Source: an uncultured Stenotrophomonas sp.
Lineage (GTDB): Bacteria > Pseudomonadota > Gammaproteobacteria > Xanthomonadales > Xanthomonadaceae
Assembly: GCA_913775725.1 (NCBI GenBank)
Contig: CAJYNG010000004.1
Span: 26,162 to 90,161 of the forward strand
Reading direction: 5' to 3'
Length of the DNA stretch: 64,000 nucleotides
The position numbers were made by a program, and so were the translations under genes. Below are positions 1 through 64,000 of the stretch, piece by piece. The notes beneath the pieces were generated by a model. That model was not told where the DNA came from. It did no database searches and was given only the letters and a program-made list of their open reading frames with translations. Each line of letters opens with the position of its first letter. Position 1 is the first letter of the stretch.

Positions 1-1389
1 CGCAGCTCGATCCAGTTCATCGACACCAACACACGCGACAGCATCAACGCCTGGGCCGGTTCGGCCGAGGGCAAGCAGTGGATCCACGCCAACATCGACT
101 ACCCGCAGGTGCGCAACGCCACCCAGATCGGCATGACGATGGTGGACGCGCACGGCAGCAACATCGCCGAGGAAAACCGCTTCGAAGCGATCAGCCTGAT
201 CGCCAAGACCGCCAACCAGTTGCCCAGCCAACTGCCGAAGCTGCAGAAAGTGCTGGCGGAAGGCGGTGACTACGAGGCGCTGCGCGAGAAGGCCGGGCAA
301 ATCCGCGAGACCTACCAGTACTTCGACGCGCCCAAGGCCGGTGACATCGCCGTTCGCTACGAAGACGCCTACACCAACCACAAGGAGGCGATGGACCGCG
401 CCCACGCCAAGGTCAGCAGCCGCGACTACTCGCCCGCCGGCGAACACAGCGATGCCGACATCCAGGTGGCGCTGGACCAGATCGGCGCGCCGCGCCAGCA
501 GGCCGGGTCGCACACGTTGAAGGAAGGCTCCAGTGGCCGCGAGGTGCTGAAGCTGGAAAGCAACCTGGTTACGCTGGGCTATGCCAGCGCTGAGGGCCAG
601 CAGACACTGAATCCGGACCGGCGCTTCGATGCCACCACCCGCAAGGCGGTGGAAGACTTCCAGCGCGCGCACAATCTGGACCCGGTGGACGGCAAGGCCG
701 GGCCGGCCACGCTGGCCGCCATCGACCGCGACGCGCGCGAACTCCAGGGCAACCTGGCCGCGCTTGGGTTGACCGACGCCAAGGGCCAGGCCATCGGCAG
801 CGATGGCTATCTGGGCGGTGGCAGCCGCCATGCGATCAACGCCTTCCAGCAGCAGCACAACCTGCCTGCCACCGGCATTGCCGATGCGGAAACCCGCCAG
901 GCACTGGCCAATGAAGTGCAGCAGCGTGCGCAGGTACAGGGCAACACGCCGGAACAGCAGGCGGCAGCCGAGCCAGCACGCGAAACGGTGTACCCGATGT
1001 CCGACCCGCGCAGCCCGCAGAACTGGCTGTACACCGAGACCCTGGTGCAGGTGAAGTTCGCCGAAGAAGCGCGTGGCCTTCCCTCCGGCGAGCACAGCGA
1101 GAAGCTCGCCGCGGCCCTCACCGTGGAAGCGGCGCGTGCCGGCCTGTACCGGATTGATCGCGTTGAGCTGAACCAGGATGGCTCGATGGCGCGTGCGGTG
1201 CAGGCCAATGCGCTGCACGACGAAAGCGCGTTGAACCGCAATACCGCGCCGGTATCGACGGCTGACGCGATGCGCCAGAGCGTGCAGGACAACAGCGAGC
1301 GGGCGTTGCAGGTGAGCGATCAGCAGCGCGAGCAGCAGAAGATCGACCAGCAGACCCAGCAGCACGGACCGCGGGCCATGATGGCGTGA
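1..1389 (+). CDS. Type IV secretion antibacterial effector (X-Tfe), C-terminal part, with peptidoglycan-binding repeats and XVIPCD
   Basis: The frame is open from the first base, so the N-terminus lies outside the window; 462 residues are visible. Two peptidoglycan-binding_1-like repeats run at about residues 170-240 and 243-302 (motifs VLKLESNLVTLGY and HAINAFQQQHNLP). After a Gln/Ala-rich linker, residues 331-440 match the XVIPCD, the tail that Xanthomonadaceae use to hand effectors to VirD4 of their bacteria-killing type IV system (SDPRSP.NWLY, then LYRIDRVELNQDGS and a Gln-rich end). The likely role is a cell-wall-targeting toxin injected into rival bacteria. The catalytic domain would be in the missing part. 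No immunity lipoprotein follows; it may lie upstream. A weak hairpin (1396-1411) follows the stop codon. Confidence 0.8.
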   Translation, partial: RSSIQFIDTNTRDSINAWAGSAEGKQWIHANIDYPQVRNATQIGMTMVDAHGSNIAEENRFEAISLIAKTANQLPSQLPKLQKVLAEGGDYEALREKAGQIRETYQYFDAPKAGDIAVRYEDAYTNHKEAMDRAHAKVSSRDYSPAGEHSDADIQVALDQIGAPRQQAGSHTLKEGSSGREVLKLESNLVTLGYASAEGQQTLNPDRRFDATTRKAVEDFQRAHNLDPVDGKAGPATLAAIDRDARELQGNLAALGLTDAKGQAIGSDGYLGGGSRHAINAFQQQHNLPATGIADAETRQALANEVQQRAQVQGNTPEQQAAAEPARETVYPMSDPRSPQNWLYTETLVQVKFAEEARGLPSGEHSEKLAAALTVEAARAGLYRIDRVELNQDGSMARAVQANALHDESALNRNTAPVSTADAMRQSVQDNSERALQVSDQQREQQKIDQQTQQHGPRAMMA

Positions 1390-1568
1390 GGAATACAGGC
1401 CCACGGGCCTGCGATTGCCTTCTCCTTACTCGCCCCGCGTCGACTTGAGGCCGACGGGGGATTGGTTGAGATACGTCGAGGATCGTCGCAAATGTCAGTT
1501 GAAGGATGTATCTCCCTGGATACGATCAGTCGATGGCATTCCTCCAGGCGACACGGACGCTCAAGTGG

Positions 1569-1862
1569 ATGAGCAAGCTGAAGACGATTCCCTTCGATCC
1601 CGCTGACTATCTGGCTGATGACGTCGCAATCGCCACCTATCTGAGCGAGGCGTTGGCAGCAGGTGATACGGGCCACTTCCAGGAGGCACTCGGAACAGTG
1701 GCGCGCGCCCGCGGCATGGGCGGCGTTGCCGAGGCCTCCGGTCTTGGACGCGAAAGCCTGTACAAGGCGCTGCGCCCCGGAGCACACCCACGCTTCGATA
1801 CCGTGCAACGTGTGCTGTCGGCGCTTGGGGTGCATCTGATCGTGCAGGCCGGTAAGGCCTGA
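1569..1862 (+). CDS. Orphan HigA-like addiction-module antidote protein
   Basis: 97 residues from the ATG at 1569; the frame is also open from an ATG at 1506, but family members begin close to the motif FDPADYL, which favours the later start. The sequence shows the typical antidote pattern: DPADYLADD, YLSEALAAGD, then an XRE-like helix-turn-helix (VARARGMGGVAEASGLGRE, ESLYKAL) and a C-terminal VLSALGVHL helix. In the family this protein neutralises a RelE/HigB-type mRNA interferase encoded just upstream. No intact toxin gene lies between the effector stop at 1389 and this gene, so it looks orphaned; the preceding 180 bp may hold toxin debris. Confidence 0.75.
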   Translation: MSKLKTIPFDPADYLADDVAIATYLSEALAAGDTGHFQEALGTVARARGMGGVAEASGLGRESLYKALRPGAHPRFDTVQRVLSALGVHLIVQAGKA

Positions 1863-1881
1863 CCGCGACCGCTTCATTCGC

Positions 1882-1903
1882 CGGGCATGGCCCGGCACTA
1901 CCC
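1882..1903. repeat. GTAG-type (SMAG-like) hairpin, single copy
   Basis: CCGGGC-ATG-GCCCGG hairpin ending in CACTAC, which is GTAG on the minus strand. It lies between the antidote gene and the convergent SulP gene. Confidence 0.7.
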
Positions 1904-1919
1904 GGGCCATGTGGCCGCT

Positions 1920-3374
1920 TCAGTGCGCGCTACCCGCGCCACCCACCTGCTCGATCAACGTCTGGCTGGCCGCATTGAGCCCCACCACCATCACCTCCGC
2001 ACCATGCGCGGCCAGCTTTTCCTGCGCGCGTTCCAATGCAGCCACGGCAGTCAGGTCCCACAGGTGGGCATCGCGCAGATCAATCTGCACCTTCGGCGCC
2101 ACGTGCTGGTAATCGAACGCCGCACCCAGCTGCCCTGCCGAGGCAAAGAACACCTGCCCACGCACGCGATAGACCTGCGTGTCACCGGCATCGTCGCGCT
2201 GCACATCCAGCATGCGGCCGACCTTGCGCGCGAAGAACAGGGCCGACAACAGCACACCGCTGAGCACGCCCTTGGCCAGATCGTGGGTGGCCACGGTAAC
2301 CACCACGGTCAGCAGCATCACCGCAGACGAGCTGCGCGGATGCGTGCGCAGGTCGCGCAGCGAGCGCCAGCTGAAAGTGCCGATGCTGACCATGATCATC
2401 ACCGCCACCAGCGCGGCCATCGGGATCTGCCGCACCAGGTCGCTGCCGTACACCACCAGTACCAGCAGGAACACGCCGGCCACCAGGCAGGACAAGCGGC
2501 CGCGGCCACCGGAGGTCACGTTGATCACCGACTGGCCGATCATCGCGCAGCCGGCCATGCCGCCGAGGAAACCGGTGACCGTGTTCGCCACGCCCTGGCC
2601 GACGCATTCGCGATTGCGCTCGCTGGGCGTCTCGGTGATGTCCTCGACGATCTGCAGGGTCATCATCGATTCGAGCAGGCCGACCACCGCCAACGTGGCC
2701 GACACCGGCAGCAGGATGCGCAGCGTTTCCCAGGTGAGCGGCACGTCGGGCAACAGGAAATGCGGGAGGCTGTCAGGCAGCTGGCCCATGTCACCCACGC
2801 TGCGCACGTCCACACCAAAGCCGATCACCACGGCAGTGAGTACGACGATGGCCACCAGCGGCGACGGCACCGCGCGGGTGACGCGCGGCAGCAGGTAGAT
2901 GATCGCCAGCGCGGCGGCGCACAGCACGTAGACCGTAGGGCCGCGACCGATCAGCTCGGGCATCTGCGCCAGAAAGATCAGGATCGCCAGCGCGTTGACG
3001 AAGCCGGTGATGACCGAGCGCGAGACGAAGCGCATCAGCGAACCGAGCTTGAACACGCCCGCGAGCACCTGCAGCAGGCCGGCCAGGATGCTGGCCGCGA
3101 ACAGGTACTGCAGGCCGTGGTCCTTGACCAGGTCGACCATCACCAGCGCCATTGCACCGGTGGCGGCAGAGATCATGCCGGGGCGGCCACCAGCGATGGC
3201 GGTGATGACGGCAATGGAGAACGCGGCATACAGGCCGACCTTGGGGTCGACGCCGGCGATGAGCGAGAAGGCGATGGTCTCGGGAATCAGGGCCAGGGCG
3301 ACGACGATGCCGGACAGCAGGTCGCCACGGATGTTGCCGAGCCATTGCTGGCGCAGGGGGTAGGACGTTTGCAT
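1920..3374 (-). CDS. SulP-family inorganic anion transporter with STAS domain
   Basis: 484 residues. The N-terminal sulfate_transp domain has about ten hydrophobic segments and the family signature near residues 20-60 ([20 protein letters not shown], then VGLYAAF). The C-terminus (about residues 390-475) is a STAS domain ([22 protein letters not shown]). SulP proteins move sulfate, bicarbonate, chloride or dicarboxylates across the inner membrane; the substrate cannot be told from sequence. There is no carbonic anhydrase beside it to suggest bicarbonate. It is divergent from the CDF gene across about 230 bp. Confidence 0.88.
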
Positions 3375-3606
3375 GGGAAAACTCCGCGCGCAGGCGGGCG
3401 TGGCCGCATGGCGCTGCAGTGGAAAGACACGGGTTCCTGAGCCGGGCGGGCCGGCTGCCGATGTGCGGCAAGGGTCAGGGTGGCGTGATCACTGCAGGCG
3501 GGCGTCGGTACGTGGGAGGGGCGCAGTCTACGGCACAGAGCTGCCCAGGGACAGCATCGGCAGGCCGCAACGGCAGCGAAGCATGGCGCCGCTCTACAAT
3601 CGGGCC

Positions 3607-4563
3607 ATGGCCACCCACCGCCCGCAGTTCTTCGACCCCGCCACCGAACAGGGCGTGCTGCGCCTGTCGATCGCCGCCTCGCTGCTGCTGGCCGCCGCCG
3701 CAGTGGTGTTCGGCCTGCTGGCCAATTCCTCGCTGATCATCTTCGACGGCATCTACGGCCTGATCGACGTGGTGATGACCTGGCTGTCGCTGCTGGTGGC
3801 GCGGCTGATCGCGCTGTCCACGCAGACCGATGCGCTGCAGTCGCGGCTCAACCAGCGCTTCACCATGGGCTTCTGGCACCTGGAGCCGATCGTGCTGGGG
3901 GTGAGCGGCACGCTGATGATCGGCGCGGCGCTGTATGCCCTGGTCAATGCAGTGGATGCGCTGATGTCCGGTGGCCGCCACATCGCGCTCGGCCCGGCCA
4001 TTGCCTTCGCCGGGCTGTCGATCGTGGGCGAAGGCGCGCTGGCCTGGTTCATCCTGCGCGCCAACCGCCGTATCGGCTCGGAATTCATCGCACTGGACGC
4101 GAAGAACTGGGTGATCGCGGCCAGCATGTCGGCCTGCTACCTGCTGGCCTTCCTCGGCGGTGTACTGGTGCAGGGCACCTCGCTGGCCTGGATCGGGCCG
4201 TACATCGACCCGGCCATCCTGGCGTTCGTCTGCGTGCTGGTGATGATCGCCCCGCTCGGTACCGTGCGCCGGGCGCTGGCCGGCATCCTGCTGGTCACCC
4301 CACCGGAGCTGCAGGCGCACGTGGATGCGGTGGCACGCGCGATCGTGGCCAAGCATGGCTTCGTCGAGCACCGCAGCTACGTGGCCCAGGTGGGGCGAGG
4401 CGAGCAGATCGAGCTGTTCTTCGTGGTGCCGGAAAACGACCCGCCGCGGCCGCTGGTGGAATGGGACCAGCTGCGTGATGAGATCGGCGATGCGCTGGGC
4501 GAGGCCTCGCCGGACCGCTGGTTGACGATCATGTTCACCACCGACCGTGAGTGGACGATCTAG
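3607..4563 (+). CDS. Cation diffusion facilitator (CDF) family transporter
   Basis: 318 residues from the ATG at 3607, chosen because the conserved part begins MATHRPQFFDPATEQ; the frame is open further upstream but that part is not protein-like. Several membrane helices are visible, with the CDF-type first helix pair (LLANSSLIIFDGIYGLIDVV, whose Asp is a metal-site position) and a second metal-site region with ALDAKNWVIAAS. A cytoplasmic C-terminal domain follows (residues 230-318). CDF proteins export divalent metals such as Zn, Fe or Mn by proton exchange. It stands alone; ohr follows 111 bp downstream. Confidence 0.85.
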   Translation: MATHRPQFFDPATEQGVLRLSIAASLLLAAAAVVFGLLANSSLIIFDGIYGLIDVVMTWLSLLVARLIALSTQTDALQSRLNQRFTMGFWHLEPIVLGVSGTLMIGAALYALVNAVDALMSGGRHIALGPAIAFAGLSIVGEGALAWFILRANRRIGSEFIALDAKNWVIAASMSACYLLAFLGGVLVQGTSLAWIGPYIDPAILAFVCVLVMIAPLGTVRRALAGILLVTPPELQAHVDAVARAIVAKHGFVEHRSYVAQVGRGEQIELFFVVPENDPPRPLVEWDQLRDEIGDALGEASPDRWLTIMFTTDREWTI

Positions 4564-4674
4564 GCCCACAGGACGTTCGATCAAGTTTTTCGTACGCCTT
4601 GCAACCCAACGTACGCGGAAACCGGGCAAAGTAGGCTCCAACGCAACACCCACCCACTGACCAGGAGCATCACG

Positions 4675-5100
4675 ATGTCCATCGAAAAGGTTCTGTACAC
4701 CGCCCAGGCCACCTCCACCGGCGGCCGTGAAGGCCGTTCCGTCTCCTCCGACAACGTGCTGGACATCCAGCTGTCGACCCCGCGCGAGCTGGGCGGCGCC
4801 GGTGGCCCGGGCACCAACCCGGAGCAGCTGTTCGCGGCTGGCTACTCGGCCTGCTTCCTGGGCGCGCTGAAGTTCGTGGCCGGCCAGGCCAAGGTCGCGC
4901 TGCCGGCCGACACCACCGTCACCGGCAAGGTGGGCATCGGCCAGATCCCGACCGGCTTCGGCATCGAAGCCGAGCTGACCATCAACGTGCCGGGCGTGCC
5001 GCGCGAGCAGGTGGAAGAGCTGGTGCAGAAGGCGCACATCGTGTGCCCGTATTCCAACGCTACCCGCGGCAACATCGACGTGACGCTGGTCGTTGCCTGA
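4675..5100 (+). CDS. ohr: Organic hydroperoxide resistance protein Ohr
   Basis: 141 residues, the normal family length. Ohr is a dithiol peroxidase that reduces fatty-acid and other organic hydroperoxides. Both redox cysteines are present: Cys60 in YSACF (peroxidatic) and Cys124 in [10 protein letters not shown] (resolving), with the conserved Arg18. No ohrR regulator gene is adjacent, and I did not find a TACAATT-type OhrR box. The upstream region carries two CGTACG palindromes (4591-4596 and 4610-4615), 19 bp apart, whose meaning is unknown. A Shine-Dalgarno-like AGGAG lies just before the ATG. Confidence 0.96.
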
Positions 5101-5107
5101 TGGGGCC

Positions 5108-5203
5108 GGGGTCGGATCCCTTCGCCACCGGCAAAGGGCTCTGACCCCACCGCGGCGTCCTCGGGGTCAGAGCCCTTTCGCGATGCGAAAGGGACCCGAC
5201 CCC
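5108..5203. repeat. GGGGTC-framed palindrome, double copy
   Basis: Two consecutive palindromes framed by GGGGTCGGATCC/GGGGTCAGAGCC and their complements. Similar elements recur at 13795, 18517, 33492, 35842, 51406 and 60547. Confidence 0.75.
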
Positions 5204-5248
5204 AAAAAAATGGGCGGATGCCGGTCGAAACCGAACATCCGCCCATCC
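5204..5248 (-). terminator. Rho-independent terminator of the mms operon
   Basis: Read on the minus strand, an 11-bp stem (ATGGGCGGATG / CATCCGCCCAT) is followed at once by seven T residues. It lies about 140 bp after the mmsB stop codon and would end leftward transcription of the valine operon. Confidence 0.75.
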
Positions 5249-5294
5249 CACCTCGGGTGGGCCCCAGCACGTGGCCGGGGACGCATTCGCTTGC

Positions 5295-5376
5295 GTAGAG
5301 CCGAGCCCATGCTCGGCTATCAGTCCGGCGCCGCGATGCGCGCTGGAAAGGCAGCCGAGCATGGGCTCGGCTCTAC
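5295..5376. repeat. GTAG-type hairpin repeat, inverted pair
   Basis: GTAGAGCCGAGCCCATGCTC unit facing its inverse (GAGCATGGGCTCGGCTCTAC) across about 30 bp, as in S. maltophilia SMAG dimers. Confidence 0.85.
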
Positions 5377-5387
5377 ACGTTCAAGCC

Positions 5388-6278
5388 TTATTTCTCGCTG
5401 GTGATCAGCTGCACGACGCTGGAGAAATCCAGCTTGCCGCGGCCGGCCTGGTGATTCATCGAGTACAGGTTGCGGGCCACTTCGCCCAGCGGAATCGAGG
5501 CGCCGACACTCATCGCCGCTTCCACCGCCAGGCCCATGTCCTTCAGCATCAGGTCGCTGCCGAAACCACCGCTGTAGCCGCGCGAGGCCGGGGCGTTTTC
5601 CAGCACGCCCGGCCACGGATTGCACACTTCGGTGGCCCAGCTGCGGCCGGTGCTGACGGCCATCATCTGCGACAGCACCTTCGGGTCCAGCCCGTGCGCC
5701 ACGCCCAGGGCGATGGCTTCACCGGTCACCGCCATGATCACGCCCAGCGCCATGTTGTTGCACAGCTTGGCAACCTGGCCGGCACCACTGGCGCCCACGT
5801 GGAAGATGTTCTTGCCCATCGCCTGCAGCACCGGACGGGCGCGCTCCAGCGCATCCTCCTCGCCACCGACGATGAAGGTCAGGGTGCCGGCCTGGGCACC
5901 GGCGGTACCGCCGGACACCGGCGCGTCGATCATCTGCAGGCCACGTGCGGCAGCGGCTTCAGAGACCTTGCGGGCGCTGGCCGGTGCGATCGTGCTGCAG
6001 TCGATGACCAGTGCGCCGGCCGGAATCGCGGCAAGAATGCCGTCGTCGCCCAGGTACACGCCTTCGACGTGGCGGCTGGCCGGCAGCATCGAGATCACCA
6101 CCTCGGCATCGGCCAGGGTTTCGCGCGCCGATGCGGCCGCACTGGCGCCGGCATCGACGGCGGCCTGCACCGCGGCCGGGACCAGATCGAACACGCGCAC
6201 GGTATGGCCGTTCTTGACCAGATTGGCGGCCATCGGGCCACCCATGTTGCCCAACCCGATGAATGCAATGCGGCTCAT
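5388..6278 (-). CDS. mmsB: 3-hydroxyisobutyrate dehydrogenase
   Basis: 296 residues. It oxidises 3-hydroxyisobutyrate to methylmalonate semialdehyde with NAD in valine breakdown. The N-terminal Rossmann motif is FIGLGNMGGPMAANL; the substrate-binding signature DAPVSGGTAGAQAGTL lies near residue 118, and the catalytic Lys is in GQVAKLCNN (about residue 170). It is the last gene of a five-gene operon; its ATG overlaps the stop of the hydrolase gene by four bases (6275-6278), implying translational coupling. Confidence 0.95.
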   Translation of the reverse strand: MSRIAFIGLGNMGGPMAANLVKNGHTVRVFDLVPAAVQAAVDAGASAAASARETLADAEVVISMLPASRHVEGVYLGDDGILAAIPAGALVIDCSTIAPASARKVSEAAAARGLQMIDAPVSGGTAGAQAGTLTFIVGGEEDALERARPVLQAMGKNIFHVGASGAGQVAKLCNNMALGVIMAVTGEAIALGVAHGLDPKVLSQMMAVSTGRSWATEVCNPWPGVLENAPASRGYSGGFGSDLMLKDMGLAVEAAMSVGASIPLGEVARNLYSMNHQAGRGKLDFSSVVQLITSEK

Positions 6279-7450
6279 GCAAGGCTCCTTTCAACAAGGG
6301 GAGTGCCCAGGTCGGCCAGCGGATGCGCGGCATCGGCCCAGGGGGAAGCGAAGAAGGTGTCGGCCCACGCGCCGGTGGCCTCGACCAGGGTGGCCGGATT
6401 CCACTGCGGATTGCGGTCCTTGTCGATCAGCAGCGCGCGGATGCCTTCGGCGAAATCACCGTGGGCGGCGCAATGCAGCGCGGTGATGTACTCCAGCCGG
6501 TAGACGCCGGCCAGGTCCTGGCCGGCGCTGCGGCGCTGCAGCTCGAACGCCAGACGTGCCGAGCCGGGCGCGCCGGCGGCAAGGGTCTTCTGTGCAGCCT
6601 GCAACCACGCATCGTCGGTCTGCAGGCCGGCAATGCGCGTCACGATGGCCTGCAGGTCATCGCCTTCGCACAGCGCTTCGACCTGTGCAGCATTGGCCAG
6701 CAACGGGCCGGTGGCGGCGTCACTGGCATGCGACTGCAGCAGATGGGTCAGGCGCTCGTGGTTGTGTGCGGCGTCACTGGACCAGGCCACCTGCAACAGC
6801 GCATCGAACACCGCGCTGCGGCGTTCTTCAACCACGTGCACATCGGCCAGGCCGGCATAGATGGCATCGCCCGGGTTGAGCAGTGCGCCAGTCAGGGCCA
6901 GGAACAGACCGCCCTTGCCCGGTACGCGCGGCAGCAGCCAGCTGCCACCGACATCGGGGAACAGGCCAACAGTGATTTCCGGGAAGGCCAGCTTGGAGCG
7001 CTCGCTGACCACGCGGTGGCTGGCGCCGGACATCAGGCCGATGCCACCGCCCATCACGATGCCATGGCCCCAGCACAGGATCGGCTTAGTGTAGGTGTGG
7101 ATGAGGTAATCGACGCGGTATTCCACGTCGAAGAACTCGGCCGCGTAGTCGTTCTCGCGGATGTCGCTGCGGCCGGCCTCACGGAAGGTGACCATGGCCT
7201 TGTACAGGCTGTGCAGGTCACCACCAGCACAGAACGCCTTTTCGCCAGCGCCCTGCAGCACCACCATGGCGATGCCGTCGTCGTCGGCCCAGGCGTTGAG
7301 CTGATTCAGCAGCAGGTGCGCCATCGGAAGCGAGAAGCCATTGAGCGTACGCGGCGCGTTGAGCGTGGCGATACCGATGCGCGTGCCGTTGCCGGCCACG
7401 CGCTCTTCGAACAGCACCGGCGCATCGTCGGCAGCGGTGTCGGTGCTCAT
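6275..7450 (-). CDS. 3-hydroxyisobutyryl-CoA hydrolase (enoyl-CoA hydratase superfamily)
   Basis: 391 residues from the ATG at 7450, which overlaps the stop of the upstream hydratase gene as ATGA. It releases CoA from 3-hydroxyisobutyryl-CoA in valine catabolism. It is longer than simple crotonases and carries the HIBCH-type signatures AFCAGGDLHSLY (about residue 72), VMGGGIGLMSGASHRVV, FPEITVGLFPDVGGSW and a C-terminal EGIRALLIDKDRNPQW. Operon position between hydratase and MmsB fits exactly. Confidence 0.92.
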   Translation of the reverse strand: MSTDTAADDAPVLFEERVAGNGTRIGIATLNAPRTLNGFSLPMAHLLLNQLNAWADDDGIAMVVLQGAGEKAFCAGGDLHSLYKAMVTFREAGRSDIRENDYAAEFFDVEYRVDYLIHTYTKPILCWGHGIVMGGGIGLMSGASHRVVSERSKLAFPEITVGLFPDVGGSWLLPRVPGKGGLFLALTGALLNPGDAIYAGLADVHVVEERRSAVFDALLQVAWSSDAAHNHERLTHLLQSHASDAATGPLLANAAQVEALCEGDDLQAIVTRIAGLQTDDAWLQAAQKTLAAGAPGSARLAFELQRRSAGQDLAGVYRLEYITALHCAAHGDFAEGIRALLIDKDRNPQWNPATLVEATGAWADTFFASPWADAAHPLADLGTPLVERSLA

Positions 7451-8244
7451 GCGTTCTTCCACTGCGCGGCACGCTTTTCCAGGAAGGCGGTTACGCCCTC
7501 GACCTGGTCGGCGGTGTCGAACAGGTCGACGAAGGCTTCACGCTCGGCCACCAGCGCCGAGGCGTGGGTGCCGGTGCGGGTGGACTGCACCAGGGTCTTG
7601 CAGGCGGCGATGCTGGTCGGGCTCTGCTTGCCAGCCTTCTTCGCCCATTCCAGCGCCAGTGCCTTGGATTCGCCCTTGCCGACCTTTTCTTCGGCCAGCC
7701 CAATGCGCAGCGCGGTCTCGGCGTTGATGCGCTCACCCAGCAGGATCATGCGCTTGGCCCAGCCCTCGCCGACCAGGCGCGGCAGGTTCTGGGTGCCGCC
7801 GGCGCACGGCAGCAGGCCGACGGTGGCCTCCGGCAGCGCGACCTGGGCATGGTCTTCGATGATGCGCAGGTCGCAGGCCAGCGCACATTCCAGGCCGCCA
7901 CCCATCGCATAGCCGTTGATCGCGGCGATGGACACGCCACGGAACCCGGACAGCGCTTCGAAGGCTTCGCCGAAGCGGCGCGCAGCCTCGCGTGCGGCGG
8001 CCTTGTCGCCGGAGGCGAACTGGTTGAGGTCAGCGCCGGCGGAGAAGAACTTCTCGCCGTCACCGGTGATCACCAGCGCGTAGATATCGCGGTCCGCGTT
8101 GAGCGCGCCCACCAGGTCGCGCAGCGCCGACAGGCTGTGCACGGTCCAGGTGTGCGCCGGCGGGTTGTTCAGGGTGACCACGGCGGTGTGGCCATCCACC
8201 TCCACCTTCAGGCCCACGTGCTCCTGGGTACGCCAATCCTTCAT
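7447..8244 (-). CDS. Enoyl-CoA hydratase (methacrylyl-CoA hydration step)
   Basis: 265 residues, normal crotonase length. Motifs: FFSAGADLNQFASGD (oxyanion hole, about residue 65), AINGYAMGGGLECALACD (about residue 110) and LPEATVGLLPCAGGTQNLPR with the catalytic Glu region. In this operon it would hydrate methacrylyl-CoA to 3-hydroxyisobutyryl-CoA. Its start overlaps the end of the acyl-CoA dehydrogenase gene by four bases. Confidence 0.93.
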   Translation of the reverse strand: MKDWRTQEHVGLKVEVDGHTAVVTLNNPPAHTWTVHSLSALRDLVGALNADRDIYALVITGDGEKFFSAGADLNQFASGDKAAAREAARRFGEAFEALSGFRGVSIAAINGYAMGGGLECALACDLRIIEDHAQVALPEATVGLLPCAGGTQNLPRLVGEGWAKRMILLGERINAETALRIGLAEEKVGKGESKALALEWAKKAGKQSPTSIAACKTLVQSTRTGTHASALVAEREAFVDLFDTADQVEGVTAFLEKRAAQWKNA

Positions 8245-9407
8245 CGCAGTTCCTCTTCGGTGTTGAGCAGATGACGGGCAACGATCACCCGCATGATCTC
8301 GTTGGTGCCTTCCAGGATCTGGTGCACGCGGCAGTCACGCAGCAAGCGCTCGATCGGGTATTCGCGGATGTAGCCGTAGCCCCCGTGGATCTGCAGCGCT
8401 TCGTTGCAGACGTTGAAACCGGCATCGGTGGCGAAGCGCTTGGCCATCGCGCACCACACGTTGGCGTCGCTGGCACCGGCATCGAGCTTGCGCGCAGCGG
8501 TGTGCACCATCTGCCGTGCAGCCACCAGCTGGGTGACCATGTCGGCCAGCTTGAACTGCAGCGCCTGGAACTCGGCCAGCGCCTTGCCGAACTGGCGGCG
8601 CTCGCCCATGTAGCGGCGTGCGGCATCCAGCGCGCCCTGCGCTGCCCCCAGCGAGCAGGCGGCGATGTTGATGCGGCCGCCATCCAGCCCCTTCATCGCC
8701 AGCTTGAAGCCGCCGCCTTCCTCTCCCAGAAGGTGGCTGACCGGCACGCGGACGTTCTCAAAGGTGATGCCACGGGTGGGCTGGCTGTTCCAGCCCATCT
8801 TTTCTTCCTTGCGGCCGAAGCTGATGCCCGGCAGGTCCGACGGCACTGCAATGGCGCTGACGCCACCGGCACCGGCACCGCCGGTACGCGCCATCACCAC
8901 CAGCAGTTCGGTGGCACCGGCGCCGGAGATGAAGGCCTTGGAGCCGTTCAGCACGTAGAAGTCGCCATCGCGCACGGCGGTGGTCTTCAGCGAGGCCGCA
9001 TCGGAACCGGCGCCCGGCTCGGTCAGGCAGTACGAGGCCAGCTTGCTACCCGCGGACAGATCCTGGCCCCACGCATCGCGCAGTACCGGCTGGCCCCACT
9101 TGGACACCATCCACGAGGCCATGTTGTGGATGCTGATGTAGGCCGCGGTCGACGGATCGACGTTGGCGAGCTCCTCGATGACGACGGCGGCATCCAGTCG
9201 GCTCAGGCCGCTGCCGCCCACTTCCGGGTCCATGTACAGACCGCAGAAGCCCAGTTCACCGGCCTTGGCGATCGCCTCGCGCGGAAAGATGCCCTCCGCA
9301 TCCCATCGCGCGGCGTGTGGCGCCAGTTCGGCCTGTGCGAAGTCGCGCGCAGCCTCGCGGTACGCCTGCTGCGCTTCTTCCAGTTCCGTCGTCATCGAGT
9401 GGCTCAT
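8241..9407 (-). CDS. Acyl-CoA dehydrogenase, probably isobutyryl-CoA dehydrogenase
   Basis: 388 residues of a full ACAD fold: N-terminal helices, the FAD-binding YCLTEPGAGSDAAS motif (about residue 130), and the C-terminal QIHGGYGYIREYPIERLLRD segment followed by ILEGTNEIMR, which carries the catalytic Glu of the short-chain group. Its place between mmsA and the hydratase makes isobutyryl-CoA (valine) the likely substrate. The ATG chosen gives MSHSMTTE; a second ATG four codons later is possible. Confidence 0.92.
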   Translation of the reverse strand: MSHSMTTELEEAQQAYREAARDFAQAELAPHAARWDAEGIFPREAIAKAGELGFCGLYMDPEVGGSGLSRLDAAVVIEELANVDPSTAAYISIHNMASWMVSKWGQPVLRDAWGQDLSAGSKLASYCLTEPGAGSDAASLKTTAVRDGDFYVLNGSKAFISGAGATELLVVMARTGGAGAGGVSAIAVPSDLPGISFGRKEEKMGWNSQPTRGITFENVRVPVSHLLGEEGGGFKLAMKGLDGGRINIAACSLGAAQGALDAARRYMGERRQFGKALAEFQALQFKLADMVTQLVAARQMVHTAARKLDAGASDANVWCAMAKRFATDAGFNVCNEALQIHGGYGYIREYPIERLLRDCRVHQILEGTNEIMRVIVARHLLNTEEELR

Positions 9408-9421
9408 GGCTGCTCCTGCCG

Positions 9422-10927
9422 TTACTTCAGGCTGATCGTGGTGTTGACGCCGTGGCTCAGCGTCTCGTCATCGAACCAGCGTGCGGTGACCGTCTTGGTC
9501 TGGGTGTAGAACAGCACCACCTGCTTGCCGTACGGGCCCAGGTCGCCCAGCTTGGACGCGCGCGAACCGGTGAAGGAGAACAGCGGCACCGGCACCGGGA
9601 TCGGCACGTTGATGCCGACCTGGCCGACGTCGATGTCTTCCTGGAACTTGCGCGCGGCCGCGCCGGACTGGGTGAACAGTGCAGTACCGTTGCCGTTCGG
9701 GTTGCTGTTGACCATCGCGATGGCGTCTTCCAGCGTTTCCGCTTCGAGGATGACCAGCACCGGCCCGAAGATTTCTTCCTGGTAGATGCGCATGTCGGTG
9801 GTGACACCGGCAAAGATGGTCGGGCCGACGAAATTGCCCTTCTCGAAGCCATCGACCTGCGGCTTGCGGCCATCCAGCACCAGCTTGGCGCCCTGCTCCA
9901 CGCCCGAGGCGATCAGGCCTTCCACGCGCTCGCGGGCGCTGCAGGAAATGACCGGGCCGACGTCGGTGCCGGACACGGTGCCGGCGCTGACCTTCAGGGT
10001 CTGGGCCTTGGCCACCAGGTCCTGCACCCAGCCGCGCGCTTCACCGACCAGCACCAGGGTGGAGGCGGCCATGCAACGCTGGCCAGCGGCGCCGAAGGCG
10101 GCACCGACCATCGCGTTGAGGGTCTGTTCCTTGTTCGCGTCGGGCAGCACCACGGCGTGGTTCTTGGCGCCCATCATGCACTGCACGCGCTTGCCGGCCA
10201 GCGAGGCACGGTTGTAGACGTGGGTGCCCACGCGGGTGGAACCGACGAACGAGACGGCCTTGATGTCCGGGTGGTCGCAGATCGCGTTGACCACTTCTTC
10301 GCCACCGTGGACGACGTTCAGCACGCCCTTCGGAATGCCTGCTTCCAGCGCCAGCTCGACCAGGCGCATGGTGACCATCGGGTCCTGCTCGGACGGCTTG
10401 AGGATGAAGGTGTTGCCGGTGGCGATCGCCATCGGGAACATCCACAGCGGGATCATCGCCGGGAAGTTGAACGGGGTGATGCCGGCGCACACGCCCAGCG
10501 GCTGCATGATCGAGTAGGTGTCGACGCCGGTGGCCACGTTGTTGGCCAGCTCGCCCAGCTGCAGATTGCCGATGGCGGCGGCGTGCTCGACCACTTCCAG
10601 ACCGCGGAACACATCGCCTTCGGCGTCCGGCAGGGTCTTGCCCTGTTCGGCGGTGAGGATGTGGGCCAGCTCGCTCATGTTCTCGCGGATCAGCTGCTGG
10701 TACTTCAGGAAGATGCGCGCGCGGACGCCGATCGGGGTCTTGCGCCAGGTCTTGAAGGCTTCCTTGGCGGCGGCGACGGCGGCGTCCACTTCGCCGGCGG
10801 TGGCGAACGGCACCTTGGCCAGCACGTCCTGGGTGGCGGGATTGATCACGTCCTGCCAGTGGGAAGTGGCCGATTCAACGAACTGGCCATCGATCAGCAT
10901 GCGGATACGGGGCGCTGCAACAGTCAT
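9422..10927 (-). CDS. mmsA: CoA-acylating methylmalonate-semialdehyde dehydrogenase
   Basis: 501 residues, usual length. It converts methylmalonate semialdehyde with CoA and NAD to propionyl-CoA. The aldehyde dehydrogenase fold shows the cofactor motif [34 protein letters not shown] and the catalytic Cys in GQRCMAAS. It lacks the usual general-base Glu motif of hydrolytic ALDHs, as expected for the CoA-acylating class (MGAKNHAVV at that place). First gene of the mms operon, divergent from an ScfR-like regulator across 115 bp. Confidence 0.97.
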
Positions 10928-10962
10928 GACGACAATCCCACAGGGTGCGAAAGATGCTTGGC

Positions 10963-11051
10963 ATTATTCACAGCACCCACCTCGATTTCCGGGCTGAATC
11001 CGCTTAATCTGGCCAACACGCCAGACGATTCATGTTAATTCTGTGAATTAT
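10963..11051. promoter_or_regulatory. Candidate operator pair in the mmsA/XRE intergenic region
   Basis: ATTATTCACAG (10963-10973) is repeated in inverted orientation with one mismatch as CTGTGAATTAT (11041-11051). The second copy also forms a perfect AATTC-TGT-GAATT palindrome (11037-11049) that covers the GTG start of the regulator. This suggests autoregulation and control of mmsA; inference only. Confidence 0.45.
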
Positions 11052-12410
11052 TCAGCCACCCAGCGACAACTTGGCCTGCGCCTGTTGCGGCTGCGCGAAC
11101 AGCGTGGCTACAGCCAGGCTGACCTGGCACGGGCGCTGGGGCTGTCGGCCAGTTACCTGAACCAGATCGAGCGCAACAAGCGCCCGCTCACACCGGCCGT
11201 GCAGAAGAAGCTGGGCGAAGTATTGGGCGACGTTTCGGCGCTGTTCGACGACGATGAGCCCGCTGCGCTGCAGGAGTCACTGGGCGAGACCCTGCGCGAC
11301 CTCGGCCTGGCCGACGTCAGCGCCACCGAACTGCGCGCCCTGGCCGGCAACCTGCCGCAGGTCAGCCGCGCGCTGCTGGATCTGCACCGCCGCCACCTGG
11401 CGCTGCGCGAGCATGCCGCCGCGCTGGAATTCCAGCTGGGCGAACCCGGCGCCGGCAGCACCCTGCCCGCTGGCGACCAGGTGCGCGAGTTCTTCAACCG
11501 CATGCACAACCACATTCCCGAGCTGGATGAGCTGGCCGAGCAGCTGTTCGCCGAATGGGGACTGTCGCCCGGGCACGTAGCACCGCGGCTGCGCCAGCTG
11601 CTGGCCGACCGCCACGGCGTGCTGGTGGAAGTGGCGGCGCTGCAGGCCGGGCGCGAGAAGCGCCAGTTCGACGCCGGTGCCCGGCGGCTGTGGCTACCCG
11701 ACTATCTGGAACCGGGCCAGCAGGCGTTCCAGATGGCCGCCGAGCTGGCCCTGCACGGGTACCTGCCGCAGATCGATGCGGTGGTGGCGCGTGCCGGCTT
11801 CACCGATGAGGCACGCATCGCGCAGGCGCGCGTCGGCCTGTCGAACTATTTCGCCGGCGCGCTGGTGATGCCGTACATGCGCTTCCTGCGTGCGGCCGAA
11901 GCCAGCAGCTACGACATCGAGCTGCTGGCGCATCAGTTCGGCGTCGGCTTCGAAGCGGTCTGCCACCGGCTGAGCACGCTGGCGCGGCGCAGTGCGCCCG
12001 GCCTGCCGTTCTTCTTCATCCGCGTGGACCGCGCCGGCAATGTGTCAAAGCGTCATTCGGCCACCGATTTTCATTTCTCGCAGGTGGGTGGTTCGTGCCC
12101 GCTGTGGATCGTCTACGAGGCGTTCAACCAGCCCGGCCGCATCCTCACCCAGACCGCGCGCATGCCCGATGGGCGGCGGCATTTCTGGCTGGCGCGGCAG
12201 GTCAGCAGCGGACCGGTCGGCCATGGCCAGCCGCGCAAGACATTTGCGGTGGCACTGGGCTGCGATCTTCAGCATGCCGAGCGGCTGGTGTATTCGCTCG
12301 GGCTGGATGTGCAGAGCCCGGGCAACTCGGTGTCGATCGGGCCGGGCTGCCGGGTGTGCCCGCGTGAGGACTGCATGCAGCGCGCGTTTGCGCAATTGCC
12401 GGGGCGGTAG
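11043..12410 (+). CDS. XRE-family regulator with DUF2083 domain (ScfR/RamB type, short-chain fatty acid sensing)
   Basis: 455 residues from a GTG start; no in-frame ATG lies upstream (the ATG at 11032 is out of frame and closes at once). N-terminal helix-turn-helix at residues 12-65 (REQRGYSQADLARALGLSAS, IERNKRPLT), a middle ImmA/IrrE-like region with FFNRMHNHIPELDELAEQLF, and a C-terminal domain ending in the Cys pair of GPGCRVCPREDCMQR, typical of the DUF2083 group. Relatives control propionate or short-chain acyl-CoA use. Divergent placement next to the valine operon, whose end product is propionyl-CoA, suggests it senses an acyl-CoA and controls mms. Confidence 0.87.
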   Translation: MNYSATQRQLGLRLLRLREQRGYSQADLARALGLSASYLNQIERNKRPLTPAVQKKLGEVLGDVSALFDDDEPAALQESLGETLRDLGLADVSATELRALAGNLPQVSRALLDLHRRHLALREHAAALEFQLGEPGAGSTLPAGDQVREFFNRMHNHIPELDELAEQLFAEWGLSPGHVAPRLRQLLADRHGVLVEVAALQAGREKRQFDAGARRLWLPDYLEPGQQAFQMAAELALHGYLPQIDAVVARAGFTDEARIAQARVGLSNYFAGALVMPYMRFLRAAEASSYDIELLAHQFGVGFEAVCHRLSTLARRSAPGLPFFFIRVDRAGNVSKRHSATDFHFSQVGGSCPLWIVYEAFNQPGRILTQTARMPDGRRHFWLARQVSSGPVGHGQPRKTFAVALGCDLQHAERLVYSLGLDVQSPGNSVSIGPGCRVCPREDCMQRAFAQLPGR

Positions 12411-12413
12411 GGT

Positions 12414-12620
12414 TGGTTCGGCAGGGCTGCGCCCTGCACCTGCCGAAGCAACAGCAAAAGCCGAAGCAACGTCAAAAGCTGGTGTCCTGTGGGATGGCGG
12501 GGCGGTGTCGGATTGCGGGGACGCCGTGAACCCATCCCTGGGGGCTTGGCCGCGGCATCCATGCCGCGGACACCCCGCAATCCGACACCACCCCGCCTTC
12601 GACAGGTTCCTGCTGCTGTT
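12414..12620. repeat. Long hairpin element, copy A (covarying 25-bp stem)
   Basis: Starts with the small hairpin GGCAGGGCTGCGCCCTGC, then a CAACGTCAAAAGC linker. Arms 12496-12520 and 12573-12597 pair over 25 bp with one mismatch. The interior has the conserved ACGCCGTGAACCCATCC segment and a nested CCGCGGCAT/ATGCCGCGG hairpin. Other copies are at 51205 and 63510. Confidence 0.8.
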
Positions 12621-12656
12621 GGTGGGTGCTGACCGTTGGTCGGCACGCTGCTGTTG

Positions 12657-12771
12657 GTAGGTGTCGACCTTGGTCGACACGGTAGATCCACGCCATGCGT
12701 GGATGCTCTTCGATGAATGTTCGAAGTATTCGATTTCGGCGGGGTTCCATCCACGCATGGCGTGGATCTAC
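12657..12771. repeat. GTAG-type hairpins with GTCGAC and ATCCACGC stems
   Basis: GTAGGTGTCGACCTTGGTCG unit (12657-12680), then GTAGATCCACGCCATGCGTG facing its inverse, which ends in GGATCTAC at 12771. These are GTAG repeats with a different stem from the AGCCGAGC type. Confidence 0.75.
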
Positions 12772-12826
12772 TAAACCTTTCGTGCGTAGGCTGCATCCCA
12801 TTGCAATGCCTGCCCTGGAGATGGCC

Positions 12827-13780
12827 ATGTCCCTGCTGCGTTCCTGTTTGGCCCTGCTGCTTGCTGCCGTCGCTGCACCGGCGTGGGCGACGTTTTCGAT
12901 CGTGGCCTGCAACGAGGCCGGCGACTGTGGTGTGGCGGTGGCCACGCACAATCTCGGCGTCGGTGGCGTCGGGGTTCCGTGGGCGCAGGCCAACGTGGGC
13001 GCGGTCGCCAGCCAGTTCGAAACCAACCCGACCTATGGGTCGAAGGGTCTGGCGCTGATGGCCAAAGGCCGCACGCCTGCGCAGGTGCTCAAGCAATTGT
13101 TGGATGAAGACGGTGACTTCGATGGCACCACGCTTGCCGAGCGACAGGTGGGACTGGTCAGCGCGCGCGGCGGCAATGCGCAGTACACCGGCGCTACCGC
13201 GCAGCAGGCGGATTGGGCCGGTGCGCAGGGCGAAGGCATGCTGAGCGTGCAGGGCAATGGCCTGGCCGGGCCAGAGGTGCTGGCATCGATGCAACGCGTC
13301 TTCGCCACCTCACGTGGGCCGCTGGCCGCGCGCCTGCTGTCGGCGCTGGAAGCGGGTCAGGCCGCAGGTGGTCAACGCAGCGGGCAATGGTCGGCGGCGC
13401 TGCTGGTGCGCACGCCGGGGGGCGACTGGCAGGACACCGACCTGCGCGTGGACGCTGATCCACGTGCGGTCGCGAAGCTGCGCGAGCTGTACGACATGCG
13501 TCTGTCCAACGAGGCGATCATCCGCGCGGAGGAGCATTGGGAGAAGGGTGATGTGGCAGCTGCGCGCGCGGCGCTGGCAACGTCGTTGTCACTGGCCCAC
13601 GGCTGGGACCGCACCTGGGCGCGTGCTGCGCGACTGGCCATGCGGCAGGGTGATACCGCGCTGGCCAGCGAATACCTCGCCGGCCTGCGTGCGCTCAATC
13701 CGGGCTGGGTGAAACAGGAGCTGGCGCTGCCGTTGTATGCGCCGTTGCGGGGCGATGCGGTGGTGGAGCCGTGGCGCTGA
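12827..13780 (+). CDS. Secreted DUF1028 domain protein
   Basis: 317 residues. The start at 12827 is chosen because a GGAG box (12817-12820) sits seven bases upstream and a clean signal peptide follows (MSLLRSCLALLLAAVAAPAWA, cleavage before TFS). DUF1028 is an Ntn-hydrolase-like domain: TFSIVACNEAGDCGVAVATH begins the mature protein, and ANVGAVASQ and NPTYGSKGLALM follow. The C-terminal third (about residues 230-310) looks like a helical, TPR-like tail. Probably a periplasmic amidase-like protein of unknown substrate. Nothing nearby suggests a pathway. Confidence 0.85.
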   Translation: MSLLRSCLALLLAAVAAPAWATFSIVACNEAGDCGVAVATHNLGVGGVGVPWAQANVGAVASQFETNPTYGSKGLALMAKGRTPAQVLKQLLDEDGDFDGTTLAERQVGLVSARGGNAQYTGATAQQADWAGAQGEGMLSVQGNGLAGPEVLASMQRVFATSRGPLAARLLSALEAGQAAGGQRSGQWSAALLVRTPGGDWQDTDLRVDADPRAVAKLRELYDMRLSNEAIIRAEEHWEKGDVAAARAALATSLSLAHGWDRTWARAARLAMRQGDTALASEYLAGLRALNPGWVKQELALPLYAPLRGDAVVEPWR

Positions 13781-13794
13781 GGCGCCCCGGGGAG

Positions 13795-13834
13795 GGGTCA
13801 GATCCGTTTTCCTGCGGAAAACGGATCTGACCCC
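13795..13834. repeat. GGGGTC-framed palindrome
   Basis: GGGGTCAGATCCGTTTTCC with its exact inverse; a perfect hairpin between two convergent genes, where it could also stop transcription. Confidence 0.75.
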
Positions 13835-13856
13835 GATTGCCCCCGATTGGAGATGC

Positions 13857-13879
13857 ATCCACGCATGGCGTGGATCTAC
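13857..13879. repeat. GTAG-type hairpin (ATCCACGC stem), single copy
   Basis: ATCCACGCATGGCGTGGATC followed by TAC; the same unit as at 12749-12771. Confidence 0.7.
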
Positions 13880-13890
13880 CGGGGACCAGC

Positions 13891-15783
13891 TCAGTAAATC
13901 GGCGTCACCTTCATCTGCGGCAACGGGCGCGGTGCACCGTCGGTGAGGTCGGGGCCGAGGTCCTCCCAGCTGCGGCCCTGCTCGACCATCAACCCCCACA
14001 GCTGCTGCGAAGCCAGCCGCTTGTCTTCCGAGCCCAGCTTGTATGACGGCGGTGCCGGTTCACCGCGGGCAACCATCGAGTACGCCGCGCGATAGGCCAG
14101 CACCTGCTGCGCCGGGTCGTCGGTTCGCGCCACTTCCAGCGTGTAGCGCTGGTAGGCCGAGGCCAGGTTGCGCCAGCGGATCCAGTAGTGGTTCTCGAAC
14201 GAGAACGAACAGAAGCGCGCACCGGCGAGGCTGCCCTTGTCGGCGATGCGGGTCAGCACCTCCTGTGGCATGTCCAGGTTCATGCCACCTTCGTCGCCCT
14301 GCAGGCTGACGTGCACGATGCGGTCGCGGTAGCCCGGTGCGCGCGCCTGCAGCAGATCGCGCCAGTTCTGCATGGTCGCCACCACTGCGAACAGGAAACG
14401 CCCCAGTTCCGCGGCCGCCAGCGGCGTAGCGATCGACTGATAGGTGCGCTGCCAGCCATGACGGTTCTCGGTGGGCAGGAACACCGCGTGTTCCAGCGAC
14501 TGGCGGCCAGTGCTGCCGTGGTTCACCTCTTCGGCGTGCTGCGGATAGACCAGATTGATGGCAAAGGTCGGCCAGCGCGGCAACGCGGCATCGAACAGGT
14601 GGATCGGGAAGTTACTGCTGATGCCACCATCGGAGAACCAGCAGATGCGGAACGCGGTGATCACCGGGCCGCAGGTCTGGCCGGCACTGGTCAGCCCTTC
14701 CATGCTGTCGGCGACGTTGTGCTCCTGATCGGCCGCAGGTGCGGTGGGTTCGCAGCGGCGCTCGCGGCGCGAGGGCTCGTGCAGCGGCACCGCGCTGATC
14801 AGCAACGGGAAGCTCAGACTCATGCGCGTGGCCACCAGCACCGGCAGCTTCGGGCCCTGCGGCAGGTGGTAGTACCGACGCCCTTCCACCTCCAACGGCG
14901 GGCCGGCCTGTGTCACCAGCCACTGCACCACGCTGGCCGGGAACAGCTGCTCGAACTCCTCGCGCAGGAACCAGAACTGCGCGCCGCCCAGTGGCAGTGT
15001 GCGCGGCTCGTTGTGCGACACGCAGGTGGTGATCATCTGCAGGCTGATCGCATGCGGGCTGTCCGGCTCGCCGGCATAGCGCGGTGCATCGTGCAGGTCG
15101 GCGAAGGTGAGCGGTGCATCCAGCGGCTTGCCTGACAACTGCTGCAGGCATTCATGCAGCCACTCGGTCAACGCTGGCTTGCGCGCATCGCGGCCGAGGC
15201 CGCTGCACAGGCCCAGCAGATTGCGCCGCGCCACCCGCGCCACCCGCAGCGCAGCACCGGCCACGCCAGCACCGTACGCGCACAGCAGTGATGGCAGCAG
15301 CGTGGCGGCCACGCCGCTCCAGCCTCCGCCCCACCAACCCAGGCCGAGCAGCAGCGCCAGCGACACCAGCACTTCCAGCGGCGCGATCTCGAACACGGCA
15401 ACGGCCAGGCACAGCAGCTTGTGCGGCAGGCGGGCATTGCCGGTCAGCACCACCAGCAGCCGGTAGGCGGCGCGCGCGCCCCGTACGGGCTGGAACAGGC
15501 TGTAGATGAAGCCGCGCCGCGACAGCTGCGCCGATACCGCCGACAACCCGCCATAGCCGGCATCGCCAGGCAGATGCTCGCCGGCCTGCTGGCGGCGATC
15601 ACCACACGCCGCCGCAGCCGCCACCGCCGCAGCGATGGCGCCGGCCGAGGTGCCGCCGATGCTCTTGAACCGATACTCGCGCGCCAGCGCCAGTACCGCA
15701 TTGGGGTACACGATGCCGCTGGTGATGCCACCTTTCATGACCAGATCGCAGTACTTGTCCGCCACTGTCTTGCCCCCGAGCAT
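13891..15783 (-). CDS. Patatin-like phospholipase with membrane segments
   Basis: 630 residues from the ATG at 15783; the frame stays open to 15843. Patatin signatures are complete: the glycine-rich oxyanion loop MKGGITSGIVYP (about residue 16), the nucleophile serine in GGTSAGAIAAAV (about residue 45), and the catalytic Asp in SDGGISSNFPIHLFD (about residue 370). Between the Ser and Asp motifs there is a long insert with hydrophobic stretches (EVLVSLALLLGLGWW, LLPSLLCAYGAGVAGAALRV), so the protein is probably held in the inner membrane. It would cleave acyl chains from phospholipids. It is divergent from nadM; no CD-NTase or other defence partner is adjacent. Confidence 0.85.
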   Translation of the reverse strand: MLGGKTVADKYCDLVMKGGITSGIVYPNAVLALAREYRFKSIGGTSAGAIAAAVAAAAACGDRRQQAGEHLPGDAGYGGLSAVSAQLSRRGFIYSLFQPVRGARAAYRLLVVLTGNARLPHKLLCLAVAVFEIAPLEVLVSLALLLGLGWWGGGWSGVAATLLPSLLCAYGAGVAGAALRVARVARRNLLGLCSGLGRDARKPALTEWLHECLQQLSGKPLDAPLTFADLHDAPRYAGEPDSPHAISLQMITTCVSHNEPRTLPLGGAQFWFLREEFEQLFPASVVQWLVTQAGPPLEVEGRRYYHLPQGPKLPVLVATRMSLSFPLLISAVPLHEPSRRERRCEPTAPAADQEHNVADSMEGLTSAGQTCGPVITAFRICWFSDGGISSNFPIHLFDAALPRWPTFAINLVYPQHAEEVNHGSTGRQSLEHAVFLPTENRHGWQRTYQSIATPLAAAELGRFLFAVVATMQNWRDLLQARAPGYRDRIVHVSLQGDEGGMNLDMPQEVLTRIADKGSLAGARFCSFSFENHYWIRWRNLASAYQRYTLEVARTDDPAQQVLAYRAAYSMVARGEPAPPSYKLGSEDKRLASQQLWGLMVEQGRSWEDLGPDLTDGAPRPLPQMKVTPIY

Positions 15784-15977
15784 GCCGTCCGCCGCGTGGG
15801 TGCCAGTATGGCGCAGAGGCTTCTCAGGGCCTGAGAACACCACCGCAGTCCGGGCAGGAATCTGCGGCGTTCAGCCGATGGCATGCCTGCAGGCTTGACC
15901 CGCCCTGCCATCGGCGTAGCATCTGCAGCAAGCCAAGGGACAGACCCGCGGCTGCCACAACGACATGAGGGATTCTC

Positions 15978-17027
15978 ATGGAATTCGATTATCTCGTCTT
16001 CATCGGGCGATTCGAGCCCTTCCACAACGGCCACGCCGCCGTTGCCCGCTTGGCCCTGAGCCGGGCCCGCAAGCTGATCTTCCTGGTCGGTTCTGCTGAT
16101 ACTCCCCGCAGCCTGCGCAATCCCTGGACCGTGGCCGAACGCGCCGTGATGATCCAGGCCGCCCTCGATGGCGATACCGACCGCCTGCTGATCCGCCCGC
16201 TGCGCGACCACCTCTACAACGAAGCACAGTGGATCGCCAACGTGCAGCGCCAGGTGGCCGAAGCGCTGCGTAACGACGGTGCCGCCGCCGATGCGAAGGT
16301 GGGGCTGATCGGCATGGACAAGGACGCCTCCAGCTACTACCTGCGGGAATTCCCGCAGTGGCCGCTGGTGGACGTGCAGCACACCGCCACCCTGTCGGCC
16401 ACCGAGCTGCGGCGCTACCTGTTCGAAGCCGGCGACGTCGACTTCCACGGGGCGCTGCTGATGCTGCGCGGCAACGTGCCGGCGCCGGTGTACGACATGC
16501 TCGAAGCGTTCCGCAAGAGCGCACCGGCCTATGGCCAGCTGGTGGCCGAGTACCGCTTCATCGAACAGTACAAGGCCGCCTGGAAGGACGCGCCCTACGC
16601 GCCCACCTTCGTCACCACCGATGCGGTGGTGGTGCATTCGGGCCACGTGCTGCTGGTGCGACGCCGTTCGGAACCCGGCAAGGGGCTGTGGGCACTGCCC
16701 GGTGGTTTCGTCGGCCAGGAACAGAGCCTGCTCGACAGCTGCCTGCGCGAACTGCGCGAGGAAACCCGGCTGAAGATTCCGTTGCCGGTGCTGAAGGGGT
16801 CGCTGAAGGGCCAGCAGGTCTTCGACCATCCCGACCGCAGCCAGCGCGGCCGCACCATCACCCACGGTTTCCACTTCGAATTTCCGGCCGGCGAACTGCC
16901 GCCGGTACGCGGTGGCGACGACGCCGACAAGGCGCGCTGGATACCGGTAAGTGAAGCCTTGGACATGGGCCCGCAGCTGTTCGAAGACCACCTGCACATT
17001 CTGGAGTACTTCCTCGGCCGCGGCTGA
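15978..17027 (+). CDS. nadM: Bifunctional NMN adenylyltransferase / Nudix hydrolase
   Basis: 349 residues. The N-terminal half (1-185) is a nucleotidyl transferase: FIGRFEPFHNGH with the HxGH motif at residues 13-19, and a SATELRRYLF segment replacing the ISSTxxR motif. The C-terminal half (about 195-345) is a Nudix domain with RELREET intact; the Glu expected seven residues earlier reads Gln (GGFVGQEQSLL), so the box is slightly off consensus. The protein makes NAD from NMN and may hydrolyse ADP-ribose. nadV follows 64 bp later, giving nicotinamide to NMN to NAD in two steps. Confidence 0.95.
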   Translation: MEFDYLVFIGRFEPFHNGHAAVARLALSRARKLIFLVGSADTPRSLRNPWTVAERAVMIQAALDGDTDRLLIRPLRDHLYNEAQWIANVQRQVAEALRNDGAAADAKVGLIGMDKDASSYYLREFPQWPLVDVQHTATLSATELRRYLFEAGDVDFHGALLMLRGNVPAPVYDMLEAFRKSAPAYGQLVAEYRFIEQYKAAWKDAPYAPTFVTTDAVVVHSGHVLLVRRRSEPGKGLWALPGGFVGQEQSLLDSCLRELREETRLKIPLPVLKGSLKGQQVFDHPDRSQRGRTITHGFHFEFPAGELPPVRGGDDADKARWIPVSEALDMGPQLFEDHLHILEYFLGRG

Positions 17028-17091
17028 CCTGCCCGGCCTCCCCACTGGCGGATAGACCGCCGGTGTCACTCGACGCGAAGGAGCTTCCGTC

Positions 17092-18501
17092 ATGCACTAC
17101 CTCGATAACCTTCTCCTCAACACCGACAGCTACAAGGCCAGCCATTGGCTGCAGTACCCGCCGGGTACCGATGCCACGTTCTTCTACGTCGAATCACGTG
17201 GCGGCCTGCACGATCGCACGGTGTTCTTCGGCCTGCAGGCGATCCTCAAGGACGCGCTGGCACGGCCGGTCACCCACGCCGACATCGACGACGCCGCTGC
17301 GGTATTCGCCGCCCATGGCGAACCGTTCAACGAGGCCGGTTGGCGCGATATCGTCGACCGGCTTGGCGGCCATCTGCCGGTGCGCATCCGTGCGGTGCCC
17401 GAGGGCAGCGTGGTGCCCACACACCAGGCGCTGATGACCATCGAATCGACCGACCCGGCCGCGTTCTGGGTGCCCTCGTACCTGGAAACCCTGCTGCTGC
17501 GCGTGTGGTACCCGGTCACCGTGGCCACCATCAGCTGGCATGCGCGGCAGACCATCGCCGGCTTCCTGCAGCAGACCAGCGACGATCCGCAGGGGCAGCT
17601 GCCGTTCAAGCTGCACGACTTCGGCGCGCGCGGTGTATCGAGCCTGGAGTCGGCCGCGCTGGGCGGTGCCGCGCATCTGGTCAACTTCCTTGGCACCGAT
17701 ACCGTATCGGCCCTGTGCCTGACCCGCGCGCACTATCACGCGCCGATGGCTGGCTATTCGATTCCCGCCGCCGAGCACAGCACCATCACCAGCTGGGGCC
17801 GGGAGCGCGAAGTGGATGCGTACCGCAACATGCTGCGCCAGTTCGGCAAGCCCGGTGCGATCGTGGCGGTGGTGTCGGACAGCTATGACATCTACCGCGC
17901 CATCAGCGAGCACTGGGGCACCACCCTGCGCGATGAAGTGATCGCCTCGGGCGCCACCCTGGTCATCCGCCCGGACTCGGGCGACCCGGTGGAGGTGGTG
18001 GCCGAAAGTCTGCGCCGGTTGGATGAGGCCTTCGGCCACGCGATCAACGGCAAGGGCTACCGCGTGCTCAACCACGTGCGGGTGATCCAGGGCGATGGCA
18101 TCAACCCGGATACGATCCGCGCCATCCTGCAACGCATCACCGACGACGGCTACGCCGCCGACAACGTAGCCTTCGGCATGGGCGGTGCGCTGCTGCAACG
18201 GCTGGACCGCGATACGCAGAAGTTCGCACTGAAGTGCTCGGCGGCGCGGGTCGAGGGTGAGTGGATCGACGTCTACAAGGATCCGGTCACCGATGCGGGC
18301 AAGACCAGCAAGCGCGGCCGCATGCGCCTGCTGCGGCGCCTGGATGACAGCAGCCTGCATACGGTGCCACTGCCGGCCAACGGTGACGACACCCTGCCGA
18401 CCGGCTTCGAAGACGCGATGGTGACCGTGTGGGAGAACGGCCGCCTGGTGCACGACCAGCGGCTGGATGAGATCCGCACGCGGGCGGCGGCGGGGCGTTG
18501 A
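17092..18501 (+). CDS. nadV: Nicotinamide phosphoribosyltransferase
   Basis: 469 residues, NAMPT-like length. It makes NMN from nicotinamide and PRPP. Signatures: NTDSYKASHWLQYP at the N-terminus, KLHDFGARGVSSLESAALGG (about residue 180), IPAAEHSTITSWGRE, and RPDSGDP for the phosphoribosyl site (about residue 290). Same operon as nadM. The NadM/NadV pair bypasses nicotinamidase, yet pncA is also present 1.3 kb downstream. Confidence 0.96.
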   Translation: MHYLDNLLLNTDSYKASHWLQYPPGTDATFFYVESRGGLHDRTVFFGLQAILKDALARPVTHADIDDAAAVFAAHGEPFNEAGWRDIVDRLGGHLPVRIRAVPEGSVVPTHQALMTIESTDPAAFWVPSYLETLLLRVWYPVTVATISWHARQTIAGFLQQTSDDPQGQLPFKLHDFGARGVSSLESAALGGAAHLVNFLGTDTVSALCLTRAHYHAPMAGYSIPAAEHSTITSWGREREVDAYRNMLRQFGKPGAIVAVVSDSYDIYRAISEHWGTTLRDEVIASGATLVIRPDSGDPVEVVAESLRRLDEAFGHAINGKGYRVLNHVRVIQGDGINPDTIRAILQRITDDGYAADNVAFGMGGALLQRLDRDTQKFALKCSAARVEGEWIDVYKDPVTDAGKTSKRGRMRLLRRLDDSSLHTVPLPANGDDTLPTGFEDAMVTVWENGRLVHDQRLDEIRTRAAAGR

Positions 18502-18516
18502 AGGTGCATCCCGACC

Positions 18517-18605
18517 GGGGTCAGAGCCCGCTGCGTGGCAGCGGGATCCGATCCCTTCCTTCCGCTGGGGTCGGATCGCGTTGCAGCGCAATGGGCTCCG
18601 ACCCC
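18517..18605. repeat. GGGGTC-framed palindromes, double copy
   Basis: GGGGTCAGAGCCCGCTGC with an imperfect inverse, then GGGGTCGGATCGCGTTGC with an inverse ending CCGACCCC. Confidence 0.7.
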
Positions 18606-18652
18606 GGCGCCCCTTGACCCGCGCCACCAACAGGTCCACTTTGCACACGCCG

Positions 18653-18850
18653 AAGGTATCCCTCTCATCGCTGCGGCGCGGGGAGGGGTTTAAACGGGAA
18701 TCCGGTGAAGGCGCCTCGCGCGCCCATTCCGGAGCTGCCCCGCAGCGGTGAATGGAAACGAATCCTGCCAACAGCACTGGGCTCACGCCTGGGAAGCGGC
18801 AGGTAGTAGGTGGGCTGCGGCCCGTGTCCATCAGCCCGGATACCGGCCCC
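18653..18850 (+). promoter_or_regulatory. Cobalamin (B12) riboswitch upstream of queH
   Basis: All landmarks of the cobalamin aptamer appear in order: P1 arm GGTATCC (18655-18661), GGGAATCCGGTGAA (18696-18709), GCTGCCCCGCAGCGGTGAA (18734-18752), CACTGG (18775-18780), CTGGGAAG (18789-18796) and the B12 box AGCCCGGATACCGGCC (18833-18848). The closing P1 arm GGATACC (18838-18844) is the exact complement of the opening arm. The next gene on this strand is queH, 190 bp on. Ligand binding would be expected to switch the downstream gene off. Confidence 0.9.
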
Positions 18851-18997
18851 GGCCGGGGGACACGACCGTCCCCTGATTCGACCTGGAATCTCCGCGGGGA
18901 GGTTGCCGGGGCCGTCGTCGTCCTGCGCGTGCAGGCGGTGCGGCCGCGCGCGTCCTGTTCACGGTATCCGGCCAGACCTGTTCACCCACGCGCTGAT

Positions 18998-19030
18998 GCA
19001 TGGGCCACCGCCGTTGCCGGCGGTCCATGC
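18998..19030 (+). promoter_or_regulatory. Hairpin just before queH, possible expression platform
   Basis: GCATGG (18998-19003) pairs with CCATGC (19025-19030), and ACCGCCG (19007-19013) pairs with CGGCGGT (19018-19024), ending 11 bases before the queH ATG. No T-tract follows and no clear Shine-Dalgarno is visible, so it may act by hiding the start region. Confidence 0.5.
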
Positions 19031-19041
19031 GGTACCTGACG

Positions 19042-19713
19042 ATGACCGAGCTCCAACGCCCTACCCTGACCCTGCCCGACGACGGCAAGCGCCTGCTGCT
19101 GCATTCATGCTGCGCGCCCTGCTCCGGCGAAGTGATGGAGGCAATCACCGCCTCCGGGATCGACTATGCGATCTTCTTCTACAACCCCAACATCCATCCG
19201 GTGAAGGAATACGAGCTGCGCAAGCAGGAGAACATCCGCTTCGCCGAGCAGCACGGCATTCCTTTCATCGACTGCGACTACGACACCGACAACTGGTTCA
19301 CTCGTGCGCGCGGCATGGAGAACGAGCCCGAACGCGGCATCCGCTGCACCATGTGCTTCGACATGCGTTTCGAGCGCACCGCGCTGTACGCGCACGAACA
19401 CGGTTACGACACCATCAGTTCTTCGCTGGGCATCTCGCGCTGGAAGAACATGGCGCAGATCAACGACTGCGGCATCCGCGCCGCCTCGCGCTACGAGGGC
19501 CTGCAGTACTGGGACTACAACTGGCGCAAGGGCGGCGGTGCCAGCCGCATGATCGAGATCAGCAAGCGCGAGCAGTTCTACCAGCAGGAGTACTGCGGCT
19601 GCGTGTACTCGCTGCGCGATGCCAACCGCCATCGCCGCGAGAACGGCCGCGAACGGATCAGGATCGGCCTGCTGTACTACGGGCAGGACGCTGAGACGCC
19701 GCAGGGCGATTGA
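19042..19713 (+). CDS. queH: Epoxyqueuosine reductase QueH (cobalamin-independent)
   Basis: 223 residues from the ATG at 19042. QueH performs the last step of queuosine tRNA modification, reducing epoxyqueuosine, and replaces the cobalamin-dependent QueG. The iron-sulfur and metal cysteines are present: [11 protein letters not shown] (about residue 20), RCTMCFDMR (about residue 104) and [11 protein letters not shown] (about residue 190). [10 protein letters not shown] and [11 protein letters not shown] are further family motifs. It lies behind a cobalamin riboswitch, which makes sense if the cell uses this B12-free enzyme only when B12 is scarce. Confidence 0.94.
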
Positions 19714-19768
19714 CCTGTGCCGCCGGGGCGGCCACGCTGGTCGCCCCTACTGTTGTACCGGACCTGCC

Positions 19769-20395
19769 ATGATCGCCCTGCCCGCCGATGTCGCCCTGCT
19801 GGTGATCGACCTGCAGCCAGACTTCATGCCCGGCGGTACGCTGGCCTGCGACCAGGGCGATGCGCTGGTGGTACCGATTGCCGGTCTGCTGGCACAGCGC
19901 CGCTACCGCACCGTGGTGGCGACACAGGACTGGCACCCGGCCGACCATGCCTCGTTCGCCAGCCAGCACCCCGGCCAACGCCCCTTCGAGACCATCCTGC
20001 TGCACGCGCAGCCGCAGACCCTGTGGCCCGACCATTGCGTGCAGGGCAGCGATGGCGCCGCCCTGCATCCGGGCGTGGACTGGACCGTGGCCGACCTGAT
20101 CCTGCGCAAGGGCACGCGCCAACAGGTGGATTCGTACAGCGCCTTCCGCGAGAACCATGGCCCCGATGGCGAGCGCCCGGCCACCGGCCTGGCCGGCTGG
20201 CTGCACGAGCGCCGCATCCGCGAAGTGCACGTGTGCGGCCTGGCCCGCGACTACTGCGTGCTGTGGAGCGCGCAGGACGCGGTGAAGTCCGGCTTCAAGG
20301 TGAAGTTCCTGTGGGACCTGACCAAGCCGGTGACCGAGGCCAACGATACGATGGTGCGCGAGGCGCTGGGCAAAGCAGGGATCGCGATCATCTGA
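19769..20395 (+). CDS. pncA: Nicotinamidase/pyrazinamidase
   Basis: 208 residues from the ATG at 19769, 55 bp after queH. It deamidates nicotinamide to nicotinate. The Asp-Lys-Cys triad is visible in LLVIDLQPDFMPGG, ILRKGT and CGLARDYCVLW; the metal site is DWHPADHASF (Asp, His, His), with the TLWPDHCVQGS loop conserved. With nadV and nadM close by, the organism can salvage nicotinamide by both the amidated and the deamidated route. It may be co-transcribed with queH and so fall partly under the riboswitch. Confidence 0.95.
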   Translation: MIALPADVALLVIDLQPDFMPGGTLACDQGDALVVPIAGLLAQRRYRTVVATQDWHPADHASFASQHPGQRPFETILLHAQPQTLWPDHCVQGSDGAALHPGVDWTVADLILRKGTRQQVDSYSAFRENHGPDGERPATGLAGWLHERRIREVHVCGLARDYCVLWSAQDAVKSGFKVKFLWDLTKPVTEANDTMVREALGKAGIAII

Positions 20396-20403
20396 GTTGC
20401 CCT

Positions 20404-20483
20404 GTAGAGCCGAGCCATGCTCGGCTCATCCGTCAGATTCATGGCATTGGGCCGAGGTGCAGCCGAGCATGGCTCGGCTCTAC
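20404..20483. repeat. GTAG-type hairpin repeat, inverted pair
   Basis: GTAGAGCCGAGCCATGCTCG facing its inverse; it lies between the convergent pncA and purU genes. Confidence 0.85.
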
Positions 20484-20493
20484 AGAAAGGCCC

Positions 20494-21345
20494 CTACCGG
20501 AATACGACGGTGCGGTGCCCGTTGAGCAGAATGCGGTGCTCCACATGGCGGCGAACCGCGCGCGCCAGCACCAGCGATTCGGTATCGCTGCCCAGCCGCA
20601 CCAGCTCGCGCGGCGCCATCGCGTGGTCCACGCGGGCCACGTCCTGTTCGATGATCGGGCCTTCGTCCAGATCCTCGGTGACGTAGTGCGCGGTGGCACC
20701 GATGATCTTGACCCCGCGCGCGTGCGCCTGGTGGTACGGCTGCGCGCCCTTGAAGCTGGGCAGGAAGCTGTGGTGGATGTTGATCGCACGGCCGGCCAGC
20801 GCACGGCACAGCGTGGGTGACAGGATCTGCATGTAGCGCGCCAGCACCACCAGGTCGATGCGTTCGCGCTCGACCAGATCGATGATCTGCTGCTCCTGCA
20901 CCGCACGCGTATCGGCGGTCACCGGCAGGTGATGGAACGGCACCTGGTAGGACGCCGCCAGCGGTGCGAAGTCGGCGTGGTTGGACGCCACCGCCGCGAT
21001 GTCCACCTTCAGCTGGCCGCTGTGGGCGCGGAACAGCAGATCGTTGAGGCAGTGCCCCTGCTTGCTGACCAGCACCAGCAGGCGTGCGCGGCGGCGGCCA
21101 TCGTGCAGCTGCCAGTCCATGCCGAAGCCTTCGGCGAGCGTGGCCATGGCCGTGTGCACAGTCTCCAGCGGCAGGCTGGCATCGCGGTCGAAGTGCACGC
21201 GCAGGAAGAAGCGGCCACTTTCCTCATCACCGAACTGCTGGGCGTCGAGGATGTTGCAGCCGTGGTCGAACAGCAGGCCGGACACGCGGTAGACGATGCC
21301 GGTGCGGTCGGGGCAGGACAGGGTAAGAATGGAATCGGGGCGCAT
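20494..21345 (-). CDS. purU: Formyltetrahydrofolate deformylase
   Basis: 283 residues from the ATG at 21345; the frame is open upstream but that part is not related. PurU hydrolyses 10-formyl-THF to formate and THF, balancing the one-carbon pool. An N-terminal ACT domain (residues 4-85, LTLSCPDRTGIVYRVSG) precedes a formyl-transferase domain with INIHHSFLPSFKGAQPYHQA, TAHYVTEDLDEGPIIEQ and the catalytic Asn/His/Asp set. Divergent from a LysR gene with 114 bp between. Confidence 0.96.
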   Translation of the reverse strand: MRPDSILTLSCPDRTGIVYRVSGLLFDHGCNILDAQQFGDEESGRFFLRVHFDRDASLPLETVHTAMATLAEGFGMDWQLHDGRRRARLLVLVSKQGHCLNDLLFRAHSGQLKVDIAAVASNHADFAPLAASYQVPFHHLPVTADTRAVQEQQIIDLVERERIDLVVLARYMQILSPTLCRALAGRAINIHHSFLPSFKGAQPYHQAHARGVKIIGATAHYVTEDLDEGPIIEQDVARVDHAMAPRELVRLGSDTESLVLARAVRRHVEHRILLNGHRTVVFR

Positions 21346-21459
21346 CTTCCGAGTGTAGGGCAGCGACCTGCCTGCCGGATCGATGGTCACCGATGCAACC
21401 GAACTGCTTGGTTCAGTCCCAAGCGATACTTGGGCTTCCCCGTGGCAAGCTGGTCGGTC

Positions 21460-22371
21460 ATGAACCTGTTGCAACTGATCCGCAGCTTCACCCGCACCGC
21501 AGAGACCGGCAGCATTGCCGCCGCGGCCCGCATTCTTGGCATCAGCGCCACCGCAGTCGGCCAGAACATCAACCGGCTGGAGGCCCATCTGGGCGTACGG
21601 CTGCTGAACCGAAGTACGCGGCAGCTGGCCCTCAGCGAGGCCGGCGCGCTGTACCTGGCGCAGGTGCGCCACATCGAAGCGGACCTGGCGCGCGCGCAGG
21701 CGATGGTCACCTCCGGTGACATCGAACCGGCCGGACCGCTGCGCATCGCCAGCAGCAGCGCCTTCGGTCGCCACGTGCTGGCGCCGTTGCTGCCTTCGCT
21801 GCAGCAGCGCTACCCGCAGCTGCAGCTGGAGCTGCGCCTGACCGACCGCGCCGTGCAACATGGGCCGGAAGCGGTAGATGCCAGCATCCGCATCGGTGCG
21901 CAGCTGGAGGACGGCGTCGTCGCGCGGCAGCTGGCACGCGTGCCCTTCGTGTTCTGTGCCTCACCGGCCTACCTGAAGGCACACGGCACGCCGAAGCAGC
22001 CCTCCGAACTCAGCGGCCATCGCGGGCTGCTGCACCGCTTCCCCACCGATGGCCGGCCGCTGCGCTGGGGCCTGCTGAAGGATGGCCAGCGCGTGGACGC
22101 CGCACTGCCGCCGAGCATGGTCTGCGATGACATCGATGCACTGGCAACGCTGGCCGCGACCGGTGCCGGCATCACCCGATTGGCCGCGTTCGTGGCCGAG
22201 CCTTACCTGCGCGATGGCCGCCTGCAGGCGGTGTTCGGCACCGACACTGCATGGCGCCCGGAACCGATGGAGGTCTATTTCTGCGTCAGCGACCGCCGCG
22301 ACTTCACCGCCAAGATCCGCGCGCTGTTCGAGCACCTGCAGGCCGGCATGGCGCCGGCCTGGCGGGTGTGA
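21460..22371 (+). CDS. LysR-family transcriptional regulator
   Basis: 303 residues. The winged helix-turn-helix is at residues 1-60 (GSIAAAARILGISATAVGQN, RLEAHLGVRLLNRSTR), followed by a substrate-binding domain of the CrgA/DsdC-like group (GPLRIASSSAFGRHVLAPLL). It is divergent from purU and convergent with the OYE gene, whose stop lies four bases from its own. LysR regulators of this subgroup often control a flavin oxidoreductase next door, so the OYE gene is a reasonable target; this is inference. Confidence 0.88.
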   Translation: MNLLQLIRSFTRTAETGSIAAAARILGISATAVGQNINRLEAHLGVRLLNRSTRQLALSEAGALYLAQVRHIEADLARAQAMVTSGDIEPAGPLRIASSSAFGRHVLAPLLPSLQQRYPQLQLELRLTDRAVQHGPEAVDASIRIGAQLEDGVVARQLARVPFVFCASPAYLKAHGTPKQPSELSGHRGLLHRFPTDGRPLRWGLLKDGQRVDAALPPSMVCDDIDALATLAATGAGITRLAAFVAEPYLRDGRLQAVFGTDTAWRPEPMEVYFCVSDRRDFTAKIRALFEHLQAGMAPAWRV

Positions 22372-22374
22372 GCC

Positions 22375-23475
22375 TCAGCGCGTCTTGAACACGCCGCGCG
22401 CATCGCGCGGTTCGCAGCGCAGGTACTGCGGCGCCGGTTCAACGCTGTCGCGCAGCGCGGCAGCGGCATGCCACGGCCAGCGCGGGTCGTAGAGGATGCC
22501 GCGCGCCAGGGCCACGGCATCGGCGTGGCGATGGCGCAGGATCGATTCGGCCTGCTCGGGCTCGGTGATCATGCCCACGGCGATGACCGGCATGCGCACC
22601 TTGGCCTTGATCGCTGCTGCGAACGGCACCTGGTAGCCCGGGCCGACGCTGATCTTCTGGCGTTCGTCCAGACCGCCGCTGGAGACATGCAGGAAATTGC
22701 AGCCGCGCGCGTCCAGCACCTGGGCCAGCGCTTCGCTCTGCACCAGATCCCAGCCGCCATCGACCCAGTCGCTGGCGGAAATGCGCACGCCCACCGCGAC
22801 CTTGTCGGACACCGCCGCACGCACCGCGTCGAACACTTCCACCAGCAGGCGCAGGCGGTTCGGCAGCGAGCCTCCGTAGCCATCGGTGCGGCGGTTGCTC
22901 AGCGGCGACAGGAACTGGTGCAGCAGATAGCCGTGCGCGGCATGCAGCTCGATCAGCTCGAAGCCCAGGCGCTCGGCGCGCACCGCACTGGCGGCGAAAG
23001 CGGCGATGAGCTCGGCGATGCCGGCCTCGTCCAGTTCCTGCGGTGCCGGATCGCCGGCATGGAACGGCAGCGGCGACGGCGCCACGGTGGGCCAGCCACG
23101 CGCGTCATCGGCCGGCAGCTGGCCACCACCGTCCCACGGACGGTTCACCGATGCCTTGCGGCCGGCGTGGCCCAGCTGGATGCCCAGCGGCATCGGTGAC
23201 CAGCGGCGGACGCTGGTCAGCACCTGTGCCAGTGCGGCTTCGGTGCCGTCGTCCCACAGGCCCAGGTCGGCCCAGCTGATGCGGCCGCGCGGTTCGACGG
23301 CAGTGGCTTCCAGGATCAGCAGGCCGGCACCGGACTGCGCCAGGTTGCCCAGATGCATGGCGTGCCAGTCGCTGGCACGGCCGTCTTCGGCGGAGTACTG
23401 GCACATCGGCGCGATGACGATGCGGTTGGACAGGGTCAGGGGGCCGAACGAGATCGGCGAAAACAGCTGGGTCAC
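22375..23475 (-). CDS. NADH:flavin oxidoreductase of the old yellow enzyme family (YqjM type)
   Basis: About 366 residues from a probable GTG start near 23475 (VTQLFSPISFGPLTLSNR); the frame is open to a TTG at 23538, but that extension is not family-like. FMN-binding TIM barrel with NRIVIAPMCQYSAEDG (Cys of the YqjM class), LGIQLGHAGRKAS, ELHAAHGYLLHQFLSPLSN with the His pair, RTDGYGGSLPNR and VAVGMITEPEQAE. Such enzymes reduce activated alkenes and electrophiles using NADPH; the natural substrate is unknown. Transcribed toward the LysR gene. Confidence 0.92.
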   Translation of the reverse strand: MTQLFSPISFGPLTLSNRIVIAPMCQYSAEDGRASDWHAMHLGNLAQSGAGLLILEATAVEPRGRISWADLGLWDDGTEAALAQVLTSVRRWSPMPLGIQLGHAGRKASVNRPWDGGGQLPADDARGWPTVAPSPLPFHAGDPAPQELDEAGIAELIAAFAASAVRAERLGFELIELHAAHGYLLHQFLSPLSNRRTDGYGGSLPNRLRLLVEVFDAVRAAVSDKVAVGVRISASDWVDGGWDLVQSEALAQVLDARGCNFLHVSSGGLDERQKISVGPGYQVPFAAAIKAKVRMPVIAVGMITEPEQAESILRHRHADAVALARGILYDPRWPWHAAAALRDSVEPAPQYLRCEPRDARGVFKTR

Positions 23476-23575
23476 GGCGATGCGGGGAACAGACGGATAG
23501 AGGGGGCGTATTGCACCGCCGCACGGCCTGCGAATCAACCGTCTGGATGGATCGCTGTTTCGCGCGGCCTGCTGC

Positions 23576-23640
23576 AGCCGAGCGTGGGCTCGGCTCTACA
23601 GAAGCCCTCGACCCTTGTAGAGCCGAGCCCATGTTCGGCT
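23576..23640. repeat. GTAG-type hairpin repeat, pair in outward order
   Basis: AGCCGAGCGTGGGCTCGGCT-CTAC followed by GTAG-AGCCGAGCCCATGTTCGGCT. The order is the reverse of the usual inverted pair, and it abuts the sirtuin stop codon. Confidence 0.8.
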
Positions 23641-24446
23641 CAGCGCGAAGCCCATGTGGCCAGCGCTTCAGCGCAGTCCCGCTCATCCTTGAATTGCAGC
23701 AGGTCGTCGGCGCGGGTACGGCCACGGTTCAGCGCCGCCACCGGCAACCCTGCCTTGGCCGCGGCCTGCACGAAGCGGAAGCCGGAATAGACCATCAGCG
23801 ACGAGCCCACCACCAGCACGGCGTCGGCCTGCTGCAGGTGCTCGTGCACGGCGGCCACGCGTTCGCGCGGCACGTTTTCGCCGAAGAACACCACGTCCGG
23901 CTTCAACACGCCGCCGCAGTGCGGGCACTCGGGTACCACGAACGTGGAGAAATCGGTCTCCAGGTCGGCGTCGCCATCGGGGGCGATACCGGCCTCGAGT
24001 GCGTCCCAGCCGGGATTGGCGTCCAGCAGGCGCTGCTGGAAATCCTCGCGGCCACTGCGGCGCTCGCAGCCCATGCAGCGCACAAGATCCAGGCGGCCAT
24101 GCAGGTCGATCACGTTGTGGCTGCCGGCGCGCTGGTGCAGGCCGTCCACATTCTGGGTCAGCAAGACCTGCAGCTTGCCGCGGCTTTCCAGGGCGGCCAG
24201 GGCCTGGTGGGTGCCGTTGGGCCGGGCCAGGCCGAAGCGCGGCCAGCCCAGCAGGCTGCGCGCCCAGTAGCGCTGGCGGGTGGCCGCCTCGCCCATGAAG
24301 GCCTGGTAGGTCACCGGCGGCGTACGTTTCCACTGGCCGTCGGTATCCCGGTAATCGGGAATACCCGAGGCGGTGCTGCAACCAGCGCCGGTCAGTACGA
24401 ACAGGCGCTGGGCGCGGTCGATGAAGTCGGTCAGTGGTGGGGTCAT
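23640..24446 (-). CDS. SIR2-family NAD-dependent protein deacylase
   Basis: 268 residues. Sirtuin motifs in order: VLTGAGCSTASGIPDYRDTD (residues 17-36), TQNVDGLHQRAG (about residue 95), the catalytic His in DLHGRLDLVRCMGC, and a zinc site formed by CMGC and CPHCGG about 55 residues apart. The C-terminus has VGSSLMVYSGF. It removes acyl groups from lysines using NAD. It is a stand-alone sirtuin with no extra domain, so a phage-defence role is not suggested. The thioesterase gene lies 55 bp upstream on the same strand. Confidence 0.93.
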   Translation of the reverse strand: MTPPLTDFIDRAQRLFVLTGAGCSTASGIPDYRDTDGQWKRTPPVTYQAFMGEAATRQRYWARSLLGWPRFGLARPNGTHQALAALESRGKLQVLLTQNVDGLHQRAGSHNVIDLHGRLDLVRCMGCERRSGREDFQQRLLDANPGWDALEAGIAPDGDADLETDFSTFVVPECPHCGGVLKPDVVFFGENVPRERVAAVHEHLQQADAVLVVGSSLMVYSGFRFVQAAAKAGLPVAALNRGRTRADDLLQFKDERDCAEALATWASR

Positions 24447-24501
24447 GGCTGCCAGATGGGGGCGCGGCCGCGCCCCCGCAAGCGCAGGTTCAGCCGGCGG
24501 A

Positions 24502-24903
24502 TCAGGCTGCCGGCAGCGGCGGCACCGCGATCGGGTGGCCTTCCTCGTCCAGCGCGATCATCACGAAGTGACCGCGGGTGCACAGCTTGCGCTCGCCGCT
24601 GTGCAGGTCTTCGGCGACCAGTTCCACCTCCACCTTCATCGAGCTGCGGCCGACTTCGACGATGCGGCCGATGGTTTCCACCATCTGGCCGATGCGGATC
24701 GGCAGCTTGAAGTCGACCTGGTCGCTGCGTGCGGTCACCACGGTGCGGCGCGAGTAGCGAGCGGCCGCCAGGAAGGCGGCCTTGTCCATCCACGCCAAGG
24801 CCTGGCCACCGAACAGGGTGCCGAGGTGGTTGGTGTGGTTGGGGAAGACAATTTCGGCCATGCGCACTTCGGTGGGCGGCACGGTCTCGGGGATCGGGGT
24901 CAT
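24502..24903 (-). CDS. Acyl-CoA thioesterase, hotdog fold (YciA type)
   Basis: 133 residues of a single hotdog domain. Motifs: VFPNHTNHLGTLFGGQALAWMDKAAFLAA (shown here in two parts: FPNHTNHLGTLFGGQALAWM then DKAAFLAA) with the catalytic Asp, and VTARSDQVDFKLPIRIGQMV. It hydrolyses acyl-CoA to free acid and CoA. Divergent from the LysE gene across 90 bp. Confidence 0.93.
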   Translation of the reverse strand: MTPIPETVPPTEVRMAEIVFPNHTNHLGTLFGGQALAWMDKAAFLAAARYSRRTVVTARSDQVDFKLPIRIGQMVETIGRIVEVGRSSMKVEVELVAEDLHSGERKLCTRGHFVMIALDEEGHPIAVPPLPAA

Positions 24904-24993
24904 GGGGGTGCTTCGGTGTGGGGTGCTGCGATTTTAAGCCAGGCCCCGTGCAGGCGGCGCTACACTGCGTCACGCCCCTTGCCAGGACCGCCC

Positions 24994-25629
24994 ATGCCCG
25001 CAACCTCCGACCTGTTGGCCTTTGCCCTCATCTCGCTGGGCATGGTGCTCACGCCCGGGCCGAACATGATTTATCTGGTTTCCCGCTCGATCTGCCAGGG
25101 CCGCCGTGCCGGCCTGATCTCACTGGGTGGGGTGGCGCTGGGCTTCGTGTTCTACATGCTGTGCGCGGCACTGGGCATCACCGCCCTGCTGATGACCGTG
25201 CCGTTCGCCTACGACGCGCTGCGCATCGGCGGTGCGTTGTACCTGCTGTACCTGGCCTGGCAGGCGTTCAAGCCCGGCGGCCGCTCGCCGTTCGCGGTAC
25301 GCGACCTGCCACCGGATGGCCCACGCACGCTGTTCGCGATGGGCTTCCTGACCAACCTGCTGAACCCGAAGATCGCGGTGATGTACCTGTCGCTGCTGCC
25401 GCAGTTCCTGCACCCGGAAGGGCATGGCAGCGTGCTGATGCAGTCGCTGGTACTCGGCTTCACCCAGATCGTGGTCAGCGTGAGCGTCAACGCGGTGATC
25501 GCGGTGATGGCCGGCAGCATCGCCGGCTTCCTGGCCGCACGCCCCACCTGGCAGATGGTGCAACGCTGGCTGATGGGCACGGTGCTGGCCGGGCTGGCGG
25601 TGCGCATGGCGGTGGAAGGGCGGCGATAA
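24994..25629 (+). CDS. LysE/RhtB-family amino acid exporter
   Basis: 211 residues with about five or six membrane helices. The N-terminal signature GMVLTPGPNMIYLVSRSICQ (residues 16-35) and GFLTNLLNPKIAVMYLSLLP (about residue 120) are typical of the LysE/RhtB superfamily, which pumps amino acids such as threonine, homoserine or lysine out of the cell. The substrate cannot be assigned. An AGGA-like box lies before the ATG at 24994. Confidence 0.92.
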   Translation: MPATSDLLAFALISLGMVLTPGPNMIYLVSRSICQGRRAGLISLGGVALGFVFYMLCAALGITALLMTVPFAYDALRIGGALYLLYLAWQAFKPGGRSPFAVRDLPPDGPRTLFAMGFLTNLLNPKIAVMYLSLLPQFLHPEGHGSVLMQSLVLGFTQIVVSVSVNAVIAVMAGSIAGFLAARPTWQMVQRWLMGTVLAGLAVRMAVEGRR

Positions 25630-25638
25630 CCGCTCTTT

Positions 25639-25733
25639 GTAGAGTCGAGCCATGCTCGACTGATCTTCGCGAACAGCAGTCGAGCATGGCTCGACGCTAC
25701 AAAAGCGCCGCAATCGAGAAAGCTCGACGCTAC
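25639..25733. repeat. GTAG-type hairpins (GTCGAGC stem), inverted pair plus a decayed third unit
   Basis: GTAGAGTCGAGCCATGCTCG faces its inverse (ends CTAC at 25700). A shortened AATCGAGAAAGCTCGACGC-TAC unit follows (25711-25732). Confidence 0.75.
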
Positions 25734-25738
25734 AGAAA

Positions 25739-25770
25739 CAAAAAACCCCGGCGTTGGCCGGGGTTCTTCG
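25739..25770. terminator. Bidirectional Rho-independent terminator
   Basis: Stem CCCCGGC (25746-25752) and GCCGGGG (25757-25763) with a GTTG loop, flanked by AAAAA on one side and TTCTTCGTT on the other. It serves the convergent LysE and nrdB genes. Confidence 0.85.
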
Positions 25771-25793
25771 TTGCGACAGGCTTACCTGTTCGA

Positions 25794-26813
25794 TCAGAAG
25801 TTCATGTCGAAGGCGACTTCGCCCTGCACGCCGACCTGGTAGGCCGAGACGCGGCGTTCGAAGAAGTTGGTCAGCTCCTGCACGTCCTGCAGTTCCATGA
25901 ACGGCAGCGGGTTGCGCACGTTGTACTTCTTTTCCATGCCCAGCTTGGCGAAGTGCTGGTCGGCACAATGCTGCAGGTACTGGCGCATGTCGCGGGTGGA
26001 AATGCCAGCCACGCCACCGGACAGCACGTCCTCGGCGAACTGCACTTCGCACTCGATCGCTTCGGCCAGCATGTCATAGACCTGCTGCTTCATCTCGTCA
26101 TCGAACAGGTCCGGTTCTTCCTCACGCACCACGCGCACCGACTCGAACGCGAACTCCATGTGCGCGCTCTCGTCGCGGAACACCCAGTTGGTGCCCGAGG
26201 CCAGGCCCGGCAGCAGGCCGCGCGAACGGAAGTAGTACACGTAGGCGAAGGCAGCAAAGAAGAACAGGCCTTCGATGCACGCAGCGAAGCAGATCTGGTT
26301 CAGCAGGAACTGGCGGCGCTCGGCACGGGTCTCGATGCGCTTCAGGTCCTGGATCGAGTCGATCCACTTGAAGCAGAAATCGGCCTTCTTCTTGATCGAG
26401 TCGATGTTCTCCACCGCGGCGAAGGCTTTGACGCGCTCTTCCGGATCCGGCAGGTAGTTGTCGAGCAGGGTCAGGTAGAACTGCACGTGCAGCGCTTCTT
26501 CATACAGCTGGCGCGACAGGTACATGCGCGCTTCCGGCGCATTCAAGTGCTGGTACAGGTTCAGCACCAGGTTGTTGGACACGATCGAGTCGCCGGTGGC
26601 GAAGAACGCGACCAGGCGGTGGATCAGGTGGCGCTCACCCGGCGACATCTTGCTGTGCAGGTCGGTGATGTCGATCTGGAAGTTGATCTCTTCCACCGTC
26701 CAGGTGTTCTTGATCGCGTTCCGGTACATGTCATAGAACTGCGGGTAGCGCATCGGGCGCAGGGTCAGTTCAAAACCGGGATCGAGCAGCATCTGCTTGG
26801 GCTTGTCGGCCAT
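25794..26813 (-). CDS. nrdB: Class Ia ribonucleotide reductase, beta (radical) subunit
   Basis: 339 residues from the ATG at 26813, preceded by an AAGGA box. It carries the di-iron/tyrosyl radical site: carboxylate and His ligands can be seen in EEALHVQFY, FRDESAHMEFAFE and FFATGDSIVSNN. It supplies the radical to NrdA for deoxynucleotide synthesis. It lies 130 bp downstream of nrdA on the same strand, with two hairpin repeats in the gap, so it is probably the second gene of an nrdAB operon. Confidence 0.96.
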   Translation of the reverse strand: MADKPKQMLLDPGFELTLRPMRYPQFYDMYRNAIKNTWTVEEINFQIDITDLHSKMSPGERHLIHRLVAFFATGDSIVSNNLVLNLYQHLNAPEARMYLSRQLYEEALHVQFYLTLLDNYLPDPEERVKAFAAVENIDSIKKKADFCFKWIDSIQDLKRIETRAERRQFLLNQICFAACIEGLFFFAAFAYVYYFRSRGLLPGLASGTNWVFRDESAHMEFAFESVRVVREEEPDLFDDEMKQQVYDMLAEAIECEVQFAEDVLSGGVAGISTRDMRQYLQHCADQHFAKLGMEKKYNVRNPLPFMELQDVQELTNFFERRVSAYQVGVQGEVAFDMNF

Positions 26814-26842
26814 GGGTGTTTCCTTGTCTTCTCGGGTCAAAA

Positions 26843-26907
26843 CGCCGGGCGTGGCCCGGCGCTACCTTGGTGTTTCCGTGCTGCAGCCGAGCATGGCTCG
26901 GCTCTAC
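26843..26907. repeat. Two single GTAG-type hairpins in the nrdA-nrdB gap
   Basis: CGCCGGGCGTGGCCCGGCGC-TAC (26843-26865) and AGCCGAGCATGGCTCGGCTC-TAC (26884-26907). Hairpins inside an operon of this kind may shape the mRNA ends and relative expression of the two subunits. Confidence 0.75.
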
Positions 26908-26943
26908 AGGTGCGAGGTGCCGGCAAAGCCGGCACGGCGCGTC

Positions 26944-29346
26944 TTACTGGCAAGCCTCGCAGGCTTCCGGGTTTTCCAGCGAGCAGGCGATGGCTTCGTC
27001 CGGGCTGAACACCTTGGCCGGGGCGGCAGCACTCACCGTGGTCTTGGCGATCTTGGTGGCCGGGCGCGAACGCAGGTAGTAGGTGGTCTTGATGCCCTGC
27101 TTCCAAGCGTACATGTACATGGAGGACATCGCGCCGATGTTCGGGCTTTCCATGAACAGGTTGAGCGAGGCCGACTGGTCGATGAAGGCGCCACGCTCGG
27201 CGGCCATGTCGATCAGCGAACGCATCGGCAGTTCCCACGCAGTGCGGTAGACCTCGCGCAGCGTTTCCGGAATCTGCGCCACGCCGGCGATGGAACCTTC
27301 GGCCAGCTTGATGGCATCGCGCATGTCGGCGGTCCACAGGCCCAGCTTCTTCAGCTCGTTCACCAGGTAACGGTTGACCTGCAGGAAGTCACCGGACAGG
27401 GTCTCGCGCTTGAACAGGTTGGACACCTGCGGCTCGACGCACTCGTAGCAGCCGGCGATCGAGGCGATGGTCGCGGTCGGGGCGATCGCGATCATCAGCG
27501 AGTTGCGCAGGCCATGTTCCTTGATGCGGGCGCGCAGGGCATCCCAGCGTGCGGTGTCTTCCGGCACCACGTTCCAGGCGTCGAACTGCAGTTCACCACC
27601 GGCGGCACGGGTGTCGTTGAACGACGGGTGCTTGCCACGTTCCTGGGCCAGCTCGCAGGAGGTTTCCAGCGCGTGGAAGTAGATCGCTTCGGCAATCTTC
27701 TTCGACAGGGCGCGGGCTTCGGCGCTGTCGAACGGCAGGCGCTTGCGGAAGAACACGTCCTGCAGGCCCATGCAGCCCAGGCCGACTGGACGCCAGCGCA
27801 GGTTGGCGCGGCGGGCGGTTTCGATCGGGTAGAAGTTCAGGTCGATGACGCGGTCGAGCTGGCGCACGGCCAGGCGCACGGTCTCGGCCAGCTTCTCGAA
27901 GTCGAACTCGTTGTGCTCGTCGAAGTGGTTGCCCAGGTTGATCGAACCCAGGTTGCACACCGCGGTTTCATCGTTGGAGGTGACTTCCAGGATTTCCGTG
28001 CACAGGTTGGACAGGTGGATCACGTTGCCCGGACGCAGGGTCTGGTTGCTGGCGCGGTTGCACTTGTCCTTGAAGGTCATCCAGCCGTTGCCGGTCTCGG
28101 CCAGCGTACGCATCATGCGGGCGTACAGCTTGCGCGCGGAGATGGTGCGGTTGGCCTTGCCCTGGGCTTCGGCCTGCAGGTAAGCCTGCTCGAAGGCTTC
28201 GCCGAACAGATCGGTGAACTCCGGCACGACGCGCGGATCGAACAGCGACCATTCCTGGTCGGCCTCGACGCGCTTCATGAACAGGTCCGGCACCCAGTTG
28301 GCCAGGTTCAGGTTGTGCGCACGGCGGGCTTCGTCACCGGTGTTGTCACGCAGCTCGAGGAAGTCCTCGACGTCGGCGTGCCAGGTTTCCAGGTAGACGC
28401 AGGCCGCGCCCTTGCGCTTGCCGCCCTGGTTCACCGCAGCCACGGACGAATCCATGGTCTTCAGCCACGGCACGATGCCGTTGGAGTGGCCGTTGGTCGA
28501 CTTGATCAGCGAACCACGCGAACGCACGCGGGTGTAGCTGACGCCGATGCCGCCGGAGAACTTCGACAGCTGGGCGATGTCGCCGTACTTGGAATAGATA
28601 GACTCCAGCGAGTCCTGCGGCGAATCCAGCAGGAAGCACGAGGACAGCTGCTCGTGGGTGGTGCCGGAATTGAACAGGGTCGGGCTGGACGGCAGGTAGT
28701 CCAGGTTGCCCATGCGCTTGTACAGCGCCAGGGTCTCGGACACGTCCTCGCTCAGCGCGCTGGCGATGCGCAGGAAGAACTGCTGCGGGGTCTCGATCAC
28801 CTTGCGGGTATGCGGGTGGCGCAGCAGGTAACGGTCGTACAGGGTACGCAGGCCGAAGTAATCGAAGTTCAGGTCCAGCGAGATGTCGATGGCATCGTTG
28901 AGCTTGCGTGCGTTGGTCTGCACGAAGTTCAGCAGGCGGTCGTTGATCAGGCCGACTTCATGGCCACGGCTGACCGACTGCGAGAAGGCGTAGATTTCCT
29001 GGCCCGAGACTTCCTTGGCGATGTAGTTGGCCAGCAGGCGCGCAGCGAGGCGACCGTACTCAGGCTCTTCACCGATCAGCAGGGCGGCGGTGCGGATGGA
29101 CAGTTCGTCCAGCTCGCGGGTGGTGGCGCCGTTGTACAGACCGGAAATGGTGCGGGTGGCCACGCGCATCGGATCGACGGCGTGAAGGCCTTCGGAGGAA
29201 CGCTGCACCGCGCGCACGATCTTGTTCAGGTCCACCAGTTCGGTCGTGCCATTGCGCTTGGTCACACTCATCGCGTTGGCCGTCGGCGGCGACGTCAACA
29301 GGAATTCGCTTTCCTTCTCGATGGTGGCGCTGGATTCGGTGGTCAC
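26944..29346 (-). CDS. nrdA: Class Ia ribonucleotide reductase, alpha (catalytic) subunit
   Basis: 800 residues from a GTG at 29346 with an AGAGGA box eight bases upstream; the frame remains open upstream without family similarity. Domains: an ATP-cone (about 28-115, VTKRNGTTELVDLNKIV), then the ten-stranded barrel with catalytic motifs CFLLDSPQDS, NLCTEI (active Cys region) and IAIAPTATIASI, and a short tail with the Cys pair of EACEACQ that re-reduces the active site. It reduces ribonucleoside diphosphates. Class Ia does not need cobalamin. Confidence 0.96.
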   Translation of the reverse strand: MTTESSATIEKESEFLLTSPPTANAMSVTKRNGTTELVDLNKIVRAVQRSSEGLHAVDPMRVATRTISGLYNGATTRELDELSIRTAALLIGEEPEYGRLAARLLANYIAKEVSGQEIYAFSQSVSRGHEVGLINDRLLNFVQTNARKLNDAIDISLDLNFDYFGLRTLYDRYLLRHPHTRKVIETPQQFFLRIASALSEDVSETLALYKRMGNLDYLPSSPTLFNSGTTHEQLSSCFLLDSPQDSLESIYSKYGDIAQLSKFSGGIGVSYTRVRSRGSLIKSTNGHSNGIVPWLKTMDSSVAAVNQGGKRKGAACVYLETWHADVEDFLELRDNTGDEARRAHNLNLANWVPDLFMKRVEADQEWSLFDPRVVPEFTDLFGEAFEQAYLQAEAQGKANRTISARKLYARMMRTLAETGNGWMTFKDKCNRASNQTLRPGNVIHLSNLCTEILEVTSNDETAVCNLGSINLGNHFDEHNEFDFEKLAETVRLAVRQLDRVIDLNFYPIETARRANLRWRPVGLGCMGLQDVFFRKRLPFDSAEARALSKKIAEAIYFHALETSCELAQERGKHPSFNDTRAAGGELQFDAWNVVPEDTARWDALRARIKEHGLRNSLMIAIAPTATIASIAGCYECVEPQVSNLFKRETLSGDFLQVNRYLVNELKKLGLWTADMRDAIKLAEGSIAGVAQIPETLREVYRTAWELPMRSLIDMAAERGAFIDQSASLNLFMESPNIGAMSSMYMYAWKQGIKTTYYLRSRPATKIAKTTVSAAAPAKVFSPDEAIACSLENPEACEACQ

Positions 29347-29876
29347 GGCGTGTGTCCTCTTGGCGTGATGGGTGGGTGCTCGATGCATCGGGTGACGCAG
29401 CCCGGGACATGACAGCCCAGGATGGCAGGACGGCGTCGCAGGGGATGAGACCCTGCGCCTGCCACTGCCGTTGACGATCGCGGATGGGTACCCCGGGCCC
29501 CCCCTGGAATTGGGGTTGCTGCGACCGACGGCCACAAGATAGTGGGGGTAATGGGGTCCGTCAACGCCAAATGTAGTGAAATTCGGCAATCCCTTGCGCC
29601 GCAAGGATCGTGCCATCGGCGCCCGGATCAGACGCTTCAGACCTGCCGGAACGGGCTGCGCAGTCAAGCCCGAAAGGCGTCATTGCGGTGGTACAACGCA
29701 CCGCGAAAACGGAACAATGACAGCTTCACATGACAGTGATGAAACTGGCTAGGGACAACCCTGTGGATAGGTGGTGGGCAGCCGGTGGGAATCCGGTGGA
29801 CGGGTGACTTCCGGCCGGTGACGCGCTCGGGCGGGCAGCGGATGCTGGCCACTCGCTCCCGGAAAAGGATGCTCCG
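29347..29876. other. 530-bp intergenic region between nrdA and the DUF2884 gene
   Basis: No convincing gene. It should hold the nrdA promoter (minus strand) with two NrdR-box-like sites near 29530-29580, and the promoter of the plus-strand DUF2884 gene. The middle part has lower GC than its surroundings (around 29570-29760), as usual for promoters here. Confidence 0.6.
29532..29580 (-). promoter_or_regulatory. Candidate NrdR boxes upstream of nrdA
   Basis: On the minus strand, TCACTACATTTGGCGT (about 29564-29579) matches the NrdR pattern ACACWATATATWGTGT at most conserved positions. CCACTATCTTGTGG (29532-29545) is a shorter, imperfect relative. Their GTG cores are 34 bp apart, about three helical turns. 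Weak evidence. Confidence 0.35.
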
Positions 29877-30713
29877 ATGCACCTGTGGTTGCCCGCGCTG
29901 GCCCTGCTGCCTGCCCTGTTCATTGCCCCGGCGCAGGCCGCCGAGGGGCCGGACCTGCGTTCGGACCAGTGCGGCATCCATACCGACTATGACGTGCTGG
30001 TGGACAGCGGCGGCATCTGGCTGCGGCACGGCCCGCAGGCGCCGCATGAAGTGGTGTTCCACGACGGCGAGCTGAGCCTGGACGGCAGGATGGTCACGGT
30101 CAGCGCCGCCGACGCCGCCCGCCTGCGGCAGATGGAGGCCGGCGCGCGCCAGTTGATGCCGGCGGCCACCGCACTGGCCCACGAAGTCTCCGGGGTCACC
30201 TTCGATGCGTTGGACGCCGCCTTCGAAGCCATCACCGGCAAGTCCCGCAATCGCCAGATGCGTGCGATGCGCGGCGAGATGCAGGACTGGATCGACGCCA
30301 GCCTGGGCCGCGGCTACTGGGAACAGGAAGCCTTCGGCGACGGCTTCGATGCGCACATCGAGCAGATGGCCGAGACGATGGCCGGGTCGATGACCCGCAG
30401 CGTGCTGTGGCAGGTGTTCACCGGCCGCGCCGGCGCCATGGAGCGCCGCGCCGACCGCCTCGATGCCGAAGTCGACCGCCGCATGGAAGCGCGCAGCCAG
30501 CAGCTGGAGGCTAAGGCGATGGCCCTGTGCCCGCTGGTACAGTCACTGGCAGAGGCCCACGATGCGCTGGAAGTGCGCTATCAGGGACAGCCACTGCGGC
30601 TGCTGGAGCGCGGCGAGAGTGTGCGGGTGGAGCACGGCAGCGGTTCGGGGCTGCATGTGTCCGCCGGGCCGGATGAGCGGCCTCGCGGGAATGCCGTGGC
30701 ACCCTCCCGATAA
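29877..30713 (+). CDS. DUF2884 (YggN-like) periplasmic protein
   Basis: 278 residues. A signal peptide is evident (MHLWLPALALLPALFIAPAQA). The mature part follows the DUF2884 pattern: a short beta-rich start (SDQCGIHTDYDVLVDSGGIW, VVFHDGELSLDG) and a long helical body with a Cys near the end (AMALCPLVQSL) that can pair with the N-terminal Cys. The function of the family is unknown. It stands alone. Confidence 0.82.
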   Translation: MHLWLPALALLPALFIAPAQAAEGPDLRSDQCGIHTDYDVLVDSGGIWLRHGPQAPHEVVFHDGELSLDGRMVTVSAADAARLRQMEAGARQLMPAATALAHEVSGVTFDALDAAFEAITGKSRNRQMRAMRGEMQDWIDASLGRGYWEQEAFGDGFDAHIEQMAETMAGSMTRSVLWQVFTGRAGAMERRADRLDAEVDRRMEARSQQLEAKAMALCPLVQSLAEAHDALEVRYQGQPLRLLERGESVRVEHGSGSGLHVSAGPDERPRGNAVAPSR

Positions 30714-30728
30714 CTGCGCGGCGCTGTT

Positions 30729-30801
30729 GTAGAGCCTAGCCCACGCTCGGCTGCTTTTCGGCACATCATGCAGAAGCAGCCGAGCATGGGCTCGGCTCTA
30801 C
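30729..30801. repeat. GTAG-type hairpin repeat, inverted pair
   Basis: GTAGAGCCTAGCCCACGCTC (one base off consensus) facing AGCCGAGCATGGGCTCGGCT-CTAC; it lies between convergent genes. Confidence 0.8.
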
Positions 30802-30813
30802 AGTAAACCGCCC

Positions 30814-31914
30814 TCACGCCCGGTGTGGAGTGCCCAGGTATTCGGCGCTCTGCATTTCGATCAGGCGCGAGGCGGTGCGCTCGAACGCGCCCTGCAGGCG
30901 CTGGCCGGTGTACAGCTCGATCGGCGAGGTGCTGGCGGTGCAGACCAGGTTGACGTGACGGTCGTACAGCTCGTCGATCAGGTTGACGAAGCGGCGCGCG
31001 GCATCTTCGTTCAAACGGTCGAAGGCGGGGATGCCGCCCAGCAGCACCGTGTTGAACTCGTGTGCGATCTCGATGTAGTCCGAGGGCCCGCGCGGGCCCT
31101 CGCACAACGCGGCGAAATCGAACCAGGCGATGCTCTTGCCGCGGCCACGCACCGCAATCTTGCGGCCCTCGATCTCGATGTTGCCCGGCTTGGCCGGCTG
31201 GCCACCACTCAGCTCGTTCCAACGCGTGGCCAGCCATTCATCGCTGTCGGCGGCCAGCGGTGCGCGGTACACCGGCGAGCGGGTCAACGCGCGCATGCGG
31301 TAATCCTCGGTGCCCTCGGCGTACAGCTCGACGCAGAAGCGCTGCAGCAGGCCGATGGCCGGCAGGAAGCTCTCGCGCTGCAGGCCGTTGAGGTACAGGT
31401 TCTCCACCGCGGTGTTGGAGGTGGTGACCAGGGTCACGCCTTCGGCAAATAGGCGCTCCAGCAGCCGTGCCAGCAGCATCGCGTCGCCGATGTCGGTGAC
31501 GAAGAACTCGTCCAGCACCAGCACGCGCAGGTTGCTGCGCCATTCCTGGGCGATCTTCGCCAGCGGGTCGCTCTGGCCCTGGTGCTCGCGCAGGCGCTCG
31601 TGGATGCTGCGCATGAAGCGGTGGAAGTGGGTGCGGTACTTCTGCTTGATCGGCAGCCCGTCGTAGAACAGGTCGACCAGGAAGGTCTTGCCGCGGCCGA
31701 CGCCGCCCCAGAAGTACAGGCCCTTGACCGGCTCGGGCTTCTTCCAGAACGAGGACAGGCGGTCCAGCCAACCGTCCTCGGCACTGTCCAGCAGGCCCAG
31801 GTGGATGCGGTCCAGCTCGGCCAGCGCCGCATGCTGGGCCGGGTCGTTCTGCCAGTCGCCACGGGCAACCCCTTCCGCGTACCGCTGCGACGGGGTCAGC
31901 TCGGTTGCACTCAT
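30814..31914 (-). CDS. zapE: Cell division ATPase ZapE (AFG1-like)
   Basis: 366 residues, family length. Walker A is FWGGVGRGKTFLVDLFYD (about residues 67-84) and Walker B is VLVLDEFFVTDIGDA (about residue 150); further AFG1 motifs are HRFMRSIHERLREHQG and TLVTTSNTAVENLYLNGLQR. ZapE is a Z-ring-associated P-loop ATPase of the inner membrane face. Its start overlaps the stop of the upstream hydrolase gene by four bases. Confidence 0.95.
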   Translation of the reverse strand: MSATELTPSQRYAEGVARGDWQNDPAQHAALAELDRIHLGLLDSAEDGWLDRLSSFWKKPEPVKGLYFWGGVGRGKTFLVDLFYDGLPIKQKYRTHFHRFMRSIHERLREHQGQSDPLAKIAQEWRSNLRVLVLDEFFVTDIGDAMLLARLLERLFAEGVTLVTTSNTAVENLYLNGLQRESFLPAIGLLQRFCVELYAEGTEDYRMRALTRSPVYRAPLAADSDEWLATRWNELSGGQPAKPGNIEIEGRKIAVRGRGKSIAWFDFAALCEGPRGPSDYIEIAHEFNTVLLGGIPAFDRLNEDAARRFVNLIDELYDRHVNLVCTASTSPIELYTGQRLQGAFERTASRLIEMQSAEYLGTPHRA

Positions 31915-32582
31915 GCCGCCGCGCCCAGCCAGTGCTTGACGCCGTGGGTCAGCGCGCCGCGCAGGTCGATCAGCTTGCGGTGGAAGAAATGGCTGGTCTC
32001 GGGCATGCGCACCAGCTCATGCGGGAAATCCAGCGTGTCCAGCCACTGGTAGACGGCCTGCGGGTCGACGATCTCGTCCTGCTCGCCCTGGATCACCAGC
32101 CAGCGCGCCGGCGGTGCGATGCCATCGAAGTCCCAGCGACCGGCCGGCGGCGCGATCGAGATCAGCGCTTCCGGCTGCAGCGCGGCAGCCGCCTTCAGCG
32201 ACACGAACGAGCCGAAGCTGAAACCGGCCAGCCACAGGCGGTCGTCCGGACGCTGGCTGCGCACCCAGGCGGCGACGGCCTTCAGGTCATCCTGCTCGCC
32301 CACGCCGTGGTCGAACTCACCGGCCGAGCCACCCACACTGCGGAAGTTGAAGCGCACCGTGGCGATGCCCAGCTCGCGCAGGGTGGTAGCGGTCATGGTG
32401 ACCACCTTGTTGTGCAGGGTGCCACCCTCGGTGGACAGCGGATGGCAGACGATGGCCACGATCGGCTGCACCGGCACATCGGCCTTGGGCAGGTCGACGA
32501 CCACTTCCAGCGGGCCGGCCGGGCCGTCCAGTTCGAGGCAGGCGGTTTCGCCGGGGGCGACGGGGAACGAAGGCTTGTGCAT
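31911..32582 (-). CDS. Alpha/beta hydrolase (YfhR/DUF-type small esterase)
   Basis: 223 residues from the ATG at 32582 (MHKPSF); upstream codons in the same frame look non-coding. Alpha/beta-hydrolase features: VCHPLSTEGGTLHNKVV near the oxyanion site, the nucleophile elbow GFSFGSFVSL (about residue 113), the acid in GEQDEIVDP (about residue 165), and the terminal His in PETSHFFHRKL. A substrate cannot be assigned. It is coupled to zapE by an ATGA overlap, and the pair is conserved in Xanthomonads as far as I recall. Confidence 0.88.
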   Translation of the reverse strand: MHKPSFPVAPGETACLELDGPAGPLEVVVDLPKADVPVQPIVAIVCHPLSTEGGTLHNKVVTMTATTLRELGIATVRFNFRSVGGSAGEFDHGVGEQDDLKAVAAWVRSQRPDDRLWLAGFSFGSFVSLKAAAALQPEALISIAPPAGRWDFDGIAPPARWLVIQGEQDEIVDPQAVYQWLDTLDFPHELVRMPETSHFFHRKLIDLRGALTHGVKHWLGAAA

Positions 32583-32625
32583 GGCACCATGATACCGTCC
32601 CCTGTCCCTGCCCTGTGCCCGCCCC

Positions 32626-33483
32626 ATGCTCTACCTGTCTTTGGCCGTGATCTGCAGCGTGCTGGTTTCGGTGTTGTTGAAGGTGGCCGGACGCCGCCAA
32701 CTGGATGTTGCGCAGATGGTCACCTGGAACTATCTGGTGGCCGCAACGCTCACCGCCGTGGTACTGCAGCCGCCGCTGGACGCACTGCGCGCGCCGCATG
32801 CGCCGTGGCTTTCATTGCTGGCGCTGGCGGTGGTGCTGCCGTCGATCTTCCTGGTGCTGGGCCGCGCGGTGACGGTGGCCGGCATCGTGCGCAGCGACGT
32901 GGCGCAGCGGCTGTCGCTGCTGCTGTCATTGGCTGCTGCCTTCCTGTTCTTCGGCCAGACTGCCACGCCGTGGAAGTTGGTCGGCCTGGCGCTGGGCCTG
33001 CTGGCGATGGTGGCCATCAGCCTGCGCCCGCGCGGACCGGCGGTGGCGTCCTCACCGGGTGGCTGGGGCTGGCTGCTGGGCGTGTGGGCAGGGTTTGCCG
33101 TGGTCGACGTGCTGCTCAAGCAGGTGGCGCTTTCCGGTACGCCGTCGATGGCGGCGGTGCTGGCCAGCTTCAGCGTGGCCTTCGTGCTGATGCTGGCGCT
33201 GCAGCTGTGGCGGCACTTCAGTGACCGCAGCCGGCTGGCCTGGCGCAACCTCGGCGCGGGTGCACTGCTGGGCCTGCTCAATGGCGGCAACATTCTTTTC
33301 TATGTGCATGCGCATCAGTCGATGCCGGAGAGCCCGGCCACCGTGTTCGCCGGCATGAACATCGGCGTGGTGGTGCTGGGCGCCCTGGTGGGCGTGTTCG
33401 CGTTCGGCGAGGCGACCACGAAGTGGAACCGCGCCGGCCTGGCGCTGGCGGTGCTGGCGATCGGCTTGATCGCCTGGGGGTAA
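32626..33483 (+). CDS. EamA/DMT-family transporter
   Basis: 285 residues with about ten hydrophobic helices in two EamA-type halves; LLGLLNGGNILFYVHAHQSM and NIGVVVLGALVGVFAFGEATTK (split: NIGVVVLGALVGVFAFGE, ATTK) near the C-terminus show the DMT pattern with the conserved Glu. The first ATG at 32626 is right at the first membrane helix. DMT proteins export metabolites or amino acids; the substrate is unknown. It is divergent from the hydrolase gene with a gap of only 43 bp. Confidence 0.85.
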   Translation: MLYLSLAVICSVLVSVLLKVAGRRQLDVAQMVTWNYLVAATLTAVVLQPPLDALRAPHAPWLSLLALAVVLPSIFLVLGRAVTVAGIVRSDVAQRLSLLLSLAAAFLFFGQTATPWKLVGLALGLLAMVAISLRPRGPAVASSPGGWGWLLGVWAGFAVVDVLLKQVALSGTPSMAAVLASFSVAFVLMLALQLWRHFSDRSRLAWRNLGAGALLGLLNGGNILFYVHAHQSMPESPATVFAGMNIGVVVLGALVGVFAFGEATTKWNRAGLALAVLAIGLIAWG

Positions 33484-33491
33484 GGCCGCCC

Positions 33492-33530
33492 GGGGTCGGA
33501 TCCCATTCCGTTGGAATGGGATCCGACCCC
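33492..33530. repeat. GGGGTC-framed palindrome
   Basis: GGGGTCGGATCCCATTCC with its exact inverse, between two convergent genes. Confidence 0.75.
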
Positions 33531-33541
33531 GGCGCTGGGCG

Positions 33542-34987
33542 TTATTTATCGAAACCCAGCAGCAGCGGGTCGTGGTCGGAGCTGCGCCACGGGCCCTGCA
33601 CGTTGCGGCCCTGGTAGCCGCTGGCGTCCTGCTCGTCAGCGTTGCTGTGCCATTCGGCGGCACCGCGCAGGCGCTTGGCCATGCCCGGGTTCAGCAGCGC
33701 GTGGTCGAGGCGGCCGGTATAGCCGTTGTAGACGTAGCTGTAGGGGTGTTCGACCTTGGCGACCTTGAACGCGTCCTGCCAGCCCAGGTCATGCAGGGTG
33801 CGGATCGGGTCTTCTTGCGCATAGGCGTTGAAGTCGCCCAGCAGCACCGCGTCCTTGGCACCGGTACCGGTCGGGTCGGTCTGCAGCCAGGCGTGCAGCT
33901 GCTGTGCCGAGGTCACGCGGGTGGCGTTCCAGCAACCCTGGTTGTCGTTGCGGTCGGCGTCGGCGCCGCTCGCATCGCGGCAGCCCTTCGACTTGAAGTG
34001 GTTGGCGACCACCACGAACGGCGCACCCTGCTTGCCCTGGAAGGCCTGCGCCAACGGCACGCGGCTGTGTTCGACGAACGGGCCGCCGGTCAGCGTGGCC
34101 GGCGCGCCCACCGGCTGCAGCCGCGAGCTGCGGTAGATGATGCCGACCCGGATCGGGTTGTCGCCGGGGCCGTTGCCCGCGTCGACGAAGCGCCAGTCAC
34201 CCTGCGCACCGCGATCGCGGTTGAGCGCATCGACCAGTTCGGCGATGGCCGACTGCGGACCGTAGCCGTCGTTCTCCAGCTCCATCAGCGCGGCGACATC
34301 GGCGCCCAGCGCGTTGACCGTGGTGACCAGCTTGGCCACCTGGGCCTTGTGCTCGTCCAGCGTGCGCGCGCCGCGCAGGGTCGGGAAGCCACCGCCCTGG
34401 CCGTCGCCGTTGAAGAAGTTCTCCAGGTTGAAGGCCGCCACGTGCAGGCTGCCCGGCACGGTCGGCACCGCCGGACGCTTCAGCTCTGGCAGCTTCAACG
34501 CGCCTTCGACCTGCAGGCGCGGACGGCCCTGTGCATCCACGTGCACGACACCTTCCACATTGCGCAGCTGCATGCCGGTACGCAGCACCGGGTTGGCCGG
34601 CAGGTAGGCCACGCCGGCCGGGTCGCGGGCATCGCTGCCATCGTCCAGCACCAGGCGGCGGCGCTGGTTGTCGGCCATCACCTGCTCGTAGCCGGCAGTA
34701 CCCGGCGCGGCCACTTCGGTCGGCTGCCAGAGGCGGCCATCGAAGGCCACGGTGAGCTGGCCGAAGCGCTCCAGGCCGTCGGTACCGGCCAGGGTCAGCG
34801 GTGCGGCGATGCGCACGCGCTGGCCATCCAGCACGCGCCAGTCGGCCGGCGCGGCGGTCAGCACCACGGTGGCGCTGCTGCGCGCGGTGGAGGGCGACGC
34901 GACCGGTGCGGCCTGCGGCTGGGCCTGGGCAAAGGCGCCGGCCGGCAGCAGCAGGGACAGGGCAAGGGCGAGGGAACGGCGGCGCAT
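33542..34987 (-). CDS. Secreted endonuclease/exonuclease/phosphatase family protein
   Basis: 481 residues from the ATG at 34987, which starts a signal peptide (MRRRSLALALSLLLPAGAFA). An N-terminal OB-like region (about 40-150) is followed by the EEP domain: VAAFNLENFFNGDGQGGG, ALMELENDGYG (metal Glu), VVVANHFKSKGC, VLLGDFNAYAQEDP and SDHDPLLLGF at the end. This arrangement is that of ExeM-like extracellular nucleases, so it may degrade DNA outside the cell; phosphodiesterase activity on other substrates is possible. Confidence 0.9.
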   Translation of the reverse strand: MRRRSLALALSLLLPAGAFAQAQPQAAPVASPSTARSSATVVLTAAPADWRVLDGQRVRIAAPLTLAGTDGLERFGQLTVAFDGRLWQPTEVAAPGTAGYEQVMADNQRRRLVLDDGSDARDPAGVAYLPANPVLRTGMQLRNVEGVVHVDAQGRPRLQVEGALKLPELKRPAVPTVPGSLHVAAFNLENFFNGDGQGGGFPTLRGARTLDEHKAQVAKLVTTVNALGADVAALMELENDGYGPQSAIAELVDALNRDRGAQGDWRFVDAGNGPGDNPIRVGIIYRSSRLQPVGAPATLTGGPFVEHSRVPLAQAFQGKQGAPFVVVANHFKSKGCRDASGADADRNDNQGCWNATRVTSAQQLHAWLQTDPTGTGAKDAVLLGDFNAYAQEDPIRTLHDLGWQDAFKVAKVEHPYSYVYNGYTGRLDHALLNPGMAKRLRGAAEWHSNADEQDASGYQGRNVQGPWRSSDHDPLLLGFDK

Positions 34988-35099
34988 CGACGGGCGACTC
35001 CATGGAAGAGGCGCACAGACTAACCCTGAAATGCGAAACCCCGCCTGCGCAGCGGGGGCAGATGAGCGATCAGGCCTCGGTGGGCAAAGCCGGGGGATC

Positions 35100-35173
35100 G
35101 TAGAGCCGAGCCCATGCTCGGCTGCACCTGGCCACACCGCGCGGAGAGCAGCCGAGCGCGGGCTCGGCTCTAC
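35100..35173. repeat. GTAG-type hairpin repeat, inverted pair
   Basis: GTAGAGCCGAGCCCATGCTC facing AGCCGAGCGCGGGCTCGGCT-CTAC. Confidence 0.85.
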
Positions 35174-35195
35174 AGGAAGCGGCGCGTTGCGGCGG

Positions 35196-35714
35196 TTACT
35201 TCAGGTTGCCCAGCATCCAGTCCACGGTGGCGTGGATCTGTTCCTCGGTCAGCGCCGGGTTGCCGCCCTTGGGCGGCATGATGCCGCCATCCGGGCCGGT
35301 GTAGCCCTCGATGGCGTGCTTGTAGAGGGTGTCCTTGCCCTGTGCGATGCGCTTGTCCCAGTGCGAATGGTCCAACGTCGGCGCCATGCCCACACCGGTG
35401 GTGTGGCAGGCGGTGCACAGGTTGTCGAAGATGACCTTGCCGTCCTTGGTGCCGCCGTAGGCCACCTGCGACGCGGCCTTGGCCAGCGCGGCGGCCTTGG
35501 CGGCGGCCTGCGCGGCGGCGCCGGTGCTGCCGGCATAGACCGCGCCGGTGGGCGAGATGCGCTGTTCGGTGCGCTTGGCCGCGGTCGGCGACACCTCGGG
35601 CGGAATCCGGGTGTGGATGTAGGCGGCAAGGAGGATGAGGCCAAGGGTGATGGTCGCCAGCAGCGCGATCACCATGGAGAAGCGTTTCAGGAACTCCAGA
35701 TCGTAATTCCGCAC
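35196..35714 (-). CDS. Membrane-anchored cytochrome c5-like protein
   Basis: 172 residues from a GTG start at 35714 (MRNYDLEFLKRF). An N-terminal membrane anchor (residues 12-33, MVIALLATITLGLILLAAYI) is followed by an Ala/Lys-rich linker (about 60-85) and a class I c-type haem domain with CTACH (about residue 100) and the axial Met in GGIMPPKGGN (about residue 145). It probably carries electrons in the periplasm to an oxidase or reductase. No partner gene is adjacent. Confidence 0.92.
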   Translation of the reverse strand: MRNYDLEFLKRFSMVIALLATITLGLILLAAYIHTRIPPEVSPTAAKRTEQRISPTGAVYAGSTGAAAQAAAKAAALAKAASQVAYGGTKDGKVIFDNLCTACHTTGVGMAPTLDHSHWDKRIAQGKDTLYKHAIEGYTGPDGGIMPPKGGNPALTEEQIHATVDWMLGNLK

Positions 35715-35841
35715 TCTTCGTTACCCCTGGCTGATAGTCGTTGGACCACGGCTGAGCGACTGCGTGATGGACCGAGTATAGAACGCGCTTTGCGTGCGAC
35801 AACAGGCGTCACTGCTGGTGCGGCGCAACATGCCGGGGGCC

Positions 35842-35923
35842 GGGGCCAGATCCCTTTTGCCGTGCAAAAGGGATCTGGCCCCGGCAACAGAAGCAAAAGC
35901 AGTCGAGCATGGCTCGACTCTAC
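35842..35923. repeat. GGGGCC/GGGGTC-type palindrome followed by a single GTAG hairpin
   Basis: GGGGCCAGATCCCTTTTGC and its inverse (35842-35882), a variant of the GGGGTC family; then AGTCGAGCATGGCTCGACTC-TAC (35901-35923). Confidence 0.75.
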
Positions 35924-36534
35924 AAAACCGGGGCGCCGATCGCGCGCAGGCAGAAGCTGCAGATCGCATCCACCAGCGCGTCTTCGTCGCGGTGTGCTTC
36001 GCGACTGGGCGCGGTGGGGCCGACCATCGCTTCGGTGAAGGCGCCGACCAGGCAGGCGGCGGCTACATGCGCGTCCTGCGCCGGCAGCTCACCGGCCGCC
36101 ACGCCCTCCTCCACCAGCCGCAAGAACACGTCGCCGAAGGCGCGGCGACCGCGCATGCGCTCGGCTTCCACCTCCGGATCGACCGGTTCAACGATGAAGG
36201 CGTGCGCCAGCCCCGGCCCGGCCAGAGCGCGGCGGACGAAGGCGGTGATCGCCAGCCGCAGGCGCTCGCTGGCCACCTTCGGGCCGCTGGCGATGCGCTC
36301 CATGATCGCGACCTCGTGGGCTACGGCGGCGTTGAGTACCTCCACGAACAGCTCGGCCTTGGACGGGAAATGGCGATAGATCAGGCCGGTGGACACCCCC
36401 GCCTGGGTTGCCACGGCAGTCACCGGGGCGTTGCGCCAGCCACCGGCGGCAACCCGTTCACGGGTCGCCAGCAGGATCCGCTCACGGACCCCGGCCAAGC
36501 GTTCTTCCATCAATGCAGAGCGTTTGTAGGCCAT
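35920..36534 (-). CDS. TetR-family regulator, probable regulator of the liu operon
   Basis: 204 residues. The TetR DNA-binding region is at residues 14-64 (VRERILLATRERVAAGGW, VATQAGVSTGLIYRHFPSKA). The C-terminal ligand domain is helical with no identifiable ligand. It is divergent from liuA across 160 bp that contain a perfect 6-3-6 palindrome. In beta-proteobacteria a TetR protein (LiuQ) controls liu genes, so a similar role is likely here; the usual MerR-type LiuR is not seen in the window. Confidence 0.85.
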   Translation of the reverse strand: MAYKRSALMEERLAGVRERILLATRERVAAGGWRNAPVTAVATQAGVSTGLIYRHFPSKAELFVEVLNAAVAHEVAIMERIASGPKVASERLRLAITAFVRRALAGPGLAHAFIVEPVDPEVEAERMRGRRAFGDVFLRLVEEGVAAGELPAQDAHVAAACLVGAFTEAMVGPTAPSREAHRDEDALVDAICSFCLRAIGAPVL

Positions 36535-36547
36535 GTTCTGATTCTAG

Positions 36548-36562
36548 ATTCAATTGTTGAAT
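36548..36562. promoter_or_regulatory. Palindromic operator candidate between TetR gene and liuA
   Basis: ATTCAA-TTG-TTGAAT, a perfect inverted repeat in a short AT-rich island, placed 14 bp before the TetR gene start. It is well suited to a TetR dimer that would repress both genes. Confidence 0.65.
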
Positions 36563-36694
36563 TTGTATTCACTTCTTCCCCGAACCCCGCTACGCTGGGG
36601 TCCAATCGCCCGTGCGGATGGCCGTCCCTGAAACAGCCATCCGCCCCCCGCCGGGTGCGTCCATTCCCTGCAGTCCCGTCGTGGAGCCACCGCA

Positions 36695-37858
36695 ATGCAC
36701 GTGCCATCCCTGAACTTCGACCTTGGCGAAGACATCGACCTGCTGCGCCAGAGCGTGGCCCATTTTGCCGCCGCCGAGGTCGCACCGCTTGCCGCCGAGG
36801 CCGATGCCACCAACCAGTTCCCGCTGGCCCTGTGGCCGAAGCTGGGCGAACAGGGCCTGCTCGGCCTCACCGTGGAAGAAGAATACGGCGGCACCGGCAT
36901 GGGCTACCTGGCCCACGTGGTGGCGATGGAAGAAATCTCGCGTGCCTCCGGCGGCATCGGCCTGTCCTATGGCGCGCACTCCAACCTGTGCGTGAACCAG
37001 CTGCGCAAGAACGGCAACGAAGAACAGAAGCAGCGCTTCCTGCCGGGCCTGTGCAACGGCAGCCTGATCGGCGCGCTGGCGATGAGCGAACCGGGTGCCG
37101 GTTCGGACGTGGTGTCGATGAAGCTGCGCGCCGACAAGCGTGGTGATCGCTACGTGCTCAACGGCAACAAGATGTGGATCACCAACGGCCCGGATGCCGA
37201 CGTGCTGGTGGTCTATGCCAAGACCGACATGGAAGCGGGTGCCAAGGGCATCACCGCGTTCCTGGTCGAGAAGGGCATGAAGGGCTTTTCCACCGCGCAG
37301 AAGCTGGACAAGCTGGGCATGCGCTCCTCGCCCACCTGCGAGCTGGTGTTCCAGGACTGCGAAGTACCGGAAGAAAACGTGCTGGGCCAGATCGGTGGCG
37401 GCGTGCGCGTGCTGATGTCCGGCCTGGACTACGAGCGCGTGGTGCTGTCCGGTGGTCCGCTGGGCCTGATGGCCGCCGCCATGGACGTGGTGATGCCGTA
37501 CGTGCACGAGCGCCACCAGTTCGGCGAGGCGATCGGCAGCTTCCAGCTGATCCAGGGCAAGATCGCCGACATGTACGTGGGCCTGGGCGCCTGCCGTGCG
37601 TATGTCTATGCCGTGGCGCGCGCCTGCGACCAGGGCCGCACCACCCGCCAGGACGCGGCCGGTGCCATCCTGTACGCCGCCGAGAAGGCCACCTGGCTGA
37701 CCGGCCAGGCCATCCAGATCCTGGGCGGTAACGGCTACATCAACGAGTATCCGACCGGCCGTTTGTGGCGTGACGCCAAGCTGTATGAAATCGGCGCCGG
37801 CACTTCGGAGATCCGCCGCATGCTGATCGGCCGCGAACTGTTCCAGCGCACCCTGTAA
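36695..37858 (+). CDS. liuA: Isovaleryl-CoA dehydrogenase
   Basis: 387 residues, family length; a GGAG box precedes the ATG. It oxidises isovaleryl-CoA to 3-methylcrotonyl-CoA in leucine breakdown. Motifs: [17 protein letters not shown] (FAD site), [33 protein letters not shown] with the Glu typical of isovaleryl-CoA dehydrogenase placed in this inner helix (rather than near the C-terminus), and [19 protein letters not shown]. First gene of liuABD. Confidence 0.97.
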
Positions 37859-37868
37859 GGCCACCGCG

Positions 37869-39479
<1,611 letters not shown>

Positions 39480-39487
39480 CCCGTGCC

Positions 39488-41488
39488 ATGACCGAGCCTG
39501 TTGCCATGTTCACCAAAGTCCTGATCGCCAACCGCGGCGAGATCGCCTGTCGCGTCATCGCCACCTGCCGCCGCCTCGGCATCGCCACCGTGGCGGTGTA
39601 CTCCGATGCCGACCGCAACGCACGCCACGTGCGGCTGGCCGACGAAGCCATCCACATCGGCCCGGCCGCCGCGCGTGAGAGCTACCTGCGCGGCGATGCC
39701 CTGCTCGACGCCGCACGCCTGACCGGCGCGCAGGCGATCCACCCCGGTTACGGCTTCCTGTCCGAAAATGCCGACTTCGCCGATGCCTGCGCCGCCGCCG
39801 GCATCACCTTCATCGGGCCGCCGGCCAGCGCCATCCGCGCGATGGGCGACAAGAGCGCGGCCAAGGCGCTGATGGCCAAGGCCGGTGTACCGCTGACGCC
39901 GGGTTACCACAGCGACCAGCAGGCGCCGGACTTCCTGCGCGCGCAGGCAGACGGCATCGGCTACCCGGTGCTGATCAAGGCCAGCGCCGGTGGCGGTGGC
40001 AAGGGCATGCGCAGGGTCGAACGCAGCGAGGACTTCGTCGATGCGCTGGCCAGCTGCCAGCGCGAAGCGGCCTCGGCGTTCGGCAACGACCACGTGCTGG
40101 TCGAGAAATACGTCGAGCGCCCGCGCCACATCGAGATCCAGGTGTTCGGCGACAGCCATGGTGAGGCGGTGTACCTGTTCGAGCGCGACTGCTCGGTGCA
40201 GCGCCGCCACCAGAAGGTGCTGGAAGAAGCACCTGCGCCGGGCATGAGTGCCGAGCGGCGTGCGGCGATGGGCAAGGCCGCGGTCGATGCCGCGCGCGCG
40301 GTGGGCTATGAGGGTGCGGGCACGGTGGAGTTCATCGCCGGCCCGGACGGCGATTTCTACTTCATGGAAATGAACACCCGCCTGCAGGTCGAGCACCCGG
40401 TCACCGAGTACATCACCGGCACCGACCTGGTGGAGTGGCAGCTGCGCGTGGCTTCGGGCCAACCGTTGCCGTTGCGCCAGGAACAGCTGGCCATCCACGG
40501 CCACGCCATCGAAGCGCGGCTGTACGCCGAGGATGCCGATCGTGGCTTCCTGCCGTCCACCGGCACCCTGCGCCGCCTGCGCCTGCCGACGCCGTCGGCC
40601 CATGTGCGCGTGGATACCGGCGTGGAGGAAGGCGACAGCATCACCCCGTACTACGACCCGATGATCGCCAAGCTGATCGTCTGGGACGTGGACCGCGATG
40701 CCGCGCTGCACCGCATGAGCCAGGCACTGGCCGACTGCCAGGTGGTGGGCGTGACCACCAATGCCGGCTTCCTGCGCCGGCTGGTGAACACCGATTCGTT
40801 CGCGCACGCCAAGCTGGATACCGCGCTGATCGAACGCGAACAGGCGGCATTGAGTGCAGTGGGCGACACGGATGACGCCCTGTGGCAGCTGGCCGCCGTG
40901 GCCGCGGTTGCTGGCACTGCCGGTGCCAGCACCGACGCGCGCGACCCGCATTCGCCATGGCAGGCCCAGGATGGCTGGCGCCTCGGCGCATCGGCACCGC
41001 GCGTGCTGCCGCTGCAGCAGGGCGAACGCAAGCACACGCTGAAAGTGTGGGCACAGGCCGATGGCTGGCGCGTGCAGCGTGATGACGCCGCGCCGGTTCA
41101 GGTGATCGGCACAGCCGATGCGCAGCATCTTACCGTGCAGCTGGGCGAACGCCGCTGGTCGCTGCAGCTGCTGCGCGACGGTGACCAGCTGTACCTGTTC
41201 GGCGCCGATGGCCAGCACCGCTTCACCCTGCACGATCCGGTGGGCGAATCGGACCACGCCGTGGCCGATGCCGGCAGCCTGCTGGCGCCGATGCCGGGCA
41301 AGATCGTCGCGACACTGGTCGCGGCCGGCACCGAGGTCAAGCGCGGCACGCCGCTGGTGGTGCTGGAAGCGATGAAGATGGAGCACACCCTGCAGGCACC
41401 GGCCGATGGCACGGTGAAGGGCTATCGCGCCAAGGCCGGCGACCAGGTGGGTGATGGCGCGGTGCTGGTGGACTTCGACGCGGCGTGA
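39488..41488 (+). CDS. liuD: Methylcrotonyl-CoA carboxylase, biotin carboxylase/carrier (alpha) subunit
   Basis: 666 residues; a second ATG (39506) six codons in could also serve, since conserved sequence starts at FTKVLIANRGEIA. A biotin carboxylase domain (about 8-450; KASAGGGGKGMR for ATP, MEMNTRLQVEHPVTE) is followed by a variable BT linker and a biotinyl domain (about 590-665) with the biotin Lys in LEAMKMEHT. It starts eight bases after liuB. HMG-CoA lyase (liuE) is not found downstream. Confidence 0.97.
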   Translation: MTEPVAMFTKVLIANRGEIACRVIATCRRLGIATVAVYSDADRNARHVRLADEAIHIGPAAARESYLRGDALLDAARLTGAQAIHPGYGFLSENADFADACAAAGITFIGPPASAIRAMGDKSAAKALMAKAGVPLTPGYHSDQQAPDFLRAQADGIGYPVLIKASAGGGGKGMRRVERSEDFVDALASCQREAASAFGNDHVLVEKYVERPRHIEIQVFGDSHGEAVYLFERDCSVQRRHQKVLEEAPAPGMSAERRAAMGKAAVDAARAVGYEGAGTVEFIAGPDGDFYFMEMNTRLQVEHPVTEYITGTDLVEWQLRVASGQPLPLRQEQLAIHGHAIEARLYAEDADRGFLPSTGTLRRLRLPTPSAHVRVDTGVEEGDSITPYYDPMIAKLIVWDVDRDAALHRMSQALADCQVVGVTTNAGFLRRLVNTDSFAHAKLDTALIEREQAALSAVGDTDDALWQLAAVAAVAGTAGASTDARDPHSPWQAQDGWRLGASAPRVLPLQQGERKHTLKVWAQADGWRVQRDDAAPVQVIGTADAQHLTVQLGERRWSLQLLRDGDQLYLFGADGQHRFTLHDPVGESDHAVADAGSLLAPMPGKIVATLVAAGTEVKRGTPLVVLEAMKMEHTLQAPADGTVKGYRAKAGDQVGDGAVLVDFDAA

Positions 41489-41509
41489 TGCAGCAGAGGT
41501 CGCGCGGGG

Positions 41510-42685
41510 TCAGCCCGCGCGGTCTTCAAGGTTCCAGATCGTGCCTGCAGGGTCCAGCTCGGTCGTGGTCATGGTCGCGGCGCGCCAGCCGAAGCCGCAC
41601 ACAGCGAGCACGCCATCGGTGGCAGGATCCAAGGAAAGGGCACGCTCGATTGCTTTCTCGTTGATTGCCGCAGTAATGAACGCACCCAGGCCATCGTCGG
41701 TCGCGGCCAGATACAGTGTCTGGGACAGATGACCCGCCTCAAGGGCGATGACGCGGTAGCTTTTCGCGTGCTGGCGATACTTCCAGAATGTACGGTCGAA
41801 GCGCGGCGCCAGGATCACCAGCACGTGCGCATCGGCAAACCAGTGCTGCTGGCCCACAACATCCATCACGAAGTGACGGTCCACCTCGCTGTCCGAGGCC
41901 ACCGGCTCCAGCACATGGGTATCGCCGCGATAGTGGTACAGGCCCGCCGGCAGCCCTTCGACGTGCTGCACCACCAGATAGGCCTCGATGGGATGCAGCC
42001 CACCACCGGAGGGCACGTTCTTCTTCATGAACACCAGGTCCTCGCCGACACGGTGTTCTCCGGTACTGCCGAAGGTCCGCTGCAACATCCGCGCCAGCAT
42101 CGGCAACGGCAGCGGCCGCTGCCAGTCGAAGTTGCGACAGGTTGCGCGACGGGCCAGCAGCGTGTCGAAGGCTGCCGGCTCGGCCCTGGGCAGCGCAATG
42201 GCGCCTTCGCTGCAACGAGACACCGTGGTCGCAGGCGGCGCTCCCAGTGTTTCACGCATCTGCACGGCCGTCTCGGTCCTGGACGCGCGCATGTTGCCGA
42301 CGGCATCCACCCCATCCCAGCGCGAGAATGCGTGCAGCACGGCAGCAAGCGGGTGCCAGTAGGTCGAGCGCAATGCCTCGTCGGCAATCGACGCTGCATC
42401 CGTCGCGCTGCCCTGGACAAACACCAGCCCTGCCTGCTGCAGGGGCGACACCATGCCCGCCTCCTCGCTGTCCACCGCGACCTCCTGCCATGCGCTGGGG
42501 CTGAGCCGACCCAGCCAGGCCTGCTGCCTGGCGTCCAGTTCGACCGGTTCGGGCAAGTGCGGCGCGAGCGCGAGCCAGGCTTGCCTGCGACGAAGCCCAT
42601 CACCGCCCTGCATCAGGCCCTGCAGGTCGAACGTTGCCGTTTCCCGCAGCTCCATCATCAGTACCGAACAGCGCCTGACCTGCAT
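41510..42685 (-). CDS. SagB-like FMN dehydrogenase of a RiPP cassette (putative peptide maturation dehydrogenase)
   Basis: 391 residues from the ATG at 42685, chosen for its AAAGGA box six bases upstream. The N-terminal 170 residues have no clear motif; they may bind the precursor. The C-terminal half is a nitroreductase fold of SagB type: RRATCRNFDWQRPLPL (about residue 188), KKNVPSGGGLHPIEAYLVVQ with flavin-contact residues, GLYHYRGDTHVLEPV and ALEAGHLSQTLYLAATDDG. SagB enzymes oxidise azolines to azoles in RiPPs; here no cyclodehydratase is present. I recall NCBIfam TIGR04511 for this Xanthomonad group. Divergent from the precursor gene; convergent with liuD. Confidence 0.85.
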   Translation of the reverse strand: MQVRRCSVLMMELRETATFDLQGLMQGGDGLRRRQAWLALAPHLPEPVELDARQQAWLGRLSPSAWQEVAVDSEEAGMVSPLQQAGLVFVQGSATDAASIADEALRSTYWHPLAAVLHAFSRWDGVDAVGNMRASRTETAVQMRETLGAPPATTVSRCSEGAIALPRAEPAAFDTLLARRATCRNFDWQRPLPLPMLARMLQRTFGSTGEHRVGEDLVFMKKNVPSGGGLHPIEAYLVVQHVEGLPAGLYHYRGDTHVLEPVASDSEVDRHFVMDVVGQQHWFADAHVLVILAPRFDRTFWKYRQHAKSYRVIALEAGHLSQTLYLAATDDGLGAFITAAINEKAIERALSLDPATDGVLAVCGFGWRAATMTTTELDPAGTIWNLEDRAG

Positions 42686-42818
42686 GTTCTTTCCTTTGGA
42701 TATTCCTGCCACGTTATCGAGCGATACCGCGATTCCTTGATGGCAGCGCGGCAGTCACTCAAGAAGCGCTCCTCTGCGCCGACATCAAGGTTCCATACCG
42801 ACGTTTCCGGACCCCACC

Positions 42819-43130
42819 ATGCCCACCCTGCAGCTGGAACCTGCCGTCGCGCAGAATCTTGTGAACCTGCTCGCCACCGATGACGCATTCCGCGGCCGCT
42901 TCACCCAGTCGCCGGAGGCGGCGTTGCTGGAAGCCGGCCACGTTCCTGCAGATCCGGCCGAGCTGAGCCAGTTCGTCGCCATGTGCTGTGCCTCCATCGC
43001 GCTGGCGGACAAAGCCGTCATCGAGCAGGCACACGCGCAGATCGTCGCAATGCTGTCCAGTGGAACGGCCTACACCGTGCCGATGCTCGAGAACGGCAAC
43101 ACAGGTAATTCCCCGCGTACGCTCCGCTGA
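42819..43130 (+). CDS. RiPP precursor peptide with NHLP-like leader (putative modified peptide)
   Basis: 103 residues. Residues 10-77 follow the nitrile-hydratase-like leader pattern (VAQNLVNLLATDDAFRGRF, SPEAALLEAGH) but with a Cys pair at 56-57 inside. The likely core is residues 78-103, rich in Ser, Thr, Asn and Gly (SSGTAYTVPMLENGNTGN) with one Tyr and no Cys. No double-glycine cleavage site stands out. I recall family TIGR04509 for such Xanthomonad peptides. The gene is divergent from the dehydrogenase (133 bp gap) and its stop is seven bases from that of the convergent cyclase-like gene. Confidence 0.82.
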   Translation: MPTLQLEPAVAQNLVNLLATDDAFRGRFTQSPEAALLEAGHVPADPAELSQFVAMCCASIALADKAVIEQAHAQIVAMLSSGTAYTVPMLENGNTGNSPRTLR

Positions 43131-43137
43131 GAACCGC

Positions 43138-45642
43138 TCACCCTTCGGGCCTGGTCTCCGCTGCGGGCAAAGGCCGGGCAGCCTCGCGCACATCCAGCAC
43201 GTTCATCGCCTGCAGGCAGTAGCTGCATTCGATCTCCGCGTACGCAAGGCCGGGGTTGGAGGCCAGCCAACGCTTCTGGTCGAGCATCTGGGCATCCAAG
43301 CCCGCATCGCGGGCCGCCTTCATCGCCGCGACCCGCGATTGCACCCGCGAGCGAGCCCCCAGATAGGGTTCGAGCAGCTGGAGTGCCTGCAGCGGTTTAC
43401 CTGATGCGCGCAGCCTCTCCGCGCCCAGCACAGCATCGAATTCGCGGATGACGGCGCTTTCCGGCTTTCTCTGCAACGAAGCCCAGCGACGCTCGACCTG
43501 CCTGGCGTAGCGGGCGTCCCCCATGCGCAACCCTACAAGTGCCGCGGCCTGGGCGGTGACGATACGATCAACGGCATCGACCACGGGAACCGATTCGATG
43601 CCTTCGAATGTCCGGTGGATCGCCTCATCCAGCAGCGGCCCGACGCTTGAATGCTGGCCCGCCTGCAATCGCGCGACGGCCAGGGGAACATAGAAGTTGA
43701 AGCGGTCAACACCGGGCATGGCGTAGCTCCGCTTCATGCCGCGCTCGGCATTCCACAGTGCGGCCTGGATGTCACCCTTGTCCAGCTGGACGGAAATGCG
43801 GATGTTGTCGGCGTGATAGTCGCTGGCGTCGATCTTCTGCAACAAGCCCAGGGACCGTGCCAGGTCGCCTCGCGCCGCTGCAACGGTCGCCTGTCGCATC
43901 AGTGCTCCCTGCCAGCCGCTGGCCGCTGCAACGGAAAGCGCGCGGTCTGCTTCATCGAACCGCCCCATTGCCAGCAGGATGCGGCCGTACTGATCCTGGC
44001 CAACGCCCAATAGATCGACCTGGCTCATCGCAACGCGTTGCGCCAGCGGCAGTGCTTCGCTGAAGCGGTTCTCGCAATAGAGGCTGATCGCAGCATTGTT
44101 CGCAGCCGGCAGATAGTCCGGATACAACTCAGCCATCTGCATCCATCCATCGGTTGCGCGGTCCGGGTCGCCCAGATGAAGGGTCCAGTTGCGCACGTAG
44201 AGCGCTTCACGTGTGGTCAGATGCCGGGACCATCGCTGTGCCTTCTTCAACACGCTGGCGGCACGGGAGAAATCCGCATCCGCGAAATGGCTGCGAGTCT
44301 GTCCCAGCCATGCCAGTGCGAATTCTGGATCGATTTCCGTGGCCTGCTGGTAGAACGCCAATGCTCCCTTGTAGTCACCGCGCACGTAGCGCTTCTGGCC
44401 CAAGGCAAACGCACGCAGCGCATCCATGCTGCCCGTGGTCACCTCTGGCAGGGATTGGCTGTCGCGCTGGATCAGTGCAGGCTCTTCGCCGAGGCGATCA
44501 CGCAGCTGGCGCGAAACATCGTCCACCGCCGCCAGTACGGCACCCGCCTTCGCATCGGCAGATACCACGGCCAGGGTGCGCAGCGTCGACGGCTCGATCA
44601 CCTCCACGCTGAAGCGGGTGCGGCCGCCGACATCGGTAGCCGATGGCACGAACACCAGGCGGGCGCCCGTGCGCACCGCTACAGCGGCGGCATCGCCGCG
44701 TTCGCGGACGCCGCCATCCAGTGGTTTCCGCATCATCTCAAGGGTGCGGCCGACGCGGTCATCACTGACGACGTTGACGTAGCGGGACTGTTCGAGACTG
44801 ATCCGGAACGCCTGGTCCAGGGCGTCATCGAGCAGGTGATTGCCGGTGAGGTTATGCAGCCCGCCGAGCACCACCCAGTCGCGTTCGGCGAACGCGATGG
44901 CCGGCTGCGGCCGGGTCAGCAACCAGACGCCAAGCACAGCGGCCAGCAACACGGCGGCCTGCGCCGCCATCGCCAGCGGACGGCGCCACAACGGCAGATC
45001 ACGCCGGGCCTTGGCCGTGTGCCGCAGCCGTCCCGGCGTGGGCATGCCCGCCGCCTGCACGCCGTAGACTTCGGCCGGCTGGCTCACGCCCTTGAAGCGC
45101 CAGCGCCCGAACGATCGCCATTGCAGGCCTTCGGCCATCGCGCCCAGCGATCCGCTGGAGCGGCGCACGATGGATTCGGCCACCGCCGAAAGCAGGATCT
45201 GGCCCGGTCGCGCCAGCTGCATCAAGCGCGCAGCCGTCGGCTTGGCCAGGCCTTCGACTTCAATCGCCTTGGCGCCAGCCCGCACTGCCTCGGCGCTGTT
45301 CTCCCAGGTGAGCACATCGCCCAAATGCAGACCGGCCCGGGCCTGCAGATGGATCTCGTGCCTCTGCCCCAGCGGCTGCAACCCACGCTGGTAATCCAAG
45401 GCAAAGCCGAGCGCGTCGATCGGGCGCTCGAACAGCATGAACAAGCCATCAGAACGGTCGATCAACTGGCCGTTCCAGCGCTGCTGCAGCGCCAGCACCA
45501 GCCGGTCGTGTTCCTGGAACAGTTCGGCGGCAGCGACATCGCCGATGCGTTCGACCAGCAGCAGCGAGTCACACAGGTCGGTGAACAGCAGCGCGCGCAG
45601 TTGCTGGTTGTGCGGCGTCGACGTTCCGTTGTCGCCATTCAT
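43138..45642 (-). CDS. Class III cyclase-like / TPR membrane protein of the RiPP cassette
   Basis: 834 residues from the ATG at 45642 (GGGAG box upstream). Residues 14-180 are a class III nucleotide cyclase homology domain: FTDLCDSLLLVERIGD with a metal Asp and DRSDGLFMLFE with the second; the base/ribose motif usually reading VNxAAR is LAKPTAARL, so activity is doubtful. A membrane helix lies at about 225-245 (AMAAQAAVLLAAVLGVWLL). The rest is a periplasmic FlgO-like part and TPR-like helices (about 400-800), ending in CSYC. I recall TIGR04510, the peptide modification system cyclase, for this type. Transcribed together with the GGDEF gene (16-bp gap). Confidence 0.85.
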   Translation of the reverse strand: MNGDNGTSTPHNQQLRALLFTDLCDSLLLVERIGDVAAAELFQEHDRLVLALQQRWNGQLIDRSDGLFMLFERPIDALGFALDYQRGLQPLGQRHEIHLQARAGLHLGDVLTWENSAEAVRAGAKAIEVEGLAKPTAARLMQLARPGQILLSAVAESIVRRSSGSLGAMAEGLQWRSFGRWRFKGVSQPAEVYGVQAAGMPTPGRLRHTAKARRDLPLWRRPLAMAAQAAVLLAAVLGVWLLTRPQPAIAFAERDWVVLGGLHNLTGNHLLDDALDQAFRISLEQSRYVNVVSDDRVGRTLEMMRKPLDGGVRERGDAAAVAVRTGARLVFVPSATDVGGRTRFSVEVIEPSTLRTLAVVSADAKAGAVLAAVDDVSRQLRDRLGEEPALIQRDSQSLPEVTTGSMDALRAFALGQKRYVRGDYKGALAFYQQATEIDPEFALAWLGQTRSHFADADFSRAASVLKKAQRWSRHLTTREALYVRNWTLHLGDPDRATDGWMQMAELYPDYLPAANNAAISLYCENRFSEALPLAQRVAMSQVDLLGVGQDQYGRILLAMGRFDEADRALSVAAASGWQGALMRQATVAAARGDLARSLGLLQKIDASDYHADNIRISVQLDKGDIQAALWNAERGMKRSYAMPGVDRFNFYVPLAVARLQAGQHSSVGPLLDEAIHRTFEGIESVPVVDAVDRIVTAQAAALVGLRMGDARYARQVERRWASLQRKPESAVIREFDAVLGAERLRASGKPLQALQLLEPYLGARSRVQSRVAAMKAARDAGLDAQMLDQKRWLASNPGLAYAEIECSYCLQAMNVLDVREAARPLPAAETRPEG

Positions 45643-45658
45643 CGCCTGACTCTCCCGA

Positions 45659-46708
45659 TCAAGGTGTATCCGCTGCATCCACCCAGCGCAGGCAGTTGCC
45701 GCCATCGCGCTTGGCCTGGTACAGCGCACGATCCGCACAGGCATACCACTCGCTCCAGCCTGCCTCCGGCGCCAGCAGACTGGCACCGATGCTGACCAGG
45801 CTGACATGCGGCGTGCCATGACTGCGTTCGAGCAGGCCATGCACCGCGCTGAGGATGAACTCGGCCGCGTGCTGCACGATCTCGTGATTGCCACGGCGCA
45901 GGATCAGGCAGAACTCATCGCCGCCGAGGCGGCAGGCCAGGTCCTGCTCACCGGCCATCGAGCGCAGGATGTTGCCCATGCTCTGCAGCACACGGTCGCC
46001 GGCCTGGTGGCCGTGACGATCATTGATCTGCTTGAAGCGGTCGCAGTCGATCAGCAGCAGGGCCTGCGGCAACCCGTCACCGTCGGCGCGGCACTCCTGC
46101 AGGTACAGGGTCAGGCCACGGCGGTTGTGCAGCCCGGTCAGTTCATCGGTACGCACCAGCTCACGGGTGTGGGTCAGCTGATGGGTGGTGATGTACAGAT
46201 TGTCCAGCGCGGTTTCCAGATCATGGTTGCGCCGACGCAGCTGGCTGATCAGGGCCTGCTCGTTGGTCAGCACGCGCATGATCGTGCGCCGCAGGAAGTA
46301 GGCGACCAGGCCGGGATCGGATTCCACCAGGCGATGGAAATCGGCCGGGCCCAGCTCAAGCACCTCGCAGTCGACCAGCGCGCGGGCACTGGCGCTGCGC
46401 AGGTGGTCGCCGACCAGCAGGCCAAGCTCACCGAAGAACTCATGCTGGCCGAGGGTCTTGATCACCAGGTCTTCGCCGAAGTCCAGTTCGATCTGGCCTT
46501 CGAGGATCACGTACATCCGTTCGCCGCGATGGCCACGCTGGAACAACCACTGTCCGGCATGAAGCTTGCATGGACGGGCAAATCTGGCGAACAATGCCAC
46601 CTCGGCAGCGGAAAGCAGCGCGTGCACGATCTCGGCCATCGCCACCCGGGCGATACCTGTCGTCACATCACTGTTCTCGGCCGCACCCCTGCCGGTCATT
46701 CCCTGCAC
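45659..46708 (-). CDS. Diguanylate cyclase with cyclic-nucleotide-binding domain
   Basis: 349 residues from a GTG at 46708; ATGs at 46699 and 46639 (MAEIVHALL) are alternatives, and the last sits directly before conserved sequence. A cyclic-nucleotide-binding domain fills residues 35-150 (GQWLFQRGHRGERMYVILEG, FFGELGLLVGDHLRSASARA), followed by a coiled stretch and a GGDEF domain (about 195-345; TDELTGLHNRRGL, CDRFKQINDRHGHQAGD, RLGGDEF intact). The product-inhibition site lacks its Arg (GEQD instead of RxxD). It should make cyclic di-GMP, perhaps under control of cAMP/cGMP-like ligand, and it lies just upstream of the cyclase-like gene. Confidence 0.9.
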   Translation of the reverse strand: MQGMTGRGAAENSDVTTGIARVAMAEIVHALLSAAEVALFARFARPCKLHAGQWLFQRGHRGERMYVILEGQIELDFGEDLVIKTLGQHEFFGELGLLVGDHLRSASARALVDCEVLELGPADFHRLVESDPGLVAYFLRRTIMRVLTNEQALISQLRRRNHDLETALDNLYITTHQLTHTRELVRTDELTGLHNRRGLTLYLQECRADGDGLPQALLLIDCDRFKQINDRHGHQAGDRVLQSMGNILRSMAGEQDLACRLGGDEFCLILRRGNHEIVQHAAEFILSAVHGLLERSHGTPHVSLVSIGASLLAPEAGWSEWYACADRALYQAKRDGGNCLRWVDAADTP

Positions 46709-47116
46709 CCGCCGCCAGCGTCCCCTGGTGAGCCGCGGAGCATAGCACCGCTTTAAAGTGTGCGCCCTATCTCATTTTGAGCCTTCTGCCGATCTTGATT
46801 GATGTGAAGATCGGTGGTGGCCCGTTCTGGTCACGGGTGTCCGGGCAAAACCCCTGCTGGATCAATCCGATGCCGGGTTTCACAGGGTTTCGGCCAAGTT
46901 GGCGGGGCCCGGGGTGCGCCTGATTGACGCTGGCTGCGCGCTGCACCCTTGCATCGATACAACAACGCCGGCAGGTCCCCCGACCGGCCGGCGCTGTCTG
47001 GCCCTTCCCTGGCCACCCTGATCGCTCTGAGGGCCGGTGGTGCCGGCCGCTGGCCGGGCACCACCTGGACCTCGGGAACATCGACGGGTTGCCGGCCAGC
47101 GGCCGGCACTACCGCA
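46709..47116. other. 408-bp intergenic region with hairpins
   Basis: No convincing gene. It has a perfect CCGATCTT/AAGATCGG hairpin (46789-46814), a lower-GC part close to the GGDEF gene that should be its promoter, and a GTAG-type repeat pair at its right end. Confidence 0.6.
47036..47112. repeat. GTAG-type hairpin repeat (GCCGGCC stem), pair
   Basis: GGTGGTGCCGGCCGCTGGCC with its inverse ending CACCACC, then TGCCGGCCAGCGGCCGGCAC-TAC. It lies next to the aceA stop and may help end that mRNA. Confidence 0.7.
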
Positions 47117-48418
47117 TCACGCAGCGCGTTCGCTGCGCCCGCCATGGAACTGCTCTTCCTCGGTCGAGCCGGTCAGCGCGGTGGTCGACGACTGGCCCTG
47201 CTGGATCGCCTGGGTCACCGCATCGAAGTAGCCGGTACCGACCTCACGCTGGTGCTTGACGGCGGTGAAGCCGCGCTCGGCCGCTTCGAACTCGGCTTCC
47301 TGCAGTTCCACGAACGCGCTCATCTGGCGGCGTGCGTAGCCGTGGGCCAGATTGAACATGCCGTAGTTCAGCGCATGGAAGCCGGCCAGGGTGATGAACT
47401 GGAACTTGTAGCCGTAGCTGCCCAGCTCACGCTGGAACTTCGCAATGGTGGCGTCATCCAGGTTCTTCTTCCAGTTGAAGCTGGGCGAGCAGTTGTAGGC
47501 CAGCAGCTTGCCCGGGAACTTGGCATGGATTGCCTCGGCGAACTTGCGTGCGAATTCCAGATCCGGCTTGCCGGTCTCGCACCACACCAGGTCGGCGTAG
47601 GGTGCATAGGCCAGGCCACGGCTGATCGCCTGGTCCAGGCCATTGCGGGTCTTGTAGAAGCCCTCGACGGTACGCTCGCCGGTGGCGAACGGCGTGTCGT
47701 TGCCGTCGATGTCGCTGGTCAGCAGATCGGCGGCTTCTGCATCGGTACGCGCCACCAGCAGGGTGGGCACGCCCAGCACGTCGGCAGCCAGGCGCGCGGC
47801 GTTGAGCTTCTCGATCGCCTCGCGGGTCGGCACCAGCACCTTGCCGCCCATGTGGCCACACTTCTTCACCGAGGCCAGCTGGTCTTCGAAGTGCACGCCG
47901 GCGGCACCGGCCTCGATCATCGCCTTCATCAGTTCGAACGCGTTGAGCACACCGCCGAAACCGGCTTCTGCATCGGCCACGATCGGCTGCAGGAAGTCGA
48001 TGTCATCCTTGCCTTCGGCGTGGTGCAGCTGGTCGGCGCGCAGCAGCGTGTTGTTGATGCGCTTGACCACTGCCGGCACCGAGTCAGCCGGGTACAGCGA
48101 CTGGTCCGGATACATCTGGCCGGCCAGGTTGGCGTCGGCCGCCACCTGCCAACCGGACAGGTAGATCGCCTTCAGGCCGGCCTTGACCTGCTGCATGGCC
48201 TGGTTGCCGGTCAGCGCACCCAGCGCGTTGACGAACTCGCGCTCATGTAGCGACGCCCACAGCTTCTCTGCACCCAGGCGAGCCAGCGAATGCTCGATGT
48301 GGACGGTGCCGCGCAGGCGCACCACGTCGGCGGCGCTGTAGTTGCGCTGGATGCCTTCCCAACGCGGGTTGGTATCCCAGTCGTGCTGGATCTGTTCGGC
48401 AGTAGGCAGCTTGCTCAT
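47117..48418 (-). CDS. aceA: Isocitrate lyase
   Basis: 433 residues, normal length. It cleaves isocitrate to glyoxylate and succinate, the first step of the glyoxylate shunt. The catalytic loop KKCGHMGGK with the active Cys is at about residue 190, preceded by [11 protein letters not shown]; substrate-binding [12 protein letters not shown] is at about residue 312. It lies 64 bp downstream of aceB on the same strand, forming an aceBA operon. The shunt is needed for growth on acetate and fatty acids, and on leucine through the liu pathway. Confidence 0.97.
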
Positions 48419-48482
48419 GTCTTTCTCCAGTTCGGTTCGTGCGTGCAGCGGGGAGGGAAACGGCGGGTTTGCGGGCAGTCGG

Positions 48483-50120
48483 TCAGTCGATGCGCGCGTA
48501 GGCCGGCAGGGTCAGGAAATCGGTCAGTTCGTCGCTGCGGCTCAGTTCGCCGAGCAGGGTGATGGCCTCGTCGATGCGTGCACCACCGGGCAGTGCGGCG
48601 GTATCGCCCAGCCGTGCCGGCAGCTGCGAGAGGGTGGAATCCAGCAGCGCCAGATCGATCGCAGTGCCATCGTCCAGTTGCTGGCCCGGCGTATGCAGCC
48701 ACTGCCACAGCTGGCTGCGGCTGATCTCGGCGGTGGCCGCGTCCTCCATCAGGTGATGGATCGGCACGCAGCCGTTGCCATCCAGCCACGCCGCCAGATA
48801 GCGCACGCAGACTTCCACGTTGCCTTCGAAACCGGTGCGAGTGATGGTGCCCGGCGGCCGCGCGATCAGTTCGTCGCGGCCGACGCGCACATCCTGGCGC
48901 AGCACGCTGTGCTGGTTCGCACCGGGCATGTGCTCGTCGAAGATCGCCATCGCCACCGGAATCAGCGCCGGGTGCGCAACCCAGGTACCGTCATGGCCGG
49001 CGGTGACTTCGCGCAGCTTGTCGGCGCGCACCCGGGCCATTGCCTGTTCGTTGGCGGCGGCATCGTTGTTGATCGGAATCTGCGCGGCCATGCCGCCCAT
49101 CGCATGCGCACCGCGGCGGTGGCAGGTCTGGATCAGCAGTTCCGAATACGCCTTCAGGAACGGCTGGGTCATGGTCACCTGGCCGCGTTCGGGCAGCACG
49201 CGGTCGGCGTGGCGGCGGAAGGTCTTCAGGTACGAGAAGATGTAGTCCCAGCGCCCGCAGTTCAGGCCGACGATGCGGTCACGCAGCGCGTGCAGGATTT
49301 CGTCCATCTCGAACACCGCCGGCAGCGTTTCGATCAGAACGGTCACCTTGATCTGGCCATGCGGCAGGCCGAGCATGCCCTCGATGTGCGACAGCGCGGT
49401 CTCCCACAGCGCCGCCTCTTCCATGCTCTGCAGCTTGGGCAGGTAGAAGTACGGGCCGCGGTCCTTCGCCTGCAGGGTGCGGGCGTTGTGGAAGGCGAAC
49501 ACCGCCGCGTCAAACAGGCCGCCTGCAATGAACTGGCCATCGATGCGCACGTGCTTCTCGTCCAGGTGCCAGCCGCGCGGGCGCACGATCAGCACCGCCT
49601 GTTCGTCGAACGGGCGCAGGGTGTAGTGCTTGCCGGCCTTCCCGTTGGATGCCGGCGCGGTGTACTCGAGGTCGCCGCGCACTGCGGCGGCCAGCGACTG
49701 CTGGCCGGCCAGCAGGTTGCGCCAGGTCGGCGAGGTCGAATCCTCGAAGTCGGCCATGAACACCTTGGCGCCCGAGTTCAGCGCGTTGATGACCATCTTC
49801 GGGTCGGTCGGGCCGGTGATCTCGACGCGGCGGTCCTGAAGCGCGGCCGGCAGCGGGGCAACGGTCCAGTCGCCGCTGCGGATGGCGGCGGTGTCTTCGC
49901 GGAAGTCCGGCAGGCCACCCTGGTCGAAGAACGCCTGGCGCTCGCGGCGGGCCTGCAGCCGTGCCTGCCGGCCCGGTTCCACCGCACGGTGCAGCGACAC
50001 CAGCAGTGCCAGCAGCGGCGCCGGCAGCATGGTGTCCTGACCAGCCACGCGGGTCGCCAGGGCGATACCGGGGGTGGCCTTGGTGGCGGGGGTGGGAACA
50101 GCGGAAGCGACGGCGGACAT
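48483..50120 (-). CDS. aceB: Malate synthase A
   Basis: 545 residues from the ATG at 50120, preceded by a GGAG box; the frame is open upstream but unrelated. It condenses glyoxylate with acetyl-CoA to malate. Form A signatures: [45 protein letters not shown] (catalytic Arg region), [16 protein letters not shown] and [15 protein letters not shown]. The catalytic Asp is in the [21 protein letters not shown] region. Divergent from a LysR gene. Confidence 0.97.
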
Positions 50121-50177
50121 GGGGCGACTCCAGCGGTGGGGGAACGCCTCCACGGTGCCTCTGGGCCTGAGTATTTG

Positions 50178-50193
50178 GCAAAACAGTTTTTGC
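50178..50193. promoter_or_regulatory. Palindrome in the aceB/LysR intergenic region
   Basis: GCAAAA-CAGT-TTTTGC, a perfect 6-4-6 inverted repeat 58 bp from the aceB start and 38 bp before the LysR gene, in an AT-rich island. Candidate LysR operator. Confidence 0.5.
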
Positions 50194-50230
50194 AATGTTC
50201 TACATAAGTTGTGCTAATACTTGTGACACG

Positions 50231-51199
50231 ATGAGCACTCGCACCCCGCCAAGTCCGCGTTTTTCCTACAAATCCGACCGACTGAAGCCGCTGCGCGCGT
50301 TCTGCCAGACCGTGCGTCTGGGTTCGGTCTCACGGGCGGCTGAGGCACTTTTCGTCAGCCAGCCGGCCATCAGCCTGCAGTTGCAGGCGCTGGAACGCGA
50401 GCTGGGGGTGCCGCTGTTCGAGCGCAGCGGGCGGCGCCTGGTACCCAGCCGCGAGGGCCAGCTGCTGTATGAAATGGCGCAGCCGCTGGTGGAGAACCTG
50501 GACGGGCTGGAAGCGCGCTTCCGCGACAAGGTGCGCGGCCTGGACGCGGGCGAGCTGAACATCGCCGCCAACAGTTCCACCATCCTGTACCTGCTGCCGA
50601 AGATCGTCGAACGCTTCCGCCTGCATCACCCCGACGTGCGCCTGACCCTGCACAACGCGATCAGCGCCGATGGCACCGACCTGCTGCGCGAGGACGCCGC
50701 CGACCTGGCGATCGGTTCGATGACCGATGTGCCGGCCGACCTCAGCTACGCCCCGGCCTACCGCTTCGAGCAGGTGCTGATCGCGCCGCACGACCATCCG
50801 CTGGCCAGCGGTGGCGAGCTGGAGCTGGCCGATATCGCGCGCTATCCACTGGTGCTGCCGCCGAAACGGCAGATCACCTATCGGCTGGTCGACCAGGTGT
50901 TCCAGCGCCACCGCATCGCCTACACCGTGGCGCTGGAGGTGGGCGGCTGGGAAGTGATCAAACAGTACGTGGCGATGGGCATGGGCATTTCCATCGTGCC
51001 GGCGCTGTGCCTGAACGAGGCTGACCGCGAGCGGTTGGCGGCGCGGTCGATGAAGCGCTGGTTCCCGGAGCGCAGTTATGGGGTGATCGTGCGCCGCGGC
51101 AAGGCGTTGTCGGCGCAGGCGCGGGCGTTCATCGAGCTGATCCAGCCGGAGTTGTTCAGTCCGCGCGATTACGACCAGAGCGGGCATTCGGAGCGGTAG
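50231..51199 (+). CDS. LysR-family regulator, probably of the glyoxylate shunt
   Basis: 322 residues from the ATG at 50231. The helix-turn-helix begins after a longer than usual N-terminal tail (about 18 residues): LRAFCQTVRLGSVSRAAEAL, SQPAISLQLQALERELG. The effector domain is of the CysB/CbbR-like kind (NIAANSSTILYLLPKIVERF, VAMGMGISIVPALCL). Divergence from aceBA with a shared AT-rich promoter island suggests it controls those genes. The effector is unknown. Confidence 0.87.
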   Translation: MSTRTPPSPRFSYKSDRLKPLRAFCQTVRLGSVSRAAEALFVSQPAISLQLQALERELGVPLFERSGRRLVPSREGQLLYEMAQPLVENLDGLEARFRDKVRGLDAGELNIAANSSTILYLLPKIVERFRLHHPDVRLTLHNAISADGTDLLREDAADLAIGSMTDVPADLSYAPAYRFEQVLIAPHDHPLASGGELELADIARYPLVLPPKRQITYRLVDQVFQRHRIAYTVALEVGGWEVIKQYVAMGMGISIVPALCLNEADRERLAARSMKRWFPERSYGVIVRRGKALSAQARAFIELIQPELFSPRDYDQSGHSER

Positions 51200-51204
51200 G
51201 GGTG

Positions 51205-51405
51205 TTCGGCAGGGCTGCGCCCTGCACCTGCGGAGGCCAGAGCAACATCAACGTCAAAAGCGGACATTCCGTGGGAAAGCGGGGCGGTGTGGGTGGGCAG
51301 GACACGCCGTAAACCCATCCATGGGGGCTCGATGGCGCCATCCATGGCGCCAACGGTCCTGCCCACCCACACCGCCCCGCCTCTGACAGATTCCCGCGAT
51401 CTGTC
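51205..51405. repeat. Long hairpin element, copy B (covarying 25-bp stem)
   Basis: Starts with the hairpin GGCAGGGCTGCGCCCTGC and a CAACGTCAAAAGC linker. Arms 51279-51303 and 51356-51380 pair perfectly over 25 bp although their sequence differs from copies A and C. The interior keeps ACGCCGTAAACCCATCCATG and has a nested TGGCGCCAT/ATGGCGCCA hairpin. Confidence 0.8.
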
Positions 51406-51444
51406 GGGGTCGGATCCCGTTGCTGCGCAACGGGCTCTGACCCC
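51406..51444. repeat. GGGGTC-framed palindrome
   Basis: GGGGTCGGATCCCGTTGC and inverse (CAACGGGCTCTGACCCC), with one internal mismatch, 30 bp before the second LysR gene. Confidence 0.7.
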
Positions 51445-51475
51445 ATTTCCGGCTGACGATGAATAAACTGGCCCC

Positions 51476-52384
51476 ATGTCCATCGAACTCCGCCACCTGC
51501 GCTACTTCCTCGCCGTTGCCGATACGCTGCACTTCGGCCAGGCGGCGGAGCGGCTGGGCATGTCGCAGCCGCCGCTCAGCCAGCAGATCCGCCAGCTGGA
51601 AGAGCTGATCGGTGCGCACCTGTTCGTCCGCAGCCATCGTCGTGTGCAGTTGACGCCTGCCGGTGAGCTGCTGCAGGAACGTGCACGCGCCATCGTGCAA
51701 CAGGTGGAAACGGCGGTGGACGAGGTGCAGCGCGCGCAGCGCGGTGAGCAGGGTGAGCTGCGTATCGGCCTGACCCGCGCCACGCCACTGTCACCGCAGA
51801 TTCCGCGTTCGATCCTGCGCTACCGCCAGCAGTACCCGCAGGTGCGGCTGCAGCTGAGCGAGATGAACACGCTGCAGCAGATCGATGCGCTGCTCGACGG
51901 TTCACTGGACGTGGGCATCATCCGCAAGCGCGCGTTGCCGCCGGAACTGGTGGCGCACAGCCTGTTCGTCGACCCGCTGGCGTTGATCGTGCATGCCGAC
52001 CACCCTGCCCTGCACAAGCTGTCGAAGCAGGGCACGTTGTCGCTGCGCGACTTCGCGCAGGAACCGTTCGTGGCATTCCGCCGCAGCGCCGGTGCGGGCA
52101 TCCATGACCACATGATCGCGTTGTGTGCGGCCGCCGGGTTCACTCCGCGCATCGTGCAGGAAGCCGGTGAGGCGTCGACGTTGATCAGTCTGGCCGCTGC
52201 CGGCTTGGGTGCGGCGATCCTGCCGTCGTCCTGCGATCACATCCGGGTGGAAGGCGCGCGCTTCGTGGCGCTGGCCGATGCCGGTGCGCATTCGGGGGTG
52301 CAGCTGGCGTGGCACCGCGAGGGCGTCACGCCGCTGATCCGCAATTTCGCCGGGTTGTTGCGCGGGGCGTTCGCCGAAGGGTGA
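51476..52384 (+). CDS. LysR-family transcriptional regulator (BenM/AlsR-like)
   Basis: 302 residues. The helix-turn-helix is at residues 1-60 (ELRHLRYFLAVADTLHFGQA, MSQPPLSQQIRQLEELIG), followed by a type 2 periplasmic-binding domain (GELRIGLTRATPLSPQIPRS, ISLAAAGLGAAILPSS). It is convergent with an MFS transporter gene 81 bp away. The target is unknown; the transporter is the nearest candidate. Confidence 0.88.
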   Translation: MSIELRHLRYFLAVADTLHFGQAAERLGMSQPPLSQQIRQLEELIGAHLFVRSHRRVQLTPAGELLQERARAIVQQVETAVDEVQRAQRGEQGELRIGLTRATPLSPQIPRSILRYRQQYPQVRLQLSEMNTLQQIDALLDGSLDVGIIRKRALPPELVAHSLFVDPLALIVHADHPALHKLSKQGTLSLRDFAQEPFVAFRRSAGAGIHDHMIALCAAAGFTPRIVQEAGEASTLISLAAAGLGAAILPSSCDHIRVEGARFVALADAGAHSGVQLAWHREGVTPLIRNFAGLLRGAFAEG

Positions 52385-52404
52385 GGTGCAACCCACCGGT
52401 GGTG

Positions 52405-52455
52405 GCCAACCTTGGTTGGCCCACGGCCACAGTGCCAACCAAGGTTGGCATCTAC
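52405..52455. repeat. GTAG-type hairpin pair with GCCAACC stem
   Basis: GCCAACCTTGGTTGGC and GCCAACCAAGGTTGGC, the second followed by ATCTAC; it lies between convergent genes. Confidence 0.65.
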
Positions 52456-52465
52456 CAGAGCAGGA

Positions 52466-53722
52466 TCATGCCGTGACCGGCTGCGGGGCGCGCTGCTGCA
52501 GCGCCCAGACGATGCCACCCCCAATCAGGGTCAGCACCGCAGCGAACGCACACACGCCCAGCCAGTCCCAGGCCGCATAGGCCAGGCCGCCGACCCCGCC
52601 CAGCACACTGGACCCCAGGTAGTAGGCAAACAGGTACAGCGCCGAGGCTTCCGCGCGCATCGTACCGGCACGGCTGCCGACCCAGCTGCTGGCCACCGAG
52701 TGACCGCCGAAGAAGCCGAACGTCACCAGCGCGATGCCGAGTGCCATTGTGCTCAGCCAAGGCAATGCCAGCAGCGCGATGCCGGCGCCGATCAGTGCGA
52801 ACGAGATCGACAGGATGCGGCCGCGGCCGTAGCGCGTGGCCTGCTGGCCCATCCACGCTGAGCTGAAGGTACCCACGAGGTACACGCTGAAGATCAGGCC
52901 AACCACGGTCTGGCTGAGACGGTACGGCGGCGCCAGCAGGTGGTAGCCCAGGTAGTTGTAGAGGGTGACGAACACGCCCATCAGCACGAACGAGGTGGCG
53001 AACAGCCACGGCAGCCCCGGGTCGGCGAACAGCGTGCGCCAGCGCGACGGCAACTGGCGCAGGCCGTCACGGCGGGGATGGAAATGGCGCGACGGCGGCA
53101 GCTGCAGCCACAGCAGCACGGTGCTGGCGATGGCAATGATCGAGACCACGCCGATGCCCCAGCGCCAGCCCCAGTGGTCAGCGATGATGCCGGCCAGCAG
53201 GCGCCCGCTCATGCCACCAATGGCATTGCCGCCGATGTACAGGCCCATCGCCAGGCCCAGCGCGCGACTGTCCATTTCCTCGACCAGGTAGGTCATCGCC
53301 ACTGCCGGCACGCCGCTCAGCGCCAGGCCCAGCAGGGTGCGCAGCACCAGCAGCGTGGTCCAGTCGTCCACCAGCGCGGTGCTCAGCGACAGCATGGCCG
53401 AGGCCAGCAGCGCAGCGATCATCAACGGGCGACGACCGACCGCGTCGGACAGCAGGCCGGCCAGCAGCATGGCCACCGCCAGCGTGCCGGTGGTCAGCGA
53501 CAGCGACATCGCGCTGCCGGCGGCGGACACGCCGAAGTGGCGGCTGAATTCGGGCAGCAGCGGCTGCACCGTGTACAGCAGGCCGAAGGTGGAGAAGCCG
53601 GCCAGGAACAGCGCCAGCGCGGTGCGGCGGAAGGCCGGTGTGCCCTGCTGGATACGGGTCTCGGCGTCGGAGTCGACGGTGTGGGGGCGGCGTTCGACGG
53701 CCACCGTGGTTTCGCCAGTCAT
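52466..53722 (-). CDS. MFS transporter (YnfM/arabinose-efflux type)
   Basis: 418 residues with twelve predicted helices. The MFS A-motif is present after helix 2 (GLLSDAVGRRPLM, about residue 90), and the second half has the weaker repeat (MGQQATRYGRGRIL). The N-terminal tail of about 30 residues is cytoplasmic. Likely a drug or metabolite exporter; the substrate cannot be read from sequence. Confidence 0.9.
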   Translation of the reverse strand: MTGETTVAVERRPHTVDSDAETRIQQGTPAFRRTALALFLAGFSTFGLLYTVQPLLPEFSRHFGVSAAGSAMSLSLTTGTLAVAMLLAGLLSDAVGRRPLMIAALLASAMLSLSTALVDDWTTLLVLRTLLGLALSGVPAVAMTYLVEEMDSRALGLAMGLYIGGNAIGGMSGRLLAGIIADHWGWRWGIGVVSIIAIASTVLLWLQLPPSRHFHPRRDGLRQLPSRWRTLFADPGLPWLFATSFVLMGVFVTLYNYLGYHLLAPPYRLSQTVVGLIFSVYLVGTFSSAWMGQQATRYGRGRILSISFALIGAGIALLALPWLSTMALGIALVTFGFFGGHSVASSWVGSRAGTMRAEASALYLFAYYLGSSVLGGVGGLAYAAWDWLGVCAFAAVLTLIGGGIVWALQQRAPQPVTA

Positions 53723-53846
53723 GGAGTCAACGGGCCGGTGGGGACGGCCGGGCGTGGGAGGGAACGGGCCTCAGACTAGGCCCGTCCATCCAGTCGATCC
53801 ATAACCTGATAGGTCAGGATTGATATGCAGGAAGTATCAATTCAGC

Positions 53847-54473
53847 TTACAGGCGCTGCCACTCGAAACCGTCGCCCCGGCGGTAATACACCGCCACGGC
53901 GCGGCCGTAGACCTTGTCGGCGTCGACGAAGCCGAAGAAGCGGCCATCGAAGCTGTTGCCACGGTGGTCACCCAGCACCAGCACCTTGCCGTCCGGCACC
54001 ACCAGGTCGGCGATGTCCGGGCCGCCCCCCATGTCCAGATCGAGGCTGGCACGGCGTTCACCGAAGGCTTCCACATCTTGCAGGTTCGCGGTCTGCAGCG
54101 GCTGGCCGTTGATGCTCAGGTGCCCTTCGTGCAGCTGCACATGGTCACCAGCCACCGCGGCCACCCGCTTGATCAGGCGGGTGCCGTCGGCGGGCGAATC
54201 GAACACCGCCACTTCGCCGCGCTGCGGTGTGCCGGTGGACACCAGTTCCTTGCTGGTGAACGGCAGGCGCAGGCCATAGGCACGCATGTCCACCACCACC
54301 CGGTCGCCGGGCTGCAGGGTCGGCTGCATCGAGCCGCTGGGCACCACGTAGTGGTTGGCGAGGGTATCGCGGGCGGCGGCGAGCAGGCCGAGCATCACCA
54401 GCAACGGCAGCGCCTCCTTCTTCAGCCAGGCCAGCGCGCGTTCGGAAAAGGGAGGGCGGGCAACAGCGTCCAT
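53847..54473 (-). CDS. lepB: Signal peptidase I (short form)
   Basis: 208 residues from the ATG at 54473, shorter than the 260-320 residues usual for the main proteobacterial LepB. An N-terminal membrane segment (about 20-38, LPLLVMLGLLAAARDTLANH) precedes the catalytic Ser in VVPSGSMQPTLQPGDRVVV (about residue 46) and the Lys in TRLIKRVAAVAGD (about residue 107); box E is VLGDHRGNSFDGRFFG. All catalytic residues are intact. The context (not lepA/rnc) suggests an accessory second signal peptidase. Confidence 0.92.
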   Translation of the reverse strand: MDAVARPPFSERALAWLKKEALPLLVMLGLLAAARDTLANHYVVPSGSMQPTLQPGDRVVVDMRAYGLRLPFTSKELVSTGTPQRGEVAVFDSPADGTRLIKRVAAVAGDHVQLHEGHLSINGQPLQTANLQDVEAFGERRASLDLDMGGGPDIADLVVPDGKVLVLGDHRGNSFDGRFFGFVDADKVYGRAVAVYYRRGDGFEWQRL

Positions 54474-54544
54474 GACAGGCTCCGGGTAAGTGGTCGCTGC
54501 ATCAGACCACATCCGGGCCGAAGAGGTTCCCGCGCCGGCGTCCT

Positions 54545-54617
54545 GTAGAGCCGAGCCCACGCTCGGCTTGCGCTTTGCGCTTCGGTTGCCCACAGCCGAG
54601 CGTGGGCTCGGCTCTAC
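54545..54617. repeat. GTAG-type hairpin repeat, inverted pair
   Basis: GTAGAGCCGAGCCCACGCTC facing AGCCGAGCGTGGGCTCGGCT-CTAC. Confidence 0.85.
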
Positions 54618-54731
54618 AGGAAGGGTTACGCAGGTTTTACGCCCCGGCCCGGCCGCGGGCATCGCACCTTTACGGGCAGCACGCGCATCGTGTGCCCACC
54701 GCGCCACAGGGCGCATTCCGCAAGGTGTTGT

Positions 54732-55133
54732 ATGACCCTCCTGGTGATCCGCCACGCGTCTCCGTCGGCGCCGCGCCCGCAGCTGCCGGCGCAGCTGAGC
54801 GGCCATCGCGTGCTGTGCAGCGACTGCGCCAGCCTGTCCGAGGTACGCCAGTGCCTGTGCCAGCCGCACGCGCGCTCGGCCGACTGGGTACTGCTGGATG
54901 TCGGTGCCGCCGACGAGGCGCAATGGCAGGCCGAAGGTGGCGCGCTGCAGGCGGCGCTGGAACGGCTGCCGGCACAGTACATCGAGCTGCAGGCGCCCAG
55001 CGAGCCCGGCCTGGAGGCACGCCTGCGCCTGCAGCATGGCCCCGCCGCGGTGGTGGTGGACCAGCGCAGCCAGCAGGCCGGTTACCCGTTGTCGCTGGCC
55101 ATCGTTGGCCGCCGCCTGGCGCAGGAGGGCTGA
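54732..55133 (+). CDS. Small protein resembling a degenerate type II 3-dehydroquinase (first of a tandem pair)
   Basis: 133 residues from the ATG at 54732. No standard family is obvious, but the layout follows AroQ: a first strand and loop LLVIRHASPSAPRP where AroQ has LVLNGPNLNLLG; VLLDVGAADE in place of the INPGAYTHTS strand-loop; PAQYIELQAPSE in place of PVIEVHLSN; and AGYPLSLAIVGRRL in place of GFGADSYRLALEAL. The catalytic Tyr, Asn and His of AroQ are missing, so it is unlikely to be a dehydroquinase. It is translated just ahead of the second copy (three-base gap). Confidence 0.6.
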   Translation: MTLLVIRHASPSAPRPQLPAQLSGHRVLCSDCASLSEVRQCLCQPHARSADWVLLDVGAADEAQWQAEGGALQAALERLPAQYIELQAPSEPGLEARLRLQHGPAAVVVDQRSQQAGYPLSLAIVGRRLAQEG

Positions 55134-55136
55134 GCC

Positions 55137-55583
55137 ATGTCGATCTTCATCATCCGTGGCCCGGAAGCCGCCGGTGCATTGATCCGCACGGCGATGCCAC
55201 TGCCGGCGCCGGTACTGAAGTCACTGGTGCATCGCGCGATCGACGCCGGCACCAGCGTGGCGATCCGCGCCTGCGGCTCGGAACAGGAACTGCTGGATGC
55301 GCTGCGCGTGGCCGACCACAGCCGTGGCGAGGTGACGCTGCTGGATCCAGGTGCGTGTGCCAACAGCCTGCGCCTGCAGCGGCTGCTGCCTTACCTGCAC
55401 AACGCCTACGTGGAAGTGCATGACGACGGCGCCGTGGCCGAGCCGTGCCTGCCGGCCGGTGTCGGCCAGCGCCTGGGCATCGCCGCCGGGTATGGCGCGC
55501 AGAGCTACGTACTGGCGCTGGACATTGCGCTGGATCACCTGGGATTGGCCGAGCAGGCGAACCGGGTGCATGTGGGCACGTAG
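55137..55583 (+). CDS. Degenerate type II 3-dehydroquinase-like protein (second of a tandem pair)
   Basis: 148 residues. The resemblance to AroQ is clearer than in its neighbour: IFIIRGPEAAG, GSEQELLDALRVAD (AroQ SNHEGELID), LLDPGACANSLRLQRLL (AroQ INPGAYTHTS), AYVEVHDDG (AroQ VIEVHLSN) and AAGYGAQSYVLALDIALDHL (AroQ GFGADSYRLAL). The active-site Tyr after the first loop and the conserved His pair are lost. Length equals AroQ. It is probably a paralogue turned to another role, perhaps binding a ligand or its partner from the preceding gene. Confidence 0.68.
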   Translation: MSIFIIRGPEAAGALIRTAMPLPAPVLKSLVHRAIDAGTSVAIRACGSEQELLDALRVADHSRGEVTLLDPGACANSLRLQRLLPYLHNAYVEVHDDGAVAEPCLPAGVGQRLGIAAGYGAQSYVLALDIALDHLGLAEQANRVHVGT

Positions 55584-55591
55584 CGCTGTTT

Positions 55592-55695
55592 GTAGAGTCG
55601 AGCCATGCTCGACTGGCTTTTCCGCCTTTGTAGAGCCGAGCCCATGCTCGGCTGCCTTTCCAGGAAACATCAGCCGAGCATGGGCTCGGCTCTAC
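55592..55695. repeat. Three GTAG-type hairpins (one GTCGAGC, two GCCGAGC)
   Basis: A single GTAGAGTCGAGCCATGCTCG unit (55592-55615), then an inverted pair of the GCCGAGC type (55630-55695). Confidence 0.85.
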
Positions 55696-55701
55696 ACAAA
55701 G

Positions 55702-55737
55702 AAAAACGGCGGGGTTTCCCCCGCCGTTTTCGTTTTC
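55702..55737. terminator. Bidirectional Rho-independent terminator
   Basis: Perfect 12-bp stem AAAACGGCGGGG (55703-55714) / CCCCGCCGTTTT (55719-55730) with a TTTC loop, A-rich on the left and T-rich on the right. It ends both the AroQ-like pair and the convergent M3 peptidase gene. Confidence 0.9.
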
Positions 55738-57894
55738 TTATTTCAGCCCGCGGAACTTCAGCAGCGGTTCCACCGACGGGTCCTTGCCGCGGAAATCGCG
55801 GTACAGGGTCGACAGCTCCACACTGTTGCCGCGCGAGAGGATCTTGTCGCGGAATTCCTGACCGTTGGCCGCAGTCAGGCCACCGTGTTCGGTGAACCAC
55901 TGGTAGGCGTCATGGTCCAGCACTTCGGCCCAGAAGTAGGCGTAGTAGCCGGCCGAGTAACCGCCACCCCAGATGTGGTCGAAGTAGGTGGTGCGGTAAC
56001 GCGGCGGCACCTGCGGCAGGTCGACCTTGAACTTCTTCAGCGCGCTGGCTTCAAAGGCACCCACGTCCTGCAGCGGGGCGTCGGCCTTCTGCGTGTGCCA
56101 GGCCAGGTCGAGCAGTGCGGCCGACAGATACTCGGTGGTCGCATAGCCCTGGTTGAAGCTGCGTGCCTTGAGGATCTTGTCGACCAGTTCCTGCGGCATC
56201 GCTTCGCCGGTCTTGTAGTGCTTGGCGTAGTTGGCGAACACCTTCGGGTCCAGCGCCCAGTGCTCGTTGAACTGCGACGGGAACTCGACGAAATCACGCG
56301 AGGTGGCGGTGCCGGCAATCGACGGGTACTTCACGTTCGAGAACATGCCGTGCAGCGCATGGCCGAACTCATGGAACAGGGTGGTGACGTCGTCGAAGCT
56401 GATCAGCGCAGGCTGGCCGGCGGCCGGCTTGGTGAAGTTGCAGACGTTGTAGACCACCGGCTTGGCACCGGTCAGGCCGTCCTGTTCGACGAACACGTCC
56501 ATCCAGGCACCGCCGGACTTGCTGTCACGCTTGAAGTAGTCGGTGTAGAACAGCGCCAGCGAGGTGCCGTCCTTGTCGAACACTTCGTACACCGTCATGT
56601 CCGGGTTGTAGGTCGGAATGTCGGTACGCGGCTTGAAGGTGATGCCGTACAGCTGGGTGGCGGCGTAGAAGACGCCGTTCTGCAGCACGTTGTCCAGTTC
56701 GAAGTACGGCTTGATCTGCGACTCGTCCAGATCGTACTTGGCCTTGCGCACCTGCTCGGCGTAGAAGTCCCAGTCAGAAGCGGCGACCTGGAACCCACCC
56801 TTCTGCGTGTCGATCACCTTCTGGATCTCGCCGGCTTCGGCGCGCGCCTTGGCGGTGGCGGCCGGCACGGTGTCGGTCAGCAGTTTGAGCGCGGCAGCCG
56901 GGGTCTTGGCCATCTGGTCGCCCAGCTGGTAGTCGGCGAAGGTGTCAAAGCCGAGCAGCTTGGCCTTCTGCGCGCGCAGCTGGGCCAGGCGCTGTACGGT
57001 CTGCCGGGTGTCGTTGGCATCGCCGCGCTCGGCGCGGGTTTCCGAAGCCTTCAGCACGGCGGCGCGCTGGTCGCGGTCGCTCAGCGAGCCGAGCACCGGC
57101 TGCTGTGTGGTGTTCTGCAACGGCAGCAGGAACTTGCCATCCAGCTTGCGATCCTTGGCGGCGCTGGCAGCGTTGTTGATCGCATTCTCGTCCAGGCCGT
57201 CCAGCTTGGCCTTGTCGTCGACCACGACGGCCGCTGCGGCGGTGGCGGCCACCAGACGGGTGTGGAACTGGGTGGAAAGGGTGGTTTCTTCTACGTTGAG
57301 CTTGCGCAGGCTCGCCTTGTCGGCGTCGGACAGCTGCGCGCCAGCGCGCACCAGGCCGTCGTAGTAATGCTCGACCAGGCGCTTCTGCACCGGATCCAGT
57401 TCCAGCGTGTCACGCTGGTCGTACAGCGACTTCACGCGCGCGAACAGCTTCGGATCGAGATTGATCTCGTCCTGGTGCGCGGCCAGCTTCGGCGCCACGT
57501 CTTCCTGGATCTTCTGGCGTGCATCGTTGGTATCGGCCTGGACCAGGCCGAAGAAGATGCGCGACACGCGGTTCAGGGTCTCGCCGCTGCGCTCCATCGC
57601 CACGATGGTGTTGTCGAAGGTGGCCGGTTCGCTGCTGTCGGCGATCTTGCGCACGTCGGCCAGGTGCTGGCGCATGCCTTCCTCGAACGCCGGCAGGTAG
57701 TCGCTGTCCTTGATCTTGTCGAACTGCGGCGCCTGGAACGGCAGCGTGCTGGCGCTCAGCAGCGGATTGGTGGAGGCTTCGGCCGGCTGCTGGGCCGGGG
57801 CTTTCTGGGCATCGGACACGGGGGTGGACTCCTTGCCGGAACAGGCCGCCAGCGCCAGGCTGATGGCGGCGGCCAGGACTACGGTACGCGACAT
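55738..57894 (-). CDS. M3-family metallopeptidase lipoprotein (Dcp/oligopeptidase type)
   Basis: 718 residues from the ATG at 57894, which starts a lipoprotein signal (MSRTVVLAAAISLALAACSG, lipidated Cys at about residue 18). A large helical M3 domain follows, with the zinc motif TLFHEFGHALHGM (about residue 500) and a downstream Glu ligand in the RDFVEFPSQFNEHW segment. M3 peptidyl-dipeptidases remove dipeptides or cut short peptides; this one is anchored to the periplasmic face of a membrane. It probably recycles peptides in the periplasm. Confidence 0.94.
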   Translation of the reverse strand: MSRTVVLAAAISLALAACSGKESTPVSDAQKAPAQQPAEASTNPLLSASTLPFQAPQFDKIKDSDYLPAFEEGMRQHLADVRKIADSSEPATFDNTIVAMERSGETLNRVSRIFFGLVQADTNDARQKIQEDVAPKLAAHQDEINLDPKLFARVKSLYDQRDTLELDPVQKRLVEHYYDGLVRAGAQLSDADKASLRKLNVEETTLSTQFHTRLVAATAAAAVVVDDKAKLDGLDENAINNAASAAKDRKLDGKFLLPLQNTTQQPVLGSLSDRDQRAAVLKASETRAERGDANDTRQTVQRLAQLRAQKAKLLGFDTFADYQLGDQMAKTPAAALKLLTDTVPAATAKARAEAGEIQKVIDTQKGGFQVAASDWDFYAEQVRKAKYDLDESQIKPYFELDNVLQNGVFYAATQLYGITFKPRTDIPTYNPDMTVYEVFDKDGTSLALFYTDYFKRDSKSGGAWMDVFVEQDGLTGAKPVVYNVCNFTKPAAGQPALISFDDVTTLFHEFGHALHGMFSNVKYPSIAGTATSRDFVEFPSQFNEHWALDPKVFANYAKHYKTGEAMPQELVDKILKARSFNQGYATTEYLSAALLDLAWHTQKADAPLQDVGAFEASALKKFKVDLPQVPPRYRTTYFDHIWGGGYSAGYYAYFWAEVLDHDAYQWFTEHGGLTAANGQEFRDKILSRGNSVELSTLYRDFRGKDPSVEPLLKFRGLK

Positions 57895-58005
57895 GTAAAA
57901 CGCTCCTTGGGCAGACGGTACGGGATACCAGCCCTCCACCCTACTCCTGTCGCGCTCGCCCGGCATGTGCCGGACGTGGCGTCTATGCGGCGGCCTGCGG
58001 CCGGC

Positions 58006-58626
58006 TCAGACCGTGCCGCGGGTCTTGCCCATCCACGGCCGGTAGAACTCGCGGATGGCGGCCATGTCGGCGGCGTCATCGCCGCTGGGCGTGAACAGCG
58101 GGCCGATGCCGATGGTCTTTTCCGGGTAGTGGAAATACGCGGCCAGGATCGGCACGTCGGCCATCCGCGCGATCTTCAGGAAGCCGGCCTTCCAGTCCTT
58201 CACGGCCTTGCGGGTGCCCTCGGGCGTGATGGCGAACCACATCTTCTCGTTGTTGCGCAGCAGGTCCACGGCCTGCCCCACCGTGCCCTGCGGCGAGCTG
58301 CGATCGAGCGGGATCACGCCCAGCTTGTGCAGCAGCGGCCCCAGCGGCCACCAGAACAGCGATGCCTTGCCCAGCACCTTGACCTTCATGCCCAGTGCGA
58401 TCTTGGCCGCCATGCCCCACAGGCCATCCCAGTTGGACGAATGCGGGGCGATGATGAAGACCAGCCGGGGGATGTCAGGCAGGGTACCGGTCACCTTCCA
58501 GCCGCCCATGCGCAGGGTGCAGCGCGCCAGCCAGCGCAGGAAGGCGTTGGGTTTGACCTGCGGCATCTGCGGCGGCACGGCCGGCAGCAACGAAGTCGGG
58601 TTGTTCAAGCAATCACTCCCAGTCAC
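58006..58626 (-). CDS. Lysophospholipid-type acyltransferase (PlsC family)
   Basis: 206 residues from a GTG at 58626, overlapping the end of arfB by 14 bp; a TTG at 58608 is an alternative. The acyltransferase HX4D box is present as APHSSNWDGLWG (about residue 60), and the acceptor-site motif as TPEGTRKAVKDWK (about residue 133). Such enzymes acylate lysophosphatidic acid or related lipids at the inner membrane face. No hydrophobic anchor is strong, so it may be peripheral. Confidence 0.87.
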   Translation of the reverse strand: MTGSDCLNNPTSLLPAVPPQMPQVKPNAFLRWLARCTLRMGGWKVTGTLPDIPRLVFIIAPHSSNWDGLWGMAAKIALGMKVKVLGKASLFWWPLGPLLHKLGVIPLDRSSPQGTVGQAVDLLRNNEKMWFAITPEGTRKAVKDWKAGFLKIARMADVPILAAYFHYPEKTIGIGPLFTPSGDDAADMAAIREFYRPWMGKTRGTV

Positions 58627-59044
58627 GTGATGAGCGCCCGCGCTTGATCTGCGCGCGCCCGCGTTTGGCGTCCAGACGACGCAGTTTCGACCCGAGGGTC
58701 GGCTTGGTGGCCTTGCGCGGTTTGGGCACGCTCAGCCCGGCCTGGATGAAAGCCGCCAGCCGATCGCGCGCATCCTCGCGATTGCGATCCTGGGTCCGGA
58801 AACGTTGCGCGTCGATGACCAGCACGCCTTCGCCGGTCATGCGCCGGTCACGCCGCGCCAGCAGGCGCATGCGCAACGGTTCGGGCAACGAGGGCGAGTT
58901 GGCCACGTCGAAACGTAGTTCCACCGCGGTGGAGACCTTGTTGACGTTCTGGCCACCGGCACCACTGGCACGCACGAACCGCTCGACGATCTCGCCGTCG
59001 GGGATTTCAAGCTGCGCGCTGATGGTGACCGGTCCACTGCCCAT
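58613..59044 (-). CDS. arfB: Peptidyl-tRNA hydrolase ArfB (ribosome rescue)
   Basis: 143 residues, family length. The release-factor GGQ motif is in RASGAGGQNVNKVST (about residues 26-40), and the basic C-terminal tail (SKLRRLDAKRGRAQIKRGR) that enters the empty mRNA channel is present. ArfB frees ribosomes stalled at mRNA ends. It sits just upstream of the acyltransferase gene with overlapping ends, probably in one transcript. Confidence 0.96.
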   Translation of the reverse strand: MGSGPVTISAQLEIPDGEIVERFVRASGAGGQNVNKVSTAVELRFDVANSPSLPEPLRMRLLARRDRRMTGEGVLVIDAQRFRTQDRNREDARDRLAAFIQAGLSVPKPRKATKPTLGSKLRRLDAKRGRAQIKRGRSSRDWE

Positions 59045-59178
59045 CCGCGCATTGTAGCGGCAGCCACGTGCCGGAGTGCGGCATCGCGCACCGTATGCCG
59101 CCGATCAGGTACCGAACACGCCGCCTTCGCCTTGGCTGCGGGTATGCTGGCCGTCCCATGTACTGCAGGAAGCCCCGC

Positions 59179-59706
59179 ATGACCCGCACCGCACCCGCCC
59201 TGCCGTCCCTGCTGCGCCGCGCCGCCCTGCTGCTGGCGCTGGCCGTGGCCAGCGTTCCGGCCCTGGCCGCGCCGCCGACCGATGGCGACATCAACCGCCT
59301 GCTGTCCGCGTCACGTGCGCAGAGCATGATCGACACCATGCTGCCGCAGATCGAGGCGATGCAGCAGCAGCAGTTCCAGCAGGTGGCCGCACAGCGCCAG
59401 CTCAATGCCCAGCAGCAGGAACAACTGCAGCGGATCCAGGCGCGGACCAGCCAGACCCTGCGCCAGGCCTTGTCGTGGCAGCAGCTGCGGCCGATGTACG
59501 TGGACCTGTACAAGAAGACCTTCAGCAAGGAAGACGTGCTGGCGATGGCCGAGTTCTACGAGAGCGCGGCCGGCCAGAGCCTGCTGGACAAGACCCCGGC
59601 GCTGATGCAGAACGTGATGGTGGCCATCCAGGCCCGCATGCAGCCGCTGTTTGCGGACCTGCAGAAGGATCTGGAAGCAATCGTCAACGAGCCGGAAAAG
59701 AAATAA
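59179..59706 (+). CDS. Exported DUF2059 protein
   Basis: 175 residues from the ATG at 59179, which has an AGGAAG box; earlier in-frame starts run into the arfB promoter. A signal peptide (about residues 1-30, LLLALAVASVPALAAPP) is followed by a helical, Gln-rich segment (EAMQQQQFQQVAAQRQL) and the DUF2059 domain (YKKTFSKEDVLAMAEFYESA, about residues 110-130). Function unknown; a periplasmic helper is likely. Confidence 0.87.
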   Translation: MTRTAPALPSLLRRAALLLALAVASVPALAAPPTDGDINRLLSASRAQSMIDTMLPQIEAMQQQQFQQVAAQRQLNAQQQEQLQRIQARTSQTLRQALSWQQLRPMYVDLYKKTFSKEDVLAMAEFYESAAGQSLLDKTPALMQNVMVAIQARMQPLFADLQKDLEAIVNEPEKK

Positions 59707-59711
59707 CGGGG

Positions 59712-59764
59712 TGCGCCGGGCCACGCCCGGCCGCTGGCTGTAGAGCCGAGCCCACGCTCGGCTT
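59712..59764. repeat. Hairpin CGCCGGG unit and single GTAG-type hairpin
   Basis: GCGCCGGGCCACGCCCGGC (59713-59731) and GTAGAGCCGAGCCCACGCTC-GGCT (59740-59764), between convergent genes. Confidence 0.7.
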
Positions 59765-59776
59765 ACCGCAGCAGCA

Positions 59777-60520
59777 TCAGGCGTCGTCCACCTGCCAGCC
59801 GAACAGGTCCAGCGCCTTCTGGAACCCGCCGTCCAGCGGCGCACGCACATCCACCGTGCCACCGTCCGGATGCGGGAAGCGCAGGCGCTCGGCGTGCAGC
59901 AGCATGCGGTGCACGCCCTGCATGCGGAAGATGCGGTTGTGGCGGCCATCACCGTGGCTGGTGTCGCCGATCATGTGATGCGAGAGATGCTTCAGGTGCC
60001 GGCGGATCTGCCGGAAGCGCCCGGTCTGCGGCTGGCAGCGCAGCAGCGCGTAGCGCGAACGGGTGAACTCACCGACCGGCACCGACAGCTCGCCGGTGGC
60101 CAGGCGCTGGAAGTCGGTGACCGCCGGCTTCTTCACCGGCTTGCCCGGGCCGCCATCCAGATCATGATCGACCTGCCAGGAAAGTTCGGCCGGCCAGCCC
60201 CGGCAGACCGTCAGGTAATCCTTCAGCACTTCGCCGCCCATCAGCGCCTTGCCCAGCGCGCTGGCGGTCTCGCGGTCGAAGGCCAGCAGCAGGCAGCCGC
60301 TGGTGGCCCGGTCCAGGCGATGCACGAGGAAGATCGGGCGGCCCAGCTGCTCGCGCAGGCGGTCGGCCAGGAAGTCATCTTCGCCACGGGCCAGCTTGCT
60401 GTCGTGGACCATCAGCCCGGCGGGCTTGTTGACCACGGCCAGACGCTCATCCAGGTGCAGCAGCTGCAGGGGCGCGGTGTCGGTCTCGACCGCGGCGAGG
60501 GTATCGGGTTCGGTGCTCAC
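59777..60520 (-). CDS. RluA-family pseudouridine synthase (TruC-like)
   Basis: 247 residues. The catalytic motif is VHRLDRATSGCLLLA with the active Asp (about residue 70), with VNKPAGLMVHDS before it and GRFRQIRRHLKHLSHHMIGD after it. There is no S4 domain, and the closest pattern is TruC, which modifies U65 of tRNA, though other RNA targets are possible. Confidence 0.9.
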   Translation of the reverse strand: MSTEPDTLAAVETDTAPLQLLHLDERLAVVNKPAGLMVHDSKLARGEDDFLADRLREQLGRPIFLVHRLDRATSGCLLLAFDRETASALGKALMGGEVLKDYLTVCRGWPAELSWQVDHDLDGGPGKPVKKPAVTDFQRLATGELSVPVGEFTRSRYALLRCQPQTGRFRQIRRHLKHLSHHMIGDTSHGDGRHNRIFRMQGVHRMLLHAERLRFPHPDGGTVDVRAPLDGGFQKALDLFGWQVDDA

Positions 60521-60546
60521 CGCGGGATTATAAGGGCGCCCTGTAT

Positions 60547-60588
60547 GGGGTCAGATCCCTTTTCCGCAGGAAAAGGGATCTGACCCCG
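60547..60588. repeat. GGGGTC-framed palindrome
   Basis: GGGGTCAGATCCCTTTTCC and its exact inverse, between the O-methyltransferase stop and the pseudouridine synthase start. Confidence 0.75.
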
Positions 60589-60605
60589 GGTTTGTGGCGC
60601 GGCGG

Positions 60606-61184
60606 TCAGGCGTTGCGCACGGCCAGCAGCTCGCCGTTGCCCACCGGCACCAGGCTGGTGCTGAAGTCCGGATCAGCGTCCAGCAGCACACGCAGCGGTT
60701 CCATCTCTTCCGCATGCGAGGTGGCGTTGTCCACCACCAGCAAGCCTCCCGGGCGCAGCACGCGACGCAGCTGCGGCCACCAGCCGGCGTATCGCCCGCG
60801 GTCCGAATCGAGGAACAGCAGGTCGATGCTGGCATCTGCGGCCTGTGCCAGCCACGGCCCGGCATCGTCGTGGACCAGCGTGATGCGATCGGCCAGGCCA
60901 CTGCGCGTGAAGGTGTCACGCGCCATCGCCGCCTTGTCCTCGGCGTACTCCAGCGTGGTCACGTGGCCGTCGATGGCGGCGGCAGCCTCGGCCAACCACA
61001 GCGTCGAATAGCCGTTGGAGGTGCCGATCTCCAGCACCCGGCGCGCAGCGCCGAAGCGGACCAGCACGGACAGGAATTCACCCGTCTCCGGCGTGATGTT
61101 GAGCATGCGGCGGCCACGCGCGCTTTCGCGGGCGTCGTTGTCTGCGCCGAAGCGGGTCAGTTCGTCCTTGAGTGCCTGCAGCAT
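60606..61184 (-). CDS. SAM-dependent O-methyltransferase (class I, type 3)
   Basis: 192 residues from the ATG at 61184; an open frame continues leftward of that start but reads through ubiB and is not real. SAM site VLEIGTSNGYSTLWLA (about residue 50), then TLEYAEDKAAMARDTF and LLFLDSDRGRYAGWW with the metal-binding Asp, and LLVVDNATSHAEEM. The sequence is typical of small catechol-type O-methyltransferases. It starts five bases after the end of ubiB, so the two are probably co-transcribed, but its substrate is unknown. Confidence 0.9.
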   Translation of the reverse strand: MLQALKDELTRFGADNDARESARGRRMLNITPETGEFLSVLVRFGAARRVLEIGTSNGYSTLWLAEAAAAIDGHVTTLEYAEDKAAMARDTFTRSGLADRITLVHDDAGPWLAQAADASIDLLFLDSDRGRYAGWWPQLRRVLRPGGLLVVDNATSHAEEMEPLRVLLDADPDFSTSLVPVGNGELLAVRNA

Positions 61185-61189
61185 GGGGC

Positions 61190-62845
61190 CTACTTCCACC
61201 ACGCGCGCAGCAGCGCCACCGCGCCGACGGCGCCGGACAGCCAGCTCCACGCCGGCACGTCGCCCCAGTACCAGCCCGGTGGCTGCAGCACGTACATCAG
61301 TGCGGCGATGGCCAGCAGGCCGACACCGGTGATCGCGCCGACCGCATGCTTCTGCAGGCGCTGCACGCTGGCATCCAGTGCGGCCAGGTCGCGCGAGCGC
61401 ATCGACAGTTCGTGGCGACCTTCCACCTGCTGGGTCAGCCAGGCATGTACCAGGCGCGGCATGTCCGGCGCATGGGTCATGATTTCCGGCAGGCGCTTGC
61501 CGATCTCGCGTACCACCCGGCGCGGGCTGTAGCGCTCGCGCAGGATCTTCGCCAGCACCGGCTTGGCCACCGCCCAGATGTCGATCTGCGGATCGAGCTG
61601 GCGGCCGACGCCTTCGATGTTCAGCAGGGTCTTCTGCAGCAGGATCAGCTGCGGCTGCAGGGTCAGCTGGTAACGCTGCGCCACCCGGAACAGCTTCATC
61701 AGCACTTCGGCCAGCGAGATCTGCGACAGCGGACGGGTGAAGTACGGCTCGCACACCGAGCGCACGGCCGCTTCCAGGTCATCGATGCGCACGTTGTCCG
61801 GCATCCAGCGCGCCTGCACATGCAGTTCGGCGATACGGCGGTAGTCGCGGTTGAAGATGGCCATGAAGTTCTCGGCCAGGTAGTACTGATCTTCCTGCGA
61901 CAGCTGGCCCATGATGCCGAAGTCCAGCGCGATGAAGCGCGGGTTGGCGCGACGCGACGGATCGGTATCGACCCAGATGTTGCCGGCGTGCGCGTCGGCA
62001 TGGAAGAAGTTGTCGCGGAACACCTGGGTGTAGAACACCCGCACGCCCTTGGCGGCCAGCGCCTTGCGGTCGATGCCGGCCTTGTCCAGTGCAGCGATGT
62101 CATCGGAGGGGATGCCCCACACACGCTCCAGGGTCAGCGCGCGCTCGGCAGTGTGGCTCCAGATCACTTCCGGCACGTACAGGTCGTCGCTGTTTTCCCA
62201 GAAGCGGCGCAGCACGCTGGCATTGGCGCCTTCGCGCTGCAGGTCCAGCTCGGCGGCCAAGGTGTTTTCGACCTCGGCCACCACTTCGCGCGGACGGATC
62301 TTGTCGGCGCGTGGATGGGTGCGCTCGACCAGGGCGGCCAGCGAATTGAGCAACGCGATATCTGCGTCGATCTGCTTCTCGATGCCCGGGCGCAACACCT
62401 TGACCACGACCTGGCGGCCATCGGCCAGCGTGGCCGCATGCACCTGCGCGATCGAGGCCGAGGCCAGCGGTTCGGTGTCGAAGCTGGCGAAGGCCTCGCT
62501 GACCGGCAGGCCAAGTGCTTCCTCGACGATGCGGCGCGCGGTCTCGCCGTCGAACGGCTTGACCCGGTCCTGCAGCAGGGTCAGTTCGTTGGCCACGTCC
62601 GGCGGCACCAGATCGCGGCGGGTGGACAGGATCTGGCCGAACTTGACGAAGATCGGGCCGAGATCCTGCAGCGCCAGGCGCAGGCGCGCACCGCGCGACT
62701 GTGCGGCGATGTCGGCCGAGGCGCGCGGCACGAACGGCTTGGCCAGGCGCAGCCAGCGCTCGGCCGGCGTGCCCTGCAGCAGGTCGTCGAGGCGGTAACG
62801 CAGGATCACCCGGCCGATGCGGCTTGCCCGCAGCACGGCCTTCAT
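61190..62845 (-). CDS. ubiB: Ubiquinone biosynthesis atypical kinase/ATPase
   Basis: 551 residues, family length. ABC1/ADCK motifs: [20 protein letters not shown] with the KxGQ motif (about residue 70), [14 protein letters not shown] in place of a normal glycine loop, VKVLRPG with the ATP-site Lys, [12 protein letters not shown] (catalytic loop) and [11 protein letters not shown] (metal Asp). Two C-terminal helices (about residues 505-545) anchor it to the membrane. It supports coenzyme Q assembly. Its start overlaps ubiJ by four bases. Confidence 0.96.
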
Positions 62846-63477
62846 GCGGCACCCCGCAGACGCTGCACGCGTGCACCCAGACGCTCGACGTCGTCGCGCA
62901 GCACGTCCACGTCATCGTGGAAGGCATCCAGTTCGGCGCGCGGCACCACGTCGCGCGATTCCTCGGTGATGAATTCGGCGGCGCTGTGGGCCAGGTCGAT
63001 CGCGCCCTGGCGCGCGTGCTGCAAGGCACTGCGCAGGGTGTTGGCGACCTGCACGCCCAGTACCTCGCCGAACACGCTGACGAAGGGTTGCTGCCAGTCG
63101 GGATCGAAGCCCTTGGCCAGCTGCTGCAGGCGGCGCGCCAGTTCGGCATCGCCGGCCACGCGCACGCGACCCTTGCCGTTGGTGTCGCCGCGCCGTGCGT
63201 TGGCCAGCAGCGGCAGCTGCGCGAGCACGCCGGCCAGGCTGCTGCGCACGGCCAGGTCGGCTTCCTGTGCATCCACCGGGCCGACCCGCAGCTGGTCGCC
63301 GTCGACGCTGATGCGCATCGCCAGCGACGGCGCTTCCAGGGTCAGGTCGATATGCCGGCCGTCGAGACTGGCCAGTGCATGGCGGGTATCCGGATCCAGC
63401 GCCAGCGCGCGGTTCAGGGCGATCTGCAGGGCGCGGCCAGCGACCGGCTTGAGGGACTTGAGCAGGGAGAGAGCCAT
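62842..63477 (-). CDS. ubiJ: Ubiquinone biosynthesis accessory factor UbiJ (SCP2 domain)
   Basis: 211 residues. An N-terminal SCP2 sterol-carrier-like domain (residues 15-110, [38 protein letters not shown]) and a C-terminal coiled-coil ([20 protein letters not shown]) are the UbiJ layout. It organises the ubiquinone-synthesising complex and binds the lipid intermediates. The gene order ubiJ-ubiB fits the common ubiE-ubiJ-ubiB cluster; ubiE would be expected beyond the window. Confidence 0.92.
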
Positions 63478-63509
63478 GTGCGCATTCTACCTGCGTGGGC
63501 GGGGGGCTT

Positions 63510-63712
63510 GGGCCGGGCTGCCGCCCGGCACCCGCAGATGCACCGGCCTCTGGCCGGCAAGATCAACATCAAAAGCTGGCTTCCTGTGGGGTGGCGGGGT
63601 GGGTCCGGTTGCGGGGGACGCCGTAAACCCGTCCTTGGGGGCTTGGCCGCGGCATCCATGCCGCGGACACCCCCGCAACCGGACCCACCCCGTCTTCGAC
63701 AGGTTCCTGCTG
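63510..63712. repeat. Long hairpin element, copy C (covarying 25-bp stem)
   Basis: Arms 63593-63617 and 63670-63694 pair over 25 bp with one G-T wobble. Interior ACGCCGTAAACCCGTCC and the nested CCGCGGCAT/ATGCCGCGG hairpin. The linker CAACATCAAAAGC before the arm matches copies A and B. Confidence 0.8.
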
Positions 63713-63716
63713 CTCT

Positions 63717-63827
63717 TGGTGGGTGTCGACCTTGGTCGACACGGTAGATCCACGCCATGCGTGGATGATTCATTCGATATCTGACAGAAAAATCGTGTCG
63801 ACCAAGGTCGACACCTACCAACAGCCG
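63717..63827. repeat. GTAG-type hairpins with GTCGAC and ATCCACGC stems
   Basis: GTGTCGACCTTGGTCGACAC, then GTAGATCCACGCCATGCGTG, then an inverted GTGTCGACCAAGGTCGACAC-CTAC. The same two units occur together at 12657-12771. Confidence 0.75.
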
Positions 63828-63879
63828 CGCGGAACAACGGCCACCGTTACCAACAGCCGAGTGAACCTGTCGAAGGTGG

Positions 63880-64000
63880 GGCGGTGTCGGAGTGCGGGGT
63901 GTCAGCCGCATGGGCCCGAGGCATGCCTCGGGCGGGTTGGGCAGGACGCCCAACCCCGGTCTTGCCGTGTGCGCAGGACAGCGCACACGAGCATGCGGCT
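63880..64000. repeat. Three-hairpin structured element, cut by the window end
   Basis: A nine-base outer stem AGCCGCATG (63904-63912) / CATGCGGCT (63992-64000) encloses three hairpins: 63914-63933 (GCCCGAGG/CCTCGGGC), 63934-63956 (GGGTTGGGC/GCCCAACCC) and 63966-63989 (CGTGTGCGC/GCGCACACG). The left flank GGGGCGGTGTCGGAGTGC resembles the arm of the long hairpin element, whose partner would lie beyond the window. Confidence 0.6.

Follow-up and report, generated by a model that had tools for sequence, protein, structure and literature searches.

A four-gene locus in a 64,000-nucleotide stretch of DNA from an uncultured Stenotrophomonas sp. (hereafter, the window) combines a leader-bearing peptide and a SagB-type FMN dehydrogenase with a membrane nucleotide cyclase and a CNB-GGDEF protein (Table 1). 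Based on the protein families and their pattern of divergence, we lean towards the reading that the locus encodes a pherotype-like peptide signal that the dehydrogenase would mature and a receptor guanylate cyclase would sense, with cGMP leading to c-di-GMP. The allelic variation of this locus, to which the NCBIfam models TIGR04509–TIGR04511 apply, is a new finding of the present analysis. All parts of the locus listed in the preliminary description of this DNA were found where it had placed them, and its assignment of three proteins to TIGR04509, TIGR04510, and TIGR04511 was exactly right, each scoring above the cut-off. Its picture of a peptide cassette minus a ring-forming enzyme stood insofar as the trio is present and YcaO is lacking, but the data fit a signalling locus better: the "cyclase" belongs to the nucleotide cyclases, the neighbouring gene encodes the counterpart of a cGMP effector, and the peptide, enzyme, and sensor covary.

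Table 1. Features of the locus, in window coordinates
Feature	Position	Strand	Basis
SagB-type FMN dehydrogenase	41510..42685	-	TIGR04511 match
Spacer separating the dehydrogenase and precursor genes (divergent)	42686..42818		intergenic
103-residue precursor peptide with NHLP-related leader	42819..43130	+	TIGR04509 match
Membrane nucleotide cyclase with TPR domain, putative XC_0250 counterpart	43138..45642	-	TIGR04510 match
Class III cyclase domain, residues 1-200	45043..45642	-	Ma1120 match
Single hydrophobic helix, residues 222-243, putative transmembrane	44914..44979	-	inferred topology
TPR domain, residues 406-822, hypervariable, putative periplasmic sensor	43177..44427	-	inferred sensor role
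CNB-GGDEF protein, counterpart of cGMP effector XC_0249	45659..46708	-	Pfam matches
High-divergence block: dehydrogenase, peptide, most of cyclase gene	41510..45500		close-relative comparison

In profile searches, all three proteins scored far above the curated cut-offs of the putative peptide modification system: 105.1 bits for the precursor (TIGR04509; cut-off, 34), 1109.9 bits for the cyclase/TPR protein (TIGR04510; cut-off, 400; coordinates counted from the ATG), and 548 bits for the dehydrogenase (TIGR04511; cut-off, 240). The dehydrogenase ORF extends over 41510-42712 on the minus strand, with a likelier start at the ATG at 42685; about 150 residues at its N-terminus carry no assignment. 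The names of these models refer to peptide maturation and a "cyclase", but a nucleotide cyclase and the fourth gene are absent from them. The cyclase domain matched Ma1120 (2.9e-13), and its metal-binding aspartates D22 and D65, aligned with those of Ma1120, were invariant in 36 sequences. The structure model of the whole protein had a mean pLDDT of 89.1 and a pTM of 0.64; the hydrophobic helix is probably a transmembrane segment, and the TPR domain a putative periplasmic sensor. The CNB-GGDEF protein matched the Pfam models GGDEF (129.5 bits) and cNMP_binding (69.3 bits), both above the cut-off.

The last two proteins resemble a known pathway. In Xanthomonas campestris, XC_0250 is a guanylate cyclase that makes cGMP, and XC_0249 is a cGMP-activated diguanylate cyclase reported to regulate biofilm and virulence; adjacent homologues in Stenotrophomonas maltophilia were pointed out in the same paper (PMC3770947). 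XC_0249 or XC_0250 is also named in PMC6341742 and PMC3749722. The cyclase domain of XC_0250 without the rest of the protein restores biofilm formation (PMC3770947), indicating that the sensor half is dispensable for activity. The TPR input domain was left uncharacterised in that paper, and a 2019 review still termed it a "domain of uncharacterized function" (PMC8042644). The window likewise has a class III cyclase-TPR gene adjoining a CNB-GGDEF gene, and the cyclase appears to be the counterpart of XC_0250, judging from its architecture, its neighbour, and six residues that fit at an offset of 6. The difference is that the unit in the window adds a peptide, which is a candidate input, and a dehydrogenase; a term search of the text of PMC3770947 gave no mention of either. 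That paper gives the structure code 4KG1; our PDB search gave 5h5o, whose residues fit the numbering of PMC3770947 at an offset of 22. All five tested cGMP-binding residues of XC_0249 (F73, E90, H98, N145, and E146) are kept in the window protein (F77, E94, H102, N149, and E150). Among 88 CNB-GGDEF homologues, one of which was gapped, the equivalents of F73, E90, H98, and E146 and the GGDEF motif occurred in all 87 aligned sequences, and that of N145 in 74. Some other papers by the group behind the XC_0249/XC_0250 cGMP work were reportedly later retracted or corrected. The cGMP part of our conclusions depends on PMC3770947; the gene association and the divergence described below are independent of that paper.

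To examine the distribution of these genes, we used 149 genomes of the family (95 dehydrogenase-bearing and 54 others) from collections with one genome per species. Co-occurrence of the trio, on which the preliminary description had staked its claim, was clear: all three genes were present in 93 of the 149 genomes, none in 53, and part of the set in 3. The CNB-GGDEF gene was found in 87 of the 95 dehydrogenase-bearing genomes versus 6 of the 54 others (Fisher p 7e-24, not corrected for kinship). It adjoined the cyclase gene in 79 of 88 loci, spanning 32 genera; one of the nine loci without it lay at a contig edge. Outside the family, all four genes occurred at 9 of 14 fetched loci, and the four-gene unit is present in five families of the order. 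Among 20 regions fetched from dehydrogenase-free genomes, 15 lacked all four genes, four had only CNB-GGDEF, and one had the cyclase and CNB-GGDEF. The idea that CNB-GGDEF is merely a core-genome neighbour of aceA was therefore rejected, because 15 of these 20 regions have no such gene next to aceA and the gene tracks the trio. Thus, the CNB-GGDEF gene belongs to a unit with the trio, and the proposed link to nucleotide signalling reflects a genetic association that spans genera, not an accident of neighbourhood. Five of the 87 CNB-GGDEF matches in dehydrogenase-bearing genomes contained an in-frame stop (G014, G051, G063, G081, and G139), and two genomes (G011 and G027) had apparently broken copies of the cassette.

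When close relatives were compared, the peptide, the dehydrogenase, and the TPR half of the cyclase differed strongly between genomes with flanking genes 90-97% identical in DNA sequence, and the divergent block had sharp borders, the right one varying from pair to pair. Among pairs with aceA at least 93% identical, the dehydrogenases were less than 70% identical in 19 of 22 Stenotrophomonas pairs and in 12 of 13 pairs of the Xanthomonas group. The cyclases of loci L148 and L186, for example, were identical at residues 1-200, whereas from residue 401 they were only 15-47% identical per 40-residue step. For the dehydrogenase, but not for aceA, one clade per genus was rejected (p 0.0075 and 6e-8). 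In 43 loci, we corrected the peptide distances (after residue 45) for those of aceA, aceB, and CNB-GGDEF, and ran 1000 permutations. The corrected distances correlated with those of the dehydrogenase (0.60) and the TPR part (0.58; 0 of 1000 permutations), but not with those of the cyclase domain (0.01; 411 of 1000 permutations). With growing distance along the cyclase gene, the correlation weakened from 0.58 through 0.21 to 0.01, in line with linkage; the leader, although not necessarily a ligand, also covaried with the TPR part (0.45). Since the TPR end adjoins the peptide and dehydrogenase genes, recombination of blocks alone could produce this covariation without binding, and physical linkage could be its cause.

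These features bear on the alternative that an unexported, perhaps unmodified small protein and the flavoprotein act on the cyclase in the cytoplasm, for example as redox sensor and adaptor; a linked block that evolves rapidly or recombines would account for the divergence, with no matching of ligand and receptor. The correlation gradient fits such linkage, the leader covaries as well as the remaining peptide, and neither an export signal nor a dedicated exporter was found. However, the contact site in the cytoplasm would be the catalytic domain, which shows no covariation with the peptide and is the most conserved part of the cyclase; we consider this alternative unlikely.

Under the signalling reading that we favour, the four genes would form one unit. 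The SagB-type dehydrogenase would mature the leader-bearing peptide, presumably by modifying it, and the mature peptide would exit the cytoplasm through a route whose genes lie elsewhere and bind the TPR domain, putatively periplasmic, of the guanylate cyclase in the membrane. Binding would tune how fast the cytoplasmic domain of the cyclase converts GTP to cGMP, probably by activation rather than inhibition, and cGMP would bind the CNB domain of the neighbouring protein, raising c-di-GMP production by its GGDEF domain. The peptide, the maturation enzyme, and the sensor domain would then be co-adapted alleles (pherotypes) swapped as one block, with the catalytic domain, the effector, and the flanks more constant than the exchanged block. 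Points against this reading are the possible linkage effect, the lack of an evident exporter, the Cys-free precursors together with the mostly absent YcaO, the loci with a damaged copy or no adjoining CNB-GGDEF gene, and the activity of the cyclase domain by itself in Xanthomonas. In agr of Staphylococcus and comQXPA of Bacillus, the peptide covaries with its processing enzyme and with the receptor's sensor half, and the output half and flanks are conserved. The locus in the window is similar in that the peptide, enzyme, and putative sensor domain diverge as a block and the flanks and output are conserved. In contrast, its receptor would be a guanylate cyclase in place of a histidine kinase, with a cascade from cGMP to c-di-GMP, its processing enzyme would be a SagB-type dehydrogenase, and its host is Gram-negative. 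More tentatively, and with somewhat less than even confidence, we suggest a bacterial counterpart of receptor guanylate cyclases, in which a pheromone peptide, gene-encoded and matured by an enzyme, is sensed by a membrane cyclase whose cGMP acts on c-di-GMP, and in which different genera share the same allelic groups of specificity. In this way the Xanthomonas cGMP pathway would gain an input and the TIGR04509–TIGR04511 family a product and a role. If true, this would be a bacterial signalling route from peptide to cGMP, divided into specificity groups, in a widely distributed order to which plant pathogens and a human opportunist belong. In our literature search, no open-licence paper named TIGR04509, and none joined this peptide family and the cGMP pathway in its title or the start of its abstract.

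The precursor also matched the NHLP-clan model NF038399, only below the cut-off (27.4 vs 40 bits), and its conserved positions are L14, L18, R25, G40, and K65. The RiPP label for the putative product draws on three points: the name of the family, its NHLP-like leader, and the intact SagB-type motif. The peptide gene is in tandem copies at locus L135 and in arrays at L157 and L159. No exporter or export signal was evident within the locus. The NHLP exporter-peptidase model TIGR03796 scored over its cut-off in none of the 149 genomes, which rules out a dedicated NHLP exporter at that threshold and sets the system apart from NHLP/Nif11 RiPP systems with a dedicated exporter. Every one of these genomes had a sub-cut-off match to this broad exporter family, the best in the window genome scoring 464.1 bits.

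The leader relationship (TIGR04509) also suits a peptide made for competition, a modified bacteriocin-like product tailored by the dehydrogenase, with the TPR part serving immunity or self-recognition and the nucleotides regulating only production. The dehydrogenase has relatives among the enzymes for toxic peptides, microcin B17 being one such peptide, the peptide and TPR part are strongly divergent, and tandem copies (L135) and arrays (L157 and L159) would fit as well. We nevertheless regard this as improbable. Among the gene clusters shared by most loci, no exporter gene recurred next to the trio, and the variable domain lies in the same polypeptide as a nucleotide cyclase. The dehydrogenase gene occupies a constant chromosomal position and occurs in 90 of 91 genomes of the genus, whereas bacteriocin clusters are typically neither near-universal nor fixed in place.

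The SagB-like nature of the dehydrogenase, as initially proposed, was borne out by the SagB family model TIGR03605 (127.1 bits; cut-off, 78.4). Its PDB relatives include the azoline oxidases CyaGox, BmdC, and McbC, its structure model had a pLDDT of 93.8, and its FWKY motif (residues 300-303) contains W301, K302, and Y303, which were invariant in 56 sequences; we take the KY pair to be catalytic in SagB-type dehydrogenases. The locus thus shares with TOMM/azol(in)e clusters (SagB, McbC, and CyaGox) the dehydrogenase family and its conserved KY pair, but differs in lacking YcaO and in that the window precursor is devoid of Cys throughout its last 45 residues. The absence of YcaO noted for the window held for the whole genome and for 86 of the 95 dehydrogenase-bearing genomes; in the other nine, YcaO lay away from the trio. 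A YcaO elsewhere in the genome as a supplier of azolines was accordingly rejected for the window genome and those 86 genomes. An ordinary azole peptide system with a cyclodehydratase acting in trans, which the motif shared with azoline oxidases might suggest, is largely refuted by these absences and very improbable; 13 of 123 precursors were also free of Cys. Just as implausible is phage defence via cyclic nucleotides, with the variable parts driven by phage escape: the high divergence of some parts and the weak resemblance of the CNB domain to CNB-bearing defence effectors (four models; best, 33.5 bits) would fit, but PADLOC gave no match for the cyclase, peptide, or dehydrogenase, the locus is fixed in place and near-universal in the genus, and PMC3770947 describes XC_0249 as regulating biofilm and virulence, and so this candidate was rejected. 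The one open-licence paper found to contain the term "peptide maturation dehydrogenase" uses it for SagB next to ATP-grasp genes.

No convincing motif was common to 70 intergenic regions between the dehydrogenase and precursor genes; CRP/Clp-like sites, found in nine of the 70 versus one to five in five shuffles, were unconvincing as a shared motif. The peptide gene is convergent to the cyclase gene and divergent from the dehydrogenase gene, and this strand pattern was common to 77 of the 86 loci evaluated for orientation.

In the window, a trio that the preliminary description had linked to NCBIfam models, namely a precursor peptide, a SagB-type dehydrogenase and a membrane cyclase/TPR protein, adjoins a CNB-GGDEF gene. 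The locus is flanked by a biotin carboxylase gene on one side and by the isocitrate lyase gene aceA on the other, followed by a malate synthase-like gene, which we take to be aceB. The surrounding genes share 93–95% DNA identity with S. maltophilia PC315 (L183; L and G numbers denote compared loci and genomes, g numbers genera).

Genes of the locus, with window positions and supporting models
Feature	Position	Strand	Basis
SagB-type dehydrogenase → precursor → cyclase/TPR → CNB-GGDEF, one row	41510–46708	-, +, -, -	
SagB-type dehydrogenase		-	NCBIfam TIGR04511, far over cut-off
Precursor, 103 residues		+	NCBIfam TIGR04509, far over cut-off
Cyclase/TPR protein	43138–45642	-	NCBIfam TIGR04510, far over cut-off
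CNB-GGDEF protein	45659–46708	-	Pfam GGDEF and cNMP_binding

Among 149 evenly drawn genomes of the family, the dehydrogenase was matched in 95 (91 over the cut-off), the peptide was present in 93, and the cyclase was found in 95 (93 over the cut-off; the other two, in G011 and G120, were fragmented). The whole trio occurred in 93 genomes and none of it in 53; the three partial cases were G054 (cyclase), G126 (peptide not found) and G130 (a sole 48-bit dehydrogenase match). Of 86 loci carrying a single dehydrogenase, a single cyclase and one or more peptides, 77 shared the strand pattern of the window. The dehydrogenase was present in 90 of 91 genomes of the window's genus and, at the order level, exceeded the cut-off in 57 of 250 genomes. 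At the 14 loci representing every over-cut-off dehydrogenase listed outside the family in that search, a peptide was always nearby (at L217 at 27.5 bits only), a cyclase was found at 13, and a CNB-GGDEF gene (E 1e-30) at nine, spread over four families besides that of the window; two of the five loci without it (L214 and L219) hit a contig end.

The CNB-GGDEF gene behaved as part of the same unit. At an E-value of at most 1e-40, it was detected in 87 of the 95 genomes with a dehydrogenase match versus 6 of the 54 others (Fisher p 7e-24, kinship ignored), with an in-frame stop in five of the 87 matches. Ten genera had both dehydrogenase-bearing and dehydrogenase-free genomes. In eight of these (g3, g4, g5, g6, g17, g18, g46 and g51), a dehydrogenase-free member also lacked CNB-GGDEF, and every dehydrogenase-bearing member had it except G130, with its 48-bit match; a homologue was retained by the member without the dehydrogenase in g11 and in g23. 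This pattern within mixed genera speaks against kinship alone as the cause of the association. The gene lay <600 bp from the cyclase on the same strand at 79 of 88 loci (32 genera), the others being L118 (contig edge), L129, L135, L157, L159, L167, L168, L172 and L176. Of 20 regions taken from dehydrogenase-free genomes for comparison, 15 contained aceA without any of the four genes, four retained CNB-GGDEF alone (L190, L191, L193 and L194), and one (L192) retained the cyclase and CNB-GGDEF, with aceA missing.

Gene content varied at individual loci. Five similar precursor genes stood in tandem beside one dehydrogenase and one cyclase at L135 (G040), and arrays of several dissimilar peptide and dehydrogenase genes occurred at L157 (G067) and L159 (G022), from the same genus, with the CNB-GGDEF homologue at another genome site. 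L220 carried two peptide–dehydrogenase–cyclase sets and a single CNB-GGDEF gene. L189, from a Xanthomonas phaseoli record, looked broken, its peptide, dehydrogenase and cyclase matches being split over several reading frames.

The N-terminal part of the window cyclase resembled the class III cyclase Ma1120 (2.9e-13). Its D22 and D65 aligned with the metal-binding aspartates of Ma1120, and the adenine-specifying lysine fell opposite a gap. The structure model (pLDDT 89.1, pTM 0.64) had a single hydrophobic helix at residues 222–243; beyond it came a small alpha/beta region, and TPR helices extended to residue 822. Catalysis has to take place in the cytoplasm, which would put the TPR part in the periplasm. 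The Xanthomonas campestris cyclase XC_0250, which is joined to TPRs, converts GTP to cGMP, with no activity seen on ATP; the linked XC_0249 (CNB and GGDEF) has a KD for cGMP of 0.293 uM and, when bound, makes more c-di-GMP; in mutants of either gene, virulence was reduced and biofilm was altered or reduced; biofilm was restored by the cyclase domain alone; and adjacent homologues were noted in Stenotrophomonas maltophilia (PMC3770947). The Xanthomonas euvesicatoria protein at the same site matched PDB chain 5h5o across all 129 residues of the chain (2.1e-73), and the XC_0249 residues named in PMC3770947 are present in 5h5o with numbering shifted by 22. At the five positions that bind cGMP, the window CNB-GGDEF protein retained F, E, H, N and E; among 87 aligned homologues from the compared loci, four were invariant, and the fifth was N in 74, S in seven and G in six. 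D41, D71, L73, A150, L157 and A161 of XC_0250 would correspond to window D35, D65, L67, A144, L151 and A155 (offset 6), a fit based on the residues named in that paper. The first metal-binding aspartate would be D22 by the Ma1120 alignment, yet the published D41 fits D35; the assignment in PMC3770947 may merit re-examination. RpfG, a component of DSF signalling, is a reported binding partner of XC_0249 (PMC3749722), so two cell–cell signals could meet in the window CNB-GGDEF protein.

The trio (NCBIfam) and the cyclase–effector pair (PMC3770947) were already known separately. A term search of the main text of PMC3770947 returned no peptide, dehydrogenase, nitroreductase, operon or XC_0251, and among the papers listed by searches of the open-licence literature, none joined the trio with the pair in its title or the opening of its abstract.

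Part of this locus was strongly divergent within a conserved setting. Between the window and L097 (G071, same genus), DNA identity was 94% in aceB, 96% in aceA, 93–95% in the carboxylase genes and 97% in CNB-GGDEF, but only 42% in the peptide and 59% in the dehydrogenase; within the cyclase gene, it was 77% in the cyclase domain, 59% over residues 201–400 and 51% in the TPR part. The drop extended from the dehydrogenase stop codon to near the cyclase gene start. L103 and L147 showed a similar pattern, and in L183 and L184 the cyclase was 88–90% identical through residue 400, the drop beginning within the TPRs. L162, L163, L182, L185 and the Xanthomonas loci L186 and L188 were farther from the window, flanks included. 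The L148 and L186 cyclases of the Xanthomonas group were identical over residues 1–200 and 70% identical beyond, falling to 15–28% at 561–760. Among ten Stenotrophomonas loci, aceA was at least 93% identical in 22 of 45 pairs, with the dehydrogenase below 70% in 19 of these 22; the corresponding figures for the Xanthomonas group were 13 of 15 and 12 of 13. The aceA proteins of the window, L103, L147 and L183 were 100% identical (rounded), yet their dehydrogenases fell into four groups. In a quick-search dehydrogenase tree of 66 rows, the ten Stenotrophomonas rows fell at three places, the six from Xanthomonas at four, and one-clade trees were rejected (p 0.0075 and 6e-8). In the aceA tree, the Xanthomonas rows made up one side of an unsupported branch, and a Stenotrophomonas clade minus L162 was not rejected (p 0.72). 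The tree program flagged the branch of L163 as long and the composition of L149 and L174 as odd. These trees suggest that divergent alleles are common to several genera.

The divergent parts also covaried. The 100 annotated loci included 56 with aceA and with a single dehydrogenase, a single full cyclase and a single peptide; in 43 of these, all parts were present. Peptide distances were corrected for aceA, aceB and CNB-GGDEF distances. Over these 43 loci, the peptide after residue 45 gave corrected correlations of 0.58 with the TPR part, 0.60 with both dehydrogenase halves and an intermediate 0.21 with cyclase residues 255–400 (7 of 1000 permutations as high). For the cyclase domain, there was no correlation (0.01, with 411 of 1000 permutations as high). 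The leader covaried too, at 0.46 with the remainder of the peptide and 0.45 with the TPR part. The cyclase gene adjoins the peptide gene at its TPR end, so this covariation could be due partly or wholly to linkage. By itself, linkage does not explain strong divergence of the block and not of its flanks. In peptide pherotype systems, the peptide, its maturation enzyme and the sensor domain covary, whereas the output domain, effector and flanks are conserved. The window locus has the same anatomy at the sequence level, and in the simplest account the peptide is a candidate input of the cGMP pathway.

The dehydrogenase ends in a C-terminal nitroreductase domain, whose relatives include the double nitroreductase 3eo7 and the azoline oxidases CyaGox, BmdC and McbC; W301, K302 and Y303 were invariant in 56 sequences. 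The structure model was confident. Neither Pfam nor a sequence search of the PDB gave a match to the N-terminal ~150 residues. No YcaO was found in the window's genome, and 11 of the 149 family genomes had a match, nine of them among the 95 dehydrogenase-bearing genomes, on contigs other than that of the trio or, in G138, >0.5 Mb away on the same contig. Thirteen of 123 unique precursors lacked cysteine. Therefore, in most of these bacteria, the dehydrogenase probably does not oxidise YcaO-made azolines; a tentative suggestion for its chemistry is that it directly oxidises a residue in the C-terminal part of the peptide. In G015 and G062 (contigs C3 and C1), YcaO genes lay ~10 kb from a weak second SagB-like match. 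This is probably an ordinary azole peptide cluster with no relation to the window-type locus. Small, secreted-looking proteins with several cysteines were encoded near the dehydrogenase (38 copies, 18 loci, nine genera; e.g., L093:10705-13130 and L095:7023-8799) and also adjoined aceA in some cassette-free genomes.
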